DNA from: Alphaproteobacteria bacterium MarineAlpha12_Bin1
GTDB taxonomy: Bacteria; Pseudomonadota; Alphaproteobacteria; UBA6615
Direction: 5' to 3'
Assembly: GCA_002937505.1 (NCBI GenBank)
Contig: PTJY01000001.1
Span: 536,986-600,985 of the forward strand
DNA: 64,000 nt
Part shown: in pieces, positions 1 to 64,000 of the stretch
How the letters are laid out: each line of letters starts with the position of its first letter
Numbering within the stretch: the stretch's first letter is position 1
Program-made: the position numbers and the translations under genes
Notes under the pieces: model-generated
The model's input: only the letters and a program-made list of their open reading frames with translations
The model's database searches: none
Told to the model about the DNA's origin: nothing

Positions 1-46
1 CCCGCATAAATGCCTAGAATTTTAATGCAGTAAGAGTAAAGCATTC

Positions 47-75
47 TGTTATTTACTGAGTATTAATTTTATAAT
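47..75 (+). promoter_or_regulatory. Predicted sigma70-type promoter of ahcY
   Basis: A perfect TATAAT lies at 70-75. Seventeen bases upstream, at 47-52, is TGTTAT, a weak -35 match. The expected transcription start near 82 coincides with the first base of the pseudoknot described next, which supports both calls. No other comparable -10 was seen between here and the ahcY start. Confidence 0.55.
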
Positions 76-81
76 AAAAGT

Positions 82-122
82 GTTTTAACGAATTTAATCT
101 TGTGGCATTTAAAACTAATGCT
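82..122 (+). promoter_or_regulatory. Candidate SAM-II/SAM-V-like riboswitch upstream of ahcY
   Basis: The RNA can form an H-type pseudoknot. P1 is GUUUUAA (82-88) with UUAAAAC (109-115). P2 is GCAUU (105-109, inside the P1 loop) with AAUGC (117-121). The loop carries AAUUUAAUCUUGUGG and the 3' end reads AAUGCUAA. This resembles the SAM-II/SAM-V core as I recall it: an AUUUAA-type first loop, a UUG-containing segment, and GCUAA closing P2. SAM-V was described from marine bacteria in front of sulfur amino-acid genes. The gene below makes adenosylhomocysteinase, which clears the SAM by-product SAH, so a SAM or SAH sensor is plausible. Two cautions apply: the aptamer ends about 110 nt before the Shine-Dalgarno, and the two helices share base 109, so the expression platform is unclear. 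Confidence 0.5.
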
Positions 123-243
123 AATCATACTTTCATCTTATTTTTATTGTAGAAAAATATTCATGATGTGGATTAAAGGGTAATCTTTTAATAGGCATCC
201 TATTTTTGAACAACTTACGACAGGCAGGTTTAGGAGAATTCTA

Positions 244-1557
244 ATGATTATCGGTGCGGATGATCTCTCAGAAAATGACTATAGGGTAGCTGACATTGCT
301 CTCGCGGAATGGGGACAAAAAGAAATTGCAATAGCTGAAACCGAAATGCCTGGCTTAATGGCCCTGAGAGATGAGTATATGGAATCTAAACCTCTTAAGG
401 GCGCACGCATTGCCGGCTGTCTGCATATGACTATACAAACAGCAGTGCTAATAGAAACGTTGATTGAATTAGGGGCAGAAGTTAGATGGTCTTCTTGCAA
501 TATATTTTCTACCCAAGATCAAGCTGCCGCTGCAATTGCTAAATCTGGAATACCTGTCTTTGCCTGGAAAGGAGAAAGTGACGAAGAGTTCTGGTGGTGT
601 ATAGATCGAACTATTGAAGGCCCTAACGGCTGGCGTCCGAATATGATATTAGATGATGGTGGTGATTTAACGGCTGTTATGCATGATAAATACCCCAAAT
701 TACTAAATGATGTCCGCGGATTAAGTGAAGAAACCACTACAGGAGTGCATCGCCTTCAAGAAATGGCCAGCAACGGAACCCTTCTTGTCCCAGCATTTAA
801 CGTCAATGACAGTGTAACTAAATCAAAATTTGATAACTTATACGGTTGTCGAGAAAGTCTAGTCGATGGAATACGTCGGGCCACAGATGTTATGATGGCT
901 GGAAAAGCGGCAGTTGTTTGTGGATTTGGCGATGTAGGTAAAGGGTCAGCAGCAAGTTTACGAAATGCAGGATGTAGAGTTCTAGTAACAGAAATTGACC
1001 CTATTTGCGCTCTCCAAGCAGCTATGGAGGGTTACGAAGTCGTGACACTGGAAGACGCTGCACCTATGGCTGATATCTTTGTAACCACCACAGGTAATGT
1101 TGATGTAATAAAGCTAGACCATATGCGAGAAATGAAAGATAGAGCCATAGTCTGCAATATTGGACATTTTGATACAGAAATAGAAGTCTCAGCTCTAAGA
1201 AACTATCGCTGGCATAATGTTAAACCCCAAGTAGACGAAATTGAGTTTCCGGATGGAAAAAGACTCATATTACTAGCAGAAGGACGCTTAGTTAATCTAG
1301 GTTGCGCAACGGGACATCCAAGCTTTGTTATGAGTGCCTCATTCACAAATCAGGTCTTAGCTCAAATCGAGTTATGGAATAATCATGAAGCCTATGAAAA
1401 TCAGCTGTATGTTCTGCCCAAACACTTAGATGAAAAAGTTGCTTATTTACATTTAAATAAAATTGGAGCAAAGCTCACTAAGCTTACTAAGGAGCAAGCA
1501 GATTATATTGGGGTCTCAGAATCGGGCCCTTTCAAGGCTAACGCATATAGATATTAG
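244..1557 (+). CDS. ahcY: Adenosylhomocysteinase (S-adenosyl-L-homocysteine hydrolase)
   Basis: This cytosolic, NAD-dependent enzyme hydrolyses S-adenosylhomocysteine to adenosine and homocysteine in the activated methyl cycle. It has the normal bacterial length of 437 residues. Visible signatures are [16 protein letters not shown] near residue 58, the SAH-binding [11 protein letters not shown], the NAD-binding [12 protein letters not shown] near 226, and the C-terminal PFKANAYRY, which carries the conserved Lys and Tyr of the family's YRY tail. The start is supported by AGGAGAA at 232-238. The gene is alone in its transcript as far as can be seen; tsaE starts about 300 nt later. The upstream promoter and candidate SAM-type riboswitch suggest control by methyl-cycle metabolites. 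The identification is secure. Confidence 0.97.
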
Positions 1558-1779
1558 TCTTTTAAAGCTACATGAAATAAAAATAAAAGCTCTAAAATAA
1601 AATTCAGGGCGCTAATTAGGCCTAGGTAAATCCTTTTTTCGAATCCTGTTTGGTAATGTTAGAATTAACAATATAGTATTACTAATGTATTGTGTCGAAT
1701 ATCATCCATTGACTACTTTACTTTATATTTTAAAAATCGAAGTAATTTAATCTGTTGAAGTGATCCTTCAGAGGAGTTA

Positions 1780-1839
1780 ATGACTAAATTTACTCTCAAT
1801 ATGTTAAAATATCTCCTAACAATTAAATTCTCAGTTTGA
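1780..1839 (+). CDS. Possible 19-residue leader peptide upstream of tsaE
   Basis: An ATG at 1780 follows GAGGAG (1771-1776) at good spacing and opens a 19-codon frame (MTKFTLNMLKYLLTIKFSV). It closes with a TGA at 1837-1839 that overlaps a possible TTG start of tsaE at 1836. This layout would allow translational coupling. The peptide matches nothing I recognise, and a frame this short can arise by chance. The rest of the 278-nt gap after ahcY holds only AT-rich sequence and a TAGGCCTA palindrome near 1618. Confidence 0.3.
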   Translation: MTKFTLNMLKYLLTIKFSV

Positions 1840-1856
1840 AGAGTGGCTTATCCGAT

Positions 1857-2351
1857 ATGTCATTGTCTTCTGTTTCAAAAAAAACTACCTCTTTCTCAAT
1901 ATCCTTGGCCGATGTGAGAGCTACAGAAGAATTGGGCAAGTCACTTTCTAGACTACTCGAAATAAAAGATGTAGTTACCTTGAGTGGAGAACTGGGAGCA
2001 GGAAAAACTACTCTTGCAAGAGCAATAATTTCTGAACTTGGTCATATACATGAAGTGCCGAGCCCAACTTTTACCCTAGTGCAATACTATGACCTTCAAC
2101 CGGTATCGATATGGCATTTCGATTTATACCGCCTTAATAGCCCAGAAGAATTGCTCGAGCTTGATTTAGATGAAGCAAGATACTCGGCAATTTCATTAAT
2201 AGAATGGCCAGATAGAATGGGAGACTTTACACCAGAAGAGCGGCTTGAAATAAAACTTTCTTTTGACCAGGATGAACAAAAACGTCATGCAATTATAACT
2301 GGTTATGGAAATTGGGCAACGCGCATCCGAGAGGTACAAAGTGCCCTCTAA
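1857..2351 (+). CDS. tsaE: tRNA threonylcarbamoyladenosine biosynthesis ATPase TsaE
   Basis: This small P-loop ATPase partners TsaB and TsaD in making the t6A37 modification of ANN-decoding tRNAs. The Walker A GELGAGKTT lies about 45 residues in. It is followed by the family signatures VPSPTFTLVQYY, HFDLYRL and IEWPDR. The length of about 164 residues is typical. The start is uncertain: ATG 1857 is chosen here, but a TTG at 1836 overlaps the stop of the preceding leader frame and would add seven residues. The 3' end overlaps addB. In many alphaproteobacteria amgK- and murU-type genes lie between tsaE and addB; here they are absent. Confidence 0.93.
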   Translation: MSLSSVSKKTTSFSISLADVRATEELGKSLSRLLEIKDVVTLSGELGAGKTTLARAIISELGHIHEVPSPTFTLVQYYDLQPVSIWHFDLYRLNSPEELLELDLDEARYSAISLIEWPDRMGDFTPEERLEIKLSFDQDEQKRHAIITGYGNWATRIREVQSAL

Positions 2352-5300
2352 AAAATCAGCTAACATTCCATCAGTCTATAACATTCCCACTGAAATTCCG
2401 TTTTTAGACATACTGGCTTCCGGGATTACTAATAGATACCAGGATCAAAATAATCCATTAAGCCTAGCAAAAGTTTTGATCCTCTTACCAACTCGGCGCG
2501 CCTGTAGGACACTCAGAAAGATCTTTCTGAAGCATACAAAGGGACAAGCCATCCTTTTACCCAAAATGGTTCCTATAGGTGATATCGATGAGAATATTAT
2601 TCAATTAAGTTCGTTAGCCACCAGTGATTTTAAAATCAAACATGAAATCTTGCCATCTATAGGCGACATTAAACGTCGTCTGTTGCTAACCAAATTATTA
2701 CAAGAAAGCCTGAAAAAAGAACGCATAGTTACAGAACGTAGCTATAATATACCTGTTGATAGAATAGTAAGATTAGCCGGAGAGTTATCAGAATTACTTG
2801 ATCAGGTTCAGACCGAAAGATTAGATTTTGCAAATTTGATAAATCTTGTTCCTAATGACTACGCAACCCATTGGCAGCTTACATTAGAGTTCTTGAGTGT
2901 GCTTACGGGCTCCTGGCCCAAACTTTTAGCACAGGAAGAGGCAATTGATCCTGTTGATCGTTGGAATCAGATTCTTTCTGCTTGCCTAGTGGAATGGAAA
3001 AAGCATCAACCAATATCGCCTATTATAGCCGCCGGTAGCACAGGCAGTATTCCAGCAACTGTCGATCTTTTATCTGTTATTTCTCGACTACCACATGGGG
3101 CCGTCGTTCTTCCTGGACTCGATAGTAACCTGGATGAAAAGTCATGGAGTTTACTTGAACCTTCCCACCCACAATATGGCTTAAAAAAAACACTTACACA
3201 TATTGGAATCTCAAGAAAAGGAGTTTCTCCCTGGGTTAAAAATATTAAACCTCCAAGTTATATTCAAAGCCGATCTAAGCTAGTTAGCATGGCTTTAACA
3301 CCAGCTTCAGAAACAGTAAATTGGTCTAAAGATCAGGTAACTGACCAAAAATCTCTTAAAGACTTCACGCGCATTGACTGTATGAATTCTGATGAAGAAG
3401 CAGGGGTTATAGCTTTAATAATGCGCAGCGTTTTAAATGATAAAAACAATAGTCGAACCGTCGCTCTCGTTACCCCCGATCGAAATTTAGCTAGAAGAGT
3501 AACCTCAGCACTTGCTCGCTGGGATTTGTTAGTAGAGGACAGTGGTGGAATTCCATTATCAGAGACAGCTCCAGCAATTTTTTTTCGACTAACCGCTGAA
3601 ATGGCGCTTAGCGATACAACTTCCTTGCCACTTTTGTCAGTTTTAAAACATCAGTTAGCAGCATGCGGTTTCTCTAAAACAGAACTAAATCAGCTGGTTC
3701 AAGAATTGGAAATAAAGTTCCTACGCGGCTCTCGTAATACTCTACACCTTCAAAGTCTTGCTTCAGAGATTCATCTGAAATCAAAAACAGACTCGAATGG
3801 GTTAGAGCGTCTGGTTACTATGATTGATTTTATTTCATCATCAGTATCGCCCTTTAGAAAAACCTTAAATGGTCCACCGCAATTATTAAGTAAATTCATT
3901 ATTGAGCATATCCGCTTTACAGAGCTATTAGCTAAAAGCGATTTGCTTGAAGGGAAAGACAGGCTCTGGCAAGGCGATGCTGCTTCTATTCTTTCAGATT
4001 TAATGACTGAGTTAATAGAAACTGGCCAAATACTTGGCGCTGTTGCAGGAAATCAGTACTTAAACTTAATTAACTCTCTCTTTTCAGGCCATACCGTTCC
4101 ATCAGGCCAGGATAGCCATCCACGTCTTGCAATTTTAGGCCCTTTGGAATCTAGGCTCCATTCTTATGATGTGATGATCCTGGGCGGCCTTAATGAAGGA
4201 ACCTGGCCCAATGCACCAGACCCTGATCCGTGGATGAGTCGTCCGATGCGATCTGATTTTGGATTATCTCAGCCAGAAAGACGAACTGGTTTAAGTGCTC
4301 ACGATTTCACACAAGCATTGGGAGCGCCTCAAGTTTTTCTTACCCGGTCTCAGCGAGTTGATGGAGCCCCAACAGTTCCTACTAGATGGCTGACACGATT
4401 GGAGTTCTTTATCAAACTTAAAAAAATTAACCAAAATAACGTAATCAATGATGGGTTTCAGTGGTTGCAGTGGCATAGGAGTCTCAGTTTTACCGAATCT
4501 AAAAGCTCTACGAATATTTTCCCTAAAACAGTTCCACCCAAACCAACTCCACCTTTAGAAGCAAGACCCAGAAAGCTTTCAGTTACAGAAATAGAAACCT
4601 GGATGCGTGATCCTTACTCCATTTATGCCAAGCATATATTAGGATTAAGGGCTTTAGTGCCAATTGATTATACACCCGATCCGTCTGATTATGGGAATAT
4701 TGTTCATTCAATTCTTCATACCTTTCTTAGAAAAAACCCCTCGGGTCCATTACCTGAAAAAGCAATAGATGAAATATTAGATATAGGTAAGTCTGCGCTA
4801 TCACAAGTAAGGTCATTCCCAACTTTGTGGTCATTTTGGTCAAAGCGTTTTGAAAAAATTGCTCCCTGGTTCATTGAAATGGAGAATTCACGAAGAGAAC
4901 AAATATTAACGTCATATCCAGAAAAGACCGGCAGTCTTTTATTAAACGGCCCTGCGGGGTTATTTGAAATAACAGCTAGAGCAGACAGAATAAACCATTT
5001 AAAAAATGGAAAACTAGAAATAATTGACTTTAAGACTGGTTCAATTCCTCGAGATTTAGAAGTTAAAGCAGGTTTTTCTCCCCAACTACCATTGGAAGCA
5101 GCAATAGCCATAAATGGCAACTTCAAGGATGTTCCTAAGGGGACTGTTATAACCCTAGAGTTTTGGCGACTTAGTGGTGGAAATGATCCTGGTACTATAT
5201 CTTCAGTTGGCGGTGAGTTTCCGGAGGATTTAGCAAATGATGCGAAAGAAGGCCTTCAAAAATTAATCAACTCTTTTGATGATCCGCACACCCCCTATGA

Positions 5301-5406
5301 GAGTCGTCCCAGGGCCGACGTAGCTCCACGCTTTTCAGACTATGAACATCTAGCCCGAGTAAAAGAGTGGTCTGAAACTGTTTTACAAAATGAAAAAATA
5401 AGATGA
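2341..5406 (+). CDS. addB: Double-strand break repair protein AddB
   Basis: AddB is the non-motor helicase-like and nuclease subunit of the AddAB complex, which resects double-strand breaks for RecA-dependent repair. The protein has about 1,021 residues, as expected for the alphaproteobacterial type. Near the N-terminus is LILLPTRRACRTLR, the degenerate helicase motif I region. ILGGLNEGTWP lies in the middle, and the C-terminal RecB-like nuclease core IIDFKTG lies near residue 893. The cysteines that hold an iron-sulfur cluster in Bacillus AddB are not visible around the nuclease domain; ETWMRDPYSIYAK has Asp where a Cys often sits. The start at GTG 2341 is chosen because GAGAGG lies six bases before it; an ATG at 2305 is in frame but has no ribosome site. 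It overlaps tsaE by 11 nt and addA by 4 nt. Confidence 0.93.
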   Translation: MPSKKSANIPSVYNIPTEIPFLDILASGITNRYQDQNNPLSLAKVLILLPTRRACRTLRKIFLKHTKGQAILLPKMVPIGDIDENIIQLSSLATSDFKIKHEILPSIGDIKRRLLLTKLLQESLKKERIVTERSYNIPVDRIVRLAGELSELLDQVQTERLDFANLINLVPNDYATHWQLTLEFLSVLTGSWPKLLAQEEAIDPVDRWNQILSACLVEWKKHQPISPIIAAGSTGSIPATVDLLSVISRLPHGAVVLPGLDSNLDEKSWSLLEPSHPQYGLKKTLTHIGISRKGVSPWVKNIKPPSYIQSRSKLVSMALTPASETVNWSKDQVTDQKSLKDFTRIDCMNSDEEAGVIALIMRSVLNDKNNSRTVALVTPDRNLARRVTSALARWDLLVEDSGGIPLSETAPAIFFRLTAEMALSDTTSLPLLSVLKHQLAACGFSKTELNQLVQELEIKFLRGSRNTLHLQSLASEIHLKSKTDSNGLERLVTMIDFISSSVSPFRKTLNGPPQLLSKFIIEHIRFTELLAKSDLLEGKDRLWQGDAASILSDLMTELIETGQILGAVAGNQYLNLINSLFSGHTVPSGQDSHPRLAILGPLESRLHSYDVMILGGLNEGTWPNAPDPDPWMSRPMRSDFGLSQPERRTGLSAHDFTQALGAPQVFLTRSQRVDGAPTVPTRWLTRLEFFIKLKKINQNNVINDGFQWLQWHRSLSFTESKSSTNIFPKTVPPKPTPPLEARPRKLSVTEIETWMRDPYSIYAKHILGLRALVPIDYTPDPSDYGNIVHSILHTFLRKNPSGPLPEKAIDEILDIGKSALSQVRSFPTLWSFWSKRFEKIAPWFIEMENSRREQILTSYPEKTGSLLLNGPAGLFEITARADRINHLKNGKLEIIDFKTGSIPRDLEVKAGFSPQLPLEAAIAINGNFKDVPKGTVITLEFWRLSGGNDPGTISSVGGEFPEDLANDAKEGLQKLINSFDDPHTPYESRPRADVAPRFSDYEHLARVKEWSETVLQNEKIR

Positions 5407-8400
5407 AAACCTTAGGATTAGAAAAGGACCTACTTTTAAGAACTGAAGCCAATCAAAAAAGGGCTTCAAATCCGCATTTTAGTGCCTGGGTATCGGCTTC
5501 GGCTGGGTCAGGTAAAACAAAAGTATTAACTGACAGAGTGCTAAACCTATTATTAAACGGTGTTGAACCAGAAAAAATCCTTTGCTTAACTTTCACTAGA
5601 GCCGCAGCAGCAGAGATGGCTCAAAGGATTAATAACGAGCTTGGGCACTGGGCTATAAGTGATGACGATGAACTAAGCATCCAACTAAACTCGATCTCTA
5701 GTAATGAGTTTAACCCAACCCAATTTAAACTAGCACGTAGCTTATTAGCACGAGTACTAGATACACCTGGTGGCTTAAAAATCATGACTATACATGGATT
5801 TTGCCAATCAATCCTTCAGCGTTTTCCTATTGAATCAGGTGTCCCACCAAATTTTTCTGTTATTGATGACAATGATTCCAAAGATCTTTTAAGAGAAGTC
5901 TTGCTAGAATTAATGACAAAAGAATATCCCGAAGATAGTTCTTTGGGACTAGCAATATTTTTTATAGCAAGCAGAATTCACGAGGTGAGTTTCATAAATT
6001 TGATGTCCGAATTAACAGACAATCGAGTCAAAATAGAGAGACATATAAAGAAATATAGCAGCGTTGAGACTCTCCTAACGGAAACTAAGAAAACATTGGG
6101 GCTCAACCCAGGTGATACTGAAGACACTATTCTTACAGAAGCCTGCAAAGAGAAAAACATCAATCGTGAAGGTCTAATAAGGGCAATTTCTATTCTTTCT
6201 GTAGGAAGCCCTAATGATCGGGAACGAGCTTCCAAGATAAAAAAGTGGATTGACGATCCAGAAAATAGAAAACAAGTGTTTAACGATTATATAGATGCAT
6301 ATTTAACTCAAAATAATGAAATTCGTCATACTCTAATTACTCAGGGAGCCCTTTCAGAAGACCCTGAAATTATTAATGTTCTAAATGAAGAAGCTGCCAG
6401 AGTTCAGAAACTCTGTAAAAAAATTAAAAGTGCTAATATTGCTAGTTCTACATCAGCAATTGTACGTGTTGCCGAGGCTATTATTGATTCGTATTCACGT
6501 AATAAAAGCATCAGAGGAATGCTAGACTATGACGACTTGATAGTAAAAACTCGAGAATTGCTTAGTACAAAAGGAAACGCTTCTTGGGTATTATACAAAC
6601 TAGATGGTGGAATAGACCACATACTTATTGACGAAGCTCAGGACACTAATCCGGACCAATGGCGAGTTATCGCGGCAATCACAGATGAATTTTTTACTGG
6701 CTTTAGCTCAAGAGATGAGAAACTAGAAAATACCATTTTGCCTAAACGCAGTATATTTGCTGTTGGGGATACTAAACAGTCTATTTACAGTTTTTTGGGA
6801 GCAAAACCTGAAGCATTTGAAAACATGCGAGCCTATTTTCAAAAAAATGCTGAGGATTCCAAATATAGGTGGGATAATATTCAAATTGATGTCTCCTTTC
6901 GTTCAACTAGCCCCATACTAAAAGTTGTAGACGAGGTATTTAGTCAAGAGCTTGCCCGAAATGGTGTCGTTGAGGGCAAAACGACATTAAACCATTTGCC
7001 GGTAAGGGCAGGTGCCTCAGGAGCCGTAGAACTCTGGCCTCTCATAAAATCTGAAGGCCTTTCTTCACCAGAGCACTGGAAACCGCCCTTAGAAAGAGTT
7101 TCTTATTCAGATGGCAGAGAACGTTTGGCCGGACTCGTCGCTAGAAGAATAGCTTCATGGTTAAATAATGATGAGCTTTTAATTAGCGAAAATCGACCTA
7201 TGGAACCTTCAGACATCTTGGTTTTAGTTCAAAGGCGTGGCCGCTTTGTAAATACTTTGGTACGATCTCTTAAAAATTTAGGAGTTCCAGTTGCTGGCCT
7301 TGATAGGATGATTCTCACTGAACAGATGGTAGTAATGGATCTTATAGCTATCGGTCAGTTTTTACTACTTCCTACGGATGACCTTACATTAGCTACGGTT
7401 TTAAAAGGGCCTCTAATAGGATTAAAGGAAGATGAACTTTTTCATTTAGCTTACTTGCGTAAAGAGAGTCTGTGGGAAGAACTGAAATGCAAAAAAAATA
7501 ATAACCCATCCTATGCTAGTGCCTTTACCTACCTATCGGATCTGTTGTATCAGGCAAATAATTTGCTTCCCTACGAATTGTATTCAAGAATTTTGAACCA
7601 AGGTGGACGAAAGCTTATAATTTCCCAATTAGGTCCTGAAGCAGCTGACCCTATAGATGAGTTTTTATCTTTGTGTCTTGATTTTGAGAAAAATAATACA
7701 CCAAGCTTGCAATCATTTATAGATTGGATCAGTGCAGGAAAAGCAGAAGTAAAACGTGATCTAGACCAAGGAAATGACACCGTAAGAATAATGACGGTTC
7801 ATGGAGCTAAAGGTCTACAAGCACCTATAGTTATTCTCCCTGACACTGTACAGGTTCCGACTAGTTCTTCTGGCCTTCTTTGGGCTGAAGACGACAACAC
7901 GTTTTTATGGGCCCCAAAAGCTGCGGATAGAGATGAAATTTCTGATCAAGCGGTTAAGCATGCAAAAACATTACAATCTGGTGAATATAGGCGTTTATTA
8001 TATGTGGCAATGACAAGGGCTCGAGATCGTCTTTATGTGTGTGGATGGGAACCACCTAAACGCGAAGCACCAAGAGCTTGTTGGTATAATTTAATTTTTG
8101 AGGCAATGAAGAACATCGGAAAAGAGACTAAAAGTGAATTCTTGCAAAATGACTCGGAAATAATCGATTCAAAAATTCTACAAATTACATCTTCTCAAGA
8201 AGTTAAGCCTGATGTTAGTCCAGAAAAGTTATCAGATTTGGTCTCCATACCTTTGCCGGCTTGGTCATATTCTAACCCCTCTCCAGAAACTAAGAGCACA
8301 CAATATCGAATACCCTCAGAAGCGGGGCTCGACTTACCCATTGCATCACCTTTGGAAATTGAAGATGACAGGAACAGATTTAAACGGGGAAAAATTATTC

Positions 8401-8906
8401 ACCATCTTTTACAATGGTTACCAGATTTGCCTGTAGGTAGTCGTATTACTCAAGTAGAAAAATATCTCTCCCTACCTTCGTTCTCTCTATCTGTTGATGA
8501 ACAAAGTAAACTATCAGGAGAAATCTTTAGTGTACTAAACAACAAGACGTTCTCTGCTCTTTTTTCAGGGGATAGCCTGGCCGAAGTGCCCATTACAGGC
8601 AATATGGCTAGTCCGGACGGAAATAAACAAGTAATAACCGGGCAAATAGACAGGCTTGTTATCGATAAGCATGTTCTGTCAATTATTGACTACAAAACAA
8701 ATCGGCAAGTACCAAATACACCGGAAGAAACAGATTCAAAATATCTTATGCAGATGGGGGCTTATAGAAAGCTTTTAAAAAACGCATATGCAGAAAAATC
8801 TATAAAGTGCTATCTATTATGGACAAATGGCCCCCATTTAATGGAATTGCCCGATGAATTACTCGACGAGTATTTAGAAAACTGGATAGCTACAGATTTT
8901 GAATAA
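5403..8906 (+). CDS. addA: Double-strand break repair helicase-nuclease AddA
   Basis: AddA is the UvrD/Rep-type motor and 5'-strand nuclease of AddAB. The 1,167-residue protein shows the superfamily 1 helicase motifs in order: SASAGSGKTKVLTDR (Walker A, near residue 30), LCLTFTRAAAAEM, LIDEAQDTNPDQW (Walker B), GDTKQSIYSF, IMTVHGAKGLQAP and LYVAMTRARDRLY. The C-terminal nuclease motif IIDYKTNR lies near residue 1,094. The start ATG is embedded in the addB stop region (ATGA overlap), so the two subunits are translationally coupled. trxA follows about 100 nt later on the same strand. Function is assigned with high confidence. Confidence 0.96.
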   Translation: MKTLGLEKDLLLRTEANQKRASNPHFSAWVSASAGSGKTKVLTDRVLNLLLNGVEPEKILCLTFTRAAAAEMAQRINNELGHWAISDDDELSIQLNSISSNEFNPTQFKLARSLLARVLDTPGGLKIMTIHGFCQSILQRFPIESGVPPNFSVIDDNDSKDLLREVLLELMTKEYPEDSSLGLAIFFIASRIHEVSFINLMSELTDNRVKIERHIKKYSSVETLLTETKKTLGLNPGDTEDTILTEACKEKNINREGLIRAISILSVGSPNDRERASKIKKWIDDPENRKQVFNDYIDAYLTQNNEIRHTLITQGALSEDPEIINVLNEEAARVQKLCKKIKSANIASSTSAIVRVAEAIIDSYSRNKSIRGMLDYDDLIVKTRELLSTKGNASWVLYKLDGGIDHILIDEAQDTNPDQWRVIAAITDEFFTGFSSRDEKLENTILPKRSIFAVGDTKQSIYSFLGAKPEAFENMRAYFQKNAEDSKYRWDNIQIDVSFRSTSPILKVVDEVFSQELARNGVVEGKTTLNHLPVRAGASGAVELWPLIKSEGLSSPEHWKPPLERVSYSDGRERLAGLVARRIASWLNNDELLISENRPMEPSDILVLVQRRGRFVNTLVRSLKNLGVPVAGLDRMILTEQMVVMDLIAIGQFLLLPTDDLTLATVLKGPLIGLKEDELFHLAYLRKESLWEELKCKKNNNPSYASAFTYLSDLLYQANNLLPYELYSRILNQGGRKLIISQLGPEAADPIDEFLSLCLDFEKNNTPSLQSFIDWISAGKAEVKRDLDQGNDTVRIMTVHGAKGLQAPIVILPDTVQVPTSSSGLLWAEDDNTFLWAPKAADRDEISDQAVKHAKTLQSGEYRRLLYVAMTRARDRLYVCGWEPPKREAPRACWYNLIFEAMKNIGKETKSEFLQNDSEIIDSKILQITSSQEVKPDVSPEKLSDLVSIPLPAWSYSNPSPETKSTQYRIPSEAGLDLPIASPLEIEDDRNRFKRGKIIHHLLQWLPDLPVGSRITQVEKYLSLPSFSLSVDEQSKLSGEIFSVLNNKTFSALFSGDSLAEVPITGNMASPDGNKQVITGQIDRLVIDKHVLSIIDYKTNRQVPNTPEETDSKYLMQMGAYRKLLKNAYAEKSIKCYLLWTNGPHLMELPDELLDEYLENWIATDFE

Positions 8907-9010
8907 TTGTTAACATGATGACTTGACCTATATTATGGTCATATCTAGTTTCTTAGTTAAGTAAGAGTTAATAAAATCAGTTCAGAAATTCCCTTTACAA
9001 GGACAATAAC

Positions 9011-9331
9011 ATGCCCAGCAAATCAATTTCAGATGACACATTCGAGACAGACGTTCTTCAATCAAAGAAACCGGTTCTAGTAGACTTTTGGGCCGAATGG
9101 TGCGGCCCTTGCAAACAAATAGGTCCGAGCTTGGAAGAGCTGTCGGATGACAAGGCTAATGAACTGACAGTCGCTAAAATTAATATAGACGAAAACCCAA
9201 TGACACCTTCTAAATATGGAGTACGCGGAATTCCAACTCTTTTGCTGTTTAAAGACGGTCAGGTTGCGTCAATGAAAGTTGGAAGTCTTCCCAAAAGTCA
9301 GATTTATGATTGGGTCGATTCTGTTCTCTAA
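9011..9331 (+). CDS. trxA: Thioredoxin
   Basis: This is a classical cytosolic thioredoxin of 106 residues, which reduces protein disulfides and is recycled by thioredoxin reductase. The active site WCGPCK lies at residues 30-35 and the cis-proline loop is GIPTLLLF. FWAEWCGPC and INIDENP are also typical. The gene follows addA, as in many alphaproteobacteria, and is convergent with folC with only a 29-nt AT-rich spacer between them. I see no clear hairpin terminator in that spacer. Confidence 0.96.
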   Translation: MPSKSISDDTFETDVLQSKKPVLVDFWAEWCGPCKQIGPSLEELSDDKANELTVAKINIDENPMTPSKYGVRGIPTLLLFKDGQVASMKVGSLPKSQIYDWVDSVL

Positions 9332-9360
9332 AATTATTTTTTTAACTGCTGTAGTTATTA

Positions 9361-10674
9361 TTACCTAGGGCTGATAGGTGTATTAAGCCGGATGATTCTG
9401 CCAACTAAAGAATGAGAACCACATATTAAAATTGTGGCTAAATGAGATTTTTTAGCTAGATTGTTTAGGGCCTCTTCTATAGAGGTCTCCGATATAGCTT
9501 CAATCCCCTCATCTCTTAAAAGAGCCAACAAATCTTCTGGTATATGACCACGGGGTTCATCCACCAGTGGCACGGCGGTTAAGGAGGCTGCATGCTTTAC
9601 AAGTGACTTAAGAAACACTGCTGGGTTTTTATCTTCTAACATCCCAAAGAATATATGAAGTGGTTTTTTATGGCCTAAACGAATTTCAGATAGAGAATCA
9701 CACAACGCTTTTCCAGCTGCTTCATTATGACCTGCATCTAGCCATACATCCCAGCCTTGAGGCAAACAACGCTTAAGAATACCATCAGATAATAGTTCTA
9801 ATCTACCTGACCAACTAGCATTAGAAATTCCATTTATTATGTGTTTTTCATCTATTTGTATTTGTTCACACTGCTCAACACACGCGACCGCAGTCGCCGC
9901 ATTAATAATTTGATGTGGTCCAACAAGAGACATTCTAGGTATTGAAATACTTAGCATTTTTGATGTGTACGAAAATCCATTTTTTATCTTCTCAAACTCA
10001 TAATCCACTCCAGCTTGATAAATCTTTGCTCCAACTTCAATTCCTTGGCGTTCAATAACCTTCATAACCTCTTCTGATTGGGGGGCTATAATAGACTTCG
10101 CTCCGCTTTTTTGTATCGCTGCCTTCTCACCAGCTATAGAATTAATATTCGACCCTAAAAACATCTCATGGTCCATCGAAACTGGCGTTATTATTGTAGC
10201 AATGGGATTGTCTACTACGTTTGTCGCGTCAAAGCGCCCTCCAAGTCCTGTTTCTATCAGCACAACATCAGAATTAGTCCTTGACAAAGAAAGGAATGCA
10301 GCAGCTGTAAGAATCTCAAATTGAGTAATTGGCTCTCCATTATTAATAGCTTCAACTTCCTTTAGAATAGCGCACAAATCACTTTCTGATATAATATCTC
10401 CTTCCAACACGTAACGTTCGTTAAAACCTATTAAATGAGGGGAGGTATAGGTGCTCACAACTAATCCAGCGGCTTCATAAATTGACCTTAGAAATGAAAT
10501 TGTTGATCCTTTTCCATTAGTCCCTGCGACATGAATAACACGAGGCAGATCTTTATGAGGTGAATTTAACTCATCAAGAAGTCTTATTATTCTTTCTAGT
10601 GTCAGATCTATTCGCGCAGGATGATAACGATCAAATCTAGCAATAATTTTTTCCAAAGAGTTTTTAGAATCCAA
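9361..10674 (-). CDS. folC: Bifunctional dihydrofolate synthase / folylpolyglutamate synthase
   Basis: FolC adds glutamate to dihydropteroate and to reduced folates in the cytosol, using ATP. The 437-residue protein has the Mur-ligase-type P-loop HVAGTNGKGST near residue 46. It is followed by TYTSPHLIGFNERY, the ETGLGGRFDATN motif, and SMDHEMFLG. The C-terminal domain contains WLDAGHNEAAG and the IFGMLEDKNP-like segment. It lies 8 nt behind accD on the minus strand and ends the pyrF-trpF-trpB-trpA-accD-folC run, a common alphaproteobacterial order. Confidence 0.95.
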   Translation of the reverse strand: MDSKNSLEKIIARFDRYHPARIDLTLERIIRLLDELNSPHKDLPRVIHVAGTNGKGSTISFLRSIYEAAGLVVSTYTSPHLIGFNERYVLEGDIISESDLCAILKEVEAINNGEPITQFEILTAAAFLSLSRTNSDVVLIETGLGGRFDATNVVDNPIATIITPVSMDHEMFLGSNINSIAGEKAAIQKSGAKSIIAPQSEEVMKVIERQGIEVGAKIYQAGVDYEFEKIKNGFSYTSKMLSISIPRMSLVGPHQIINAATAVACVEQCEQIQIDEKHIINGISNASWSGRLELLSDGILKRCLPQGWDVWLDAGHNEAAGKALCDSLSEIRLGHKKPLHIFFGMLEDKNPAVFLKSLVKHAASLTAVPLVDEPRGHIPEDLLALLRDEGIEAISETSIEEALNNLAKKSHLATILICGSHSLVGRIIRLNTPISPR

Positions 10675-10682
10675 TGCCTTAA

Positions 10683-11633
10683 TTACCCAATTATCGTTTT
10701 GTCTTCATTCGCTATATCAGAAAAGTTTTTTTCTGCTTCTTCATTTAATTTACTACTAAAGTTTTTCTTTTCTATATCGTCAGGAGTTTTTTTGATCAGT
10801 AGAGATATTATTCTTATTAAAGTATCTCGAAGCTCGCGACGTGCTACGACCATATCGATGAGCCCATGCTCAAGCATACGCTCAGCGCGCTGAAAATCTT
10901 CAGGTAGCTCCTCTCTAATCGTGTCTTCTATGACCCTTCTACCTGCAAATCCAACCAAAGCTCCCGGTTCAGCAATATGTATATCTCCAAGCATCGCAAA
11001 AGATGCTGTCACCCCTCCCGTTGTAGGATTGGTAAGCAAAACAATATATGGCAAGCCACTTTCTCTGACCTGTTCGACAGCAATGACAGTGCGAGGCATC
11101 TGGATCAAACTTAGCATACCCTCTTGCATCCGTGCTCCCCCTGAGGCCGGAATAGTGATAAGCGCCGCTTTTTTTTCGTTAGCAATATTGGCGGAGATGG
11201 TCAGTCCCTCACCCACTGCCTGTCCCATAGACCCCCCCATAAAATCAAAATCAAAAGCTGCAATTACTACCGGAAGACCTCCCAATAAACCGGTCGCCAC
11301 AACTATAGCTTCTAACTCGTTTGACTTAGTTTGTGCTTCCCGAAGACGATCGCTATATTTTTTGGTATCCCTAAATTTGAGCGGATCTATAGCTTTTTTT
11401 GGTATTTCAACTCTCTCATATTCACCATCATCAAAAAGCATCTCTAACCGTTGAGTAGCAGATATGCGCATCTGATGATCACAATGATGACAAACATAAA
11501 AGTTCTCTGATAGCTCTCGATGAAACAACATTTGATCGCAAGACGGACACCTACGCCACAAATTTTCTGGTACGTCCTTTTTACCTACCAAAGCTTGTAT
11601 TCTAGGTCGTACGAAGTCTGTTAGCCAACTCAT
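10683..11633 (-). CDS. accD: Acetyl-CoA carboxylase carboxyltransferase subunit beta
   Basis: With AccA, AccD transfers carboxyl groups from biotin to acetyl-CoA to form malonyl-CoA for fatty-acid synthesis. The N-terminal zinc ribbon is intact, with Cys at residues 29, 32, 48 and 51. The crotonase-fold core shows GGSMGQAVGEG, ITIPASGGARMQEG and TNPTTGGVTASFAMLGD with the oxyanion-hole glycines. The length of 316 residues is slightly above the usual 290-305 because of a charged, AT-coded C-terminal tail. It sits between trpA (24 nt upstream) and folC. Confidence 0.96.
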   Translation of the reverse strand: MSWLTDFVRPRIQALVGKKDVPENLWRRCPSCDQMLFHRELSENFYVCHHCDHQMRISATQRLEMLFDDGEYERVEIPKKAIDPLKFRDTKKYSDRLREAQTKSNELEAIVVATGLLGGLPVVIAAFDFDFMGGSMGQAVGEGLTISANIANEKKAALITIPASGGARMQEGMLSLIQMPRTVIAVEQVRESGLPYIVLLTNPTTGGVTASFAMLGDIHIAEPGALVGFAGRRVIEDTIREELPEDFQRAERMLEHGLIDMVVARRELRDTLIRIISLLIKKTPDDIEKKNFSSKLNEEAEKNFSDIANEDKTIIG

Positions 11634-11657
11634 GTTTTATATTCAATCCACTACATA

Positions 11658-12494
11658 TTATCTGGATTCACGAACCCCTCTAGAAAGAGAGCTAACAAAT
11701 TCCAGCACATTATCAACTAGGTTATCCGAAGGCGCACCTGTTTCATCAATATTGTTTTCTATAACCTTAACGATAGCTGAACCAACAACAGCAGCATCAG
11801 CAGAACGAGCAACGATAGCTGCCTGTTCAGGGGTTTTAATACCAAAACCAACAGCAACGGGTAGTTCCGTATATTTCTTTATGTTCTTAACTGCTGCACG
11901 CACTTCATCACTTCTAGCTGATTTGCTACCTGTAACGCCAGCAATTGATACGTAATACACAAACCCTGATGTATTTGTCAGAACAGTTGATATTCTATTC
12001 TCGTCAGTTGTTGGAGTCGCCAACCTTATAAAATGTATCCCTTTTTCCAGGGATGGTAGACACAATTCTTTATCTTCTTCCGGTGGTAAATCCACTACAA
12101 TCAAACCATCCACACCTGAATTCTTAGCATCTATCAAAAATTTTTCGTTTCCATATATGTATATTGGATTGTAATAGCCCATCAGGATAATCGGCGTTAT
12201 ATCATCTACTTTGCGAAATTCCCTAACCATTGATAATGTCTGGTGGAGATTTGCTCCCGCACTTTTCGCCCTAAGCCCAGCTGACTGAATCGCTGGCCCA
12301 TCTGCCATAGGATCCGAAAACAAGACTCCTAGCTCAATAATATCAGCCCCAGCAGCGGGCAAACCCTTAAGAATTTCCAAACTCACATCTAATGTTGGAT
12401 CAGCAGCCATTATAAACGGAATAAATGCTGCTCGTCCTTCTTTCTTAAGAAACTTAAACTTTTTTTCAATTCGGCCAGTTGTAGCTTCATTCAT
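11658..12494 (-). CDS. trpA: Tryptophan synthase alpha subunit
   Basis: TrpA cleaves indole-3-glycerol phosphate to indole, which is channelled to TrpB. The catalytic pair is present: Glu54 in ADIIELG and Asp65 in [11 protein letters not shown]. The phosphate-binding loops near [14 protein letters not shown] and [12 protein letters not shown] are also intact. The usual GVPFSDP motif reads GVLFSDP here, a substitution of a normally conserved proline beside the active site. The start codon overlaps the trpB stop by 4 nt, so the two subunits are coupled. The length of 278 residues is normal. Confidence 0.95.
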
Positions 12495-13708
12495 AATACC
12501 ACTCCTAGTGAGTCAGCTACTGTAAAAACATCTTTGTCTCCACGCCCGCACATGTTTACCACCAGAATATGATTATCTGGCAAACCTGGCGCTATTCGAC
12601 TTACATGAGATAAAGCATGCGCTGGTTCTAACGCAGGAATTATGCCCTCAAGGCGACTACAAAGTTTGAATGCTTCTAAAGCCTCTTCATCCTGAACAGA
12701 AACATAATTCACCCTTCCAATATCATGGAGCCATGAGTGTTCTGGTCCAATACCGGGATAATCTAAGCCAGCAGAAATAGAATGTGCATCTAATATTTGG
12801 CCATCATTATCTTGTAATAAGTAAGTGCGGTTTCCATGCAATACTCCTGGAACGCCTCCATTTAATGATGCAGCATGGCTTCCTGTGTTTATTCCGTGTC
12901 CTGCTGCCTCCACACCAATAAGATTAATGTCAGCCTCATCTAGAAAATCGTAAAACAAACCGATAGCATTAGAGCCTCCACCAATACAGGCCACCAAAGT
13001 ATCAGGTAACCTCCCTTCAGTTTTTAAGATTTGCTCTCTGACTTCCTTCCCAATAATAGATTGAAAATCACGAACCATAGCTGGGTAGGGATGGGGACCT
13101 GCGACTGTGCCAATCAAATAATAGGTATTTTCGACTGAGGACACCCAATCTCGCAGAGCTTCATTCATTGCGTCTTTTAAAGTTGAAGTTCCACTTTTTA
13201 CAGGAATAACCTCAGCGCCGAGTAATTTCATTCTGAAAACATTTGGAGCCTGTCTCTCGATATCCTTAGCTCCCATGTAAATAACACACTCAAGTCCAAA
13301 TAAAGCGCAAACAGTGGCTGTGGCAACCCCATGTTGTCCCGCACCGGTTTCAGCAATAATTCTTTTTTTACCCATGCGCCGCGCTAGAAGTATCTGTCCA
13401 ATACAATTATTTATCTTGTGTGCACCGGTATGGTTTAATTCGTCTCTTTTAAAGTACACCTTAGCTCCACCAAAAAACTCAGTTAAACGTGAAGCAAAAT
13501 ATAGTGGACTTGGCCTGCCAACATAGTGCTCCAAATAATATTTCAATTCGCGATCAAACTCAGGGTCGGACTTAGCTTTGGCATAAGATTCTTCAACCTG
13601 AAGTATTAAGGGCATTAGTGTTTCAGCAACGTAACGTCCCCCAAAAATCCCGAAGTGCCCTTCTTTATCAGGGCCTGATTTGTATGAATTTGAGAATTTA
13701 TCAGTCAT
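12491..13708 (-). CDS. trpB: Tryptophan synthase beta subunit
   Basis: This PLP enzyme condenses indole with serine to give tryptophan. The 405-residue protein carries the PLP lysine in [12 protein letters not shown] (Lys98), the catalytic Glu in [13 protein letters not shown], the phosphate-binding GGGSNAIG and the C-terminal MCGRGDKD. The N-terminal [18 protein letters not shown] is the standard TrpB1 start. It lies between trpF (upstream, 63 nt) and trpA (4-nt overlap). trpE, trpD, trpG and trpC are not in the window, as expected for the split alphaproteobacterial trp arrangement. Confidence 0.97.
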
Positions 13709-13771
13709 AATAGGCTGTTTTATACATCAGCATTGGCAAACATAACAGTAAGACAATTTAAAGAAATATGA

Positions 13772-14419
13772 CTAAAGTTTAGAAACAACTTTTAAAAACC
13801 GTTCTATTTCTAATGGATTTTTCTTATTCTGCGTAAATTCAACCCCGGATGAAACATCTACTGCAATGGCTCCAGACTGCTTAACCGCATTTGATACGTT
13901 TTCAGTATTTAATCCTCCTGCTAACATCCAGGGGACAGACAAACTTCTTCCTGCTAATAACGACCAATCAAAGCTAACATTATTTCCTCCTGGCAACGCA
14001 TTTTTTAGTGATTTCGGGGCTTTAGCATCAAACATAAGCCAGTCAATAGAATCGTTATAAGTAGAAGCTTTTTCTATGTCATACGTATTAGCCACCTTAA
14101 TTGCCTTCATTATGGAGACATCATGATTTCTTCGAATCTCACTGCACCTTTCAGGGCTTTCATCACCATGGAGCTGCAACAAATCAACCGGAACGTGTGC
14201 CAGTGTCTGCGCTAATAAATTATCATCAGGGTCAACAAATAACCCTACTTTTTTGACGTTTTCAGGTACTATAGAAAATAAACGCCTTGCGAGCTCTAGT
14301 TCAACATACCGGGGGCTTGGCGAATAAAAAACGAGACCAACAAATGCAGCTCCATGAAGAACTGCACTTTCCATTGAGGCAATATCTGTTATACCACAAA
14401 TCTTGGCAGACACAGTCAT
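13772..14419 (-). CDS. trpF: Phosphoribosylanthranilate isomerase
   Basis: TrpF catalyses the Amadori rearrangement of phosphoribosylanthranilate to CdRP in tryptophan synthesis. This 215-residue TIM barrel has the catalytic Cys in AKICGITD (Cys8) and the general acid Asp in AVDVSSGVE near the C-terminus. AAFVGLVFYSPSPRYV, LLQLHGDES and PWMLAGGLNTENV are family hallmarks. Its start overlaps the pyrF stop by one base (TAATG), which indicates coupled translation within the pyrF-trpFBA-accD-folC run. Confidence 0.95.
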   Translation of the reverse strand: MTVSAKICGITDIASMESAVLHGAAFVGLVFYSPSPRYVELELARRLFSIVPENVKKVGLFVDPDDNLLAQTLAHVPVDLLQLHGDESPERCSEIRRNHDVSIMKAIKVANTYDIEKASTYNDSIDWLMFDAKAPKSLKNALPGGNNVSFDWSLLAGRSLSVPWMLAGGLNTENVSNAVKQSGAIAVDVSSGVEFTQNKKNPLEIERFLKVVSKL

Positions 14420-15135
14420 TATATTGTGTTTAACTCCTCAACTATTCTTTCTACAGCAGAAGTTGGGTTCTCTGCTCCAGTGATTGGCCTTCCAATTACT
14501 AATATATCGGCGCCAAGTGAATAAGCCTCTTTTGGAGTCATTACTCTTTTTTGATCCCCACTTGAAGACCATCTTGGCCTGATTCCAGGAACTATCAGAA
14601 GAAAGTCGTCCCCACAAACTTTTCGTAAATGTGAGATCTCATTTGGCGAACAAACAACGCCGTCAAGTCCACATGTTTTAGCTAATAGAGCTAAACGTTC
14701 AACTTGACCTACAACAGGAGTGGCTTGTCCCACCATAACAAGATCATTTTCATCTAGACTAGTCAAAACAGTTACGGCTGCCATTAGCGGCGGGTCATGC
14801 CTCTTATCTTTTGAAGACTTAACAGCAGCCTCCATCATAGCTTTACCTCCGCTAGCGTGTACATTAATTATCGACACACCAAGATCAACTACTTCACCAA
14901 CTGCTCTGTGCACTGTATTTGGAATATCATGAAATTTGAGATCCAGAAAAACGGGAACACCCAGGTCTATAATCCTTTTTAATCCTTCAGCACCATTACT
15001 ACTAAAAAATTCTAATCCAACTTTAACTCCTCCAACCAAAGATCGCACTGCTATCGCCCAGGCTAATGCCTGATCTAGATCACTTGTATCAAGAGCAACA
15101 AATATAGGGTTTTTATACTTCATAAAAACAATCAT
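14419..15135 (-). CDS. pyrF: Orotidine 5'-phosphate decarboxylase
   Basis: PyrF decarboxylates OMP to UMP, the last step of de novo pyrimidine synthesis. The catalytic motif FLDLKFHDIPNTV provides Asp65, Lys67 and Asp70. IFVALDTSD at the N-terminus and the phosphate-gripping VPGIRP and GADILVIGRPIT motifs are intact. The length of about 235 residues is normal. The exact start is open: ATG 15135 or the in-frame ATG at 15123 (MKYKNPIF); neither has a strong ribosome site. It heads the run with trpF, 59 nt after the AGE-family gene. Confidence 0.95.
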   Translation of the reverse strand: MIVFMKYKNPIFVALDTSDLDQALAWAIAVRSLVGGVKVGLEFFSSNGAEGLKRIIDLGVPVFLDLKFHDIPNTVHRAVGEVVDLGVSIINVHASGGKAMMEAAVKSSKDKRHDPPLMAAVTVLTSLDENDLVMVGQATPVVGQVERLALLAKTCGLDGVVCSPNEISHLRKVCGDDFLLIVPGIRPRWSSSGDQKRVMTPKEAYSLGADILVIGRPITGAENPTSAVERIVEELNTI

Positions 15136-15194
15136 CCATTTTAGATGTTTTTTTATAACACTATTTTATTTTTGGAAAGCTTTGGAAAAGACAT

Positions 15195-16367
15195 CTAAAT
15201 AGATTTCATTCCATCACGCACTCTTAAAACCTCAGTTAAAGCTATGAACAAATGGTACAATGAGGTTGCTGGAACAGAATCTCTTATAGGCTCTCCATCT
15301 TTTGTTATGTGTTCTCGCCAAAGTCCTGTTTCATTTATAAAATAGAAATCAAAAAGACGATTGAGTAAAAATTCTAGTCTAAATTCTGCGGCCTTATCCA
15401 GCTTTAGTTCTAATCTAGCTGTCTGAGCCTTTATAGATTCTGTCTGGCACCATAATCTCTTATTATCATCAAGATCAATGCCTGAACGCAGTACAGAATC
15501 GAAAATTAATCCCCTTGTTGGCTCTGTAGTTTGCTCGACTCCGAATTTTTCAGCAAATTGATATAATTTTTCTGCTAAAGATCGGTTAGACTTACAACCC
15601 AAAGATTCGAAATGATTCAGCAACCAAACCCACTCATAATGATGGCCTGGCTCAACAATAAGCCCGGATGTACCAGAAGCTGGCACCCAATTGTGGTCAA
15701 AAAACTCTCCTAATGTATTGGTTTTACTGTCCATAAATCGAGACGAAAATAACTCGTAAATACTACATGCTCTGTCAATAAATTCTGAATCACCAGTACT
15801 CTTAAAAAGAGCCAAAAGAGCTTCGAATAGGTGCATATGTGAATTCTGACGCCGAGGTAAATCTTTTGATAAATTCTCGTAATATCCTCCATATTTGGCG
15901 TCTTTCAAATAAAGATCTATGAATTCTAGCGTTCGAACAGCCATATCTATGGCCCTTTGATCGCCCGTGGCACGATAATACCAAGAAAATGCAAAAATTG
16001 CGAAAGCCTGCTCATAAAGTTCAACTCTTGAATCATTTATAACACCGTCTCGATCAACTGCATAAATAAAGCCTCCAGGTTCATCTCGCCAATAGTAGCT
16101 ATTTATAAAGTCAAACCCATGCTTAGCAGCATCAAGAGGAGATATACCGCCACGTTCTACTTTCCAGCCCATTAAATATGCATGGCTATAAACATAAACT
16201 TGACGAGCCTGCACCCGGAGTCTCTTGCTCTCTTCTTTTATAGGAAATCCTTCAAGCGACAAGTTATCAAAGAATCCACCTGCCGTAATATCTAAGCCTG
16301 ATTTTGACCATAGTGGTAAAGCTGATCCAAAAAGCCATGAGATAATTCGATGACTATCAATACTCAT
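15195..16367 (-). CDS. AGE-family sugar epimerase/isomerase
   Basis: This 390-residue protein belongs to the N-acylglucosamine 2-epimerase family of alpha/alpha-barrel enzymes, which includes mannose isomerase, cellobiose 2-epimerase and renin-binding protein. Visible hallmarks are RLRVQARQVYVYSHAY near residue 47, SHMHLFEALLALF near 180, VEPGHHYEWVWLLNH near 240 and the late WREHI, which supply the family's conserved histidines. The preference for mannose, GlcNAc or another sugar cannot be read from sequence. It has no signal peptide, so it should be cytosolic. It lies between pyrF and lapA on the same strand, where relatives often have lapA adjacent to pyrF or trpF, so it may be an insertion in an otherwise conserved block. 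Confidence 0.85.
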   Translation of the reverse strand: MSIDSHRIISWLFGSALPLWSKSGLDITAGGFFDNLSLEGFPIKEESKRLRVQARQVYVYSHAYLMGWKVERGGISPLDAAKHGFDFINSYYWRDEPGGFIYAVDRDGVINDSRVELYEQAFAIFAFSWYYRATGDQRAIDMAVRTLEFIDLYLKDAKYGGYYENLSKDLPRRQNSHMHLFEALLALFKSTGDSEFIDRACSIYELFSSRFMDSKTNTLGEFFDHNWVPASGTSGLIVEPGHHYEWVWLLNHFESLGCKSNRSLAEKLYQFAEKFGVEQTTEPTRGLIFDSVLRSGIDLDDNKRLWCQTESIKAQTARLELKLDKAAEFRLEFLLNRLFDFYFINETGLWREHITKDGEPIRDSVPATSLYHLFIALTEVLRVRDGMKSI

Positions 16368-16431
16368 TATATATCCAGGAAAATATTTAATCTATTGTGC
16401 AGGATAGTTCTATGCATTCCTGTGACATTCT

Positions 16432-16758
16432 CTATATCTGCAAATCATGTGATTTAGTAACTATCTCTTCTTTTTTATCTAAACTTTTATTGGATCTTCT
16501 AGACAAACTTTTTTCCTTCGAAAAATGCTTTTTACCTACCTTATCAGGTCGTCGCTTAAAAGGTCTGGATGACCAAACAATAAAAGCGCCTATAAAAAAG
16601 CCAACTAGTAACCCTAAAAAAACAATTAAAAAAACAGGCGCACGACCAACTAAGTCAAATGGCCATAAGCTCACATCGACTAAATTACGATTGTTTATTG
16701 CAAAAACAACCAAAATAAGAGCTACCGGTAAGCTAATTAGCCAACGAATCTTTTTCAC
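16432..16758 (-). CDS. lapA: LapA-domain (DUF1049) inner-membrane protein
   Basis: The 108-residue protein has two N-terminal hydrophobic segments, roughly residues 6-24 (LISLPVALILVVFAINN) and 40-62 (VFLIVFLGLLVGFFIGAFIVW). A basic cytosolic tail of about 45 residues follows. The NRNLVDVSLWPF linker between the two helices is the usual LapA/DUF1049 pattern. In enterobacteria LapA partners LapB in controlling LPS synthesis; here that role is inferred from family only. It sits downstream of ihfB, as in many alphaproteobacteria. The charged tail is lysine-rich and poorly conserved. Confidence 0.85.
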   Translation of the reverse strand: MKKIRWLISLPVALILVVFAINNRNLVDVSLWPFDLVGRAPVFLIVFLGLLVGFFIGAFIVWSSRPFKRRPDKVGKKHFSKEKSLSRRSNKSLDKKEEIVTKSHDLQI

Positions 16759-16864
16759 GATCTAACCTTAGAAGCTACCAATTATTATGTCCAATTAGAC
16801 TATAAAGGAAATACCTAGAATGTGTTTAGAAAAAGATTAATAATTCAATCTATTTGGAAGAGTT

Positions 16865-17146
16865 TTAACTTGCATTAAGTCGCTCTCTTAGTTCTTTGCC
16901 AGTTTTAAAATAGGGCACGGACTTTTCAGCCACCCTAACGGATTCACCGGTTCTGGGGTTGCGCCCAATCCGAGCGCCTCTCTGCTTCACAGAAAAAGCT
17001 CCAAACCCTCGTAGCTCAACACGATCTCCACGAGCCAAGGCCGCAGTAATTTCATCCAAAACTGTTGCTACAATGCGTTCAACATCACGCTGGTATAGGT
17101 GAGGGTTTTTCTCTGCTAATCGCAAAATCAGATCGGATTTGGTCAT
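16865..17146 (-). CDS. ihfB: Integration host factor subunit beta
   Basis: This 93-residue DNA-bending protein forms a heterodimer with Ihf[18 protein letters not shown] is the typical IHF-beta start. The beta-ribbon arm contains [12 protein letters not shown], with the proline that intercalates in the DNA minor groove, followed by [15 protein letters not shown]. Sequence alone separates it well from HU because of the [14 protein letters not shown] segment. It lies between sppA (93 nt upstream) and lapA, the usual rpsA-(sppA)-ihfB-lapA order. Confidence 0.95.
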
Positions 17147-17238
17147 TTCACTCTCATAAACTAGGCTTTATAAAACCGCGTTAAGAAATTTTTCCTGCTG
17201 AATCGTGTCCCCGCAAATGATCCAACATCTGCTCCATT

Positions 17239-18147
17239 CTACTTGTCAGGTTGCCAAACCGATAACAGGCCGTCAAGTGCTATGCTATTGGGAAATAATG
17301 ATTTTTTATTCAGGCCAAAAATTAATTTAGACAGATTCCAACCTTTGCTTTCTGTTCCAATATCAATGATAGGCAAAGATTTTGGAATCCCTTTTTCCTC
17401 GTGAAGCCAATCTCGTGCAGCTGATATATTTCCTATTGAGTCTATCAAACCATTTTCTAGAGCCTGTCTACCTGTGAAAACACGGCCGTCAGCCAACTCC
17501 AAAATTTTGGCTCTATCTATTGGACGCCTTTTACTAATGAGGTCGACAAAATAACGAAATAAATCTTTAACTAATATTTGGGTGGCCTCGCGACCAGTAT
17601 CTGTTAATGGCTCCAATGGCGAAGGAACAGCTTTTAATGGTCCAGATTTTAAACTTTCTGGCACAACTCCGATTTTTTTAAGCATACCAGTAAGATCTAT
17701 AGTCTGGTAAACAACACCAATAGAGCCGGTTATAGTGCTCTCGCGAGCAAACAGTTTGTCCCCAGCAATAGCAGCCATATAAGCAGCTGAAGTTGCAACT
17801 GTTCCCATTATCGATACCACCGGCTTTTTTTCTCCCACAGATGTCAAAGACCTATAGAGATCCTCACCACCAACCACAGTGCCTCCTGGGCTATTGATTG
17901 TAACAATCAAAGCGCGAACAGAGTTATCTTTTTTAATATCGGCAAGAATAACATCTCTTTTGGGGTCCTCGACTATCATTCCATTAATTTGTAGTCGAGC
18001 TACTTTATCTTTGGTAAAAATATCATTAGTGGCATCCAAATAGAAGAAAACTAGTAATATAACCGCTAAAACAGACAACGCCTGCCACAATCTCAATCTG
18101 CGCTTTAAGACGCGGCGATCAATTAATAAATTAGGGTCAAGTGTCAT
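17239..18147 (-). CDS. sppA: Signal peptide peptidase SppA, short (36K) type
   Basis: This is an inner-membrane serine protease of the S49 family that degrades cleaved signal peptides. A single membrane helix near residues 20-41 (ALSVLAVILLVFFYL) is followed by a periplasmic crotonase-fold domain. The nucleophile Ser lies in MGTVATSAAYMAA near residue 120, and the general-base Lys is most likely in SGPLKAVPSP near 180. INSPGGTVVGGEDLY and STITGSIGVVYQ complete the pattern. It has 302 residues, consistent with the single-domain form rather than the 67K enterobacterial form. It is positioned between rpsA and ihfB. Confidence 0.93.
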   Translation of the reverse strand: MTLDPNLLIDRRVLKRRLRLWQALSVLAVILLVFFYLDATNDIFTKDKVARLQINGMIVEDPKRDVILADIKKDNSVRALIVTINSPGGTVVGGEDLYRSLTSVGEKKPVVSIMGTVATSAAYMAAIAGDKLFARESTITGSIGVVYQTIDLTGMLKKIGVVPESLKSGPLKAVPSPLEPLTDTGREATQILVKDLFRYFVDLISKRRPIDRAKILELADGRVFTGRQALENGLIDSIGNISAARDWLHEEKGIPKSLPIIDIGTESKGWNLSKLIFGLNKKSLFPNSIALDGLLSVWQPDK

Positions 18148-18223
18148 TCAGTTTTTTACTAATAAATTAAAAAAAAATGATATAAATCACGCCTTATCTA
18201 CTTTTTGTATTTGAAAATAAAGA

Positions 18224-20035
18224 TTATTCAGCCTTTTTTTCATCACTATCACTCTGCTCTTCGGAGTCTATAGACTTTTCAGAGCCGTTATCTACAATTT
18301 CGTCCAGGGACGGATCACTTTCAGCTGTTTGCTGTTCCCTTTCCCTAAGAGCGGCGCCAAGTATATCCCCTAGAGAAGCACCGCTATCAGATGACCCATA
18401 TTGCTGCATAGCTTCATTTTCTTCATCCACTTCCTTGGCCTTAATAGAAAGGGATATTCGTCTATTTGAAGAATCAAAAGTAAGAACTTTCGCATCCACC
18501 TTCTCTCCAACAGCGAACCGATCAGGGCGTTGTTCAGAGCGATCTCGAGACAAGTCTGATCTTCTTATGAATGATGTAATCCCGCCACTGGTAGTTACTT
18601 CGATTCCTCCGTCATTTACTTCTGAAACCGTGCAGGTAAGAACCTCGCCTTTTTTAACGATATTTGTTGCAGCGGAGAATGGATCTTCTGTTAGTTGTTT
18701 AATACCAAGAGATATGCGTTCCTTTTCGACGTCTACATCAAGCACTTTGACCTTTATATTGTCACCCTTTGTGAATCCCTCTAGAGCTTGTTCACCTTCT
18801 CTATCCCAAGAAATGTCACTAAGGTGCACCATTCCATCTATTTCTCCAGGCAATCCTACAAACAATCCAAACTCTGTTATGTTACGGATCTCTCCTTCAA
18901 CTTCATTGCCCTTCATAAATTTACTTGCAAAACTATCCCACGGATTATCCATAGTTTGTTTTAACCCAAGGCTTATGCGTCTTTTACTAGAGTCTAAATC
19001 TAATACAACAACTTCAACTTCTTGTGATGTCGAAACAATTTTTCCTGGATGAACATTTTTCTTAGTCCAGCTCATTTCAGAAACATGCACCAATCCCTCA
19101 ATGCCTGCCTCCAGCTCAACGAATGCACCGTAATCAGTAATATTGGTTACACGTCCCGTAAACTTGCTTCCGAGAGGATAATTTGTTCCAACTGAATTCC
19201 ATGGATCCTCTTCAAGCTGTTTCATTCCTAAACTGATTCGTTGTGTCTCAGAATTAAAACGTATCACCTGAACCTGAACAGACTGACCAACCTGAAGGGC
19301 CTCAGATGGATGATTGATACGCCTCCATGAAATATCAGTTACATGTAACAAACCATCTACACCACCGAGGTCCACAAAAGCTCCATAATCTGTAATGTTT
19401 TTAATTACCCCCTGAAGTATCTGACCCTCTTCTAAATTGGCAACCAGTTCTGTCCTTTCTGCTGCTCGGGTTTCTTCTAAAACAGCACGTCGGGAAACAA
19501 CTATATTTCCTCTCGCCCTATCCATTTTCAATATCATAAATGGTTGAGCAGTTCCCATTAATGGGTTTACATCACGAACCGGTCTAATATCGACTTGACT
19601 GCCAGGCAAAAACGCAACTGCTCCAGATAGATCTACGGTAAATCCGCCTTTAACACGACCGAAAATGGAACCGTCAACACGCTCACCACTCTCGAAAGCT
19701 TTTTCGAGTATCTCCCAGGACTCTTCTCTACGAGCCTTTTCTCTACTAAGAACTGCTTCACCGTTAGAATCCTCAAACCTTTCGACAAAAACCTCTACTT
19801 TATCTCCAACATTTATTTCAGCCGTCTGGCCGGGACTAGAAAATTCTTTTAGCGAAACTCTTCCCTCCGACTTTAGGCCCACATCGATAAGTACTGAATC
19901 ATTTTCGATAGCTATAACGGTTCCGCTAACTACGGTACGTTCTAATGTACCACTCTCTCCCAAACTTTCATCTAACATTGCGGCAAAATCTTCTATTACC
20001 GGCATGCTATCGGTTGTAGCTACAGTTTCATTCAT
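18224..20035 (-). CDS. rpsA: 30S ribosomal protein S1
   Basis: S1 recruits mRNA to the 30S subunit. The 603-residue protein contains six S1/OB repeats, starting at about residues 37, 120, 207, 292, 379 and 465. The best-defined are repeats 3-5, each with an ITDYGAFV- or ITEFGLFV-like strand and a closing RISLG(M/L/I)KQL. An acidic tail rich in Glu, Asp and Ser follows residue 545. Repeats 1 and 2 are more divergent, as in other S1 proteins where they bind the ribosome. It lies downstream of cmk, the classic cmk-rpsA order. The 139-nt gap to cmk holds a plausible TTGACT element on the minus strand, so rpsA probably has its own promoter. Confidence 0.97.
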   Translation of the reverse strand: MNETVATTDSMPVIEDFAAMLDESLGESGTLERTVVSGTVIAIENDSVLIDVGLKSEGRVSLKEFSSPGQTAEINVGDKVEVFVERFEDSNGEAVLSREKARREESWEILEKAFESGERVDGSIFGRVKGGFTVDLSGAVAFLPGSQVDIRPVRDVNPLMGTAQPFMILKMDRARGNIVVSRRAVLEETRAAERTELVANLEEGQILQGVIKNITDYGAFVDLGGVDGLLHVTDISWRRINHPSEALQVGQSVQVQVIRFNSETQRISLGMKQLEEDPWNSVGTNYPLGSKFTGRVTNITDYGAFVELEAGIEGLVHVSEMSWTKKNVHPGKIVSTSQEVEVVVLDLDSSKRRISLGLKQTMDNPWDSFASKFMKGNEVEGEIRNITEFGLFVGLPGEIDGMVHLSDISWDREGEQALEGFTKGDNIKVKVLDVDVEKERISLGIKQLTEDPFSAATNIVKKGEVLTCTVSEVNDGGIEVTTSGGITSFIRRSDLSRDRSEQRPDRFAVGEKVDAKVLTFDSSNRRISLSIKAKEVDEENEAMQQYGSSDSGASLGDILGAALREREQQTAESDPSLDEIVDNGSEKSIDSEEQSDSDEKKAE

Positions 20036-20174
20036 TTGTATTTAGATCCTTCAATTCAATACTTAACATTTTTAGCCCTTGGGCAAAAGTTTTAGTCAAA
20101 TTACGTCGCCTGCCTAGCTCATCCAGACATACTAACGACAAAAAATCAAATAGCCAAAACAGAGACTAATTAGG

Positions 20175-20801
20175 CTATTTACTGTTGATGTAACTCAACG
20201 CTTCTTTAAAAACCTCGTTTGGCGTCTTATCAGAGGTATCAATCACCAAAGCATCCACAACTTTGAGCGGAGACACTTTTCTAGTACGATCTCTATCATC
20301 TCTCTGTTCAATATCAGCCAGAACGGACGCATATGTACCCTTCAAACGATTTTCCTGCAACTGTTTAAAGCGTCTTAACGCCCGAACTTCCTGACTAGCT
20401 GTCACAAAAAATTTGTGCTCAGCTTCAGGACAAACAACACTGCCTATGTCCCTACCATCTAAAACGGAGCCTAATTTACCCTTAGGGGGATAATTGGCAA
20501 ATTCTCTTTGATAACCAAGTAACTCTTTTCGAACCTCAGGGAACGAAGCAACTATCGAGGCATACTCTGCCACTTTTTCCGTATATAATTCAATGTCTTG
20601 TATGCTTTTTAGATCTACTTTTTTAACAGCATTAACCGCGACTTTCAAATCTTTTGGATCCTTTCGATCCTTTAAAATCGTGTATCCTAAGGCCCTATAT
20701 AAGCGACCAGTATCCAGACAAGCCAAATTAAAATGAGATGCTAGTTTTTTAGCTAAAGTACCCTTACCTGAGGCAGCTGGCCCATCAATAGCAATAATCA
20801 T
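20175..20801 (-). CDS. cmk: Cytidylate kinase
   Basis: Cmk phosphorylates CMP and dCMP with ATP. The P-loop AIDGPAASGKGTLAKKLA covers residues 4-21, with LACLDTGRLYRALG just after it. LDGRDIGSVVCPEAEHKFFVTAS and the lid-region RDDRDRTRKVSPL are characteristic. The length of 208 residues is normal. It lies 12 nt behind aroA and upstream of rpsA, the conserved aroA-cmk-rpsA order. Confidence 0.96.
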   Translation of the reverse strand: MIIAIDGPAASGKGTLAKKLASHFNLACLDTGRLYRALGYTILKDRKDPKDLKVAVNAVKKVDLKSIQDIELYTEKVAEYASIVASFPEVRKELLGYQREFANYPPKGKLGSVLDGRDIGSVVCPEAEHKFFVTASQEVRALRRFKQLQENRLKGTYASVLADIEQRDDRDRTRKVSPLKVVDALVIDTSDKTPNEVFKEALSYINSK

Positions 20802-20813
20802 CTATATACCAAA

Positions 20814-22160
20814 TCATTTGTCAGTAACAATATTAGCGCCAATTGATCTCATAAGTCCGACAAAATTGGGAAAACTAGTTTCTATCGACCGTCCGTCATC
20901 AATTGAAATAGGCTGCTTGCTCACTAGGCCAAGAACTAAAAAGCTCATTGCAATTCTATGATCTAGAGATACAAAAATTTTATTTCCTCCCTCTGGAGGC
21001 ATATGGTCTCCGTATATGATTAACTCTTCTTCACTTTCTTCAACTCTTACTCCGCTCTTTTTTAGTCCGTCTGCTATTGCTGAAACTCGATCGCTTTCTT
21101 TATGACGAAGCTCGCCTATACCTTTAAATATTGTTTTACCCTTTGCACATGCCGCCGCCACAGCTAACACCGGATACTCATCAATCATTAAAGGAGCTCT
21201 GTCAGCGGGAACCTCTGTACCGTTTAAAAGACTTGATTTAACTATTAAATCTGCAATTGGCTCCCCTGCCTCAGTTCTCTTATTTATCCATTTAATAGAA
21301 GCGCCCATCTCAGACAGTGTTGTGTAAAAGCCCATTCGTGTTGGATTAATACATACCCTAGGCATTATAACTTCAGATTCTGAAACTAATGTAGCTGCCA
21401 CAGTTGGAAATGCAGCAGAACTTGGATCCGACGGAATTATAATAGGTGATGGCTTTAAGTCCGGTTGACCCTTAACCTTTATTAAGCGTCCGATTTTTTT
21501 ATCTTCTAATTGTATATCGGCACCAAAATGCTTAAGCATACGCTCTGTATGATCCCTCGTTATTTTTGGTTCAATGATAGTAGTTTCTCCAGGCGCATGA
21601 AGTCCTGCTAACAAAATCGCAGATTTTACTTGAGCCGATGCTACAGGTAACTCGTAATTTAGAGGCATTAAATTATCGCTGCCTATTATCGTAAGTGGCA
21701 GTTTTTCACTATTTGAATGAAACATTGCCCCCATTTGTCTAAGAGGGTTAATCACCCGATCCATAGGGCGCGCAATTAAAGAACTATCGCCCGTTAAAAT
21801 GCTTTGAAAGCCGTATCCAGCCAATACACCAGTAAGCAATCTTGCAGAGGTTCCTGAATTACCTAACTCAATTACACCTTCGGAGTTAGACAATCCTCCT
21901 ATGCCCACCCCATTAACTTTCCACTTTGCATCGCTTTCTTTGGTAATAATAACGCCAAGGCCTCGTAGAGCGTCTGCAGTTCGCAATACATCCTCTCCCT
22001 CGAGCAAACCCGTTATTTCCGTTTCTCCTATAGACAAAGAAGCTAATATAAGAGCTCTATGAGAAATCGACTTATCTCCAGGAATAATTAAACTCCCAGC
22101 GAGTGCCCCCCCTTGACGGGAAATAATCTTATTTTTATCAATATAGTTTGAATCATTCAT
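20814..22160 (-). CDS. aroA: 3-phosphoshikimate 1-carboxyvinyltransferase (EPSP synthase)
   Basis: AroA transfers the enolpyruvyl group of PEP to shikimate-3-phosphate in aromatic amino-acid synthesis. The 448-residue protein has the substrate-binding PGDKSISHRALILASL (Lys30, Ser31, Arg35), LGNSGTSARLLTG, DSSLIARPMDRVI and VASAQVKSAILLAGL. The C-terminal domain has the catalytic DEYPVLAVAAA and LRHKESDR. The LGNSGTSARLL region has Ala where class I enzymes have a different residue, as in the class II glyphosate-tolerant type common in alphaproteobacteria; that classification is an inference. It is divergent from the FYDLN-acid gene across a 159-nt spacer. Confidence 0.96.
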   Translation of the reverse strand: MNDSNYIDKNKIISRQGGALAGSLIIPGDKSISHRALILASLSIGETEITGLLEGEDVLRTADALRGLGVIITKESDAKWKVNGVGIGGLSNSEGVIELGNSGTSARLLTGVLAGYGFQSILTGDSSLIARPMDRVINPLRQMGAMFHSNSEKLPLTIIGSDNLMPLNYELPVASAQVKSAILLAGLHAPGETTIIEPKITRDHTERMLKHFGADIQLEDKKIGRLIKVKGQPDLKPSPIIIPSDPSSAAFPTVAATLVSESEVIMPRVCINPTRMGFYTTLSEMGASIKWINKRTEAGEPIADLIVKSSLLNGTEVPADRAPLMIDEYPVLAVAAACAKGKTIFKGIGELRHKESDRVSAIADGLKKSGVRVEESEEELIIYGDHMPPEGGNKIFVSLDHRIAMSFLVLGLVSKQPISIDDGRSIETSFPNFVGLMRSIGANIVTDK

Positions 22161-22319
22161 AAGTTATCTCTCAATAGATGCTCCCATAGCATAAAAGACC
22201 TTGATCATCTACTCGAGATAGTAAATACGTAATAATAAATAGTTTATTTTTGATTTCGTTTTGACAGAAGGCCAGGATCATGGCAAACGGCTATTATTAG
22301 AACCTATGGAGGAAAATTA

Positions 22320-22679
22320 GTGGCTAAAACTGAATGGGGCGTAAAACGAACATGTCTTGCATGTTCGACCCGCTTTTACGACATGCGTAAGGATCCTATT
22401 ACTTGTCCTAGTTGCGATACTAAATTCGACATTGAAACTATATTCCGACCAAGACGTTCCAGAGCTTCTACTGAAGAACAAGCTCCGAAACCTATAGTTC
22501 AAGAAGCTGCGTCTAGTGATGACATAGAAAAACAATTAGCTGCTCTAGCCGATGAAAGTATTGAGGAAACAGATGACTTAGAGGATGACAACACAACAAT
22601 TGAGATAGAAGACGATGAAGAAGATGAAGCGGCAGAAGTAGCTATAGTACCCAAAAACTTTAATGATGATGAATCTTAA
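22320..22679 (+). CDS. TIGR02300-family (FYDLN acid domain) protein
   Basis: This 119-residue protein has an N-terminal zinc-ribbon-like part, with CLACSTRFYDM and ITCPSCDTKFDI supplying two Cys pairs, followed by a long tail rich in Asp and Glu. That combination defines the alphaproteobacterial TIGR02300 family, whose function is unknown. The name refers to the FYDL-like segment, here FYDM. It starts at GTG 22320, eight bases or less after GGAGGAAA. Its position next to aroA-cmk-rpsA and just before a tRNA-Ala gene is the usual one. Confidence 0.92.
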   Translation: MAKTEWGVKRTCLACSTRFYDMRKDPITCPSCDTKFDIETIFRPRRSRASTEEQAPKPIVQEAASSDDIEKQLAALADESIEETDDLEDDNTTIEIEDDEEDEAAEVAIVPKNFNDDES

Positions 22680-22750
22680 TTGTTGTTGACTATAATTTAT
22701 TACTTGCCTTCGATGTTTTCTTAGCTATCGTCAGAATCTACATAATTAAT

Positions 22751-22826
<76 letters not shown>

Positions 22827-22895
22827 ATTTAGTAGTATCTCTACATGAATGTTTTGTCCAATTTAGTTTGCTTTATTCGTTAACAGCCAAGTTAA

Positions 22896-24218
22896 ATGAA
22901 AGAATACATACATTTAAATCTTTTTATACAATCTAGAGGGCATCATGAGGCCGCTTGGAATCACCCTGACGCCTCAACAAAACCTCTTACTGATATTACA
23001 TATTATCAAGAACTCGCTAAAAAGGCTGAGTTAGCACTTTTTGATTCTATATTTTTTGCTGATTCTCTAGCGATAACCCAAGATGAAGCGTGCTCTGGTA
23101 GGATATGGCTTGAACCAATCACCCTTCTTTCGGCAATAGCTGTAGCAACAAAAAAAATTGGTCTAATAGCGACAGGATCTAGCACTTACTCAGAACCCTA
23201 CAATTTAGCTAGACAGTTCGCTTCAATCGACCATATCAGCGAGGGTCGGGCTGCATGGAACATTGTTACATCATGGAGAGCTCCCGTTGCTCGAAACTTT
23301 GGAAACTCAGGCCAAAACACACATGCAGACAGATATATCTTAGCTGAAGAATATGTACAGGTGGTCAAAGATCTTTGGGATAGCTGGGCTGACGAAGCAG
23401 TAGTAGATGATCGAGAAAATGGAAAATATGCCAGATCTGAACTAATACGCCCAATCAACTTTAATGGAGAACACTATAAAGTTGAAGGGCCGCTAAACCT
23501 ACCAAGGTGTCCTCAGGGAAGACCTGTCCTGGTGCAAGCCGGATCCTCTGATGCTGGCAGAAGTTTCGCAGCGAAGCATGCCGAAGCTGTATTCACGGCA
23601 CACCTAGATAAAGAAAAAGCGAAAAGGTTTTACAAAGATATAAAAGAACGAGCTTCTAAATTTGGTCGCAAACGAGATCAAGTATTGATTTTGCCTGGAC
23701 TTAGTCCAGTAATGGCTCAGTCAGAAAAAAAAGCAAAAGAAATTCTGGAAGATCTAAACAAACAAACGGATCCAGAAATTGGCCGAAGAACTTTATCCGG
23801 CCGTTTTGGAGGAGAGGATTTTTCGCACTTAGAGCTAGATAAAATATTAAAAGCGAAGGATTTTCCAGACCCAACAAAAGTCGAAACTATGCGCAGTCGA
23901 GCACAACTGATCGTGGATTTAGTACAAAGAGAAGAAATTACCCTTAGACAACTTCTGGCTCGCTTTGCAGGAGCGCGTGGTCACTATACTTTAGCTGGTA
24001 CTCCCGAACAAGTTGCTGATTTTATAGAAAACTGGCATGCAGATTCGGCAGCGGATGGATTTAATATAATGCCACCTGTTCTTCCGAGCATGCTCGACAT
24101 TTTCATAGAGCAGGTTATTCCAATACTTCAATCACGAGGACTTTTTCGTAAGCAGTATCAAGGATCGACTTTACGAGATCACTATGGCCTAGAGAGACCC
24201 AAAGGACGGTTTTGGTAG
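22896..24218 (+). CDS. LLM-class flavin-dependent monooxygenase (NtaA/SnaA/DszA type)
   Basis: This 440-residue enzyme belongs to the bacterial luciferase-like superfamily, in the group of nitrilotriacetate monooxygenase component A and DszA. These use FMNH2, supplied by a separate reductase, to oxidise small organic N or S compounds. The N-terminal LNLFIQSRGHHEAAWNHPDA and FDSIFFADSLA are typical, as are LIATGSSTYSEPYNLARQFASIDHIS, GRAAWNIVTSW and PVLVQAGSSDAGRSFAAKHAE. The substrate cannot be deduced, and no flavin reductase gene is adjacent. It opens the accessory region, about 70 nt after the tRNA, and the Shine-Dalgarno is weak. Confidence 0.88.
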   Translation: MKEYIHLNLFIQSRGHHEAAWNHPDASTKPLTDITYYQELAKKAELALFDSIFFADSLAITQDEACSGRIWLEPITLLSAIAVATKKIGLIATGSSTYSEPYNLARQFASIDHISEGRAAWNIVTSWRAPVARNFGNSGQNTHADRYILAEEYVQVVKDLWDSWADEAVVDDRENGKYARSELIRPINFNGEHYKVEGPLNLPRCPQGRPVLVQAGSSDAGRSFAAKHAEAVFTAHLDKEKAKRFYKDIKERASKFGRKRDQVLILPGLSPVMAQSEKKAKEILEDLNKQTDPEIGRRTLSGRFGGEDFSHLELDKILKAKDFPDPTKVETMRSRAQLIVDLVQREEITLRQLLARFAGARGHYTLAGTPEQVADFIENWHADSAADGFNIMPPVLPSMLDIFIEQVIPILQSRGLFRKQYQGSTLRDHYGLERPKGRFW

Positions 24219-24477
24219 CAGCCTACAGAGAGATCCATGGCGGCACCTCTGTAATTACCGTTTTTTGGATATACAATTCTAAGCGCCGGCACCAACGCAT
24301 TTAAGATAGTTATGAAACTGAATAAAACAAACGTAATTTGTAATGGAGCTTTACTAATAAAAATTGCCCTACTATTAATAAAAAGGTTGTCTAGAAGAAG
24401 TTTGTGGATTGGCAAAAAGGTAATTTTCTGCCAAAAAGTTAAAATTAAATAAACTATTTAAATCGGGAAAACAAAAA

Positions 24478-24906
24478 ATGGCTAAAGTCACACTCGAACA
24501 AGCTAATGAAATTATAAGAGCCGGTCAGGCAAAGGGACGGGAGATGGGTATCGGCCCCTTGACCGTAGTTGTGCTTGACGATGGAGGCCATCTTGTTTCA
24601 ATGCAAAGAGAAGACAAGAGTGGTATCCTTAGATTTGAAATCGCCTTTGGTAAAGCTTGGGGAGGACTAGCTATTGGCCGTTCTTCAAGAGCGAACGAAG
24701 CCGATATAATTACCCGAGAACATTTTGGTGTAGGGCTAGCTGCAGCATCAAATGGTAGGATTATTCCAGTCGCCGGAGGAGTTTTAATAGTTGATGAAAA
24801 TGGAGACGTTGCGGGCGCTGTTGGTGTGACGGGAGATAGCTCTGACAATGACGAATCTTGCGCAATAGCTGGCATCGAGGCAGCAGGACTGACTCCGAAA
24901 GTTTAG
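24478..24906 (+). CDS. GlcG/HbpS-family heme-binding-like protein
   Basis: The 142-residue protein is a compact alpha/beta domain of the GlcG/HbpS (DUF336) family, with LTVVVLDDGGHLVSMQREDKS, the KAWGGLAIGRSSR region and IIPVAGGVLIVDENGDVAGAVGVTGDSSDNDE. Members occur in glycolate, diol and aromatic catabolic clusters and as secreted heme-binding HbpS. This one has no signal peptide, so it should be cytosolic. No precise role can be given. The 259-nt stretch between it and the LLM gene is AT-rich and shows no convincing gene. It is convergent with the selenoprotein candidate. Confidence 0.85.
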   Translation: MAKVTLEQANEIIRAGQAKGREMGIGPLTVVVLDDGGHLVSMQREDKSGILRFEIAFGKAWGGLAIGRSSRANEADIITREHFGVGLAAASNGRIIPVAGGVLIVDENGDVAGAVGVTGDSSDNDESCAIAGIEAAGLTPKV

Positions 24907-24987
24907 CCCTTAACTCATTGGCTGAAGGCTGTTCGATGCTTTCAAATGGACTGTCTAGTATAGGGATTCATTAATCTAGTATTTTAT

Positions 24988-25626
24988 TTAAGTGGAATGT
25001 CTATTCCACCAACAATCGCACATAAAAGAAACATAGTCCGTCATCTTCAGGCTTTTAGATTTTGAAAAACGACTCATAACTAATGGTTCTTCTACTTCAA
25101 TTTGTAGGCCATCAGTAAACCGATTCCAAAAGTTAAACATACAGGAGACCATCGTTATTTCAACTATCTGTTCATTTGAAAAATGCTTCTTCAAATTTGG
25201 CATCGCCTGAGGATTTTCTCCTCTATAGGTCTTTTCAGTTAAAACCTCTGCCCACTTAATTGCTGCCTTTTCTGCAGGTGTAAACTTCTCAGAGTTTTCA
25301 AAATCATCTTCTAAATCAGCAATTAATTCCTCATCAAACCCTAACCCTCGACCGAGCGTTACATTATGAGAAATTCAGTATTTACAGCCATTAAGCATTG
25401 ACGTTTTTAGAATTACCAATGTTTTAATACGAATAGCAAGTTTGCCCGTTATTTCTTCTCTTAAAGCCGCCATAATAAATCCATAAATGGACTGAGCCAG
25501 TTTGGGAGAATGGGCTGCAACCCTCAACGCGTTTGCGACACGTCCAAACATCTTCTTTGAGTGTTTGAAGACGATTTGCGCTTCTGGACTAGCCTCTTCA
25601 TCAGAAATTAAAGGTAAATGAGCCAT
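24988..25626 (-). CDS. Carboxymuconolactone decarboxylase/AhpD-like protein, probable CxxU selenoprotein (in-frame UGA at 25377-25375)
   Basis: Read through, this is one 212-residue protein: 83 residues, a UGA codon at position 84, then 128 more residues in the same frame. The UGA falls in NGCKY-(UGA)-ISHN, the place where this alkylhydroperoxidase-like family has the second cysteine of its CxxC redox pair. The predicted motif is therefore Cys81-x-x-Sec84 with His87 nearby. The downstream part (LGRGLGFDEEL, FTPAEKAAIKWAEVLT, VSCMFNFWNRFTDGL) is intact and normal for the family. A hairpin suited to a bacterial SECIS follows the UGA. AhpD-like selenoproteins are known from marine metagenomes. 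The alternative is a Cys-to-stop nonsense mutation; the precise location and hairpin make that less likely. No sel genes are in the window. It lies 42 nt downstream of cobB on the same strand. Confidence 0.8.
25342..25361 (-). promoter_or_regulatory. Candidate bacterial SECIS element for Sec84
   Basis: Thirteen bases after the UGA the mRNA can form an 8-position stem, UAACGCUC with GAGGGUUA. It has seven Watson-Crick pairs and one G-G mismatch, and closes a GGUC tetraloop. The apical loop begins 21 nt after the UGA and starts with two G residues. Both features match the usual description of bacterial SECIS elements, with the loop about 16-37 nt downstream and a G within its first two positions. 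It lies wholly inside the coding sequence, as expected for bacteria. Confidence 0.65.
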
Positions 25627-25668
25627 TTTTATCCTCTTCTTTTTTTAAAAAATCTATAGAAATTATAA

Positions 25669-26400
25669 TTAGAGTAGATCCCGGAGTTTGCTAACAAACA
25701 TTGGAACTAAATCAGTCGCGGGTCCGTAATGAGATTCATGAAAGTAATTTCCAACTTCCGATTTTTCTAAATTTAACTCAACTGTAGAAGCACCATTCTG
25801 TCTGGCCTCTTGAACAAACCCAGCCGCAGGATAAACATTTCCAGACGTGCCTATAGACAGGAACAGCCCACAAACCCTGAGCTCAGTATATATCTGATCC
25901 ATATATAATGGCTGTTCACCAAACCAAACCACATGGGGCCTCAGGCTGCCAACAAACCCACAATTATCACACTTTGTTTCAGGACTTAAATTATCTTGAT
26001 AATAAGTTATTTCGTCACAATTGTTACATCGTGACTTGCTTAATTCTCCATGCATATGAATAATTTTTTTTGACCCGCCTCTTTCATGTAAATCGTCAAT
26101 GTTCTGACTAACAAGTAAAACGCCACCAGGCCAAAATTCCTCTAAATCAGCCAGAGCTATATGAGCTTTATTAGGTTTTATCAGCGGATTATTCATCTGA
26201 CTACGTCGTACATTATAAAAATCTAACACCCGCTTAGGATCTTTTTGAAAAGCTTCTGGAGTTGCTACGTCTTCTATACGATACTTTGACCATATTCCAT
26301 CCGGATCACGAAAGGTAGAAAGCCCAGATTCTTTTGAAATCCCTGCACCAGTCAATATCAAAATCGGATCAGTATAAATAAGCTCTTCTAAAACACTCAT
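25669..26400 (-). CDS. cobB: NAD-dependent protein deacylase, Sir2 family
   Basis: This 243-residue sirtuin removes acyl groups from lysines using NAD. It has the NAD-binding GAGISKESGLSTFRDPDGIW (residues 18-37), QNIDDLHERGG and the catalytic His in IHMHGELS. A Cys4 zinc site is formed by RCNNCDE and KCDNCGF, with LRPHVVWFGE after it. FYNVRR carries the Tyr-x-x-Arg arrangement of class III sirtuins such as CobB and SIRT5, which favours desuccinylase as well as deacetylase activity. It lies between the cupin gene and the AhpD-like gene on the same strand. No acetyl-CoA synthetase or other usual partner is nearby. Confidence 0.93.
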   Translation of the reverse strand: MSVLEELIYTDPILILTGAGISKESGLSTFRDPDGIWSKYRIEDVATPEAFQKDPKRVLDFYNVRRSQMNNPLIKPNKAHIALADLEEFWPGGVLLVSQNIDDLHERGGSKKIIHMHGELSKSRCNNCDEITYYQDNLSPETKCDNCGFVGSLRPHVVWFGEQPLYMDQIYTELRVCGLFLSIGTSGNVYPAAGFVQEARQNGASTVELNLEKSEVGNYFHESHYGPATDLVPMFVSKLRDLL

Positions 26401-26458
26401 CGGTTTTAATATATTTCCTATTGTAATTTAGTAACTCGAATTGCAAACGCCACAATTA

Positions 26459-27010
26459 TTAATCAGCTTGCTGCACTTCTATTCCTGCGTCTCTTAAAAT
26501 TTTTATGGATTCAGGAGAAAATTCAGCTGCCGGCGTGTCGCCCCCAATAACTCCTAGAATCATACCTTTTGTTAAACCTTCAGATGCGCTCATGCATTCG
26601 AAACGACGCTGAGATCCTGGCTCAAAAGAAACAATGTCCCGTTCCTTCAAAACAACATTATCATTTCCCTCATCACCTTCCCACTCGAACATCCATGTTC
26701 CAGAAATAACTACAAATGTTTCGTTAGTGTCATGTGTATGCATCATGACCCCTTGACCGGGAGCTGCCTCTACATAACCAAGATTAAATCCAGGAGTTAT
26801 ATGGCTTATTAATGGCCTAGCATCCTCGCCTAGAGGTGAATACGAACCCTCACCTGATGGCTGGGAAAACCCCAATGCATTATAAAAAGTTCGTCTGTAG
26901 CCATCCATTTCTTGGTCTGGTAGACCTGTATCAGCAGGACTAATTTCATCAAATCTTGCTACGCATTTTAGTATCTCTGACTTTTCAGGCTTATGAACTG
27001 GTATAGCCAC
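26459..27010 (-). CDS. Cupin-domain protein
   Basis: This is a 183-residue single-cupin protein. The first cupin motif is PGQGVMMHTHDTNETFVVISGTW, with the metal-binding HxH and Glu; the second lies around DIVSFEPGSQRRFEC. The last histidine of the second motif is replaced (RRFEC), so metal binding may be altered. It is related in layout to the cupin at 30518, which suggests paralogous roles in the same catabolic region. It lies between the LigB-like dioxygenase and cobB. Its ribosome site is a good AGGAGG-like element before 27010. The substrate is unknown. Confidence 0.85.
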   Translation of the reverse strand: MAIPVHKPEKSEILKCVARFDEISPADTGLPDQEMDGYRRTFYNALGFSQPSGEGSYSPLGEDARPLISHITPGFNLGYVEAAPGQGVMMHTHDTNETFVVISGTWMFEWEGDEGNDNVVLKERDIVSFEPGSQRRFECMSASEGLTKGMILGVIGGDTPAAEFSPESIKILRDAGIEVQQAD

Positions 27011-27106
27011 TTTTTCCTCCTATTAATTAAGTAAGATTTAAATTAAAATATCTTTTTACTATACTTTAAAATTTAAGTGATACGAACTAAACCATCGAGT
27101 TTAAGT

Positions 27107-28159
27107 TTAAGGTCTATAATCTGCAAAAACAGCACAAGAAACAAAAGCGTAAGTTTCAATAAAACTGCTTTTACTAGGCTTTCGATTTAGGGCCTCCATC
27201 GCTCCCATTAGACAAAACCAGTTAAGAAGCTCATGTTGTCCACTATTTTCAATCTCTTCGGTCTGATAGCTACGCCAAAAGTCGTAGTCTCCCAGCTTAA
27301 GGGCTTTGTATAAAGTCTTATCAGCTTGTACATCGGGCCATAGTTGATAGTTTTTTTCTGTTAGAAAAGAGTGTGACCAACTGGAGGACGCCATGAGGAC
27401 TGTCTTATAAGGGCTCTCAGCCATTATTCTTGCTGTAGCAGCTCCTACTTCCATGCAGCGAGAAGGATTAGGCGATGGAGGGTCAAGATTAACCATATTT
27501 TCTTTCATTGATAACGGAAGACGCAGGCCGCGAGCAATATTTACTCTTCGGCCATAACAATTGACGTGAAAAGGAAGTACGGGATATTTAAATCCATTTC
27601 TATCATCATCTAATAAAAGAATTGTGTTTTTAAATGAATGCCCCAGTGGGTGATGCAAGGGTTTATAGCCATAAGACATATCAAAGCCGTCTTTAATTAG
27701 CTCCTCAGTCAAATGTTTTCCTGCTTTTTGATGTCCATATATTGTATAGGCAAAATCCTCAGTCTCTGACCAAGGATTTTCCAATTGATTACTATCCGTC
27801 CAGGGAAAAATTTCTTGGTCTTGATAGGCCAGTATAGCGAAAGGAGGGATAAGGTCCTCTTGAAAGTTTTCATATTGATCATCCCCCCATATAATAATTA
27901 AATCGGGGTCAAACTCATCAATGGTCTTAAGAGTTTCCGCAAATCTTTGTTTAAATACTTTTCGTGCCTTTCCTGCAGATGAAAGTCCAAAATCTTTTCC
28001 CAACTCTTCGAGCATCTCAACCGGCCACCTAGAACTATCTTTCCATTCATCAGGCATATCTGGGTCCTGAAGTGCCATTTTAATAAACCTTGTCCAAGTT
28101 TCATCTGGCCCAAGCATTAACGGTCTATGAGTACACCCAATTCCAAGAATTTCTCCCAT
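27107..28159 (-). CDS. LigB-like class III extradiol dioxygenase family protein
   Basis: This 350-residue protein resembles the catalytic subunit family of protocatechuate 4,5-dioxygenase (LigB superfamily). These non-heme Fe(II) enzymes cleave aromatic rings next to, rather than between, hydroxyls. Supportive segments are ILGIGCTHRPLM at the N-terminus (His near residue 11), DPDLIIIWGDDQYENF with PPFAIL, GYKPLHHPLGHSFKNT, VLPFHVNCYG, and the late MASSSWSHSF. No small LigA-like subunit is adjacent. The substrate is unknown; maleylacetoacetate isomerase and glutathione transferases elsewhere in the region would fit aromatic catabolism. Confidence is moderate because the family is divergent. 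Confidence 0.75.
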   Translation of the reverse strand: MGEILGIGCTHRPLMLGPDETWTRFIKMALQDPDMPDEWKDSSRWPVEMLEELGKDFGLSSAGKARKVFKQRFAETLKTIDEFDPDLIIIWGDDQYENFQEDLIPPFAILAYQDQEIFPWTDSNQLENPWSETEDFAYTIYGHQKAGKHLTEELIKDGFDMSYGYKPLHHPLGHSFKNTILLLDDDRNGFKYPVLPFHVNCYGRRVNIARGLRLPLSMKENMVNLDPPSPNPSRCMEVGAATARIMAESPYKTVLMASSSWSHSFLTEKNYQLWPDVQADKTLYKALKLGDYDFWRSYQTEEIENSGQHELLNWFCLMGAMEALNRKPSKSSFIETYAFVSCAVFADYRP

Positions 28160-28357
28160 GGAATTCTACTCCTTAGTCTGATTAAAAGATTAATTTACAC
28201 CAATTAATAAGTCGTATCGTTTATAATAAAACTTAAAAGTCTTGCAGTGATAATAAAAAATAGCAAACTATAAACACTAAATGACACTTTAAATTCGTAA
28301 ATAACAAATTTTATCGTATCACTTTAATTTCAAGACCGCCTTCAACTGGGAAAACTC

Positions 28358-28972
28358 ATGCCTCAATTAATTCTTCACGGAAGCCCACTTAGCAACCTTG
28401 TCAGAACTTGTCTGTTAGCTCTTAATGAAAAAGATGTTGATTTTGAACATGACCCAACCGTTCCCCAAACACCAGAAGCATTGCAACGCCATCCGTGGGG
28501 AAAAATTCCTACTCTGACACATGGAGAAATCCTATTACATGAAACTCTGGCAATCATAAATTATATAGATGATTCATTCTCTGGGCGAAAACTTAAACCT
28601 AACAATCCCTCTAAACTTGCTTTAATGAATAAGTGGCTATCAATTTATCTCTGTTATATGGATAACCCAATCATAAGAGTAATAGTAATACAAAGATTGT
28701 TAAGTAAGTCTCCAGATGAAAATTTAATAAAAAACACCATTCTCGATGTAGAAAAACCTCTAAAATTACTCGATGAGTGTTTAGAAAAATCAAATTATAT
28801 TGCTGATAGTGAGGTGTCATTAGCAGACTTTCTTATCTTACCTGCGTTAGATTATTTAAAGATGACTAATGAAGGGGTTCAACTGCTTAAAGACACTAGT
28901 AACATTAACTCTTGGATTGATAGAATGATGGCAAGAGAAAGCTCTATAATTGTTTTTAAACCTAACAATTAA
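28358..28972 (+). CDS. Glutathione S-transferase family protein
   Basis: This 204-residue protein has the N-terminal thioredoxin-fold GST domain (LILHGSPLSNLVRTCLLALNEKDVDFEHDP, with the cis-Pro in KIPTLTHG and ETLAIINYIDD). The helical C-terminal domain has VSLADFLILPALDYLKM. The catalytic residue is probably a Ser in GSPLSN. It is divergent from the LigB-like gene across a 198-nt spacer. It is followed after 24 nt by the TcuA-like flavoprotein and so probably shares its transcript. The substrate is unknown. Confidence 0.87.
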   Translation: MPQLILHGSPLSNLVRTCLLALNEKDVDFEHDPTVPQTPEALQRHPWGKIPTLTHGEILLHETLAIINYIDDSFSGRKLKPNNPSKLALMNKWLSIYLCYMDNPIIRVIVIQRLLSKSPDENLIKNTILDVEKPLKLLDECLEKSNYIADSEVSLADFLILPALDYLKMTNEGVQLLKDTSNINSWIDRMMARESSIIVFKPNN

Positions 28973-28996
28973 AATAAGAAAAAAGGATATACAAAG

Positions 28997-30490
28997 TTGC
29001 CAACTAAAAAAAGCGCGCTGGAAACTAACGACCACCTTGATTACGACTTGATCGTTGTTGGTTGTGGTATAGCGGGTTTGTCAGCAGCAGTTCTGGCTCA
29101 ACAAAACGGAATTAGGGTCGCAATCATCGAACGAGCAACGAAAGATGAGCGCGGAGGCAACACAAGATATACAGAGTCATATTGGCGAATGAAATCTCGA
29201 GATTCTGTTTCAGATGACTTTGAAGAACAGCTTATTTTAAACTCAGGTGGATATCCTGATCCTGAAATAACTAAAGACGTTTTAAGATCCTACGAAAACT
29301 GGCCTTCTGTTCTAAAATCCCTCTCATTCACAGACCCAGATCTAATTTCCACCATAGCCAGTGAAGCTCCAAATGCGCTCCAGTGGTTAGAAACATTCGG
29401 TGTAAAGTTTGATTTTCTACCTAACTATTTTATTAATGAGTCCACAACACGGATGGCTCCTATTGGTGGAGGCCTAGCATTGGTAGAAGCATTGGCGACT
29501 TTTGCCGAAACTGGCCCAGGAGATGTTACAATACATTATGAGACAACTGCAAAATCTCTTATTTATGGCAGTGAAGGAGGCATAATAGGAGTAAATGCAG
29601 CTAGTAAAGGAAACAAACCACTAAAAATATTGGGAAAAGGCGTCGTGCTAGCAAGTGGAGGGTTTGAGGGTAATCCTGAAATGCAGAGCCATTATTTAGG
29701 ACCGCAGTCATTGTACATTCGCCCGGTTGCGCGCGGAGGCTATTACAATCGAGGCGAAGGAATTCGAATGGCTCTAGAGGCTGGCGGAGCACCAGCCGGA
29801 GATTATGGAAGTTTCCACGCTCAACCAATAGACCCACGTTCCGGAGAACAAGAACCTATAGTACTAACTTATACGTATGGTATTTTGGTAAACAAGCTAG
29901 CAGAGAGATTTATTGATGAAGCTCCAACGACTGTTGATGCAAGTTATGAATCAAGGACTCGAGCTATAATGCAACAACCTGAAGGAATAGCTTATGCAAT
30001 ACATGATGGACGTCTGGATGACGTTCCTAATTGGCAAAAATCAATCCGTTCAGATGTCCCACCTATTATGTCTGACACAGTTTCTAATCTTGCGTCCAAG
30101 ATAGGTCTTGATGCTAATAATTTATCCAGGACTATTAACTCGTTCAATAATTCCTGTCCTGAGCCTAGTAAATTTGACCCAATTCACGTTGATGGGCTCT
30201 CCACCACAGGTTTAAACCCCATAAAATCTAATTGGGCTAGAGCGTTAGATAGGCCCCCTTACCGGGCTTGGCCTATCATCGCTGCTAACTGCTTTACCTT
30301 CGGAGGGATTAAAGTAAATAGTAATTCCCAAGTGGTAAATATGGATGGAGAAGCAATTCCTGGCCTTTACGCGGCTGGCGAAGTTGTTGGTCTTTATTAC
30401 CGTAACTATCCTGGTTCCACTTCTGTAATGCGAGGGGCTGTTACAGGCCGTCTTGCCGCTTTAGACTTTGTTAGACAACACAACCAATAA
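28997..30490 (+). CDS. FAD-dependent dehydrogenase, TcuA/fumarate reductase-like
   Basis: This 497-residue flavoprotein is of the succinate dehydrogenase/fumarate reductase family, closest in pattern to tricarballylate dehydrogenase TcuA. The FAD site is DLIVVGCGIAGLSAAVLAQQ near residue 19, followed by IERATKDERGGNTRYTES. GKGVVLASGGFEGNPEM, the substrate-domain SFHAQPIDPRSGEQ, and the C-terminal FTFGGIKVNS and GLYAAGEVVGLYY are present. It probably starts at TTG 28997, nine bases after AAAAGGA. It has no signal peptide, so it should be cytosolic. No TcuB electron carrier is adjacent, so its electron acceptor and true substrate remain open. Confidence 0.85.
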   Translation: MPTKKSALETNDHLDYDLIVVGCGIAGLSAAVLAQQNGIRVAIIERATKDERGGNTRYTESYWRMKSRDSVSDDFEEQLILNSGGYPDPEITKDVLRSYENWPSVLKSLSFTDPDLISTIASEAPNALQWLETFGVKFDFLPNYFINESTTRMAPIGGGLALVEALATFAETGPGDVTIHYETTAKSLIYGSEGGIIGVNAASKGNKPLKILGKGVVLASGGFEGNPEMQSHYLGPQSLYIRPVARGGYYNRGEGIRMALEAGGAPAGDYGSFHAQPIDPRSGEQEPIVLTYTYGILVNKLAERFIDEAPTTVDASYESRTRAIMQQPEGIAYAIHDGRLDDVPNWQKSIRSDVPPIMSDTVSNLASKIGLDANNLSRTINSFNNSCPEPSKFDPIHVDGLSTTGLNPIKSNWARALDRPPYRAWPIIAANCFTFGGIKVNSNSQVVNMDGEAIPGLYAAGEVVGLYYRNYPGSTSVMRGAVTGRLAALDFVRQHNQ

Positions 30491-30517
30491 GGCCATTCTA
30501 CTACTTAGGAGTAAAAA

Positions 30518-31051
30518 ATGTCAGTCGCCCGTCATCCTAGACCTCCCGAACTAGAAAACTCGTCTCTGGACGAGATTATGGATAAGTATATTGCTCTCTA
30601 CACTGAACGAATACCGGATTGGGAGGCTTTCGAGGATGCAAAAACAGAGGGTTATAAGCGAGCACAGCACCGTTATATTGGCGCCGGAGGTTCAGGAAAA
30701 CATTCAGATCCTAACACTATTCCGGCTCGTGCACATACTTTATCATTAATGTATGTAGAGCCAGGACAAGGAAACGCCCCACACACGCATGAAGTAGAGG
30801 AAACATTTTTTGTTCTAAAAGGCCTGCTTGATGTTTTCGTGGAAGATACTGTTGGCAATCGAAGAGAAACACAATTGAGGCAATGGGATTGCATCTCTTG
30901 CCCACCTGGAATTATACATGGTTATCAGAATAATAGCCTAGAGCCTGTTTGGTTCCAGGTAATTCTTGGACACGGTAGACCAGATACAATGGGCTACTCT
31001 GATCAAGAGCTTTACAGACATCGAGAAGATCATCTGGGTCAAGGCAGTTAA
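30518..31051 (+). CDS. Cupin-domain protein
   Basis: This 177-residue cupin has motif 1 PGQGNAPHTHEVEETFFVLKG, giving HxH and Glu for metal, and motif 2 WDCISCPPGIIHGYQN, with the final metal His. All four usual metal ligands are therefore present, unlike the cupin at 26459. It follows the TcuA-like flavoprotein by 27 nt, with a good AGGAG site, and precedes an aldo/keto reductase on the same strand, so these probably form one operon. A dioxygenase or isomerase role is possible but not shown. Confidence 0.85.
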   Translation: MSVARHPRPPELENSSLDEIMDKYIALYTERIPDWEAFEDAKTEGYKRAQHRYIGAGGSGKHSDPNTIPARAHTLSLMYVEPGQGNAPHTHEVEETFFVLKGLLDVFVEDTVGNRRETQLRQWDCISCPPGIIHGYQNNSLEPVWFQVILGHGRPDTMGYSDQELYRHREDHLGQGS

Positions 31052-31098
31052 CTAATTAAATAATTTTTTTATGTAGAATTAACAAAAGCGAGATAAAT

Positions 31099-32103
31099 AT
31101 GTCTAATTACAGCGATCACCCAAAAAGAAAATTAGGGAATAGTGATATTGAGATGACACCTATTGGATTAGGGTGCATGTCCTTTTCAGGTGTTTACGGG
31201 CCAAGTGAAGACGAATCTGCAATCAAATTACTTCATGAAGCTATAGATGAGGGACTGGATGCAATAGACAGCTCAGACATGTATGGATGGGGGCACAATG
31301 AAGAGTTATTAGGAAAGGCTTTGGTTGGGAGACGTGATAAGGTAGTGCTTATTTCCAAATTTGGACAGGTTCAAAATCCAGATGGAGGAGCTAACTTAGT
31401 AAATGGACGCCCTGAATACGTATATCAAGCCTGTGACGCAAGTCTTAAGCGTCTCAACACTGAAGTTATAGATTTATATTTTCAGCATCGTATAGATCCT
31501 GATGTTCCAATCGAAGAAACGGTCGGCGCAATGGGACGCTTAATAGAACAAGGCAAAGTTCGCGCAATCGGTATTTGTGAAGGAAACCCTACCACAATAG
31601 AAAAAGCCCATTTATCACAGCCCCTTGCCGCAATACAGAGCGAGTTTTCGTTGCTCTATAGAGAGCAAGCTGAAGAGGCTCGTGAGATGACTCTCAAATT
31701 GGGAATATCTTTCGTAGCATACTCACCCCTTGGAAGAGGATTACTAACGAGTCATTTTCTTGATATGGATTCATTACCCAAAGATGATCCACACGCCAGA
31801 CATCCACGTTATGCAGAGGAGAATTTTACTCATAATCTTATGCTGGCAAAAAAACTAGCTGACATTGCCGTAGAGAAAGAATGTACACCGGCACAATTAT
31901 GTCTTGCTTGGTTGTTAGCCCAGGGCAAAGACTTGGTCACGATCCCGGGAACAAAAAGTAAAAGTCGTTTGGAAGAAAACATGGCCGCCTTAGACGTACG
32001 CCTTTCAAACAATGAGCTTCAGATCATATCTGAAACTGTTCCTGTCGGTTCTGCAGCAGGCACTCGCTACCCTGCAGGAGGTATGAAAGGAGTTCATATA
32101 TAG
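31099..32103 (+). CDS. Aldo/keto reductase
   Basis: This NADPH-dependent TIM-barrel oxidoreductase has 334 residues. The catalytic tetrad is visible as Asp57 and Tyr62 (DSSDMYG), Lys87 (LISKFG) and His130 (YFQHRID). GLGCMSFSGVYGP, GKVRAIGICEGN, YSPLGRGLLT and the cofactor-binding IPGTKSKSRLEENMAA place it among the AKR13-like general reductases. It is the last gene of the GST/TcuA-like/cupin/AKR run and ends at a probable bidirectional terminator. The substrate is unknown. Confidence 0.92.
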   Translation: MSNYSDHPKRKLGNSDIEMTPIGLGCMSFSGVYGPSEDESAIKLLHEAIDEGLDAIDSSDMYGWGHNEELLGKALVGRRDKVVLISKFGQVQNPDGGANLVNGRPEYVYQACDASLKRLNTEVIDLYFQHRIDPDVPIEETVGAMGRLIEQGKVRAIGICEGNPTTIEKAHLSQPLAAIQSEFSLLYREQAEEAREMTLKLGISFVAYSPLGRGLLTSHFLDMDSLPKDDPHARHPRYAEENFTHNLMLAKKLADIAVEKECTPAQLCLAWLLAQGKDLVTIPGTKSKSRLEENMAALDVRLSNNELQIISETVPVGSAAGTRYPAGGMKGVHI

Positions 32104-32139
32104 ATCCGTATCCCTCAATGAGATGAATCGTTAGTAGAA

Positions 32140-32188
32140 TAAAAATCTGAAAGTCTTTTTTAAAAATTAACAAAGAGTCAGATTTTTA
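32140..32188. terminator. Probable bidirectional terminator between convergent genes
   Basis: A perfect 11-bp inverted repeat, TAAAAATCTGA (32140-32150) and TCAGATTTTTA (32178-32188), surrounds a loop in which TCTTT and AAAGA can extend the stem. It sits exactly between the stop codons of the aldo/keto reductase and the YciI double-domain gene. U-runs on either strand are formed by the arms themselves. The low G+C of the stem makes its strength uncertain. Confidence 0.55.
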
Positions 32189-32194
32189 TGCGTT

Positions 32195-32890
32195 TCACCC
32201 TATTGCCTGTCCATATCTCCATCTTTCTATTTTGACGCTGTCAAAGACTTTCCCGTAGTTGAGTGGCTCATTAGTCCAGAACTCTTCGCAGGCTTCTAAA
32301 TTAGGATATTCTACTATCATCAAACTTCCTATAATTCCCCCCCCATCATCAGTTTGAAGTGGGCCTCTGGCAACGTATCGATCCATTACTTCTGCTTGAT
32401 ATTTGTGGTGTTCTGATGAGAAGGCGTCTCTTCTCTCATCCGCTTCAGGTCCATCAAGAGCAGTAATACAGAATTGTTGCCACCCTTTTGTTCTTGGGTA
32501 GTCTAGTTGACGTATTTCCATACTCGAAGACCATCGAATAATTTCAGTTTGACTGAAGGCACCAGCCAAATAATAAGGCTCATTTTCTAACCAAGAGCTA
32601 ACATTATTGCGATCGGGAGCATCTAATAAGGTGATGCCTCCTGTAACTTCACCTCCATCCATATTTAGTAAGGGTCCGGAAAATCGAATTTGATCGGCAT
32701 GTTTCTGTAAATAAGACAAATGTTCCTTTTTAAATTCTGATCGTACGGCCTGTCCACGAGTTAAATCAAGCTCAAAGCGTATATACCAACAAGGTGATTT
32801 TTTCATGTAATATTGCTTTAATTCTTCCTCATTTAAACCATAACGAGGGTCTCCAATTAAAGCACCTGAAGGGTTTTTAGGATCAATCAT
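32195..32890 (-). CDS. Tandem YciI-like domain protein
   Basis: This 231-residue protein carries two copies of the ferredoxin-like YciI domain, about residues 35-120 and 137-226. Each has a run of the form SEHxxYxxxxxDRxxxxGPL(Q/L)xxDGG. In the first copy this reads KEHLSYLQKHADQIRFSGPLL and in the second SEHHKYQAEVMDRYVARGPLQ, supplying the conserved His and Asp-like positions. YciI domains occur in small-molecule catabolic loci, but the reaction is unknown. The fusion replaces the usual dimer by an intramolecular pair. Its start lies at the left edge of the tandem duplication described nearby. Confidence 0.85.
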   Translation of the reverse strand: MIDPKNPSGALIGDPRYGLNEEELKQYYMKKSPCWYIRFELDLTRGQAVRSEFKKEHLSYLQKHADQIRFSGPLLNMDGGEVTGGITLLDAPDRNNVSSWLENEPYYLAGAFSQTEIIRWSSSMEIRQLDYPRTKGWQQFCITALDGPEADERRDAFSSEHHKYQAEVMDRYVARGPLQTDDGGGIIGSLMIVEYPNLEACEEFWTNEPLNYGKVFDSVKIERWRYGQAIG

Positions 32891-33563
32891 GATGTCTCAT
32901 TTTCTTGAATTTAGTATGTAGATAGATGGGTGTTGCCATGTGTAATATAGGAGTTAGCAAATTATACTAAGATAAAGTAAACCGTAAGCAAATGTTTATA
33001 AATAAAAAAACCTTTATACTTATAGGAGAAAACACAATGGCGAGACAATTTAGACGAGTAGTAACAGGCCATAACTCGGAAGGTAAATCCATAATTTTAA
33101 TGGATGGGGCTCCACCACAAATTTTAGAACCAATGCCTCAGCTTTTTTCCCATGAAATCTGGGAAACTTCTGCTCCTGCAGATAACACGGGACAAACTGA
33201 TACGGCAATACGCGACCCTAGAATTGAACCCCATGATCCAGCTGGCACAATATTCCGTTATGTCGAGTTTCCTCCTGATGAGTTGCTTCAAGATGCGGAT
33301 GTAGCAGACGCTTTTGCCCAAATGGGTAGCAGTGACGCTCACGATTCTGATTCGGATGTAGCTGGAATGCATGAAACACAAACTACAGATTACGCAATTG
33401 TTTTAGAAGGTGAAATGTGGGCTGTGATGGAAGAAGGTGAAACGAAACTCTCTGCCAATGATGTTTTAATTCAGAGAGGCACCAACCATGCTTGGTCTAA
33501 CCGCTCAGGTAAGCCTGCTTTAATGCTCTTCGTTTTAATTGGAGCAAATAAAAGAACCTGATT
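32872..33563 (+). repeat. Tandem duplication, left copy (692 bp unit)
   Basis: This unit runs from GGTTTTT at 32872 to the base before the next GGTTTTT at 33564. It includes the first codons of the YciI gene, the intergenic region and a whole cupin gene. The right copy matches it, including the complete cupin gene, except for one base change (A32882 versus C33574) and about 30 bases missing after 33606. GGTTTTT occurs at both edges and the junction, which points to a short-homology tandem duplication. Confidence 0.9.
33037..33561 (+). CDS. Cupin-domain protein, copy 1 of an identical tandem pair
   Basis: The 174-residue protein has one cupin domain in its C-terminal half: MHETQTTDYAIVLEGEMWAVMEE (His and Glu of motif 1) and DVLIQRGTNHAWSNRS (motif 2, His). 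The N-terminal half has HEIWETSAPADNTG and FRYVEFPPDE, as in a family of cupins found in aromatic and terpenoid catabolic clusters. The start ATG 33037 is eight bases after AGGAG and is preferred over an in-frame ATG at 32992. The protein is identical to that of copy 2. The function is unknown. Confidence 0.88.
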   Translation: MARQFRRVVTGHNSEGKSIILMDGAPPQILEPMPQLFSHEIWETSAPADNTGQTDTAIRDPRIEPHDPAGTIFRYVEFPPDELLQDADVADAFAQMGSSDAHDSDSDVAGMHETQTTDYAIVLEGEMWAVMEEGETKLSANDVLIQRGTNHAWSNRSGKPALMLFVLIGANKRT

Positions 33564-34233
33564 GGTTTTTAGGCTCAATCATGATGTCTCATTTTCTTGA
33601 ATTTATTATTAGGAGTTAGCAAATTATACTAAGATAAAGTAAACCGTAAGCAAATGTTTATAAATAAAAAAACCTTTATACTTATAGGAGAAAACACAAT
33701 GGCGAGACAATTTAGACGAGTAGTAACAGGCCATAACTCGGAAGGTAAATCCATAATTTTAATGGATGGGGCTCCACCACAAATTTTAGAACCAATGCCT
33801 CAGCTTTTTTCCCATGAAATCTGGGAAACTTCTGCTCCTGCAGATAACACGGGACAAACTGATACGGCAATACGCGACCCTAGAATTGAACCCCATGATC
33901 CAGCTGGCACAATATTCCGTTATGTCGAGTTTCCTCCTGATGAGTTGCTTCAAGATGCGGATGTAGCAGACGCTTTTGCCCAAATGGGTAGCAGTGACGC
34001 TCACGATTCTGATTCGGATGTAGCTGGAATGCATGAAACACAAACTACAGATTACGCAATTGTTTTAGAAGGTGAAATGTGGGCTGTGATGGAAGAAGGT
34101 GAAACGAAACTCTCTGCCAATGATGTTTTAATTCAGAGAGGCACCAACCATGCTTGGTCTAACCGCTCAGGTAAGCCTGCTTTAATGCTCTTCGTTTTAA
34201 TTGGAGCAAATAAAAGAACCTGATTGGTTTTTT
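33564..34233 (+). repeat. Tandem duplication, right copy
   Basis: This copy begins at GGTTTTT (33564), repeats the YciI start region in truncated form, and then repeats the cupin gene without visible change. Compared with the left copy it lacks about 30 bases between 33606 and the AGGAGTTAGC element. It ends at GGTTTTTT (34226-34233), after which unique sequence resumes. The small differences argue against a pure assembly artefact. Confidence 0.88.
33699..34223 (+). CDS. Cupin-domain protein, copy 2 of an identical tandem pair
   Basis: This is a second, identical 174-residue cupin protein. The ribosome site and the 45 bases before the start are also the same as in copy 1. No synonymous changes were seen, so the duplication is recent or kept homogeneous by gene conversion. 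If copy 1 is transcribed, this copy probably gives extra gene dosage. It is followed after 43 nt by the arsenosugar-type glycosyltransferase. Confidence 0.88.
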   Translation: MARQFRRVVTGHNSEGKSIILMDGAPPQILEPMPQLFSHEIWETSAPADNTGQTDTAIRDPRIEPHDPAGTIFRYVEFPPDELLQDADVADAFAQMGSSDAHDSDSDVAGMHETQTTDYAIVLEGEMWAVMEEGETKLSANDVLIQRGTNHAWSNRSGKPALMLFVLIGANKRT

Positions 34234-34266
34234 AAAGGCTATTCGCAATAAATAATTTTTAAGCTA

Positions 34267-34959
34267 ATGCCAGAAGAAATCTCCATTGGGGTTGTTATAC
34301 CTGCCTTAAATGCAGAAAAGACAATATGTACAACCATCGACTCTGTACTAAAGTTTAGTGGAGAGTTCGACATTGAGATTCTTATTGTAGATGGGGGGTC
34401 AACTGATAAAACAGTCTATCTAGCTAAAACGTACGGCATCAAAGTATTGACCTCAAAACCCAATCGCGGACAACAACTAGCACTTGGAGCCTCGATGGTA
34501 CCAGGGAATTGGATCTTTTTTTTACACTCAGACACAACGCTACTCGACGACTGGAATAGTGGAGTAACTGAATTCTTAGACTCCTTTGAAGCAAAAAGCA
34601 GTGCTGGATATTTTCTTCTTAAGTTTGATGACGAATCGTCGAAAGCCAAGAGGTTAGAGAAGTTTGTAAAATGGAGGTCTAAATTATTTGGATTGCCCTA
34701 CGGAGATCAAGGCTTACTCATAAGCCGCAGTCTCTACGAAAAAATAGGGGGATTTCGCCCTATGTTAATAATGGAAGATGTAGATATTATTAGAAGACTT
34801 AAAAAAAGAAGAACGAAGCGTATTAACGCACATCTAGAGACATCCGCAATCCGCTTTAAACGAAATGGATATCTGTTTAGATCAATTAGGAATCTTTTTT
34901 GTCTTGTGTTGTTTTATACAGGGGTTCCGCCGAAATTTATTCGCCTCATATACGGATAA
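34267..34959 (+). CDS. TIGR04283-type glycosyltransferase (family 2)
   Basis: This 230-residue GT-A enzyme has VVIPALNAEKTICTTIDSVL at the N-terminus, ILIVDGGSTDKTV, the metal-binding HSDTTL region, and LPYGDQGLLISRSLYEKIGGF with the acceptor-site MEDVDIIRRL. The pattern fits the TIGR04283 family, named for association with arsenosugar biosynthesis. The short C-terminal hydrophobic segment (LFCLVLFYTGVPP) may contact the membrane. The next gene encodes a TIGR04282-type protein, the usual partner. No arsM or radical-SAM arsS gene is visible, so an arsenic role is not established here. Confidence 0.85.
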   Translation: MPEEISIGVVIPALNAEKTICTTIDSVLKFSGEFDIEILIVDGGSTDKTVYLAKTYGIKVLTSKPNRGQQLALGASMVPGNWIFFLHSDTTLLDDWNSGVTEFLDSFEAKSSAGYFLLKFDDESSKAKRLEKFVKWRSKLFGLPYGDQGLLISRSLYEKIGGFRPMLIMEDVDIIRRLKKRRTKRINAHLETSAIRFKRNGYLFRSIRNLFCLVLFYTGVPPKFIRLIYG

Positions 34960-34966
34960 ACATAAC

Positions 34967-35602
34967 TTGATTAAAAACCTTATTCTCTTTGCTCGCCAGC
35001 CAAAATTAGGAGAAGCAAAACGACGATTGGCAAAAGATATCGGATATGTTGCTGCACACAATTTCTATAGGTCAAACCTTACGACGATGGCGTGGAAACT
35101 TGGCAACGACCCCAGGTGGAGAACTTCTTTATTTGCTAGTCCAGACCAGTCAGCATCAAATAGAAAAGTCTGGCCAGTCCCTTCTAAAATATCGATTATG
35201 AAGCAAGGTGAAGGGGATATCGGACATAGAATGTATAGAGCTTTTAAATCATTTCCTCATGAACCTTGTGTAATAATAGGATGTGATATTCCTGAGGTAA
35301 ATCGAAACGACATACTAATAGCTTTTCGCTCTCTACAAAAAAATAAACTTGTATTCGGGCCGGCTTCAGATGGAGGCTTTTGGCTAATAGGTGTAAAAAA
35401 CCCCACCATTATTAGTGAAAAAATATTTAGTGAAGTTAGATGGTCAACTCCCAATGCCTTAAATGATACTTTATCTAATTTACCAAAAAACTTTCCTATA
35501 AATTTTGTAAGAGAGCTTTCAGATATAGATCATGGAAGCTCATGGCACAGATGGAAGATTCGAAAACATTCACACAAAATTGGATTGGAATGTTTCCCCT
35601 AA
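34967..35602 (+). CDS. TIGR04282-type (DUF2064) glycosyltransferase-like protein
   Basis: The protein of about 211 residues belongs to the DUF2064/TIGR04282 family of GT-A-like nucleotidyl-sugar proteins. It has LILFARQPKLGEAKRRLA at the N-terminus, QGEGDIGHRMYRAF, IGCDIPEVNRNDI (DxD-like) and FGPASDGGFWLIGV. The start is taken at TTG 34967, eight bases after the previous stop, because family members begin with this strand; a longer frame from ATG 34865 would overlap the preceding gene by about 95 nt. Its coupling with the TIGR04283 gene is typical. The actual product sugar is unknown. Confidence 0.82.
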   Translation: MIKNLILFARQPKLGEAKRRLAKDIGYVAAHNFYRSNLTTMAWKLGNDPRWRTSLFASPDQSASNRKVWPVPSKISIMKQGEGDIGHRMYRAFKSFPHEPCVIIGCDIPEVNRNDILIAFRSLQKNKLVFGPASDGGFWLIGVKNPTIISEKIFSEVRWSTPNALNDTLSNLPKNFPINFVRELSDIDHGSSWHRWKIRKHSHKIGLECFP

Positions 35603-35653
35603 AAGCTTTTGAATAAAAAAATAACCGTACAACTCGAGTCAGGAAGAACGAAT

Positions 35654-36751
35654 ATGTCAATTAAGACTAAAATACCGGTTTTGGCCAAACTTCTATCAGA
35701 CTTTAATGATATGGAAATGGTTGCGGAACATGATTTAAAGCTTCTTCCACCAAAAGGACTTGCTCATGATCATATTAGTATAGGTGGCAGGAACTTGCTT
35801 TTAAGGGTCCCCAAACAAAGTCAGATGGCATTGGACGCTGAAAAAAATTTAATCTACCAGGCAGCTTGTTTTAAAAAGGCAACGCCCAGTGGTCATACAC
35901 CAAAACTACACCATATAATATATCCCTCGACGGACCTACCAATGGGGGCATTAATAGTTGAAGAAATTAAGGGTGAGTCTCTTAAGCTTCCTGACTTCAG
36001 CAGCGCTATGGCAACCGCTCTAGCATCAATACATTCGCTTCCCGTTCCAAAAGAAAATGATCGAGCCCCACTAATAAACCCACGAGATGCAGTCAACGAA
36101 ACTTTTATGGAAGTGATGGAACAATCAGCATTTCTTGCCAACGCAAATTTAGAATACGATTCTGAGCATCAAATCCGGGAAGAGTTATCTTATGCTGGTA
36201 ATCTTTTATCACGGAAGAAAAAACCGCCCGTATCGCTAATAACTTTTGATGCTCATCCTGGAAACTTTCTAATCACCCCAAAACAAGATGCTATATTAGT
36301 GGACCTAGAAAAAGCACGTTACGGTATACCCGCATACGACTTGGCGCACGCAACTCTTTACACCTCTACTACTTGGGAAAAAGACAACAGTTTTATACTA
36401 AACCCTGATCAAGTGGCGAGTTTTTACTCAGATTGGATTGAGAAAATTCCTAAAGAACTAGCAATTGAATTAAAGCCATGGTTGATCGATTTAAGGCGTA
36501 CAATGTGGTTATGGTCGGTTACCTGGTGTGCCAAATGGAGAGTTCGTTCAAAAGCGTCAGCAAATAGAACTTTCCAATCTGGTGCATCAACAGAGGATTG
36601 GTCTGAAGACATTACTGACTCATCTGTTGTCGCCCATGTTAGAAATCGTGTTGATCATTATCTAGACCCAAACACTATCGAAAACGTTAGGAAAGAATGG
36701 CTTACTAATAATTCACTAACTGATTTTCTGCACTATTCGCCAGCTAGCTAA
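35654..36751 (+). CDS. Aminoglycoside phosphotransferase-like kinase
   Basis: This 365-residue protein has the APH/choline-kinase fold. GRNLLLRVPKQSQMALDAEKNLIYQAA is the N-lobe with the ATP-contacting Lys, followed by LASIHSLP. The catalytic loop is SLITFDAHPGNFLI, in place of the usual HxDxxxxN with Asp and Asn retained, and the metal-binding loop is ILVDLEKARYGIPAYDLAHA. The start ATG 35654 follows AGGAAG by eight bases; an in-frame TTG at 35609 is less likely. The substrate is unknown: choline, a sugar or an ethanolamine-like molecule are all possible. It sits between the glycosyltransferase pair and a YnjB-like binding protein. Confidence 0.82.
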   Translation: MSIKTKIPVLAKLLSDFNDMEMVAEHDLKLLPPKGLAHDHISIGGRNLLLRVPKQSQMALDAEKNLIYQAACFKKATPSGHTPKLHHIIYPSTDLPMGALIVEEIKGESLKLPDFSSAMATALASIHSLPVPKENDRAPLINPRDAVNETFMEVMEQSAFLANANLEYDSEHQIREELSYAGNLLSRKKKPPVSLITFDAHPGNFLITPKQDAILVDLEKARYGIPAYDLAHATLYTSTTWEKDNSFILNPDQVASFYSDWIEKIPKELAIELKPWLIDLRRTMWLWSVTWCAKWRVRSKASANRTFQSGASTEDWSEDITDSSVVAHVRNRVDHYLDPNTIENVRKEWLTNNSLTDFLHYSPAS

Positions 36752-36800
36752 AATGAAATTAATAATCAGTCATAAAAATTCAAAAAACAGAGCACTTCAA

Positions 36801-38021
36801 ATGAAGATAAAAAAGAATTTTTACCAATTTATCATCCCGTTTCTGCTTATTTTCTGCATAACTGGGCAAAAAGAAATCCATTCTCAATCTTGGGACCAAA
36901 CACTAAATTCATCAAAAGGGCAGATAGTTTATTGGAATGCTTGGGGAGGAGACGAGCGGACCAATTCATACATCAAGTGGGCTGGAGAACAGGTTAAAAG
37001 TCGATTTGGGATAACAGTAAGACATGTCAAGTTGACTGATACTGCACAAGCGGTAACTAGGGTAATTGCAGAAAAGGCCGCTGGAAAACATACAGGTGGT
37101 TCTATTGACCTGATATGGATTAATGGAGAAAACTTCGCAACAATGAAGCGTAATAAATTATTGTACGGGCCTTGGACATCAAATGCTCCTAATTATCAAC
37201 TCGTTGATACCATTAATAAAAAAACCACAACCATAGATTTTTCTGTTCCTGTTGAAGGACTTGAGGCCCCTTGGGGTATGGCCCAACTCGTATTTATGTA
37301 CGATAGTAAATCTGTATCTGATCCGCCAAAAACGGTGAAAGAATTGTTAGAGTGGTCTACAAAAAATAAAGGTCGATTTACTTATCCTCAACCTCCAAAC
37401 TTTCTTGGAACTACCTTTCTAAAACAAGTTTTAATTGAACTGATAGATGACACGAGTCTCCTACAAAAGAAGGTAAACCCTAAAACGTTTGTAAAGGTAA
37501 CAACCCCTCTTTGGGACTATCTAGATATTATTCACCCAAAATTATGGAGATCAGGTAAAATCTTTCCTCAAAACGGGCCAGCTCAGCACCCCTTAATGGA
37601 CGATGGGGAGATCGATATCTCCCTATCCTTTGAACCTTCAGAAGCTTCTAGTCTAATTGCCAAGGGAACATTACCCAATACCATAAGGACCTTCGTCCTC
37701 AAGGGGGGAACAGTAGGCAACACTAGTTTTCTAGCCATACCTTTTAATTCTAAATCACGCCAAGGAGCAATGGTGTTAGCTAATTTTCTTCTATCTCCAG
37801 AGGCTCAAGCAAGAAAACAAGACCCTGAATATTGGGGAAACACTACTGTGCTGGATCTCAATAAACTCTCTCCGCATGAAGTGAGTTGGTTCACCAATAT
37901 TGATTATGGAGTGGCGACTCTGAGGCCAGAGGAACTAGGCAACACTTTACTAGAACCCCACGCCTCTTGGGTTTCTGCCTTAGAGAAAGGTTGGCTTCAA
38001 CGCTACTCAGCCGGTAAATGA
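36801..38021 (+). CDS. YnjB-like ABC transporter substrate-binding protein
   Basis: This is a periplasmic solute-binding protein of about 406 residues in the YnjB group (extracellular solute-binding family 1). From ATG 36801 it starts with KIKKNFYQF and a hydrophobic IIPFLLIFCITG, a plausible signal peptide, with mature sequence near IHSQSWDQ. GQIVYWNAWGGDERTN, DLIWINGENFATMKRN, LEAPWGMAQLVFMYDS and EIDISLSFEPSEA are typical of YnjB. ATG 36753 is an alternative start, but it would place extra charged residues before the signal. The ligand is unknown; thiamine-like or polyol solutes are suggested only by distant relatives. The permease follows 10 nt later. Confidence 0.85.
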   Translation: MKIKKNFYQFIIPFLLIFCITGQKEIHSQSWDQTLNSSKGQIVYWNAWGGDERTNSYIKWAGEQVKSRFGITVRHVKLTDTAQAVTRVIAEKAAGKHTGGSIDLIWINGENFATMKRNKLLYGPWTSNAPNYQLVDTINKKTTTIDFSVPVEGLEAPWGMAQLVFMYDSKSVSDPPKTVKELLEWSTKNKGRFTYPQPPNFLGTTFLKQVLIELIDDTSLLQKKVNPKTFVKVTTPLWDYLDIIHPKLWRSGKIFPQNGPAQHPLMDDGEIDISLSFEPSEASSLIAKGTLPNTIRTFVLKGGTVGNTSFLAIPFNSKSRQGAMVLANFLLSPEAQARKQDPEYWGNTTVLDLNKLSPHEVSWFTNIDYGVATLRPEELGNTLLEPHASWVSALEKGWLQRYSAGK

Positions 38022-38031
38022 GATTCCCTTA

Positions 38032-39759
38032 ATGAGCCTTAAAAAACCCTTGAAAAATCAAAAGTCTATTTTTAGGTTTGCACCGTTAGTTACTACAATT
38101 CTATTTCTAGGTCCAATCTTAGCGGGCTTATCAGGAACCTTATTTCCAGCTTTTGGTTTTATCCCCGATATAGGTGAAGAGTCGATTTCACTAGCTCCCT
38201 GGAAAGAGCTAATTGCCATTCCGGGGATAGTCGACTCAATCCAGTTGTCGTTTTTCACTGGTGTTATTACAACAGCTATATCACTAACAGTGGTAATAAT
38301 TTTTTTTGCTGGTTGGCAAAATACAAAATTATTTTTTTACGCTCAGAGATTTTTATCACCATTACTTTCAGTCCCACACGTTACTATAGCATTAGGTTTA
38401 GCGTTCTTACTGACCCCTAGTGGCTGGATTGTTCGTCTAATATCCCCTTGGGCAACTGGTTTTATTAGACCACCAGACATAATTATTCTACAGGACGCGG
38501 AAGGACTATCTTTAATTTTCGGGCTAGTCATTAAAGAAATACCATTTCTGTTTCTTATGACTATGGCTGCTATCAATCAAGTCAATGTAAAAGCTAACTG
38601 CAATATAGCTCGAACATTAGGTTACCGACCAGTTATGGCCTGGCTTAAAACAGTTTTACCATTAATATATCCACAAATTAGACTTCCTATCTTTGCTGTT
38701 ATCGCCTACTCCTCCTCTACAGTAGATGTAGCGATGGTACTCGGCCCAACAACCCCCCCTACTTTAGCAGTGCAACTGGTTAAATGGTTCTATGATCCTG
38801 ATATAAACATGCATTATATCGCATCTGCTGGTGCGCTTGTTCAGCTCCTAATTGTTATAATAGCAATTATTTTTTGGCGCTTCTGTGAGTTTATTCTGTT
38901 TAATTTAGGTAATAAAACTCTTAACAAAGGAAGTCGAGGCAGATCAGATGCTCATTTTCGAATCTTTGCAGCAATAGCTTTGTTGACTGGATTTTGTTTT
39001 GCCCTCTTAAGTCTTCTAGGGATGGCTCTTTGGTCTCTAACCATCAGTTGGCGATTCCCCTCTTCGTTTCCTGAAAGTCTATCTATCTCAACCTGGATAG
39101 ATAGAATAATCCAGCTAGAGAGTGCGTTTTTGAATACTTTATCGGTCGGCCTTCTTTCCACATTTATTTCTTTAATAATGGTAATTAGTTGTCTGGAAAG
39201 TGAAGCCAATTCAGAACACAAAGTTTCAAATCGATTTAGACTTTTAATTTACCTCCCCTTATTGGTGCCCCAAATTGCTTTTTTATTTGGAACTCAGATT
39301 TTTTTTATCATCATGGGTGTTGATGGCAGTTGGTTAGCAGTTGCTTTCTGCCATTTTATTTTTGTATTGCCCTATGTATTTCTATCTTTAGAAGAGACTT
39401 ATCGTTCTTTAGACGACCGATATAGGAGAATAGCGATCTGTTTAGGCTCGAGCTATTTTAAATTTATGCTACGCATAAAATTACCCTTGTTGTTGAAACC
39501 AATATTGATAGCTTTTGCTGTGGGATTTGCAGTCAGCGTTAGCCTCTATCTTCCAACTCTTTTCGCTGGAGCGGGAAGATTCGAAACCCTTACAACAGAA
39601 GCGGTTAGTCTAGCAGCAAGTGGCAATCGAAGAATAATCGGAACATATGCTTTAATGCAAATGCTACTGCCATTCATTGCATTTTTATTAGCGACCAACA
39701 TAACAAAATTGATTTATGGACAACAATATAAAAAAACAACCTTCAATGATCAGCCCTGA
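38032..39759 (+). CDS. YnjC-like ABC transporter permease (fused two-domain)
   Basis: This 575-residue membrane protein consists of two permease halves, with many hydrophobic segments spread along its length. Each half has an EAA-type cytosolic loop: CNIARTLGYRPVMAWLKTVLPLIYPQ near residue 190 and RIAICLGSSYFKFMLRIKLPLLLKP near 475. The fused layout matches YnjC of the YnjBCD system. The expected ATPase gene (ynjD type) is absent: a maleylacetoacetate isomerase gene follows after 73 nt. Either an ATPase elsewhere serves this permease or the system is incomplete. Confidence 0.85.
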   Translation: MSLKKPLKNQKSIFRFAPLVTTILFLGPILAGLSGTLFPAFGFIPDIGEESISLAPWKELIAIPGIVDSIQLSFFTGVITTAISLTVVIIFFAGWQNTKLFFYAQRFLSPLLSVPHVTIALGLAFLLTPSGWIVRLISPWATGFIRPPDIIILQDAEGLSLIFGLVIKEIPFLFLMTMAAINQVNVKANCNIARTLGYRPVMAWLKTVLPLIYPQIRLPIFAVIAYSSSTVDVAMVLGPTTPPTLAVQLVKWFYDPDINMHYIASAGALVQLLIVIIAIIFWRFCEFILFNLGNKTLNKGSRGRSDAHFRIFAAIALLTGFCFALLSLLGMALWSLTISWRFPSSFPESLSISTWIDRIIQLESAFLNTLSVGLLSTFISLIMVISCLESEANSEHKVSNRFRLLIYLPLLVPQIAFLFGTQIFFIIMGVDGSWLAVAFCHFIFVLPYVFLSLEETYRSLDDRYRRIAICLGSSYFKFMLRIKLPLLLKPILIAFAVGFAVSVSLYLPTLFAGAGRFETLTTEAVSLAASGNRRIIGTYALMQMLLPFIAFLLATNITKLIYGQQYKKTTFNDQP

Positions 39760-39832
39760 TCTTGACGTAATGTTCTGCGACTGGCCAACTACAATAAAAT
39801 ATAATATTTTTTGAATTAGTGGAGAAATTTTT

Positions 39833-40486
39833 ATGGAACTTTATGGTTATTGGCGCTCTCTAGCTGCGTTTCGGGTTCGGATCGCGCTTAATTTGAAAGA
39901 GATTCCTTTTGAAGTCACCTCAATGGATCTAATAAAAGGTCAACAGTTTAACGATGACTACCGCAAAATTAACCCTCAAATGGTTGTGCCAACACTCGTC
40001 GATAATGAAACCGTTCTCACTCAGTCATTAGCCATATTAGAATATATCGAAGAGACTTATCCATCACCCGCCTTATTACCAGAAGACAAATTAGGACGAG
40101 CAAGGGTTAGATCCATTTCCCTTATTTCTGTTGCCGATACTCACCCATTGGTCGTTCCAAGAGTTAGAAAATACATAGTGGAAGAAATGGGGCACACCGA
40201 AAAAGAATTGAATGTTTGGATAAAAAACTGGGTTACAAAGGGGCTGACTGCAATTGAAGAGGTCCTTAATAAAGATAGAGAGACGGGAATCTACTGTCAT
40301 GGTGATAACATAACCATGGCTGATTTATGTGTAGTTCCCCAGTTTGGGGCAGCTAGGCTATTTGAAATTGATACTAGTGCTTTTCCTACCATTTCTCGTA
40401 TTTTTGATGAGTGTATGACAGTCCCTGCTATTTTTAATGCTCGACCTCAAGCCCAACCCGACTTTCCAAAGGAAATGGATAAATAA
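39833..40486 (+). CDS. maiA: Maleylacetoacetate isomerase (zeta-class GST)
   Basis: This glutathione-dependent enzyme isomerises maleylacetoacetate to fumarylacetoacetate in tyrosine/homogentisate and gentisate breakdown. The 217-residue protein has LYGYWRSLAAFRVRIALNLKEIPFE; the SS-x-S/A motif of the zeta class reads RSLAAF, keeping one catalytic-type serine. NPQMVVPTLVDN, LTQSLAILEYIEETYP, RARVRSISLISVADTHPLVVPRV and GDNITMADLCVVPQF are all family features. No homogentisate dioxygenase or fumarylacetoacetase is in the window, so its pathway partners must be elsewhere or it acts on another cis-enone. Confidence 0.88.
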   Translation: MELYGYWRSLAAFRVRIALNLKEIPFEVTSMDLIKGQQFNDDYRKINPQMVVPTLVDNETVLTQSLAILEYIEETYPSPALLPEDKLGRARVRSISLISVADTHPLVVPRVRKYIVEEMGHTEKELNVWIKNWVTKGLTAIEEVLNKDRETGIYCHGDNITMADLCVVPQFGAARLFEIDTSAFPTISRIFDECMTVPAIFNARPQAQPDFPKEMDK

Positions 40487-40528
40487 ATTATTCGAGTTAA
40501 AGATTGAATGTACAGAGGAGTTAAAAAA

Positions 40529-41701
40529 ATGTCTAAACCTATAGATACTTCTAGATCTGGCCCTCTAGTTGGTCTCAAATGCATCGAGCTAGCCGGCATT
40601 GGTCCTGCGCCCTTTGCTGCAATGCTGTTGGCTGATCTAGGAGCTGATATAATTCGTGTTGACCGTCGTGTAGATTCCGGTTTAGGAGTGCCGAGGGGTT
40701 CTGAGTTTGATCTTATGAATCGAAGTAGAAGGTCAATAGCAGTGGATCTTAAAAGCTCTGAAGGAACTGAAGTGGTTTTGAAATTGGTTGAAAAAGCTGA
40801 TGTTCTGATCGATCCTTTTCGTCCGGGAGTTACAGAAAAGCTAGGACTTGGGCCTGATGACGCCCTAGCCCGTAACCCGAGACTAATTTATGCTCGTATG
40901 ACTGGATTTGGAAACTTTGGACCTCTTTCTCACGCAGCCGGACATGATATCAACTATATTGCCCTCACCGGAGCATTACATGCCATTGGCCCAAAAGAAA
41001 ACCCAGTCCCACCCCTTAACATGATAGGGGATTTTGGAGGGGGGGGAATGTTTCTCGCTTTTGGAATAATGGCTGCAAGTTATGAGGCACAAAAAAGTGG
41101 GTTCGGCCAAGTTGTAGACGTTGGAATGGTAGACGGAGCATTATCTTTAATGACACCCATATATGGTCTAAGAGCTTCGGGATACTGGAACGACGAACGA
41201 GAAAAAAACATCCTTGATGGTGCTGCCCCATTTTATGGTGCATTTAAAACCTCCGATGAAAAATTTGTTTCAATTGGTTCTATAGAAGAAAAGTTTTACA
41301 ACATTTTACTGGAAAAGTTAGGTCTTGACCCCAAGCTACTTCCGCCTCAGATGGATCAAAATCAATGGCCTATACTGAAAGAAAAAATCGCTGAAAAAAT
41401 TCAGACAAAAACCAGGGATGAATGGATAAGTATAATGGAAGGAACAGATGTGTGTTTTGCCCCAGTTTTATCTCTAGAAGAGGCTCCATCTCATCCCCAC
41501 AATTTAGCAAGAGAAAATTTTGTTAAAGTTGATGGAATTACACAGCCTGCTCCTGCGCCAAGATTTAGCCGCACTCCAGGACGGGTCCATACTCCCCCTG
41601 CTAAACCCGGAGAGCACACAGAAGAGGTATTAGAAGAGTGGGGATTTGATAAGGAGAAAATCTCTAGTCTTAAAGAATCAGCTGTTGTTGGACGCTTATA
41701 A
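40529..41701 (+). CDS. CaiB/BaiF CoA-transferase family protein, alpha-methylacyl-CoA racemase type
   Basis: This 390-residue protein has GPLVGLKCIELAGIGPAPFAAMLLADLGADIIRVDR, NRSRRSIAVDLKS, and the racemase-type AGHDINYIALTGAL (catalytic His) and MIGDFGGGGMFLAFGIM (catalytic Asp). FYGAFKTSDEKFVSIGSIEEKFY supplies a conserved Glu. These point to the alpha-methylacyl-CoA racemase branch rather than to formyl-CoA transferase. The start at ATG 40529 is eight bases after GAGGAG. It is followed after 27 nt by an MBL-fold hydrolase, and together they suggest branched or alicyclic acyl-CoA degradation. The substrate is unknown. Confidence 0.88.
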   Translation: MSKPIDTSRSGPLVGLKCIELAGIGPAPFAAMLLADLGADIIRVDRRVDSGLGVPRGSEFDLMNRSRRSIAVDLKSSEGTEVVLKLVEKADVLIDPFRPGVTEKLGLGPDDALARNPRLIYARMTGFGNFGPLSHAAGHDINYIALTGALHAIGPKENPVPPLNMIGDFGGGGMFLAFGIMAASYEAQKSGFGQVVDVGMVDGALSLMTPIYGLRASGYWNDEREKNILDGAAPFYGAFKTSDEKFVSIGSIEEKFYNILLEKLGLDPKLLPPQMDQNQWPILKEKIAEKIQTKTRDEWISIMEGTDVCFAPVLSLEEAPSHPHNLARENFVKVDGITQPAPAPRFSRTPGRVHTPPAKPGEHTEEVLEEWGFDKEKISSLKESAVVGRL

Positions 41702-41728
41702 TATTGATAACGAAAATTCGGAGTCAGA

Positions 41729-42628
41729 ATGTCTATAGATATCCCCTTTAACCGTGAGTTAAATTTTGAATATGGTGTTTGCGAACACATTGCTAAGGAT
41801 GTTAGACGCATTATGGCTCCCAATCCAAGTGCTTTCACATTTCATGGCACTGGCACCTATATCATCGGTTCAGGTTCGGTAGCAGTGATTGACCCAGGGC
41901 CTAACATACCCGGGCACGTTGAAGCTATCCTTAATGCTTTAAGTGGCGAGTCAATAAGCCATATACTGGTCACACATACTCATTTAGATCACTCTCCTGC
42001 TGTTAAACTTGTAAAAGATGCAACTGGAGCCCCTTCTTATGCTTTTGGAGCTCATGGGAGAAATTTACAAAGTGATACAGTAGAGGAAGGGGCAGATTTT
42101 GATTTTACCCCTGACCATTTTGTTAATGATGGTCAGATTATTTCAGGTGAAGGATGGACAGTGCAAGGAGTACACACACCTGGTCACACTTCCAATCATA
42201 TGTGTTTTTCGTTTCAGGAAGAAAATGCTCTTTTCTGTGGGGATCATGTAATGGGCTGGTCGACAACGGTAGTGTCTCCTCCAGACGGCAATATGAAATC
42301 ATATATGGCTTCACTAAAAAAAGTAGCTGGTAGAAAAGAAAGTATTTTCTATCCCACCCATGGGGCGCCCATCTTAGATCCAAAATCGTTTATTTTTGCT
42401 TTAATAGCTCACCGAGAGGAAAGAGAAGAACAGATAATTCAGTGTCTAAAAGACGGTGTTTCGCTTATACCTGAAATGGTAAAACGAATATATGTAGATA
42501 TAGACCCGAAGCTTCACAAAGCCGCTGGACAGTCCGTCTTGGCACATATTATTCACTTGGTTGAAACAAATCGTGCAAAGTGCTCTGGACACCCAACAAT
42601 TGAAAAATCTTATGATTTTTGTTCTTAG
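41729..42628 (+). CDS. MBL-fold metallo-hydrolase (LACTB2-like)
   Basis: This 299-residue protein has the metallo-beta-lactamase fold with zinc ligands in THTHLDHSPA, GVHTPGHTSNH, FCGDHVMGWSTT and YPTHGAP. NPSAFTFHGTGTYIIGSG and VIDPGPNIPGH lie at the N-terminus, and an LACTB2-like winged-helix tail follows residue 220. It is probably a thioesterase or a nucleic-acid hydrolase; the position after a CoA-racemase gene favours thioester hydrolysis, but this is inference. It ends two bases from the convergent Nudix gene, with no room for a classical terminator. Confidence 0.87.
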   Translation: MSIDIPFNRELNFEYGVCEHIAKDVRRIMAPNPSAFTFHGTGTYIIGSGSVAVIDPGPNIPGHVEAILNALSGESISHILVTHTHLDHSPAVKLVKDATGAPSYAFGAHGRNLQSDTVEEGADFDFTPDHFVNDGQIISGEGWTVQGVHTPGHTSNHMCFSFQEENALFCGDHVMGWSTTVVSPPDGNMKSYMASLKKVAGRKESIFYPTHGAPILDPKSFIFALIAHREEREEQIIQCLKDGVSLIPEMVKRIYVDIDPKLHKAAGQSVLAHIIHLVETNRAKCSGHPTIEKSYDFCS

Positions 42629-42630
42629 AC

Positions 42631-43278
42631 CTATTCCAGCGTTATTTGATAGCGCCCCCTAATAAAACGAGAAACAGGGATTAAGTTATCTTCGCTAGAG
42701 AAATTATCATCTAGTAACGCTCTTCTAAACTCAGCAAGAGCTATCCGAGTGATACCCGCCATTTCCAAATCACGAATTTGCTCCAATGAAAACCAGTCCA
42801 AGTTTGTTAATTCTCCATCTCCTCCTAACTTTCCCTTTGCAACTGAAGCATCAGCGAAAAAAAACCTCGCATCAAATCTACGAATGCGGTTTGGCGGGGT
42901 AATTGCCCTAAAAAAATAGTTTATTTCCCCTAATTTTGGGCCAATGTTCATATGCCAGAAATTTTCTTTGTTACTATTGCTTGCAATTAATAGTCCTGTT
43001 TCTTCATAGGTTTCTCTTATTGCAGCCACAGCGATTGCACGAGCACGTGCAGGGTTTGCTGCCCGTTCTAATTTTGCCAGCACATCCGCTTTTAGCGGAG
43101 AAGATGGACGAACTCTGCTATCAACCGAGTTGACCCGACCACCGGGAAAAACATAGGCATTAGGCATAAAAATATGTCCCTTATGCCTCTGACCAAGCAA
43201 AACTCTTAGTTGGTCTCCGTCAACTTTATAAAGAATTAGCGTTGCCGCATCTTTGGGACGAAGAGTTTTATTATTCAT
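42631..43278 (-). CDS. Nudix hydrolase
   Basis: This 215-residue protein has AATLILYKVDGDQLRVLLGQR and MPNAYVFPGGRVNSVD at the N-terminus and a Nudix box in AIAVAAIRETYEETGLLI, with the REx2EE core. The long insertion between the GGR strand and the Nudix helix matches the NUDT19-like group, whose members can hydrolyse CoA derivatives. That would suit the neighbouring CoA-racemase and MBL genes, but activity is not shown. It overlaps nothing and is followed upstream by the NIPSNAP gene on the same strand (13 nt). Confidence 0.85.
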   Translation of the reverse strand: MNNKTLRPKDAATLILYKVDGDQLRVLLGQRHKGHIFMPNAYVFPGGRVNSVDSRVRPSSPLKADVLAKLERAANPARARAIAVAAIRETYEETGLLIASNSNKENFWHMNIGPKLGEINYFFRAITPPNRIRRFDARFFFADASVAKGKLGGDGELTNLDWFSLEQIRDLEMAGITRIALAEFRRALLDDNFSSEDNLIPVSRFIRGRYQITLE

Positions 43279-43291
43279 AGAAAACCCACAA

Positions 43292-43948
43292 TTACTTGGT
43301 TGGAGAAAAATCCGTTGAAATTAAATACCGATTCTCCTGTTTTTGTATTTTATGCCCGTTGGCTGCTTGATAAATTTGCCACCTTGGATCATTTGTTACT
43401 ATTGGTTGCAGTTGCTCTCTCTGCTCTTGGCTTTCCCAATACCATAAGTGTACGACATCATTTATAGTTCCGGTAATTGAGGTAAAATACCCCAATAACT
43501 TCCAACCGGCTTTCTCAATAATTGGCATTGCTAATTTCTTTGTTATTTCAACATAGGCAGGAGCTTGTGAATAACTCAATGTGTAGGTCCTTTCATCTAT
43601 AAATGCTTTTTCACTACCAGTACCTAAAAACTTAAAGGGCTCAACAATGTCAGTCGACATCAACAAACGGTTTCTCTGAGTAACAATTACCCCCTCAGAA
43701 TTTGTAGATCTATAATCGATCCATTCAGGGTCTTCGTTGAGTTCCTGTCTACTTTCCTGACGATGAGCTGCGCTTTCCCACTTCCAGTAATGTACAACTT
43801 GGTTTAATGATCCTGTCTCAACTGTAAAATAACCTGCTAAATCAAAACCATGCTTGCGTTGTAAGGGTAGTCCGTTCGAACTATAATTACTCAAATAGTC
43901 ATTAACTTTTCCTGCAGCAATAGTATATGTCCGTGCATCTACAATCAT
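43292..43948 (-). CDS. Double NIPSNAP-domain protein
   Basis: The 218-residue protein has two NIPSNAP-type ferredoxin-like domains. The first is about residues 1-105 (IVDARTYTIAAGKVNDYL, GYFTVETGSLNQVVHYWKWE). The second is about residues 115-215 (FIDERTYTLSYSQAPAYVE, GYFTSITGTINDVVHLWYWE). Such proteins occur in marine alphaproteobacterial catabolic regions, with unknown chemistry. It is transcribed before the Nudix gene on the minus strand and is divergent from the SMP-30 gene, with 95 nt between. Confidence 0.88.
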   Translation of the reverse strand: MIVDARTYTIAAGKVNDYLSNYSSNGLPLQRKHGFDLAGYFTVETGSLNQVVHYWKWESAAHRQESRQELNEDPEWIDYRSTNSEGVIVTQRNRLLMSTDIVEPFKFLGTGSEKAFIDERTYTLSYSQAPAYVEITKKLAMPIIEKAGWKLLGYFTSITGTINDVVHLWYWESQEQREQLQPIVTNDPRWQIYQAANGHKIQKQENRYLISTDFSPTK

Positions 43949-44043
43949 AATAATCGTTTCTCCGATTTAATGGCGTCCTTCTGATAATATTATTGTGTAT
44001 TGTATTAATATGATTTCCAACAAGAAAGCATCAGGTTTTAAAT

Positions 44044-44946
44044 ATGGCAAGAATTATTGATATTATTAAAACTAATGCAATTCTAGGAGAAAGCCCTGTT
44101 TGGTCAGTTAACGATAATTTGCTTTATTGGGTTGATATAAAAGCCCCTGCAATCCATTGCTATGATCCTATATCAAAAATAGATAAGTCATGGCCAGTAA
44201 AACAAGAAATAGGATCAATAGCGCTTCGTAAATCTGGGGGCTTTGTTAGCGCATTAAGAGATGGCTTCGCATTTATTGAACCTGGCTCAGATCATATAGA
44301 GTGGATACACAATCCGGAAGCAGACAAGCCATTAAACCGTTTCAATGACGGAAAATGCGATAGACAGGGCCGTTTCTGGGCAGGTAGCATGTATGATCCA
44401 ATCGGTCCACCTGAAACCTATTTTGATCGTGAACCAATAGGAACGCTTTATCGATTAGACAGTGATTACACATGTCATACTATGAAAACTGACATATACG
44501 TATCAAATGGTATAGCTTGGTCAACCGAAGGTAAAACAATGTATTTTACCGATTCACCTCGTCGAACAATTTGGGCTATGGATTATGACACTATTAACGG
44601 TTCAATAGGTGAAAGTCGAACTTTTGCCACCATAGAAAATGATTCAACACAAGGGACGTTTGATGGTGCAACAGTAGATATAGAAGATCACTATTGGTGC
44701 GCCGAATTTGGCGGTGGTCGCCTGATTCGTTTTGCCCCTGATGGTTCAGTAAATCAAATAGTAGACTTGCCTATTAGCCGTCCAACTTGTTGTGCATTCG
44801 GTGGCAAAGAAATGAAAACACTTTTCGTTACAAGTGCAAAAATCATGATGAGCAGAGAACAAATGATTAAAGACCCTCATGCAGGTGATCTTATCGCTTT
44901 AGATGTTGGCGTGAAGGGGGTTCCTGAAACAAAGTTCCCAGCATAG
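44044..44946 (+). CDS. SMP-30/gluconolactonase/LRE family protein
   Basis: This 300-residue six-bladed propeller lactonase-like enzyme has AILGESPVWSVNDNLLYWVDI with the metal-binding Glu, RFNDGKCDRQGRFWAGSM with Asn and Asp, DIYVSNGIAWSTEGKTMYFTDS, and GGGRLIRFAPDGSV. The family hydrolyses sugar lactones such as gluconolactone or arabinolactone using a divalent metal. It has no signal peptide. Its sugar context here is thin, so the substrate is not assigned. It is the last gene of the accessory region before the hsp20 block. Confidence 0.9.
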   Translation: MARIIDIIKTNAILGESPVWSVNDNLLYWVDIKAPAIHCYDPISKIDKSWPVKQEIGSIALRKSGGFVSALRDGFAFIEPGSDHIEWIHNPEADKPLNRFNDGKCDRQGRFWAGSMYDPIGPPETYFDREPIGTLYRLDSDYTCHTMKTDIYVSNGIAWSTEGKTMYFTDSPRRTIWAMDYDTINGSIGESRTFATIENDSTQGTFDGATVDIEDHYWCAEFGGGRLIRFAPDGSVNQIVDLPISRPTCCAFGGKEMKTLFVTSAKIMMSREQMIKDPHAGDLIALDVGVKGVPETKFPA

Positions 44947-45095
44947 TGAGGAACTTGTCCACTCCTATTGCGATTAGGCCCAAGGCTCTTGAAACTCGAA
45001 AAAACAATTATTACCTCTAAACCCGTATCAAATTAATGTTATTATTTGGGCACCACGTCAGGGCCCTAAAAAGTGCTTTACTTATGCACGGCTTT

Positions 45096-45119
45096 AACTC
45101 GCTCACAACAAGAGGAGTT
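45096..45119 (+). promoter_or_regulatory. Hairpin sequestering the hsp20 Shine-Dalgarno (candidate RNA thermometer)
   Basis: AACUC (45096-45100) pairs with GAGUU (45115-45119), and CUC (45102-45104) pairs with GAG (45112-45114), with a bulged G between the two helices and an ACAACAA loop. The Shine-Dalgarno GAGGAG (45112-45117) is thus fully paired, seven bases before the ATG. A second small hairpin, GUGC/GCAC, lies just upstream near 45073-45089. Alphaproteobacterial hsp20 genes are classically controlled by ROSE-type thermometers, which hide the Shine-Dalgarno in this way with an imperfect stem. Confidence 0.5.
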
Positions 45120-45124
45120 CTGCT

Positions 45125-45583
45125 ATGACAAGGATTTCGTTGCTTAATAGCCCCTTGCTATTAGGATTTGACCAGTTTGAAAGAAGACTTGAAAGCATCG
45201 CCAAAACTTCTGCAGAGGGTTATCCACCATATAACATTGAACAAATAGGCAGTGACCAACTTAGGATAAGCATTGCTGTAGCAGGCTTTCCCCTAAGGGA
45301 TCTTGAAATTGATTTGGTGGACAGTCAGCTTATAATTAAGGGACATAAACAAGAAGAAGATGAGCGCGTCTTCATTCATAGAGGTATCGCCAACAGGCAA
45401 TTTAAACGGACTTTTATTTTAGCAGAAGGTATAAAGGTTGTTAGTGCTTTATTAGACGGAGGTTTATTGCACATTAATTTAAAGCAACCTAAACCTGAAC
45501 AAGTGGTCAAAAATATAAAAATCACTTTAGCAAGCCCATCAATTGATAATGAAAATATAAATATTAGCCCTAAGGAAAAATAG
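45125..45583 (+). CDS. Hsp20-family small heat-shock protein
   Basis: This 152-residue IbpA-like chaperone binds unfolded proteins. Its alpha-crystallin domain, about residues 38-130, contains YNIEQIGSDQLRISIAVAGF, LEIDLVDSQLIIKGHK, the conserved RGIANRQFKRTFILAEGI and ALLDGGLLHINLKQPKPEQ. The C-terminal IxI-type anchor is not obvious; the tail has INISPKEK. The DUF1150 gene follows 27 nt after the stop, a standard alphaproteobacterial pair. Translation may be temperature-controlled through the hairpin over the Shine-Dalgarno. Confidence 0.94.
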   Translation: MTRISLLNSPLLLGFDQFERRLESIAKTSAEGYPPYNIEQIGSDQLRISIAVAGFPLRDLEIDLVDSQLIIKGHKQEEDERVFIHRGIANRQFKRTFILAEGIKVVSALLDGGLLHINLKQPKPEQVVKNIKITLASPSIDNENINISPKEK

Positions 45584-45609
45584 GTCAGGATTTGGAAGGT
45601 AAAGGTAAA

Positions 45610-45831
45610 ATGAAAACAGCAGATAAAGAAACGTGGGAGCTAATACCAGAAGACGAGTTTGCATCACTTGGAATTGATGATATGGCCTATGTTAAACTAA
45701 AAAGCACTATAGGAAAGAACACATACTCAATACATACAGCTGATGGTAGTGAGGTGGCTGTGGTCGAGAGCCGTGAGGTCGCTTTTGCGACTATAACTCA
45801 AAATGAGTTAAACCCTTTGAGTGTGCATTAG
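45610..45831 (+). CDS. DUF1150-family protein
   Basis: This 73-residue protein has ELIPEDEFASLGIDDMAYVKL and the closing EVAFATITQNELNPLSVH, which identify DUF1150, a small alphaproteobacterial family encoded directly after hsp20. Its function is unknown; linkage suggests a role with the small chaperone. The start ATG 45610 is used, although an in-frame TTG at 45592 exists; GGAAGG at 45594-45599 serves the ATG. It is convergent with ptsN, with three bases between the stops. Confidence 0.88.
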   Translation: MKTADKETWELIPEDEFASLGIDDMAYVKLKSTIGKNTYSIHTADGSEVAVVESREVAFATITQNELNPLSVH

Positions 45832-45834
45832 GCC

Positions 45835-46314
45835 CTAACTAGCGGCCTTAAGAGCTCGATCTGTTTCTGGTTCCTGAGATAATAACGCAAATAGAGCATC
45901 GCGATTATTGGTGCCTCTTAGCTTCTGACAAAAAGACGAGCCGCGAAAAAGTCTTGATATACTTGCAAGCGCCTTCAGATGATCAGCTCCTGAACCTTCA
46001 GGGGCTAACAACAAAAACACCAAGTCAACTGGACGATCATCAATACTATCAAAATCTACTGGCTTCTCGAGCCTAGCAAATAACCCATAGATTTTATTCA
46101 AGTTTGGTAGGCGGCCATGGGGAATGGCAAGACCATCTCCTACACCCGTAGTACCCAATCGCTCCCTCTCAAGCAAAATATCAAATACCTCGCGTTCATT
46201 TTGACCCGTTATTTTGGAAGCATATTTCGATAGCTCCTGCAAAGTCTGTTTTTTACTCGTAACACGCAAATCAGGAATAACGCTATCGACAGTAATCAAG
46301 TCTGATATTTCCAT
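45835..46314 (-). CDS. ptsN: PTS IIA-like nitrogen regulatory protein PtsN
   Basis: This 159-residue EIIA-Ntr protein is a regulatory phosphocarrier of the nitrogen PTS branch, phosphorylated by PtsP/NPr. The phosphoacceptor His lies in GLAIPHGRLPN near residue 67, with LLERERLGTTGVGDG before it and LVFLLLAPEGSGADHLKALASISRLFR after it. In relatives the ptsN gene usually follows rpoN and hpf (raiA); neither is present here, where a 464-nt gene-poor gap separates it from lptB. Confidence 0.94.
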   Translation of the reverse strand: MEISDLITVDSVIPDLRVTSKKQTLQELSKYASKITGQNEREVFDILLERERLGTTGVGDGLAIPHGRLPNLNKIYGLFARLEKPVDFDSIDDRPVDLVFLLLAPEGSGADHLKALASISRLFRGSSFCQKLRGTNNRDALFALLSQEPETDRALKAAS

Positions 46315-46501
46315 TAAAGAGTTCTCACTTACATTTATACAAAAACGGATAGACCAAAGCTCAGGTTGGAATTACTTGTAATAATCATATTCTTGCAATT
46401 ATTTTTATGCCCCGTTGCCGAGATGACTAATCTCGTGTTTCTGTTTAGCCAGAATATTCAGAGCAATTCCTTATTAAGGTTCCGCTTATCTAGGTGGCCG
46501 G

Positions 46502-46530
46502 AACATAGTTATGAGAATGGAACATGTCAA
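46502..46530 (-). promoter_or_regulatory. Predicted sigma70-type promoter of ptsN
   Basis: On the minus strand a perfect TTGACA (46530-46525) is followed, after exactly 17 bases, by TATGTT (46507-46502). Transcription would start near 46495, leaving a leader of about 180 nt before the ptsN ATG. That leader contains a perfect CGAGAT/ATCTCG hairpin with a five-base loop at 46419-46435, which is not followed by a U-run. Confidence 0.55.
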
Positions 46531-46537
46531 TAGCCCT

Positions 46538-46624
46538 TTATCTCATAAAAGATGTATATATAAAAACAGGGAAATCAAATAACTCATTGATATATATAGC
46601 GATTTTAGAATATCCCCAATTCAT
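46538..46624 (-). CDS. Possible 28-residue small protein
   Basis: The frame starts at ATG 46624-46622, seven bases after a strong AAGGAG (46637-46632), and encodes 28 residues beginning MNWGYSKIAIYINELFDF and ending with TAA. It ends just upstream of the ptsN promoter. The residues are mixed hydrophobic and aromatic, possibly membrane-associating. I recognise no family. The strong ribosome site is the main support; conservation in relatives is unknown. Confidence 0.3.
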   Translation of the reverse strand: MNWGYSKIAIYINELFDFPVFIYTSFMR

Positions 46625-46778
46625 GTGATGTCTCCTTCTTAAAGAAGAATACCCATATAATAATGATTAAAAAAAAATTCACGTAAAAAGAGTAAATTCT
46701 ATGTTTGAAGCTCTGAGGCTTTAACGTTGGACCATGTTAGGGTATAAATTATTAACCTATTAGAGCTCCAATATAATT

Positions 46779-47561
46779 TTAGAGAGTAAATTTTTCTCCT
46801 AAGTACACACGCCTAACATCGCTATGATCAACTATCTCTGAGGGGCTACCGCTCATTAGTACAGCGCCGTCATGCAAGATGTAGGCCCTATCTACGATAT
46901 CTAAAGTCTCTCTAACATTATGGTCAGTTATCAGAACACCAATACCTCTGTGTTTAAGATGACTAACCAAATCTCTAATATCGGAAACAGCTATCGGGTC
47001 TATCCCAGCTAATGGCTCATCTAAAAGAATAAAGTGAGGGCGGCATGCTAGCGCTCTTGCTATTTCAACCCTCCTTCTTTCCCCACCGGAAAGTGCTAAA
47101 GATGGTGTTCTACGCAAATGACTGATCATAAATTCAGCCATCAAATCCTCCAACAAACCTTCCCTACGCTCTATTTCTGGCTCTACAACCTCAATAACCG
47201 CTCGTATATTCTGTTCCACCGTTAGACCTCTAAAGATAGAGGCTTCTTGAGGCAAATATCCAATTCCCAAACGGGCTCTCCTGTACATTGGAAGATCGGT
47301 AATATCATGACCATCAAGATAAATAGTGCCAGTATCCGGTGATAGCAAACCAGTGATCATATAAAAACAGGTTGTTTTACCAGCACCATTAGGCCCTAAA
47401 AGCCCAACTGCTTCTCCTCGTCGAACCTGAACGCTAACATCTCGTACAACAGGTCTTTTACTGAAACGTTTCCCTATGTTCGCTGCTTTTAGACCTTCAT
47501 TTTCCAAAACAAGTCTAGGAACTGAAGAATCTTCTTTTTGATTTACTTCTCTCTCACTCAT
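46779..47561 (-). CDS. lptB: LPS export ABC transporter ATP-binding protein LptB
   Basis: LptB is the cytosolic ATPase of the LptB2FG complex that extracts LPS from the inner membrane for transport to the outer membrane. The 260-residue protein shows Walker A GPNGAGKTTCFYMI, Q-loop GYLPQEASIFRGLTV, signature LALSGGERRRVEIARA, Walker B FILLDEPLAGIDP and the switch His in LITDHNVRE. The N-terminus has an extra 20 residues before GLKAANIGKRF. It starts exactly at the lptA stop (one-base overlap) and is coupled with lptA and lptC. lptF and lptG are elsewhere. Confidence 0.96.
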   Translation of the reverse strand: MSEREVNQKEDSSVPRLVLENEGLKAANIGKRFSKRPVVRDVSVQVRRGEAVGLLGPNGAGKTTCFYMITGLLSPDTGTIYLDGHDITDLPMYRRARLGIGYLPQEASIFRGLTVEQNIRAVIEVVEPEIERREGLLEDLMAEFMISHLRRTPSLALSGGERRRVEIARALACRPHFILLDEPLAGIDPIAVSDIRDLVSHLKHRGIGVLITDHNVRETLDIVDRAYILHDGAVLMSGSPSEIVDHSDVRRVYLGEKFTL

Positions 47562-48424
47562 TATTTGTTCCTACGCAAATCATTGTCTTTATTAAGTACG
47601 GAAGGCATAAAAATACCCCTGACTCTCGCGCCTGACTTCTTTTGACCCTTAACATTGGTAAGTAAACGACTAACCCCGGTATTAAGATTTACCTCAGCTC
47701 GGTCACCGTTTAACTGCGTCTGTCCTCGGGTAATCTTTACGCTGCCACTCATGGAAACAAGCCCCGCATTAACTTTATAATCCGCATTTTCGGCAGTTAC
47801 AATATCTGTAGCAGTTGAGAGATGAACATTCCCAATAGCATTAATTCGATCAATTTTTGTGGAATTATCATCATCTTGATTGGTAATAAAATGCGCTTTA
47901 AGTGTATCAGCTCGAAGGCGTTTATCTGCTCGAATTGCTATAGCATCCCCTTGAGCAATAGCTAAATTCTTTTTTTCATAATATTCAAGACTCTCTCGAG
48001 CAATAATAGTGTCTAGCGGAGTTGTAAATCGAATTTGTTCACCGGTCATTATTAACGTCCCCTCTACCACATCATAGATTGCCTTATCAGAGGTAGCCTT
48101 ATCAGTATCTGACTCAATTGAAACATTTCCATTAGCATTTATTTTATATATTTCTTCAGAGCCAGTTTTGGTCGATCGATAATAAGCTAACAACTCATCC
48201 GCAATGACTGTAACTCTTCCTTGCCGAGCTTTTGCATCACCTCTTGCTATATATAGTTTTTTGTTTTTATGCCACTCTATCCCATCGCTTGCTTCGATAT
48301 GTATCGGATCTGCATTATTAAGGCCAAAGCCTAGGGTTTGTGCATTTACACTTGACTCTAAATTTGCCGAATAAAAGACCCAAGCACAAAATGTAAAAAA
48401 ACTAATTTTAAATTCAGCCTTCAT
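47561..48424 (-). CDS. lptA: LPS transport periplasmic protein LptA
   Basis: LptA forms the periplasmic bridge for LPS. The 287-residue protein has an N-terminal hydrophobic segment, ISFFTFCAWVFYSANLESSVNAQ, consistent with a signal peptide cleaved near residue 28. This is followed by OstA-type beta-jellyroll repeats: IHIEASDGIEWHKNKKLYIARGDAKARQG, VEGTLIMTGEQIRF and AGLVSMSGSVKITRGQTQLNGDRAEVNL. It is longer than E. coli LptA, as in other alphaproteobacteria. It overlaps lptC by four bases and lptB by one. Confidence 0.92.
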   Translation of the reverse strand: MKAEFKISFFTFCAWVFYSANLESSVNAQTLGFGLNNADPIHIEASDGIEWHKNKKLYIARGDAKARQGRVTVIADELLAYYRSTKTGSEEIYKINANGNVSIESDTDKATSDKAIYDVVEGTLIMTGEQIRFTTPLDTIIARESLEYYEKKNLAIAQGDAIAIRADKRLRADTLKAHFITNQDDDNSTKIDRINAIGNVHLSTATDIVTAENADYKVNAGLVSMSGSVKITRGQTQLNGDRAEVNLNTGVSRLLTNVKGQKKSGARVRGIFMPSVLNKDNDLRRNK

Positions 48425-49122
48425 TTAGTATCTCTCGATCCCCTCTGAACAATCATTTTTGATTTACCAGTAAATATAATTCGGCTCCCCCCTTCATAAA
48501 TCCGGAAGCCTTCTGAACTTAGTGAACCAAGTGGACCTTTTCCCGTGACACCTTCGTCTCCCAAAGCTGACCTCTCATCAAGGTTTATCGTAGCTTTTGG
48601 CGTTTTAAGCTCGTGTCCTTTTTCATGGTAAACGCTGACATTACCAACCAAAAATAGGTTTTTGCTGTTCTCTTCATATTCTCCATCTTTAGCGGTAAGG
48701 GCAACCCAGGAGCCATCTTCTAAAACAAGGTCAGCTTTGGGGCGTTCTAAGAAATAAAATTCTCTACCTTCGATCTTCTTTAAAGAGCTTGAATCAGCGG
48801 TAATTTGATAGGGTCTCAACCTATTATCAACGCTTAGAACTCGTGCGTTAATGACTTGGGGCCTAGTGGTGCCTATAGGCCCAACGGCTTCAGGGGCCTG
48901 AAACCTATTTTTATCATTATCAAATTCAGACCATGCAACGACAACTACGAGTAATGCCATGGCTAGTCCAGGAAAAACATATTTCATTGCTGAAACTACT
49001 CTGGATTTTGCAAATCCTCCTGTCTGTGTTCGAGGACCCATCTCCGATAGTTTTTGTGATAAAGGTTGTCGACCATCTGGAGCTCCTCCCTCCAATGAGG
49101 TTAATTGTGGAGTATCGTTCAT
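48421..49122 (-). CDS. lptC: LPS export protein LptC
   Basis: LptC is a bitopic inner-membrane protein that hands LPS from LptB2FG to LptA. The 233-residue protein has a cytosolic N-terminal stretch of about 48 residues, a membrane helix YVFPGLAMALLVVVVAW and a periplasmic jellyroll domain with YQITADSSSLKKIEGREFYFL, DGSWVALTAKDGEYEENSKNLFLVGNVSVYH and SALGDEGVTGKGPLGSLSSEGF. The long N-terminus is typical of alphaproteobacterial LptC. It lies between kdsD and lptA and overlaps lptA by four bases. Confidence 0.92.
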   Translation of the reverse strand: MNDTPQLTSLEGGAPDGRQPLSQKLSEMGPRTQTGGFAKSRVVSAMKYVFPGLAMALLVVVVAWSEFDNDKNRFQAPEAVGPIGTTRPQVINARVLSVDNRLRPYQITADSSSLKKIEGREFYFLERPKADLVLEDGSWVALTAKDGEYEENSKNLFLVGNVSVYHEKGHELKTPKATINLDERSALGDEGVTGKGPLGSLSSEGFRIYEGGSRIIFTGKSKMIVQRGSRDTK

Positions 49123-49127
49123 GACCC

Positions 49128-50087
49128 TCAGTCAATCCCAGCACGCAAGCAGTCATGCAGATGAACGATTCCTATCGGAACCTCTTCATTTACAACAAAA
49201 AGAACAGTTATGGAATTAGCGTTCATTATACCAAGTGCTTCCGCAGCAAGCGCTCCAGTTCGAATGGTTTTTGGATTTTTTGTCATGACCTCTTCTGCAG
49301 AAGTGTTACGCAAATCTTTTGCCATATGCCGTCTTAAATCACCGTCTGTCACAACTCCTAAAAGTTTATTCTGACTATTAACAACACCCGCGCAGCCAAG
49401 CATCTTATTTGTCATTATTAAAATAACATCAGACATAACCTCTTCTGGCCTGGTTAATGGCAAATCGTCGCCCACATGCATAATATCGTCTACTCTTAAA
49501 AGTGCCTGCCCTAATTTTCCTCCAGGGTGGAGCACCTGGAAATCTTGTTTTGTGAATTTTCTTCGTTCTAGGAGGGCAACAGACAAGGCGTCACCTATCG
49601 CTAGCATTAATGTAGTAGATGTTGTTGGAGCTAATCCCATAGGACAAGCCTCGGGCATTTCAGGCAAAATTAAGGAGCAGTCTGCGTTTTTGGCTAATGT
49701 GCTATCTTGCTTACCTGTAATTGCTATAAGAGGGATATTGAATCTTCTGCAGTAATCCAACAAATCGCCCAGTTCAGGAGTTTCCCCTGAGTTTGAAAGG
49801 GCTAATACTGCATCGGATCTAGTAATCATCCCCATGTCACCATGACTAGCTTCACCGGGATGGACAAATTGTGAGGGTGTGCCAGTGCTAGCCAGTGTGG
49901 AGGACATTTTGCAAGCAATATGCCCGCTCTTTCCCATGCCTGTAACAATCACCCGTCCTGTTACTTTCAATAATATTTCTATAGATTTCAAGAAATTATT
50001 ATCGAGTTGTTTGGACATGTTCTTTATAGCTTCTGCTTCCAACTCTAGCACTTTGCGTGCTACCGCTATATCATTCACTCCGTTCAC
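49128..50087 (-). CDS. kdsD: Arabinose-5-phosphate isomerase, KdsD/KpsF family
   Basis: This enzyme converts ribulose-5-phosphate to arabinose-5-phosphate, the precursor of Kdo in LPS. The 319-residue protein has an N-terminal SIS domain with VTGMGKSGHIACKMSSTLASTGTPSQFVHPGEASHGDMGMI and ALSNSGETPELGDLLDYC, then two CBS domains from about residue 205 (VGDDLPLTRPEEVMSDVILIM, LGVVTDGDLRRHM, VVNEEVPIGIVHLHDCLR). Its position between rnd and lptC ties it to LPS synthesis. Activity could also be a related sugar-phosphate isomerase. Confidence 0.94.
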   Translation of the reverse strand: MNGVNDIAVARKVLELEAEAIKNMSKQLDNNFLKSIEILLKVTGRVIVTGMGKSGHIACKMSSTLASTGTPSQFVHPGEASHGDMGMITRSDAVLALSNSGETPELGDLLDYCRRFNIPLIAITGKQDSTLAKNADCSLILPEMPEACPMGLAPTTSTTLMLAIGDALSVALLERRKFTKQDFQVLHPGGKLGQALLRVDDIMHVGDDLPLTRPEEVMSDVILIMTNKMLGCAGVVNSQNKLLGVVTDGDLRRHMAKDLRNTSAEEVMTKNPKTIRTGALAAEALGIMNANSITVLFVVNEEVPIGIVHLHDCLRAGID

Positions 50088-50158
50088 TTCCTCATTAATC
50101 CGGTTGTGGTTTTTGCATTATTTTTTAAACAGCACAATTTTTTCATATCTTTAATAAG

Positions 50159-50782
50159 TTAGCTATGCGAAAAAATATCTGATTCCATCCAACCGGCCAA
50201 ATCCAGTTCGGCTCGATAGGGTAAAAATTCAAAACATCTCTCAGCAAGGCCAACCCGACCTTGCCTAAGCAAAAGCGCATCTAACTTATCTTTTATATCA
50301 TGCAAAAACAAAACATCACTAGCAGCATATTCTAACTGCTGTTCACTTAGCTGATCAGCTCCCCAATCAGAAGTCTGCTGTTGCTTAGAAAGTTCAACTC
50401 CTAACAAATCACGGCACAAATCTTTTAAACCATGCCGATCGGTAAAAGTACGCACTAGCTTTGAAGCTATTTTTGTGCAGTAAACAGGTTGGGACATTAC
50501 GCCCAAGTCCCTCTTCAATACAGCCAAATCAAAACGACCATAATGAAAGAGTTTCAATCGGTTCGTGTCATTTAATATCGCTTTCAAATTCGGTGCAGAA
50601 TAACAGGCCTGCTCTCCAGATTCAAACTGAACTAGATGAGCACAACCATCCCCACTGGACATTTGAACCAAACACAGACGATCTCGAACTAAATTAAGTC
50701 CGAGTGTCTCAGTATCAATAGCGATTACTTGTCCAAGATCAAGATCATCAGGAATGTCATTTTTGTAAAGCTTTATTTCCAC
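50159..50782 (-). CDS. rnd: Ribonuclease D-type 3'-5' exonuclease
   Basis: This is a short, alphaproteobacterial-type RNase D of 207 residues, made only of the DEDDy exonuclease domain without HRDC domains. The motifs are QVIAIDTETLGLNLVRDRLCLVQMS (DxE), LFHYGRFDLAVL (the second Asp, in NxxxD-like position) and LEYAASDVLFLHDI (Tyr with the last Asp). Family members process tRNA 3' ends. It leads the rnd-kdsD-lptCAB run on the minus strand. Confidence 0.93.
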   Translation of the reverse strand: MEIKLYKNDIPDDLDLGQVIAIDTETLGLNLVRDRLCLVQMSSGDGCAHLVQFESGEQACYSAPNLKAILNDTNRLKLFHYGRFDLAVLKRDLGVMSQPVYCTKIASKLVRTFTDRHGLKDLCRDLLGVELSKQQQTSDWGADQLSEQQLEYAASDVLFLHDIKDKLDALLLRQGRVGLAERCFEFLPYRAELDLAGWMESDIFSHS

Positions 50783-50840
50783 TATTAAATCTCTCTACTT
50801 ATTTCATGCTTTCTTAAGCCTTAATCCAATTCCACAGAAT

Positions 50841-50870
50841 TAGGTAATCTTTGCTACTTAACATTGTCAA
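50841..50870 (-). promoter_or_regulatory. Predicted promoter of the rnd-kdsD-lptCAB run
   Basis: On the minus strand, TTGACA at 50870-50865 is followed after 18 bases by TACCTA (50846-50841), a weak -10. It lies about 60 nt upstream of the rnd start in the 207-nt divergent region shared with the NDUFA9-like gene. Confidence 0.4.
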
Positions 50871-50989
50871 TCCGAATAATACAATTGTGACCTTGGCAAG
50901 ATCATCAAACAAGAGTTATAGATAACAAGTTAAGGCCTGTAGTTTTCCAACCCATAAGTCAACGAATAAAATAATGAAAGCCAGCAGTA

Positions 50990-51940
50990 ATGAAACAAGA
51001 GCGTATCACAGTAATTGGTGGTTCAGGCTTCCTGGGCCGATATATAGTCGAGCTACTCGCAGATCAAGGGGCAGTTGTTAAAGTTGCTGTACGCGACATA
51101 GAAAAAGCAAAATTTCTTAAACCACTGGGACAGGTAGGCCAAGTAACCCCAATCCCGCTAAATGTATGTGATGAAACGAGTTTACAAAAAATAGCTCAGG
51201 GAACAGATAAAATTATCTATCTTGTAGGAATTTTGTATGAAAAACGAAATCAAACCTTTAAAAAAGTCCACATTGATGCCCTAGAGATATTGGGAGAACT
51301 TTCTAGAAAAGAAGGTGTAAAAAGATTCTCATTAGTCTCAGCGTTAGGAGCAAATGTTGAAGCAAAGTCAAAATATCTTAGCTCTAAAGGTGAAGGAGAA
51401 TTAAAACTAATTCAAAATTACCCCGAGGCTACGATATTTAAGCCTTCGCTTTTGTTCGGTGCTGAAGATAAGTTCTTTAATTTATTCGCTAGCCTATTAC
51501 GAATAACACCTATTCTGCCACTCTACGGTGGTGGGCGGACATTATTTCAACCGGTTTATGTCGGTGATGTCGCTAGAGCTGTTGTAAACTCAATCGATGA
51601 AAAATCAACTTACGGTAATACTTACGAGTTGGGAGGCCCTACTATATATACATACGCTGAATTGATGGAAACAATTCTACATTATACCAATCGTAATCGA
51701 CTTTTGTTGCCAGTTCCATTTAAAGTCGGAGATTTCCAAGCTGCACTAACAGAGTTACTGCCAAAGCCAATACTAACTAAAGATCAAATGATTTCTCTTA
51801 GATTTAATAATGTTGTTCATGAAGATGCCTTAAATATAAAGAATCTGGGCGTTGAGCCTACTTCCTTAGAAACCATTCTTCCAACTTATATAAAAAGACA
51901 CCGTAGAGGAGGAAGGCTTGGTAGAAGTTCAGAAGCTTAA
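50990..51940 (+). CDS. Complex I NDUFA9-subunit-like NAD(P)-binding protein
   Basis: This 316-residue atypical short-chain dehydrogenase is of the NDUFA9 family. It starts RITVIGGSGFLGRYIVELLADQGAVVKVAVRDIEKAKFL, with the GxxGxxG site, followed by KIIYLVGILYEK, SLVSALGANVEAKSKYLSSKGEGE (Tyr and Lys of a SDR-like site) and PSLLFGAEDKFFNLFASLLR. In alphaproteobacteria NDUFA9-like proteins are encoded next to uppP, as here, and are related to an accessory subunit of respiratory complex I. It overlaps the convergent uppP by four bases. Confidence 0.9.
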   Translation: MKQERITVIGGSGFLGRYIVELLADQGAVVKVAVRDIEKAKFLKPLGQVGQVTPIPLNVCDETSLQKIAQGTDKIIYLVGILYEKRNQTFKKVHIDALEILGELSRKEGVKRFSLVSALGANVEAKSKYLSSKGEGELKLIQNYPEATIFKPSLLFGAEDKFFNLFASLLRITPILPLYGGGRTLFQPVYVGDVARAVVNSIDEKSTYGNTYELGGPTIYTYAELMETILHYTNRNRLLLPVPFKVGDFQAALTELLPKPILTKDQMISLRFNNVVHEDALNIKNLGVEPTSLETILPTYIKRHRRGGRLGRSSEA

Positions 51941-52737
51941 GCCCAATAGATCCAAACCAAGATAGCTCCTCCCATAAATAGTCTATAGACGATAAAAGGT
52001 AAAAAACTCGCTGTTCTAAGCCATCTCATAAGCAAATGGATCGCCCCTAAAGCGGTAAGAAAGGCAAGCACACCTGCAACAATTGCACCAGTCCAAGCAA
52101 AATTACTGTTTGAATTCAGCAAATCAACAAAAACTAAAAACCCTGCTCCAGCTACCGCCGGGATTGATAATAACATCGAAAAACGTGCGGCCTCAGAGCG
52201 TTCAAAGCCTAGAGCTCTAGCAGCAGTTATTGTCACTCCAGCTCGACTGGTGCCAGGAATCAATGCGAAGATTTCGGCAACTCCAATTATTAAGGAATCG
52301 CTTAGTTTAAGGTGTCTTAGTTTTTGTATTCTCATACCATAGCGATCAGCCCAAAGTAGAAGTATACCAAATACAATTGACATCCAGCCCACAACCTCCA
52401 GCCCTCTTAAATTACCATCAATAAACTCACGCCCCATCAATCCAACGAAAAAAATAGGTATTGTCGCTATCCCAACATAAATCCCAAGCCGGGCGTCTTC
52501 ATTATTTCTGCCACCAAGAAGCATTATCAAACCACTAAGTATTTTTGTAATATCTTTCAAAAAGTAAATTATTACAGCAAAAAGAGTTCCAACGTGAAGC
52601 GAGACGTCAATTGCGAGAGTACTTCCTTGTATTCCTAGTATTTCAGCAGCAGCACGAAGATGGCCTGAAGAACTTACAGGTAAAAATTCCGTGATGCCTT
52701 GTAAACAGGCTAAAATAGATATTTCTAGAGCGCCCAT
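51937..52737 (-). CDS. uppP: Undecaprenyl-diphosphate phosphatase
   Basis: UppP (BacA) is an inner-membrane enzyme that recycles undecaprenyl diphosphate to the carrier lipid for peptidoglycan and LPS. The 266-residue protein is largely hydrophobic, with about eight membrane segments. It has the active-site motifs LQGITEFLPVSSSGHLRAA near residue 13 and LIPGTSRAGVTITAARALGFERSEAARFSMLLSIPAVAGA near 160. It is convergent with and overlaps the NDUFA9-like gene. Confidence 0.96.
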   Translation of the reverse strand: MGALEISILACLQGITEFLPVSSSGHLRAAAEILGIQGSTLAIDVSLHVGTLFAVIIYFLKDITKILSGLIMLLGGRNNEDARLGIYVGIATIPIFFVGLMGREFIDGNLRGLEVVGWMSIVFGILLLWADRYGMRIQKLRHLKLSDSLIIGVAEIFALIPGTSRAGVTITAARALGFERSEAARFSMLLSIPAVAGAGFLVFVDLLNSNSNFAWTGAIVAGVLAFLTALGAIHLLMRWLRTASFLPFIVYRLFMGGAILVWIYWA

Positions 52738-52929
52738 AAAATTCTATTTCCGTTTATTTATGCTATGTAAAAATTAGTAATAATAAATTATATTTCTATT
52801 TTACCTCAATTAGTTTCATAATTGCGGATACCAAATTTGTAATTTCTAACAAAAGTACTTTTTAAGTAAGGTCATAAATAAATTTTAAAATATTAACGTC
52901 GCTAATAACAATAATTTGAGGAAAGTTCT

Positions 52930-53907
52930 ATGGCTGATGAAACCAAAGACGAAAAAAACTTTTGGATAGATAAAATCCACCCTCAACAGGCCGCAGCTTT
53001 AAAGAAAAACTCAGAAATAGTAGAAAGCGTGGGAGGGGCTGGTGAAACCCTTCATGAAATTAGAGAAAACACGAATAAAGCTCGATCTATCTGGAATAAT
53101 GGTGGCCCCGAGATGGAAGTCCAGCTGGACAAAACCATAGCTGGTCCGTTCCGAGACGTCCCAATGAGGCTTTATAAGTGGAAAAACAAGCCTAATTTAC
53201 CCATTTTTTTGTATTTGCATGGCGGAGGCTTTAAATTAGGGAATCAATTGTCTAACGACAGACAAATGAGAGAAATAGCTAAAGAGTGGGGGGGAGCAGT
53301 AATCAGTTGCGATTACGTCCACGTGCCTGAGCACTCTTTTCCAGATCCAGTTATTGAAATCACTTCAGTTGTTGAGTGGTTGTCAAAAGAGGGTAAAGAC
53401 TGGGGTTTGGACGGTAATTCAATCGTTATTGGGGGTGCCTCAGCTGGCGCCAGTGTGTCATTTGGAGTAGCTTTTGAGCTTTGCTCTCATAGACCTGACC
53501 TAATCAAAGGGCTCGTTTCAATATACGGAGTCCTTGATGACAATTTACATTCTGATTCTATGAAAGAGCTTGGAAATGGAGACTTCATCTTTGATGTTAA
53601 TTACGTAAGTCAGGTATACTCGGACTATGTTCAAGATTCCGATAGGAATGATCCCCGAGCTTTCGCTGTAAAGGGAGACGTGACACGTCTTCCTAGCGCC
53701 TTCATTGCAGCAGCTGAACTAGATCCAATTCGTGACGATTCTATAAAGTTAGCCAAAATAATGGAGGAAAAAGGACACCCTCATTACCTCAAAATTTATC
53801 CAGGTGTTATGCATACATTTTTCACTCAATCGAATATGATTGATCAAGCAAAAATTTGTATAAGCGATATATGTGATTACTTACAGAAAACAATTAGTAC
53901 GGCTTAA
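52930..53907 (+). CDS. Alpha/beta hydrolase (HSL-like)
   Basis: This 325-residue hydrolase is of the hormone-sensitive-lipase-like group. LYLHGGGFKLGNQLSND supplies the HGGG oxyanion hole near residue 97, and the nucleophile elbow GGASAGASVSFG holds the serine near 176. The Asp is probably in AELDPIRDDS and the His in GVMHTFF. The elbow reads GASAG instead of the usual GDSAG. It has no signal peptide and an acidic, lysine-rich N-terminus. It is followed by a GST gene on the same strand. The substrate is probably a small ester, unspecified. Confidence 0.88.
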   Translation: MADETKDEKNFWIDKIHPQQAAALKKNSEIVESVGGAGETLHEIRENTNKARSIWNNGGPEMEVQLDKTIAGPFRDVPMRLYKWKNKPNLPIFLYLHGGGFKLGNQLSNDRQMREIAKEWGGAVISCDYVHVPEHSFPDPVIEITSVVEWLSKEGKDWGLDGNSIVIGGASAGASVSFGVAFELCSHRPDLIKGLVSIYGVLDDNLHSDSMKELGNGDFIFDVNYVSQVYSDYVQDSDRNDPRAFAVKGDVTRLPSAFIAAAELDPIRDDSIKLAKIMEEKGHPHYLKIYPGVMHTFFTQSNMIDQAKICISDICDYLQKTISTA

Positions 53908-53950
53908 ACCACTAAATACCAAAAGTTTAATAACCTGATGTTTATATAAA

Positions 53951-54631
53951 ATGTGGACCCTATACCACCTATGGCTCTGCCCCTTTTCGCGTAAGGTGCG
54001 TATAGCCCTTGGAGAAAAAAAACTAAACTACGACTTGGTAGTGGAAAAATCATGGGAACGCCGAGAAGCATTCTTGGCCTTAAACCCAGCAGGTGAAGTA
54101 CCAGTGCTTTTAGAAATAACAGATGAAGGCTCTAATAATGTTTTTTCCGATTCAAACTCCATATGTGAGTATCTTGAAGACGAGCATCCTGAACCTCCTT
54201 TGATATCAGGAAGCGCATCCGAACGAGCGGAAATAAGAAGACTTGTAGCTTGGTTTGATCTTAAGTTCCATCGAGAAGTAACTAAGAATCTTGTCGACGA
54301 AAAAATAAACAAACGATTTCTTGGGTTGGGGGCACCTTCCTCAATGGCCATAAGGGCCGGACACTCAAACATTACCACCCATTTATCCTATATCGAATAC
54401 CTTATGACCCGACGTAACTGGCTGGGAGGTAAACAATTTTCTATGGCTGATATTTCAGCTGCTGCACATTTGTCATGTCTCGATTATATTAATGATGTTC
54501 CATGGGAAGATTACCCAGAAGCCAAGTCATGGTACTCACGTATAAAATCACGTCCAAGCCTTAGATCTCTTCTTGCCGATCGCATTCCTGGTGTGCCACC
54601 ACCAAAACACTATGCTAACCTTGACTTCTAA
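53951..54631 (+). CDS. Glutathione S-transferase family protein
   Basis: This 226-residue GST starts LYHLWLCPFSRKVRIALGEKKLNYDLV, with CPFS at the active site, followed by NPAGEVPVLLE and FSDSNSICEYLEDEHP. The helical domain contains NWLGGKQFSMADISAAAHLSCLDYI. It lies between an alpha/beta hydrolase gene and a YeeZ-like epimerase on the same strand, four bases from the latter. The gene family is secure, the substrate unknown. Confidence 0.9.
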   Translation: MWTLYHLWLCPFSRKVRIALGEKKLNYDLVVEKSWERREAFLALNPAGEVPVLLEITDEGSNNVFSDSNSICEYLEDEHPEPPLISGSASERAEIRRLVAWFDLKFHREVTKNLVDEKINKRFLGLGAPSSMAIRAGHSNITTHLSYIEYLMTRRNWLGGKQFSMADISAAAHLSCLDYINDVPWEDYPEAKSWYSRIKSRPSLRSLLADRIPGVPPPKHYANLDF

Positions 54632-54635
54632 ATAG

Positions 54636-55511
54636 ATGCCTAATCCTCAAACTTTATTTTGTTTTGGCTTTGGATATACTGCTAAGGCATTATCAAACAC
54701 CATCTTATCGAAGGGATGGTCGGTTCGAGGAACAACTCGCCATAAAATAGACCAAGACGTTTCTAATGCTAAAATGTTTTTTTTCGATCGCGACAAACCT
54801 CTAACTAACCCCGATAAAGCTCTAAAGGGAATTACTCATTTACTTGTCTCCATACCTCCAGATTCGATTGGAGATCCAGTAATCGATCATCACAAAATAG
54901 ATTTAATCTCTCAAATGGAAGACCTTAGATGGATTGGATATCTCTCAACAACAGGTGTATACGGCGATCAAGGAGGTGCCTATGTGGATGAAAACACTCA
55001 ACGTAACCCTAAATCAATTCGGAGCCAAATAAGAGCAAAAATAGAGGATGAATGGTATAATTTGTGGAAGCACAATGGGCTGCCCGTTCACTTGTTTCGA
55101 TTGGCAGGAATATATGGGCCAGGACGCAACACACTTGAGGTTTTAAAAAAAGGACTAAAAGAACAAGTTGTAAAAAAGGGACAAGTTTTCAACCGAATTC
55201 ACGTGCAAGATATTGCCAGCACCCTCCTCGCATCAATGAATCGACCAAATCCCGGAGGAATTTATAACGTATCCGATGACGAACCAGCATCAACACAAGA
55301 TGTTATTGCATATGCCTGTGATTTGTTAGGAAAAAAAATACCACCAGCTGTGCCTTACGAGAGGGCCAAAATCTCAGAGATGGCTAGAAGTTTTTACGAA
55401 GAAAATAAAAGGGTTACAAATAACCTAATAAAGCAAGAGCTGGAGGTTACGCTTGCCTATTCCAATTATCGGTTGGGCCTTCAAGCCTTATTAAATGAAG
55501 AAAAAAACTAA
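54636..55511 (+). CDS. SDR/epimerase family protein (YeeZ-like)
   Basis: This 291-residue atypical SDR starts LFCFGFGYTAKALSNTILSKGWSVRGTTR, with the glycine-rich NAD(P) site. It has LLVSIPPDSIGDPV, WIGYLSTTGVYGDQGGAYVDENT (with the YG motif), FRLAGIYGPGRNTLE, and GIYNVSDDEPASTQDVIAYAC. This matches YeeZ-type NAD-dependent epimerase/dehydratases of unknown substrate. It overlaps the convergent hydrolase gene by four bases. Confidence 0.88.
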   Translation: MPNPQTLFCFGFGYTAKALSNTILSKGWSVRGTTRHKIDQDVSNAKMFFFDRDKPLTNPDKALKGITHLLVSIPPDSIGDPVIDHHKIDLISQMEDLRWIGYLSTTGVYGDQGGAYVDENTQRNPKSIRSQIRAKIEDEWYNLWKHNGLPVHLFRLAGIYGPGRNTLEVLKKGLKEQVVKKGQVFNRIHVQDIASTLLASMNRPNPGGIYNVSDDEPASTQDVIAYACDLLGKKIPPAVPYERAKISEMARSFYEENKRVTNNLIKQELEVTLAYSNYRLGLQALLNEEKN

Positions 55512-56311
55512 TATCGCTTAATTTTTTGTATTCTATTTTCCACCACAGATATTATTCTTTGTAAGCTTTCTTTATCAGATAGCCTGTGGTCTCCCCCTTT
55601 AATTAAAATTAATTCAGCGTCACTGGAAGTAAGCTTATCCATTAATTTTAGAGACTGCGTCCATGGAACATCTTTATCATCCTGACCGTGAATGAGTGAA
55701 ACAGGAATATTAAGTTTTATTAAAGAGTTAAGAATTCTATTCCTATTTCCGTCTTCGATCATTTTCTTTGTTATTATATATGGTTGGTCTGAATACTCAG
55801 ATTCTATTTCACAAAAACCAAACTTAGACAAATCTGACATTAAATTTGGTCCTAGACTGTCTGGTAGTAAATCGTATGTAAAATCTGGTGCAGATCCTAC
55901 TCCAATAAGAGCTACTGCTTTCTGCCTAGAACTAGACCTTTCTAATTTATCTGCAACCCTAAACATTATCCAGCTACCCATTGATGAACCTATAAGCATT
56001 AGGGGACCGTTAAATCCTCTTACAGATTCACTAACGTGCCTAATTATCGTCAGAGAGTCCTCCGTCCAACGACTTATAGTCCCATCTCGTATATCACCTT
56101 CAGACAAGCCATGGCCCGAGTAATCAAATCGTAAAAACGAATAGCCCTCGGCTATTGCCCATTTTTCTATTGCAGTAGCCTTTTCTCCAGTCATATCAGA
56201 CATAAACCCTCCAAGAAAAACAATTCCCAGTTCCTGGTTAAGCGTACCCTGTGAAACAACAAATGCTAATTTTATGCCTTCACTTGTCGTGATATAGTTT
56301 CTTGCAGTCAT
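55508..56311 (-). CDS. Alpha/beta hydrolase (ABHD10-like)
   Basis: This 267-residue hydrolase has GIVFLGGFMSDMTGEKATAIE, FLRFDYSGHGLSEGDIRDGTISRW and the nucleophile elbow MLIGSSMGSWIMFR (Ser near residue 111). The acid is in LIHGQDDKDVPW and the His in KGGDHRLSD. The order fits ABHD10/mitochondrial-type serine hydrolases, which cleave acyl thioesters or acyl-glucuronides. It is convergent with the YeeZ-like gene and divergent from the GT4 gene. Confidence 0.88.
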   Translation of the reverse strand: MTARNYITTSEGIKLAFVVSQGTLNQELGIVFLGGFMSDMTGEKATAIEKWAIAEGYSFLRFDYSGHGLSEGDIRDGTISRWTEDSLTIIRHVSESVRGFNGPLMLIGSSMGSWIMFRVADKLERSSSRQKAVALIGVGSAPDFTYDLLPDSLGPNLMSDLSKFGFCEIESEYSDQPYIITKKMIEDGNRNRILNSLIKLNIPVSLIHGQDDKDVPWTQSLKLMDKLTSSDAELILIKGGDHRLSDKESLQRIISVVENRIQKIKRY

Positions 56312-56386
56312 TCAAATTAATCTTAGATTGAGTATAATAAACAATATATTATTCCTAACAGATCTTTAAGCCTAGGAAATACTAGT

Positions 56387-57550
56387 ATGAACCCAGTCGT
56401 TTTGCAGGTTCTACCATCTCTTGATACGGGTGGAGGAGGCGCTGAACAAACAGCTTTCGACGTAGCTGAAGCGCTTACTAACCAACAAAGCCCTACGTTT
56501 ATTGCCTCTTCTGGGGGGCAAATAGCTGAAGCAACTCAGCAGCTCGGGGCTATTCATATAACTCTACCTTTAGCTAGCAAAAATCCAATTATTATGTTTC
56601 TGAATGTTTTTAGATTAAAAAAAGTCATAAAAAAATATAAAATTAACATAGTACATGCTCGAAGCCGCGCTCCCGCCTGGAGCTCAAAAGTTGCAGCTAA
56701 ACTCATGGGATGCAAGTTTTTAACGACATTCCATGGAACCTATAATTTTGGCCCAGGGGTCTTAGGTAAATTTAAAAAATATTATAATTCTGTTATGACA
56801 GAAGGGGACCTTGTGATAGCTAATTCAAACTTTATAGCTGACCATCTAATTACTCTATATAACCTATCTACTAATAAAATACGGGTTATTCCAAGGGGCG
56901 TAGATGTAGATAAATTCACTTCTGAAAATATTTCTTCATCAAGAGTTGTCGAGTTAAAACGCCTTTGGGGTTTAAATAATGATTCTATAATTGTTACACT
57001 CCCTGGACGCCTTAGCAGATGGAAGGGTCAATCTCTTCTAATCGAGGCATTTTCTATTCTAAACGATAGGAATGAAAATAATAACGCTAACTTGGTATGC
57101 CTACTTGTCGGATCAGACCAAGGCCGCTCATCGTACAGAATGGAGTTGGAAAGACTTATTGAGTCTAAAAACTTGAAGGATGTAATAAAAATCCATGGCC
57201 ATTGTAGTGATATGGCCGCTGCATACACTATTACTGATATAGTAATATCCGCCTCAACTAGACCTGAAGCTTTTGGACGAGTGATATCCGAAGCGCAGGC
57301 GATGGGATGCCATGTCGTCGCTGCCGATCATGGAGGAGGAGCTGAACAAATAGTAAACGGGGAAACAGGCTGGCTCTTTAAACCAAATGACGCAGAGGAA
57401 CTGGCCACCTCCATATCCAATATTCTTTCAATGACCGAATCAGATAGGCTTGAGATAAGTCAGAAGGCCATCAGTCATGTCCGCATGAAGTACACAAAAA
57501 AGGAGATGTGTTCAGCAACATTGAAAGTTTATTCTGAGCTAATTTCATAA
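56387..57550 (+). CDS. Glycosyltransferase family 4 protein
   Basis: This 387-residue GT-B enzyme has the GT4 signatures LQVLPSLDTGGGGAEQTAFDVAEAL and VHARSRAPAWSSKVAAKL in the acceptor half. The donor half has RVIPRGVDVDKFT, PGRLSRWKGQSLLIEAF and the EX7E motif in RPEAFGRVISEAQAMGCHVVA. It likely adds a sugar to the LPS core or a surface glycan at the inner face of the inner membrane. A GT9 heptosyltransferase gene follows 14 nt later, which supports an LPS role. The exact linkage is unknown. Confidence 0.9.
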   Translation: MNPVVLQVLPSLDTGGGGAEQTAFDVAEALTNQQSPTFIASSGGQIAEATQQLGAIHITLPLASKNPIIMFLNVFRLKKVIKKYKINIVHARSRAPAWSSKVAAKLMGCKFLTTFHGTYNFGPGVLGKFKKYYNSVMTEGDLVIANSNFIADHLITLYNLSTNKIRVIPRGVDVDKFTSENISSSRVVELKRLWGLNNDSIIVTLPGRLSRWKGQSLLIEAFSILNDRNENNNANLVCLLVGSDQGRSSYRMELERLIESKNLKDVIKIHGHCSDMAAAYTITDIVISASTRPEAFGRVISEAQAMGCHVVAADHGGGAEQIVNGETGWLFKPNDAEELATSISNILSMTESDRLEISQKAISHVRMKYTKKEMCSATLKVYSELIS

Positions 57551-57564
57551 TAAATCATAAGCTA

Positions 57565-58503
57565 ATGAAAACCTGTAAAAAAATTCATCGTGTTCTTGTT
57601 ATCAAATTAGGGGCTATGGGAGATATGGTACAAGCGACCGGCCCTTTTCAAGCGATTCGTGATCACCACAGCGATGCACACATCGCGCTTCTCACAACCA
57701 GCGCCTATAAAGAGTTTGCTGATTCTGGTAAATGGTTTGATGAGGTATTGATAGATAAACGACCAACATGGCATGAATGGAGATCATGGACTAAGTTAAT
57801 TTTAAAAATCAGACAAAAAAAATACAATAGAATATACGATTTACAAACATCTGATCGAACAGCAATCATCTTTCATTTGCTCAGACTTTTTTATAAAGTA
57901 GATTGGTGCGGTGCAGCATTGGGCTGCTCTCATTATCATGACAACCCTAAAAGGGATTTAATGCATACGTTAGAAAGGCAAGCCGAACAATTATCACTAG
58001 CCTCTGTGACTAACGTTCCTCCCCCAAACTTAAATAACATTCGTTCCGATGGCCAAAAATTTAATTTGCCTGAACCCTACGTTTTAATCGCTCCCGGCGG
58101 CTCTTCGCACAGGCCTGAAAAAAGATGGCCAAAAAAAAATTATGCTAAGTTGGCAAAACGCTTATTTAGCAAGGGAATTACACCAGTAGTAATCGGCGGG
58201 TCAGCCGAAAAACAAATTGGATCAGAAATCACTGCCTATTGCCCAGAAGCAAAGGATCTAACAACAAAAACGTCAATGATCGATATTATAGGTCTATCTA
58301 GAAGAGCCTCAGGCTCGGTAGGTAATGATACGGGCCCCATGCATATAATTGGTGCCACAGGGACTCCAACACTTGTGCTATTTTCTCATAGTTCAGATCC
58401 TGCTGTTTGTGGGCAACGTGGAGAAGATGTAAAAATACTGAGATTTCAATCTCTTGAGGACCTTTCTGTTGATGAGGTTGAAGCAAACATGAGATTGCGT
58501 TAA
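57565..58503 (+). CDS. Glycosyltransferase family 9 (heptosyltransferase-like) protein
   Basis: This 312-residue protein is of the WaaC/WaaF family. [26 protein letters not shown] at the N-terminus includes the catalytic Asp. [34 protein letters not shown], and [27 protein letters not shown] form the ADP-heptose site. It overlaps none of its neighbours and lies 14 nt after the GT4 gene, with thrS following. With GT4 it probably builds the LPS inner core, but the donor sugar is inferred. Confidence 0.9.
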
Positions 58504-58556
58504 ATCCAACACGTGTATTGGTAAAATTTATAGAGTGCTCTCATAATGGAGAAAAA

Positions 58557-60506
58557 ATGTCCGAGGCTGAGATAAAGAACCTAATTAAAATCACACTGCC
58601 TGATGGAAGTGAACGCGAGTTTAACGCTCCGATAACTGCAGCAATGATAGCTGCAGATATAGGGCCTGGTTTGGAAAAAGCTGCACTCGCAGTTAAAATC
58701 GATGGGCGTTTACTTGATCTATCAACAACCATAAGTGAAAGCGCATCTATTGAAATAATTACTTTAAATAGTGATGACGATACAGTTTACGACCTAATAC
58801 GACATGATGCAGCCCATGTTATGGCAGAAGCTGTCCAAGAATTATTTCCTAATACTCAAATCACTTTCGGTCCAGCTATTGAAAATGGCTTTTACTATGA
58901 TTTCGTTCGCGAGACACCGTTTACTAGCCATGATCTTGAGAAAATTGAAACCCGTATGAAAGAGATAGTTAAAAGAGACGAGACTATATCAAGGGAAACA
59001 TGGAATAGATCTGAAGCCATTGAATTTTTTACTAATGCCGGAGAGATATATAAGGCTGAACATATTGGCACATTGCCAGAAGACACTGAAATATCAGTTT
59101 ATAGGCAAGGTGAGTGGCTTGACCTATGCGCTGGTCCACACTTGCCATCCACAGCAAAATTAGGATCAGCTTTCAAGCTTATGAAAGTTTCTGGGGCATA
59201 TTGGAGAGGTGATCCTACAAAACAACAATTACAAAGGATCTATGGAACGGCTTGGAGAAACTCAAAAGAGCTGAAAACCTATTTAACCCGTTTAGAGGAG
59301 GCTGAAAAAAGGGATCATAGAAGACTGGGACGAGAAATGGACCTTTTTCATATTCAAGAAGAAGCTGTTGGTTCAGTGTTCTGGCACCCCAAAGGATGGA
59401 CCCTATACCGAATTTGCGAACAATATATGCGTGAGAGACTAGAAGATTCTGGATACTCAGAAGTAAAGACTCCTCAATTAGTTGATCGAGGACTTTGGGA
59501 AAAGTCTGGTCATTGGGAAAAGTTTCGTGAAAATATGTTCACAATAAATGACGATGAAGACCGCGTTCTCGCTGTTAAACCAATGAACTGTCCCTGCCAC
59601 GTACAAATTTATAAGCAAGGCACCACCAGTTATAGGGACCTTCCTATTAGAATGGCAGAGTTTGGCTCATGTCATAGATATGAGCCTTCTGGCGCTCTCC
59701 ATGGAATAATGAGGGTTAGGGCCTTTACACAAGACGACGCCCATATCTTTTGTACCGAAGACCAAATTGTGTCGGAAACAAAATCTTTTTGTGACTTATT
59801 ATTATTAATATATCGTGATTTTGGGTTCACGGAGGTACAAGTTAAGTTTGCAGATCGGCCTGAAATACGAGCGGGAGATGATATGACCTGGGACAGGGCT
59901 GAGCAAGCCCTGATTAAGGCAACCGACAATGCAGGTTTAGATTACTCTTCAAATCCTGGAGAGGGTGCATTTTATGGACCAAAGCTTGAGTTCGTTTTAA
60001 AGGATACAATAGGTAGAGAATGGCAATGCGGGACCTTACAAGTCGATTTTGTTTTGCCCGAGCGCTTGGATGCTTCATACATTGGGGAAGATGGAAATAA
60101 GCATAGACCAGTTATGCTGCACAGAGCAATTCTCGGATCATTTGAAAGATTCATAGGAATACTCATTGAGCATTATGCAGGGCGGTTTCCTTTATGGTTG
60201 TCACCAGTCCAAGCAGTAATTACAACCATTACCAACGATGCTGATGAGTATGCAAAAAAAGTTGAAACAGCCTGTATCAATGCCGGCCTCAGAGTTGTAA
60301 AAGACACAAGAAGTGAGAAAATTAATTATAAAATACGTGAGCATAGCCTAGCGCATGTACCGGTTATTATCGTCGTAGGTCAACGTGAGGCAGAAAGCGA
60401 GACAGTAAATATAAGACGGCTTGGGTCAAAAGATCAGGAAATACTTGCTTTAACCGACGCTGTCAGCCAACTTATAGACGAGGGAAGAAGTCCCAGTGTA
60501 AGATAG
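58557..60506 (+). CDS. thrS: Threonyl-tRNA synthetase
   Basis: ThrRS is a class II synthetase that charges tRNA-Thr and edits serine. Residues 1-70 are the TGS domain ([13 protein letters not shown]). The editing domain follows, with [16 protein letters not shown] and [15 protein letters not shown] carrying the His/Cys editing site. The catalytic domain has the zinc ligands in [11 protein letters not shown] and [13 protein letters not shown], and motif 2 [31 protein letters not shown] short C-terminal anticodon domain ends the protein. The start is ATG 58557, after GGAG with five-base spacing; an in-frame TTG at 58518 is less likely. infC follows 45 nt later, the usual thrS-infC order. Confidence 0.97.
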
Positions 60507-60551
60507 AAGCTGAATTAAGTTAAATAATATTAATTACAGGGAGATAGATAA

Positions 60552-61091
60552 ATCAATAAAAGACCAGTAGATATTACCCCCCCTAAACAATCTGGGCCTA
60601 GGGTAAATACAGATATCGACAATGCCGAGGTACGGTTAATTGACGAAAACGGCGAGCAAGTTGGAATAGTGCCCATAGACCTTGCCATAGAAAGAGCCTA
60701 CAATGTAAACCTTGATCTCGTTGAGGTGTCGCCTAATGCAAACCCTCCTGTTTGTAAAATAATAGATTACGGAAAACTTAAGTACGAAGATCAGAAGAAA
60801 GCCAATGTAGCTAGGAAGAAACAAAAAACCATTGACGTTAAAGAAATAAAATTGCGGCCTAATATTGATACACATGACTATGATGTAAAAATGCGAAGTG
60901 CGCGCAGATTTATTGATGACGGAGATAAGGTTAAAGTTACTCTGCGTTTTCGAGGACGTGAAATGGCTCATCAAGAGCTAGGGGCGGAGGTATTAAAAAG
61001 GGTAAGAACCGAGCTAGAAACAATAGCCAAAGTAGAGCAGATGCCAAAATTTGAGGGAAGGCAGCTCACTATGGTTATGGCGCCTCGCTAA
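60552..61091 (+). CDS. infC: Translation initiation factor IF-3, predicted AUC start
   Basis: IF-3 keeps the 30S subunit free and checks start-codon pairing. Family alignment by eye shows that the protein must begin before GTG 60669: the frame upstream encodes GPRVNTDIDNAEVRLIDENGEQVGI, the standard N-terminal domain. The frame is closed by a TAA at 60549-60551, and no ATG, GTG or TTG giving a full protein is present. ATC 60552 lies eight bases after AGGGAG (60538-60543). Non-AUG starts (AUU, AUC) are the hallmark of infC and underlie its autoregulation. The resulting 179-residue protein has normal length, with the C-terminal domain IKLRPNIDTHDYDVKMRSARRFIDDGDKVKVTLRFRGREM. Confidence 0.9.
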   Translation: MNKRPVDITPPKQSGPRVNTDIDNAEVRLIDENGEQVGIVPIDLAIERAYNVNLDLVEVSPNANPPVCKIIDYGKLKYEDQKKANVARKKQKTIDVKEIKLRPNIDTHDYDVKMRSARRFIDDGDKVKVTLRFRGREMAHQELGAEVLKRVRTELETIAKVEQMPKFEGRQLTMVMAPR

Positions 61092-61113
61092 AACAGAAAA
61101 ACGCAAGCCGATT

Positions 61114-61899
61114 TTATAATCTTCCAGGTGGGCGTGAATGTTCGCCACCATCCGCCATTACTACGGTTCCCGAAAGCCATGATGCCTTAGGGCTAGCTAA
61201 GAAAGCAGTGAGCCAAGCTATTTCTTCAACGGATCCCGCTCGGTCGCCGGGAAGACCCTTAAGCGTTTCACGCCACCTTGAATCATCACCCCAGTTCATA
61301 TCGGCTGCAGTTTTAGCCTGAGTAACCAATCGGTCTGTTTCTATTGGCCCAGGATTGATGCCAACAATTCGAACACCATAATCTATGCTTTCAGAGCCTA
61401 ATGCGCGTGTCATTGCCATTAGTGCTGCATTACCCATCCCACCAGCTATGTAAGAGGATCTTGGCCTCTCTCCTGCCATCCCAATAATGTTGACTATCAC
61501 TCCGGTATTGTTTTCTCTCATTTGCGTATAAAATGCTCTTACAAGACCAAGATAACCAAAAACTTTTAAATCCCATGCTTGTTTTATCTTTTCATTGTCG
61601 AGGCGCTCTATATCACCAGCAGGAATAGCACCAGCATTATTTACTAAAATATCAATGTTTCCAGTAGCCTTGACCAGTCTACTTATGCCTTTTGCCGTGG
61701 ATAGATCAACTGGGTGGACTATCACTTCCACATCATCAGTCGATATTATTTCATTACGAAGGGACACCAAATCGGCCTCTGTTCGAGAAGCAATATGCAA
61801 GTCACAACCCTCTGCCGCTAATAGCTTTGTGACTGCTCTGCCAATTCCCTTGGATGCCCCTGTTACAAGAGCAGTTTTTCTATTTATTTCTAGATCCAT
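61114..61899 (-). CDS. Short-chain dehydrogenase/reductase family protein lacking the usual catalytic Lys
   Basis: This 261-residue Rossmann-fold SDR has TALVTGASKGIGRAVTKLLA near the N-terminus, DILVNNAGAIPAGDIERL, VIVNIIGMAGERPRSSYIAGGMGNAALMAMTRALG and VRIVGINPGPIETDRL. The catalytic Tyr is present in SSYIAGG, but the normal YxxxK lysine is Gly, as in a known SDR subgroup with a YxAG(S/G)xGNAAL pattern. The activity may be altered or the Lys replaced by another residue. The start at ATG 61899 follows GAGAG; an upstream ATG at 61947 is in frame but lacks a ribosome site. It sits reversed between infC and rpmI, breaking the usual infC-rpmI-rplT run. Confidence 0.87.
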   Translation of the reverse strand: MDLEINRKTALVTGASKGIGRAVTKLLAAEGCDLHIASRTEADLVSLRNEIISTDDVEVIVHPVDLSTAKGISRLVKATGNIDILVNNAGAIPAGDIERLDNEKIKQAWDLKVFGYLGLVRAFYTQMRENNTGVIVNIIGMAGERPRSSYIAGGMGNAALMAMTRALGSESIDYGVRIVGINPGPIETDRLVTQAKTAADMNWGDDSRWRETLKGLPGDRAGSVEEIAWLTAFLASPKASWLSGTVVMADGGEHSRPPGRL

Positions 61900-61961
61900 A
61901 ATAATTTCTCTCAGTTTGAAGATATTGTTTGATATTTTTATCAACAAATTAGCATAATTTT

Positions 61962-61990
61962 AGTGTTTACTAGTCAATAATCATTATAAT
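61962..61990 (+). promoter_or_regulatory. Predicted promoter of rpmI-rplT-pheST
   Basis: TATAAT at 61985-61990 is a perfect -10. Upstream AGTGTT (61962-61967, 17-base spacer) is a weak -35. It lies in the divergent region between the SDR gene and rpmI, leaving a leader of about 130 nt. This promoter would be needed because the reversed SDR gene separates rpmI from infC. Confidence 0.45.
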
Positions 61991-62054
61991 AGACCACTAA
62001 AGCTTGCGTTTACTTCAAGAGAAAGTTATAAACCGCGCGCTCATAAACTGATGG

Positions 62055-62093
62055 TACGGCAAGGGGTAGAAAACCCTGGGCATGCCTAACCGT
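62055..62093 (+). promoter_or_regulatory. Structured leader upstream of rpmI-rplT (candidate)
   Basis: The rpmI leader contains nested pairings: ACGG (62056-62059) with CCGT (62090-62093), and AGGG (62062-62065) with CCCT (62074-62077). The segment is noticeably richer in G and C than its surroundings. Ribosomal protein L20 autoregulates such leaders in other bacteria. I do not recognise a named family. Confidence 0.3.
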
Positions 62094-62126
62094 CAAATAT
62101 AGACCTCAATAACAAGCGAGGATGAA

Positions 62127-62336
62127 ATGCCCAAGATGAAGACTAAATCGTCGACGAAAAAGCGATTTCGATTATCTGCCTCTGGAAAAATTCGCTTTAA
62201 GCCATCAGGCATGCGGCATGGAATGAGAAAACGTTCTCAGTCTATGAAACGAAAAGCAAGAAAAGTTGGAGTAATGTCTAACTCGGACAGTCGTATCATT
62301 ATGCCAACAATGCCATACGCTAAAAAGAGGACTTGA
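62127..62336 (+). CDS. rpmI: 50S ribosomal protein L35
   Basis: This 69-residue basic protein starts MPKMKTKSSTKKRFRLSASGKIR, the L35 hallmark, with MRHGMRKRSQSMKRKAR and the C-terminal MPYAKKR. It lies three bases before rplT. Its ribosome site is the GAGGATGA region just before the ATG. Identification is secure. Confidence 0.96.
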   Translation: MPKMKTKSSTKKRFRLSASGKIRFKPSGMRHGMRKRSQSMKRKARKVGVMSNSDSRIIMPTMPYAKKRT

Positions 62337-62339
62337 CAA

Positions 62340-62705
62340 ATGTCTAGAGCCACCAGCTCCGTACACCGGCACGCAAAACGTAAAAAAGTTCTTAAACTAG
62401 CCAAGGGATACAGAGGACGTAATTCTAGTAGCTATCGAATTGCAAAAGAACGAGTTGAAAAAGGACTACAATACGCTTACCGTGACCGTAAGGTTAAAAA
62501 ACGTAATTTCCGAGCACTGTGGATCCAAAGGATCAACGCGGGTGCTCGTCAACATGGTTTAACTTACTCTCAATTCATGAATGGGATAAAGCAAGCAGGA
62601 GTAGGTCTTGATAGGAAAATTTTAGCAGATCTTGCTGTTAGAGAACCAGAAGCGTTTAAAGCTATAGTTGATCAAGCTCAGGATGCTCTTAACTCATCTG
62701 CTTAA
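62340..62705 (+). CDS. rplT: 50S ribosomal protein L20
   Basis: The 121-residue L20 protein has the standard [50 protein letters not shown] and [26 protein letters not shown]. It binds 23S rRNA early in 50S assembly and represses its own operon in many bacteria. The gene follows rpmI by three bases and precedes pheS by 30. Confidence 0.97.
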
Positions 62706-62735
62706 CCTGACCTACAAGTAAATACGGACCCTAGA

Positions 62736-63824
62736 ATGACGCCCTCAGATTTAAAGGAGCTAGAGTCAACGCTTCTCAATAAAGTGAAAAGTTCTGATAG
62801 CCTTAGAAGCTTGGATAGTATCAGGGTTTCAATTTTAGGGCGTAAGGGCGAAATTACCGAGCACATGAAATCTCTTAGCGCTTTAGGTGATGATGAAAGA
62901 AAAAAAGCCGGACAAAATCTTAACTCGCTAAAATCATCTTTAATCGAAGCTATTTCTGTTCGTCAAATTGAATTGGAAGCCGAAGAGCTGGAAGGAAGGC
63001 TCTTAAAAGAAAAGAGCGATGTCACCCTACCGATACGTCCTAAAACAAAAGGAAGTATTCATCCTGTTAGCCAAGCGATGGAAGAATGTGTCGCTATTTT
63101 TGGTCAAATGGGATTTTCTGTTGCCGAAGGTCCGGATATTGAGGATGATTTTCATAACTTTACCGCTCTTAACATCCCTCCAGAACATCCTGCTAGGCAA
63201 ATGCACGACACTTTTTATCTTCCCGAGGGTGATGAAGGAGATAAATTAGTTTTACGAACTCATACATCACCTGTCCAAATCCGCACCATGGAAAACTCTA
63301 GTCCTCCAATTCGAATTATAGCCCCTGGTCGAACCTATAGAAGTGACTCAGACTCAACACATACGCCCATGTTTCATCAGATAGAAGCACTTGTGATAGA
63401 TGAAGAAACGCATATGGGGCACCTTAAAGGCTGCATTATAGATTTCTGTCGAGCTTTTTTTGGAATTCCAGACCTACCAGTAAGATTCCGACCGAGCCAC
63501 TTTCCTTTTACAGAACCATCTATGGAGGTTGATATTGGCTGTTCTAGAGAAAACGATGAGCTCAAGATCGGAAACTTTGGTGATGGAGCGGACAATTGGC
63601 TAGAAATTATGGGGTCCGGAATGGTACACCCAAAAGTACTGGAATTCGGGGGCATAAACCCACAAGTATATCAAGGCTTCGCATTTGGTTTAGGTATAGA
63701 TAGAATCGCTATGCTGAAGTATGGGATACCTGATCTGCGAACCTTCTTTGATGCAGATCTTAGATGGCTATCTCATTATGGTTTCGATCCACTTTCAATT
63801 CCATCAATGATTCGTGGGCTTTAA
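62736..63824 (+). CDS. pheS: Phenylalanyl-tRNA synthetase alpha subunit
   Basis: PheS is the catalytic subunit of the alpha2beta2 PheRS. Residues 1-100 form the coiled-coil tRNA-binding arm, with LGRKGEITEHMKSLSALG. The class II core follows: IHPVSQAMEECVAIFGQMGFSVAEGPDIEDDFHNFTALN, motif 2 RTHTSPVQIRTM and GRTYRSDSDSTHTPMFHQIEALVI, and motif 3 GFAFGLGIDRIAMLKYGI. The length of 362 residues is normal. pheT follows after nine bases. Confidence 0.97.
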   Translation: MTPSDLKELESTLLNKVKSSDSLRSLDSIRVSILGRKGEITEHMKSLSALGDDERKKAGQNLNSLKSSLIEAISVRQIELEAEELEGRLLKEKSDVTLPIRPKTKGSIHPVSQAMEECVAIFGQMGFSVAEGPDIEDDFHNFTALNIPPEHPARQMHDTFYLPEGDEGDKLVLRTHTSPVQIRTMENSSPPIRIIAPGRTYRSDSDSTHTPMFHQIEALVIDEETHMGHLKGCIIDFCRAFFGIPDLPVRFRPSHFPFTEPSMEVDIGCSRENDELKIGNFGDGADNWLEIMGSGMVHPKVLEFGGINPQVYQGFAFGLGIDRIAMLKYGIPDLRTFFDADLRWLSHYGFDPLSIPSMIRGL

Positions 63825-63833
63825 AGGTAAAAA

Positions 63834-64000
63834 ATGAAATTTACGCTTAGTTGGTTAGAAGAACACCTAGATACCAAGGCGGATCTCAATGAAATTGTTG
63901 AGACCTTAATCAAAATTGGTCTTGAGGTAGATAAAATAGATAACCCGGGCTCAGACCTATCTGATTTCAAAGTTGCCAAGGTTGTTAAAGCTGATAAACA
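63834..64000 (+). CDS. pheT: Phenylalanyl-tRNA synthetase beta subunit (N-terminal part, cut by the window end)
   Basis: The ATG at 63834 opens [18 protein letters not shown], the typical PheT start, followed by [33 protein letters not shown], the beginning of the tRNA-binding EMAP-like domain. It runs off the end of the window after 55 codons. AAAGG (63823-63827) is the ribosome site. It is transcribed with pheS. Confidence 0.95.

Follow-up and report, generated by a model that had tools for sequence, protein, structure and literature searches.

Does an AhpD-like gene that is interrupted by UGA at its active site encode one full-length selenoprotein, or is it an ordinary gene that was broken at that codon or is decoded there in some other way? 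The question is raised by a locus on the minus strand of a stretch of 64,000 nucleotides from Alphaproteobacteria bacterium MarineAlpha12_Bin1 (the window), for which the original prediction had proposed a selenoprotein. Our analysis indicates that the gene almost certainly encodes one full-length AhpD-like selenoprotein with selenocysteine (Sec) at codon 84. This reading is adopted because the coding UGA, the conserved SECIS, the complete decoding machinery, the family and the motif were each shown by comparison.

Reading frame and selenocysteine machinery

The gene and the codon in question are the following.

24988..25626, minus strand: predicted gene for an AhpD-like selenoprotein of the CMD family, with 212 codons, a TAA stop and predicted Sec at codon 84
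25375..25377, minus strand: UGA codon, putatively read as Sec, that supplies the second redox residue of C81-K-Y-U84; TGC stands there in five Cys homologues

Translation of the coding strand (window:24988-25626, minus) with TGA read as U gave a frame of 212 residues, closed by TAA, in which UGA occurs once, at codon 84. The UGA lies in the context KTSMLNGCKY-U-ISHN. It was predicted to replace the second Cys of a CxxC motif, giving CxxU, and both the frame and the TGC aligned to it in the five Cys homologues agree with this. Likewise, the 128 codons 3' of the UGA were found to be open as foreseen (residues 85-212), and the downstream protein is conserved in orthologues. The mechanical list of open reading frames (ORFs) gives the front part only, 83 aa at 25375-25626 ending at the UGA; a plain ORF listing truncates the gene at its active site. 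Read through the UGA, the protein falls in the CMD/AhpD superfamily, scoring 35.1 bits against Pfam CMD (PF02627) where the gathering cut-off is 23. Its best NCBIfam match was the peroxidase-related enzyme family TIGR01926, at 55.2 bits over residues 3-177, which is below the curated cut-off of 81.8, and a Cys homologue (L034) likewise fell under this cut-off at 60.5 bits. UGA was regarded as a normal stop in this genome. In the window, TGA does terminate 10 of the 55 non-overlapping ORFs that reach 150 aa, and two tandem cupin genes have it as their stop.

The genome comprises 2.34 Mb in 12 contigs and is listed as 100% complete. Absence of the selenocysteine genes had been named as grounds for giving up the prediction; selA, selB, selC and selD are all present. 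Profile searches of this genome identified selB at 464 bits (cut-off 242), selA at 592 bits (above its cut-off) and a tRNA-Sec with anticodon UCA at 72.1 bits (cut-off 47). SelD was found as a domain of an oxidoreductase-SelD fusion, with 282 bits against a cut-off of 125 and with CGGC in the SelD part; the model TIGR04369 'fusion_not_SelD' scored 508 bits on this fusion, under its cut-off of 700. These four genes are clustered within 10 kb, over a stretch of about 8 kb, in C5:164000-180000. Ndh-SelD fusions, every one bearing CxxC, number in the hundreds in the Global Ocean Sampling (GOS) data according to the excerpt consulted of the 2008 study (PMC2398784). Adjoining the SelD fusion and tRNA-Sec genes is a candidate PrdB-like selenoprotein gene (L024:13432-14664, minus strand) with the motif UPQC and Sec154, which scored 118 bits against TIGR04483, under the cut-off of 300.

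In the mechanism proposed, SelA would convert Ser-tRNA-Sec to Sec-tRNA-Sec with selenophosphate from the SelD fusion. SelB would then attach to the hairpin with the GGUC loop that follows closely on the UGA and bring Sec to codon 84, and translation would run on for 128 codons past the UGA. Incorporation of Sec at this codon is thus put forward on genomic grounds.

The hairpin downstream of the UGA

25342..25361, minus strand: predicted bSECIS apical hairpin, UAAC-G-CUC / GAG-G-GUUA, with 7 pairs interrupted by one G.G mismatch
25350..25353, minus strand: GGUC apical loop, 21 nt after the UGA, invariant in 18 aligned Sec sequences

The hairpin reads UAACGCUC-GGUC-GAGGGUUA from 25361 to 25342, and its loop starts 21 nt after the UGA, in line with the claim that a hairpin with a GG-starting loop would be found at this distance. 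Minimum free energies (MFE) of -12.0 kcal/mol (48 nt, z = -1.8 against shuffles) and -16.3 kcal/mol (60 nt, z = -3.0) were calculated. The bSECIS consensus in the Fig. 2 legend of a 2026 review (PMC13188914) specifies a loop of 3-9 nt with G in the first two positions, an upper stem of 4-16 bp, a distance of 16-37 nt from the UGA and an MFE of at most -7.5 kcal/mol. The GGUC loop, the 7 pairs with one G.G mismatch, the 21-nt distance and both energies all lie within these bounds. As a control, the published rules were implemented by us and run over the 55 window ORFs, where 963 of 17336 codon positions (5.6%) and 0 of the 10 TGA stops passed. A bSECIS-like hairpin is weak evidence by itself because 5.6% of control positions pass, and the fold alone was therefore rejected as evidence for a SECIS. 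A search of the hairpin region against Rfam returned five matches, none at gathering score. When the own genome was searched with the exact hairpin as a pattern, the AhpD-like gene was the sole hit; the spacer in the pattern was one base too long and the match was counted with three mismatches.

It is conservation that lifts the hairpin above chance in these sequence comparisons. Across nine orthologues (8 distinct rows) 100% of stem cells were paired, versus 28.6-62.5% with slid partners, and the stem changes within this set were one-sided only. In the set of 18 Sec sequences (17 distinct), 99.2% of 119 cells were paired, versus 32.8-59.7% with slid partners, and two-sided changes that kept pairing occurred in 4 of the 7 pairs. 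The covariance check that had been proposed thus gave compensatory changes across 18 chosen Sec family members and one-sided changes in the nine orthologues. For the 18 sequences, the numbers of paired cells and of two-sided cells and the covariation score were each reached by 0 of 500 shuffles, although in such a test related sequences may score above their shuffles even where no structure exists. Two further measures were not unusual: 67 of 500 shuffles had at least as many pairs with two-sided change, and 265 of 500 at least as many pair types.

The 18-sequence set (A3) consists of the nine orthologues and nine paralogues (L064-L071 and L041) that were chosen for GGTC at the same spacing, and the choice of paralogues favours structure: the two-sided changes come from these nine additions, which were selected for the loop. 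L064-L071 were drawn from 19 fetched paralogue stretches. Excluded from A3 were L072, whose GGTC is placed alike but whose hairpin region does not pair in the A3 register, L073-L076, L081 and L008, which have a three-base GGC loop, and L063 and L077-L080, which were dropped by the filter (L078 and L079 have TGA only near their ends). In the five Cys homologues the stem is not kept, with 42.9% paired. Constraint was also seen at the codon level. Synonymous differences over codons 89-96 were 0.179 versus 0.534 overall, tied with two overlapping codon windows for the lowest of 202, and this value (17.9% of comparable pairs) was reached by 0 of 20000 random eight-codon sets.

The paralogues in A3 are further Sec-encoding AhpD-like genes of the bacterial family, in which the stems differ and the GGUC loop and its spacing are the same. 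In the paralogues with a GGC loop (L073-L076, L081 and L008), the loop lies one base nearer the UGA. One of these loci holds a tandem AhpD-like gene pair (L008:1192-1854 and L008:1-570, both minus, the latter cut at the locus end; G000 contig C5, ~88979-90832). Each of the two genes has its UGA in HCSY-U-GNVRSASAK, and they are identical over the stretch seen after the UGA. Between them lies a paralogue in which SEDSYSSG replaces the Cys/Sec motif.

Orthologues, Cys homologues and gene neighbourhood

Among 24 genomes of the same family, 13 genes in 11 genomes matched the protein at E 1e-40 or better. Nine orthologous genes, the own gene included, carry UGA at codon 84; they come from 8 of the 24 genomes and are 63-100% identical. 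The five nearest Cys homologues (55-57% identity), four from the same family (55-56%) and one from another family (G030, 56%), have TGC at this place. The expectation that homologues would carry either Cys or UGA at residue 84 therefore holds in every gene compared, with UGA there in all 9 Sec orthologues and Cys in all 5 nearest Cys homologues. The observation named beforehand as contrary to the prediction, TGC or TGT together with downstream decay in close relatives, was not made, UGA being kept in all nine genes of at least 63% identity. An extra TAA in the gene from G001 is that gene's own end. All 8 Sec genomes have selB and 7 of them have tRNA-Sec, which was not found in G022, a genome that is 84% complete and has the UGA gene.

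These data bear on two other explanations of the frame. One is that an ordinary CxxC AhpD gene was broken by a nonsense mutation or a sequencing error and that the downstream frame is a remnant. A single-base change would turn TGC, as present in the five nearest Cys homologues, into TGA; against this, UGA stands at codon 84 in nine of nine orthologous genes down to 63% identity, the downstream protein is conserved and the hairpin has been maintained. A nonsense mutation was rejected on the nine-fold conservation of the UGA, and we consider a broken gene highly improbable. The other is that UGA is decoded without Sec, by read-through or by general reassignment to Trp or another residue, as the frame, open with TGA as sense, would allow. 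Decoding of this kind hardly merits belief given the 10 of 55 window ORFs that end in TGA, the aligned residue of the relatives, which is Cys and not Trp, the complete set of sel genes and the constrained hairpin; general reassignment was rejected on the first two of these.

The four Cys-bearing genomes of the family (G004, G007, G016 and G022) also have selB, so the use of Cys in them is not explained by missing machinery, and Sec is not obligatory for the fold. A Cys-type relative in G022 (L061, G022:C73) has TGA at the place of the relatives' Trp codon and an in-frame TAG, and may for this reason be a pseudogene, damaged or mis-sequenced. A tree of 26 rows, built without Cys_G022 and Cys_G010p (excluded beforehand), L069 and Sec_G011a, contained three Sec/Cys changes, two of them forced by well-supported branches; no direction of change was drawn from it, as its branches are very long and its root is arbitrary. 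In an evenly drawn sample of the class, 5 of 385 genomes had a match at E 1e-45, four of which belong to the same family, the own genome included. A scan of viral contigs found no relative of the AhpD-like protein and no exact match to the hairpin, and all 318 plasmid records with a match held relatives of <60% identity only.

The original prediction had also placed the gene in a catabolic cluster beside a sirtuin. In the window the neighbours do include genes for a sirtuin, a LigB-type dioxygenase, cupins, a GST, an FAD enzyme and a luciferase-like monooxygenase; this setting does not extend to the family. In a comparison of 11 relatives (10-19 kb each), all 14 window neighbours asked for, the sirtuin included, were found in G002 (94% identity) and the sirtuin was common to this genome only. 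In G001, of the same genus, the luciferase-like gene was present with its first 34 residues only, at a contig edge and in another arrangement, and none of the other neighbours lay within 10 kb; the remaining nine neighbourhoods had at most distant cupins in common. The sirtuin/LigB/cupin neighbourhood is thus not a property of the gene family. Genes for a putative DctM-like transporter and for cupin-like and thiamine-diphosphate-enzyme-like proteins, named by inspection and not by family search, recurred around G005, G008 (second copy) and G023; the putative DctM-like family also occurs 7 kb from the first G008 copy. No paper joining AhpD-like, selenoprotein and sirtuin was found in the literature.

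The tandem cupin genes of the window (32992-33561 and 33654-34223, plus strand) do not differ anywhere in the coding sequence or in the stretch immediately upstream of it. As G002 has one copy in the stretch compared, either the gene was duplicated very recently or the assembly is at fault.

Chemistry and place among known systems

The place of Sec84 corresponds to the second Cys of the AhpD CxxC motif, Cys133 in Mycobacterium tuberculosis AhpD and Cys51 in the Pseudomonas aeruginosa AhpD-like protein PA0269. In AhpD, attack on the substrate is made by this second Cys. The excerpt consulted of one study (PMC3141380) equates Cys48/Cys51 of PA0269 with Cys130/Cys133 of M. tuberculosis AhpD, lists Cys48, Tyr50 and Cys51 as putative catalytic residues of PA0269 and gives Glu118, Cys130, His132, Cys133 and His137 as proton-relay residues of AhpD. 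In our alignment Cys130/Cys133 map to C81/U84, and the place of His132 is taken by Tyr83, as in PA0269, and by His in three Sec orthologues. From the alignment of C81/U84 with the NGCAYC motif of PA0269, together with attack by the second Cys, we infer a selenol/thiol peroxidase or a disulfide oxidoreductase. The C81-x-x-U84 motif would sit in an all-helical AhpD/CMD protein, with Sec84 as the attacking selenolate and Cys81 as its partner, acting on peroxide or in selenol/thiol-disulfide exchange. Peroxidase-type chemistry of this sort appears the most likely, and we favour it with some reserve, since function is taken from solved relatives that are 17-30% identical in structural alignments.

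A different proposal, which concerns the chemistry and not the Sec reading, is that the enzyme is a reductive dehalogenase or a similar catabolic enzyme like the debrominase Bmp8, in a ring-cleavage/organic-acid catabolic cluster. Bmp8 is a relative in sequence and fold, its GCMYCKSH aligning to GCKYUISH, and the LigB-type dioxygenase, cupins, GST, FAD enzyme and luciferase-like monooxygenase of the window, as well as the genes recurring around G005, G008 (second copy) and G023, fit such a setting. Nevertheless, PA0269 (62 bits) and the relative Atu0492 (59 bits) outscore Bmp8 (33.6 bits), the neighbourhoods vary between lineages and no gene pointing to a halogenated substrate was recognised. 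An AlphaFold model from five sequences was poor (mean pLDDT 60) and is unsuited to a comparison of pockets or to placing the C-terminal cysteines, and a Foldseek search with this model still ranked Atu0492, the P. aeruginosa AhpD-like protein and Bmp8 first. A dehalogenase is accordingly regarded as unlikely. No paper combining any two of Bmp8, debrominase and AhpD was found in the literature.

25006..25020, minus strand: C-terminal C203-D-C205-W-W motif (alignments A4 and A5)

Cys162 and Cys203 (VSC..., FMCDCWW) occur together in 6 of the 9 Sec orthologues; neither is present in the other three Sec genes or in the five close Cys homologues, and Cys205 is more widespread than either. The pair in the six orthologues may stem from one or few events. 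It is rather doubtful, more so than the dehalogenase itself, that the orthogroup is a distinct, unnamed Sec-dependent AhpD-like subfamily, in most members of which Cys162/Cys203 would form an additional thiol pair and resolve a selenenyl intermediate, and which would carry out a reductive catabolic reaction (e.g. Bmp8-like dehalogenation), not peroxide detoxification.

Compared with solved proteins, the selenoprotein resembles PA0269 (PDB 2o4d, 2ijc) in that NGCAYC of the latter aligns to NGCKYU; PA0269, however, has Cys in place of Sec, is 145 aa long and matches residues 65-177 only. Bmp8 (PDB 6ohi, 6ohj) is similar in length (195 aa) and fold, with GCMYC aligned to GCKYU, whereas it is a Cys form with 17% identity in the structural alignment, and debromination is known of Bmp8 and not of the present family. 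The YciW-related (seleno)protein family NF053654, whose NCBI name allows Sec and Cys forms, shares the superfamily; the present protein is not a member, as its 51.4 bits lie under the equivalog cut-off of 310.

Precedent for AhpD-like selenoproteins in marine metagenomes had been claimed, and is found in print. In the excerpts consulted, the 2005 Sargasso Sea survey describes AhpD-like CxxU selenoproteins with 27 sequences under COG2128 and names AACY01418594 as an AhpD-like sequence from there (PMC1088965), the 2008 GOS study has 299 and 70 sequences in two families (PMC2398784) and the 2026 review places AhpD-like proteins with CxxU under TIGR01926 (PMC13188914). As far as these excerpts describe it, the Sargasso/GOS AhpD-like 1 family (COG2128) shares with the present gene the CxxU motif, the AhpD superfamily, the occurrence in marine bacteria, a bSECIS after the UGA and TIGR01926 as best match; the score under the TIGR01926 cut-off sets the present protein apart from AhpD-like as listed there. 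Comparison with the 2005 and 2008 families, made by description, gives good support to the view that the gene is a further predicted case of the AhpD-like CxxU selenoproteins. Since this type has been in print since 2005, the gene is no new kind of system. In the excerpts consulted, no functional test of this abundant marine type was found. What the locus adds is a complete genomic setting for it: the full machinery is present, the SECIS is conserved across the orthogroup, and related genomes offer Sec and Cys forms that can be set side by side. In this way the question of why AhpD-like enzymes use Sec over Cys becomes directly testable.
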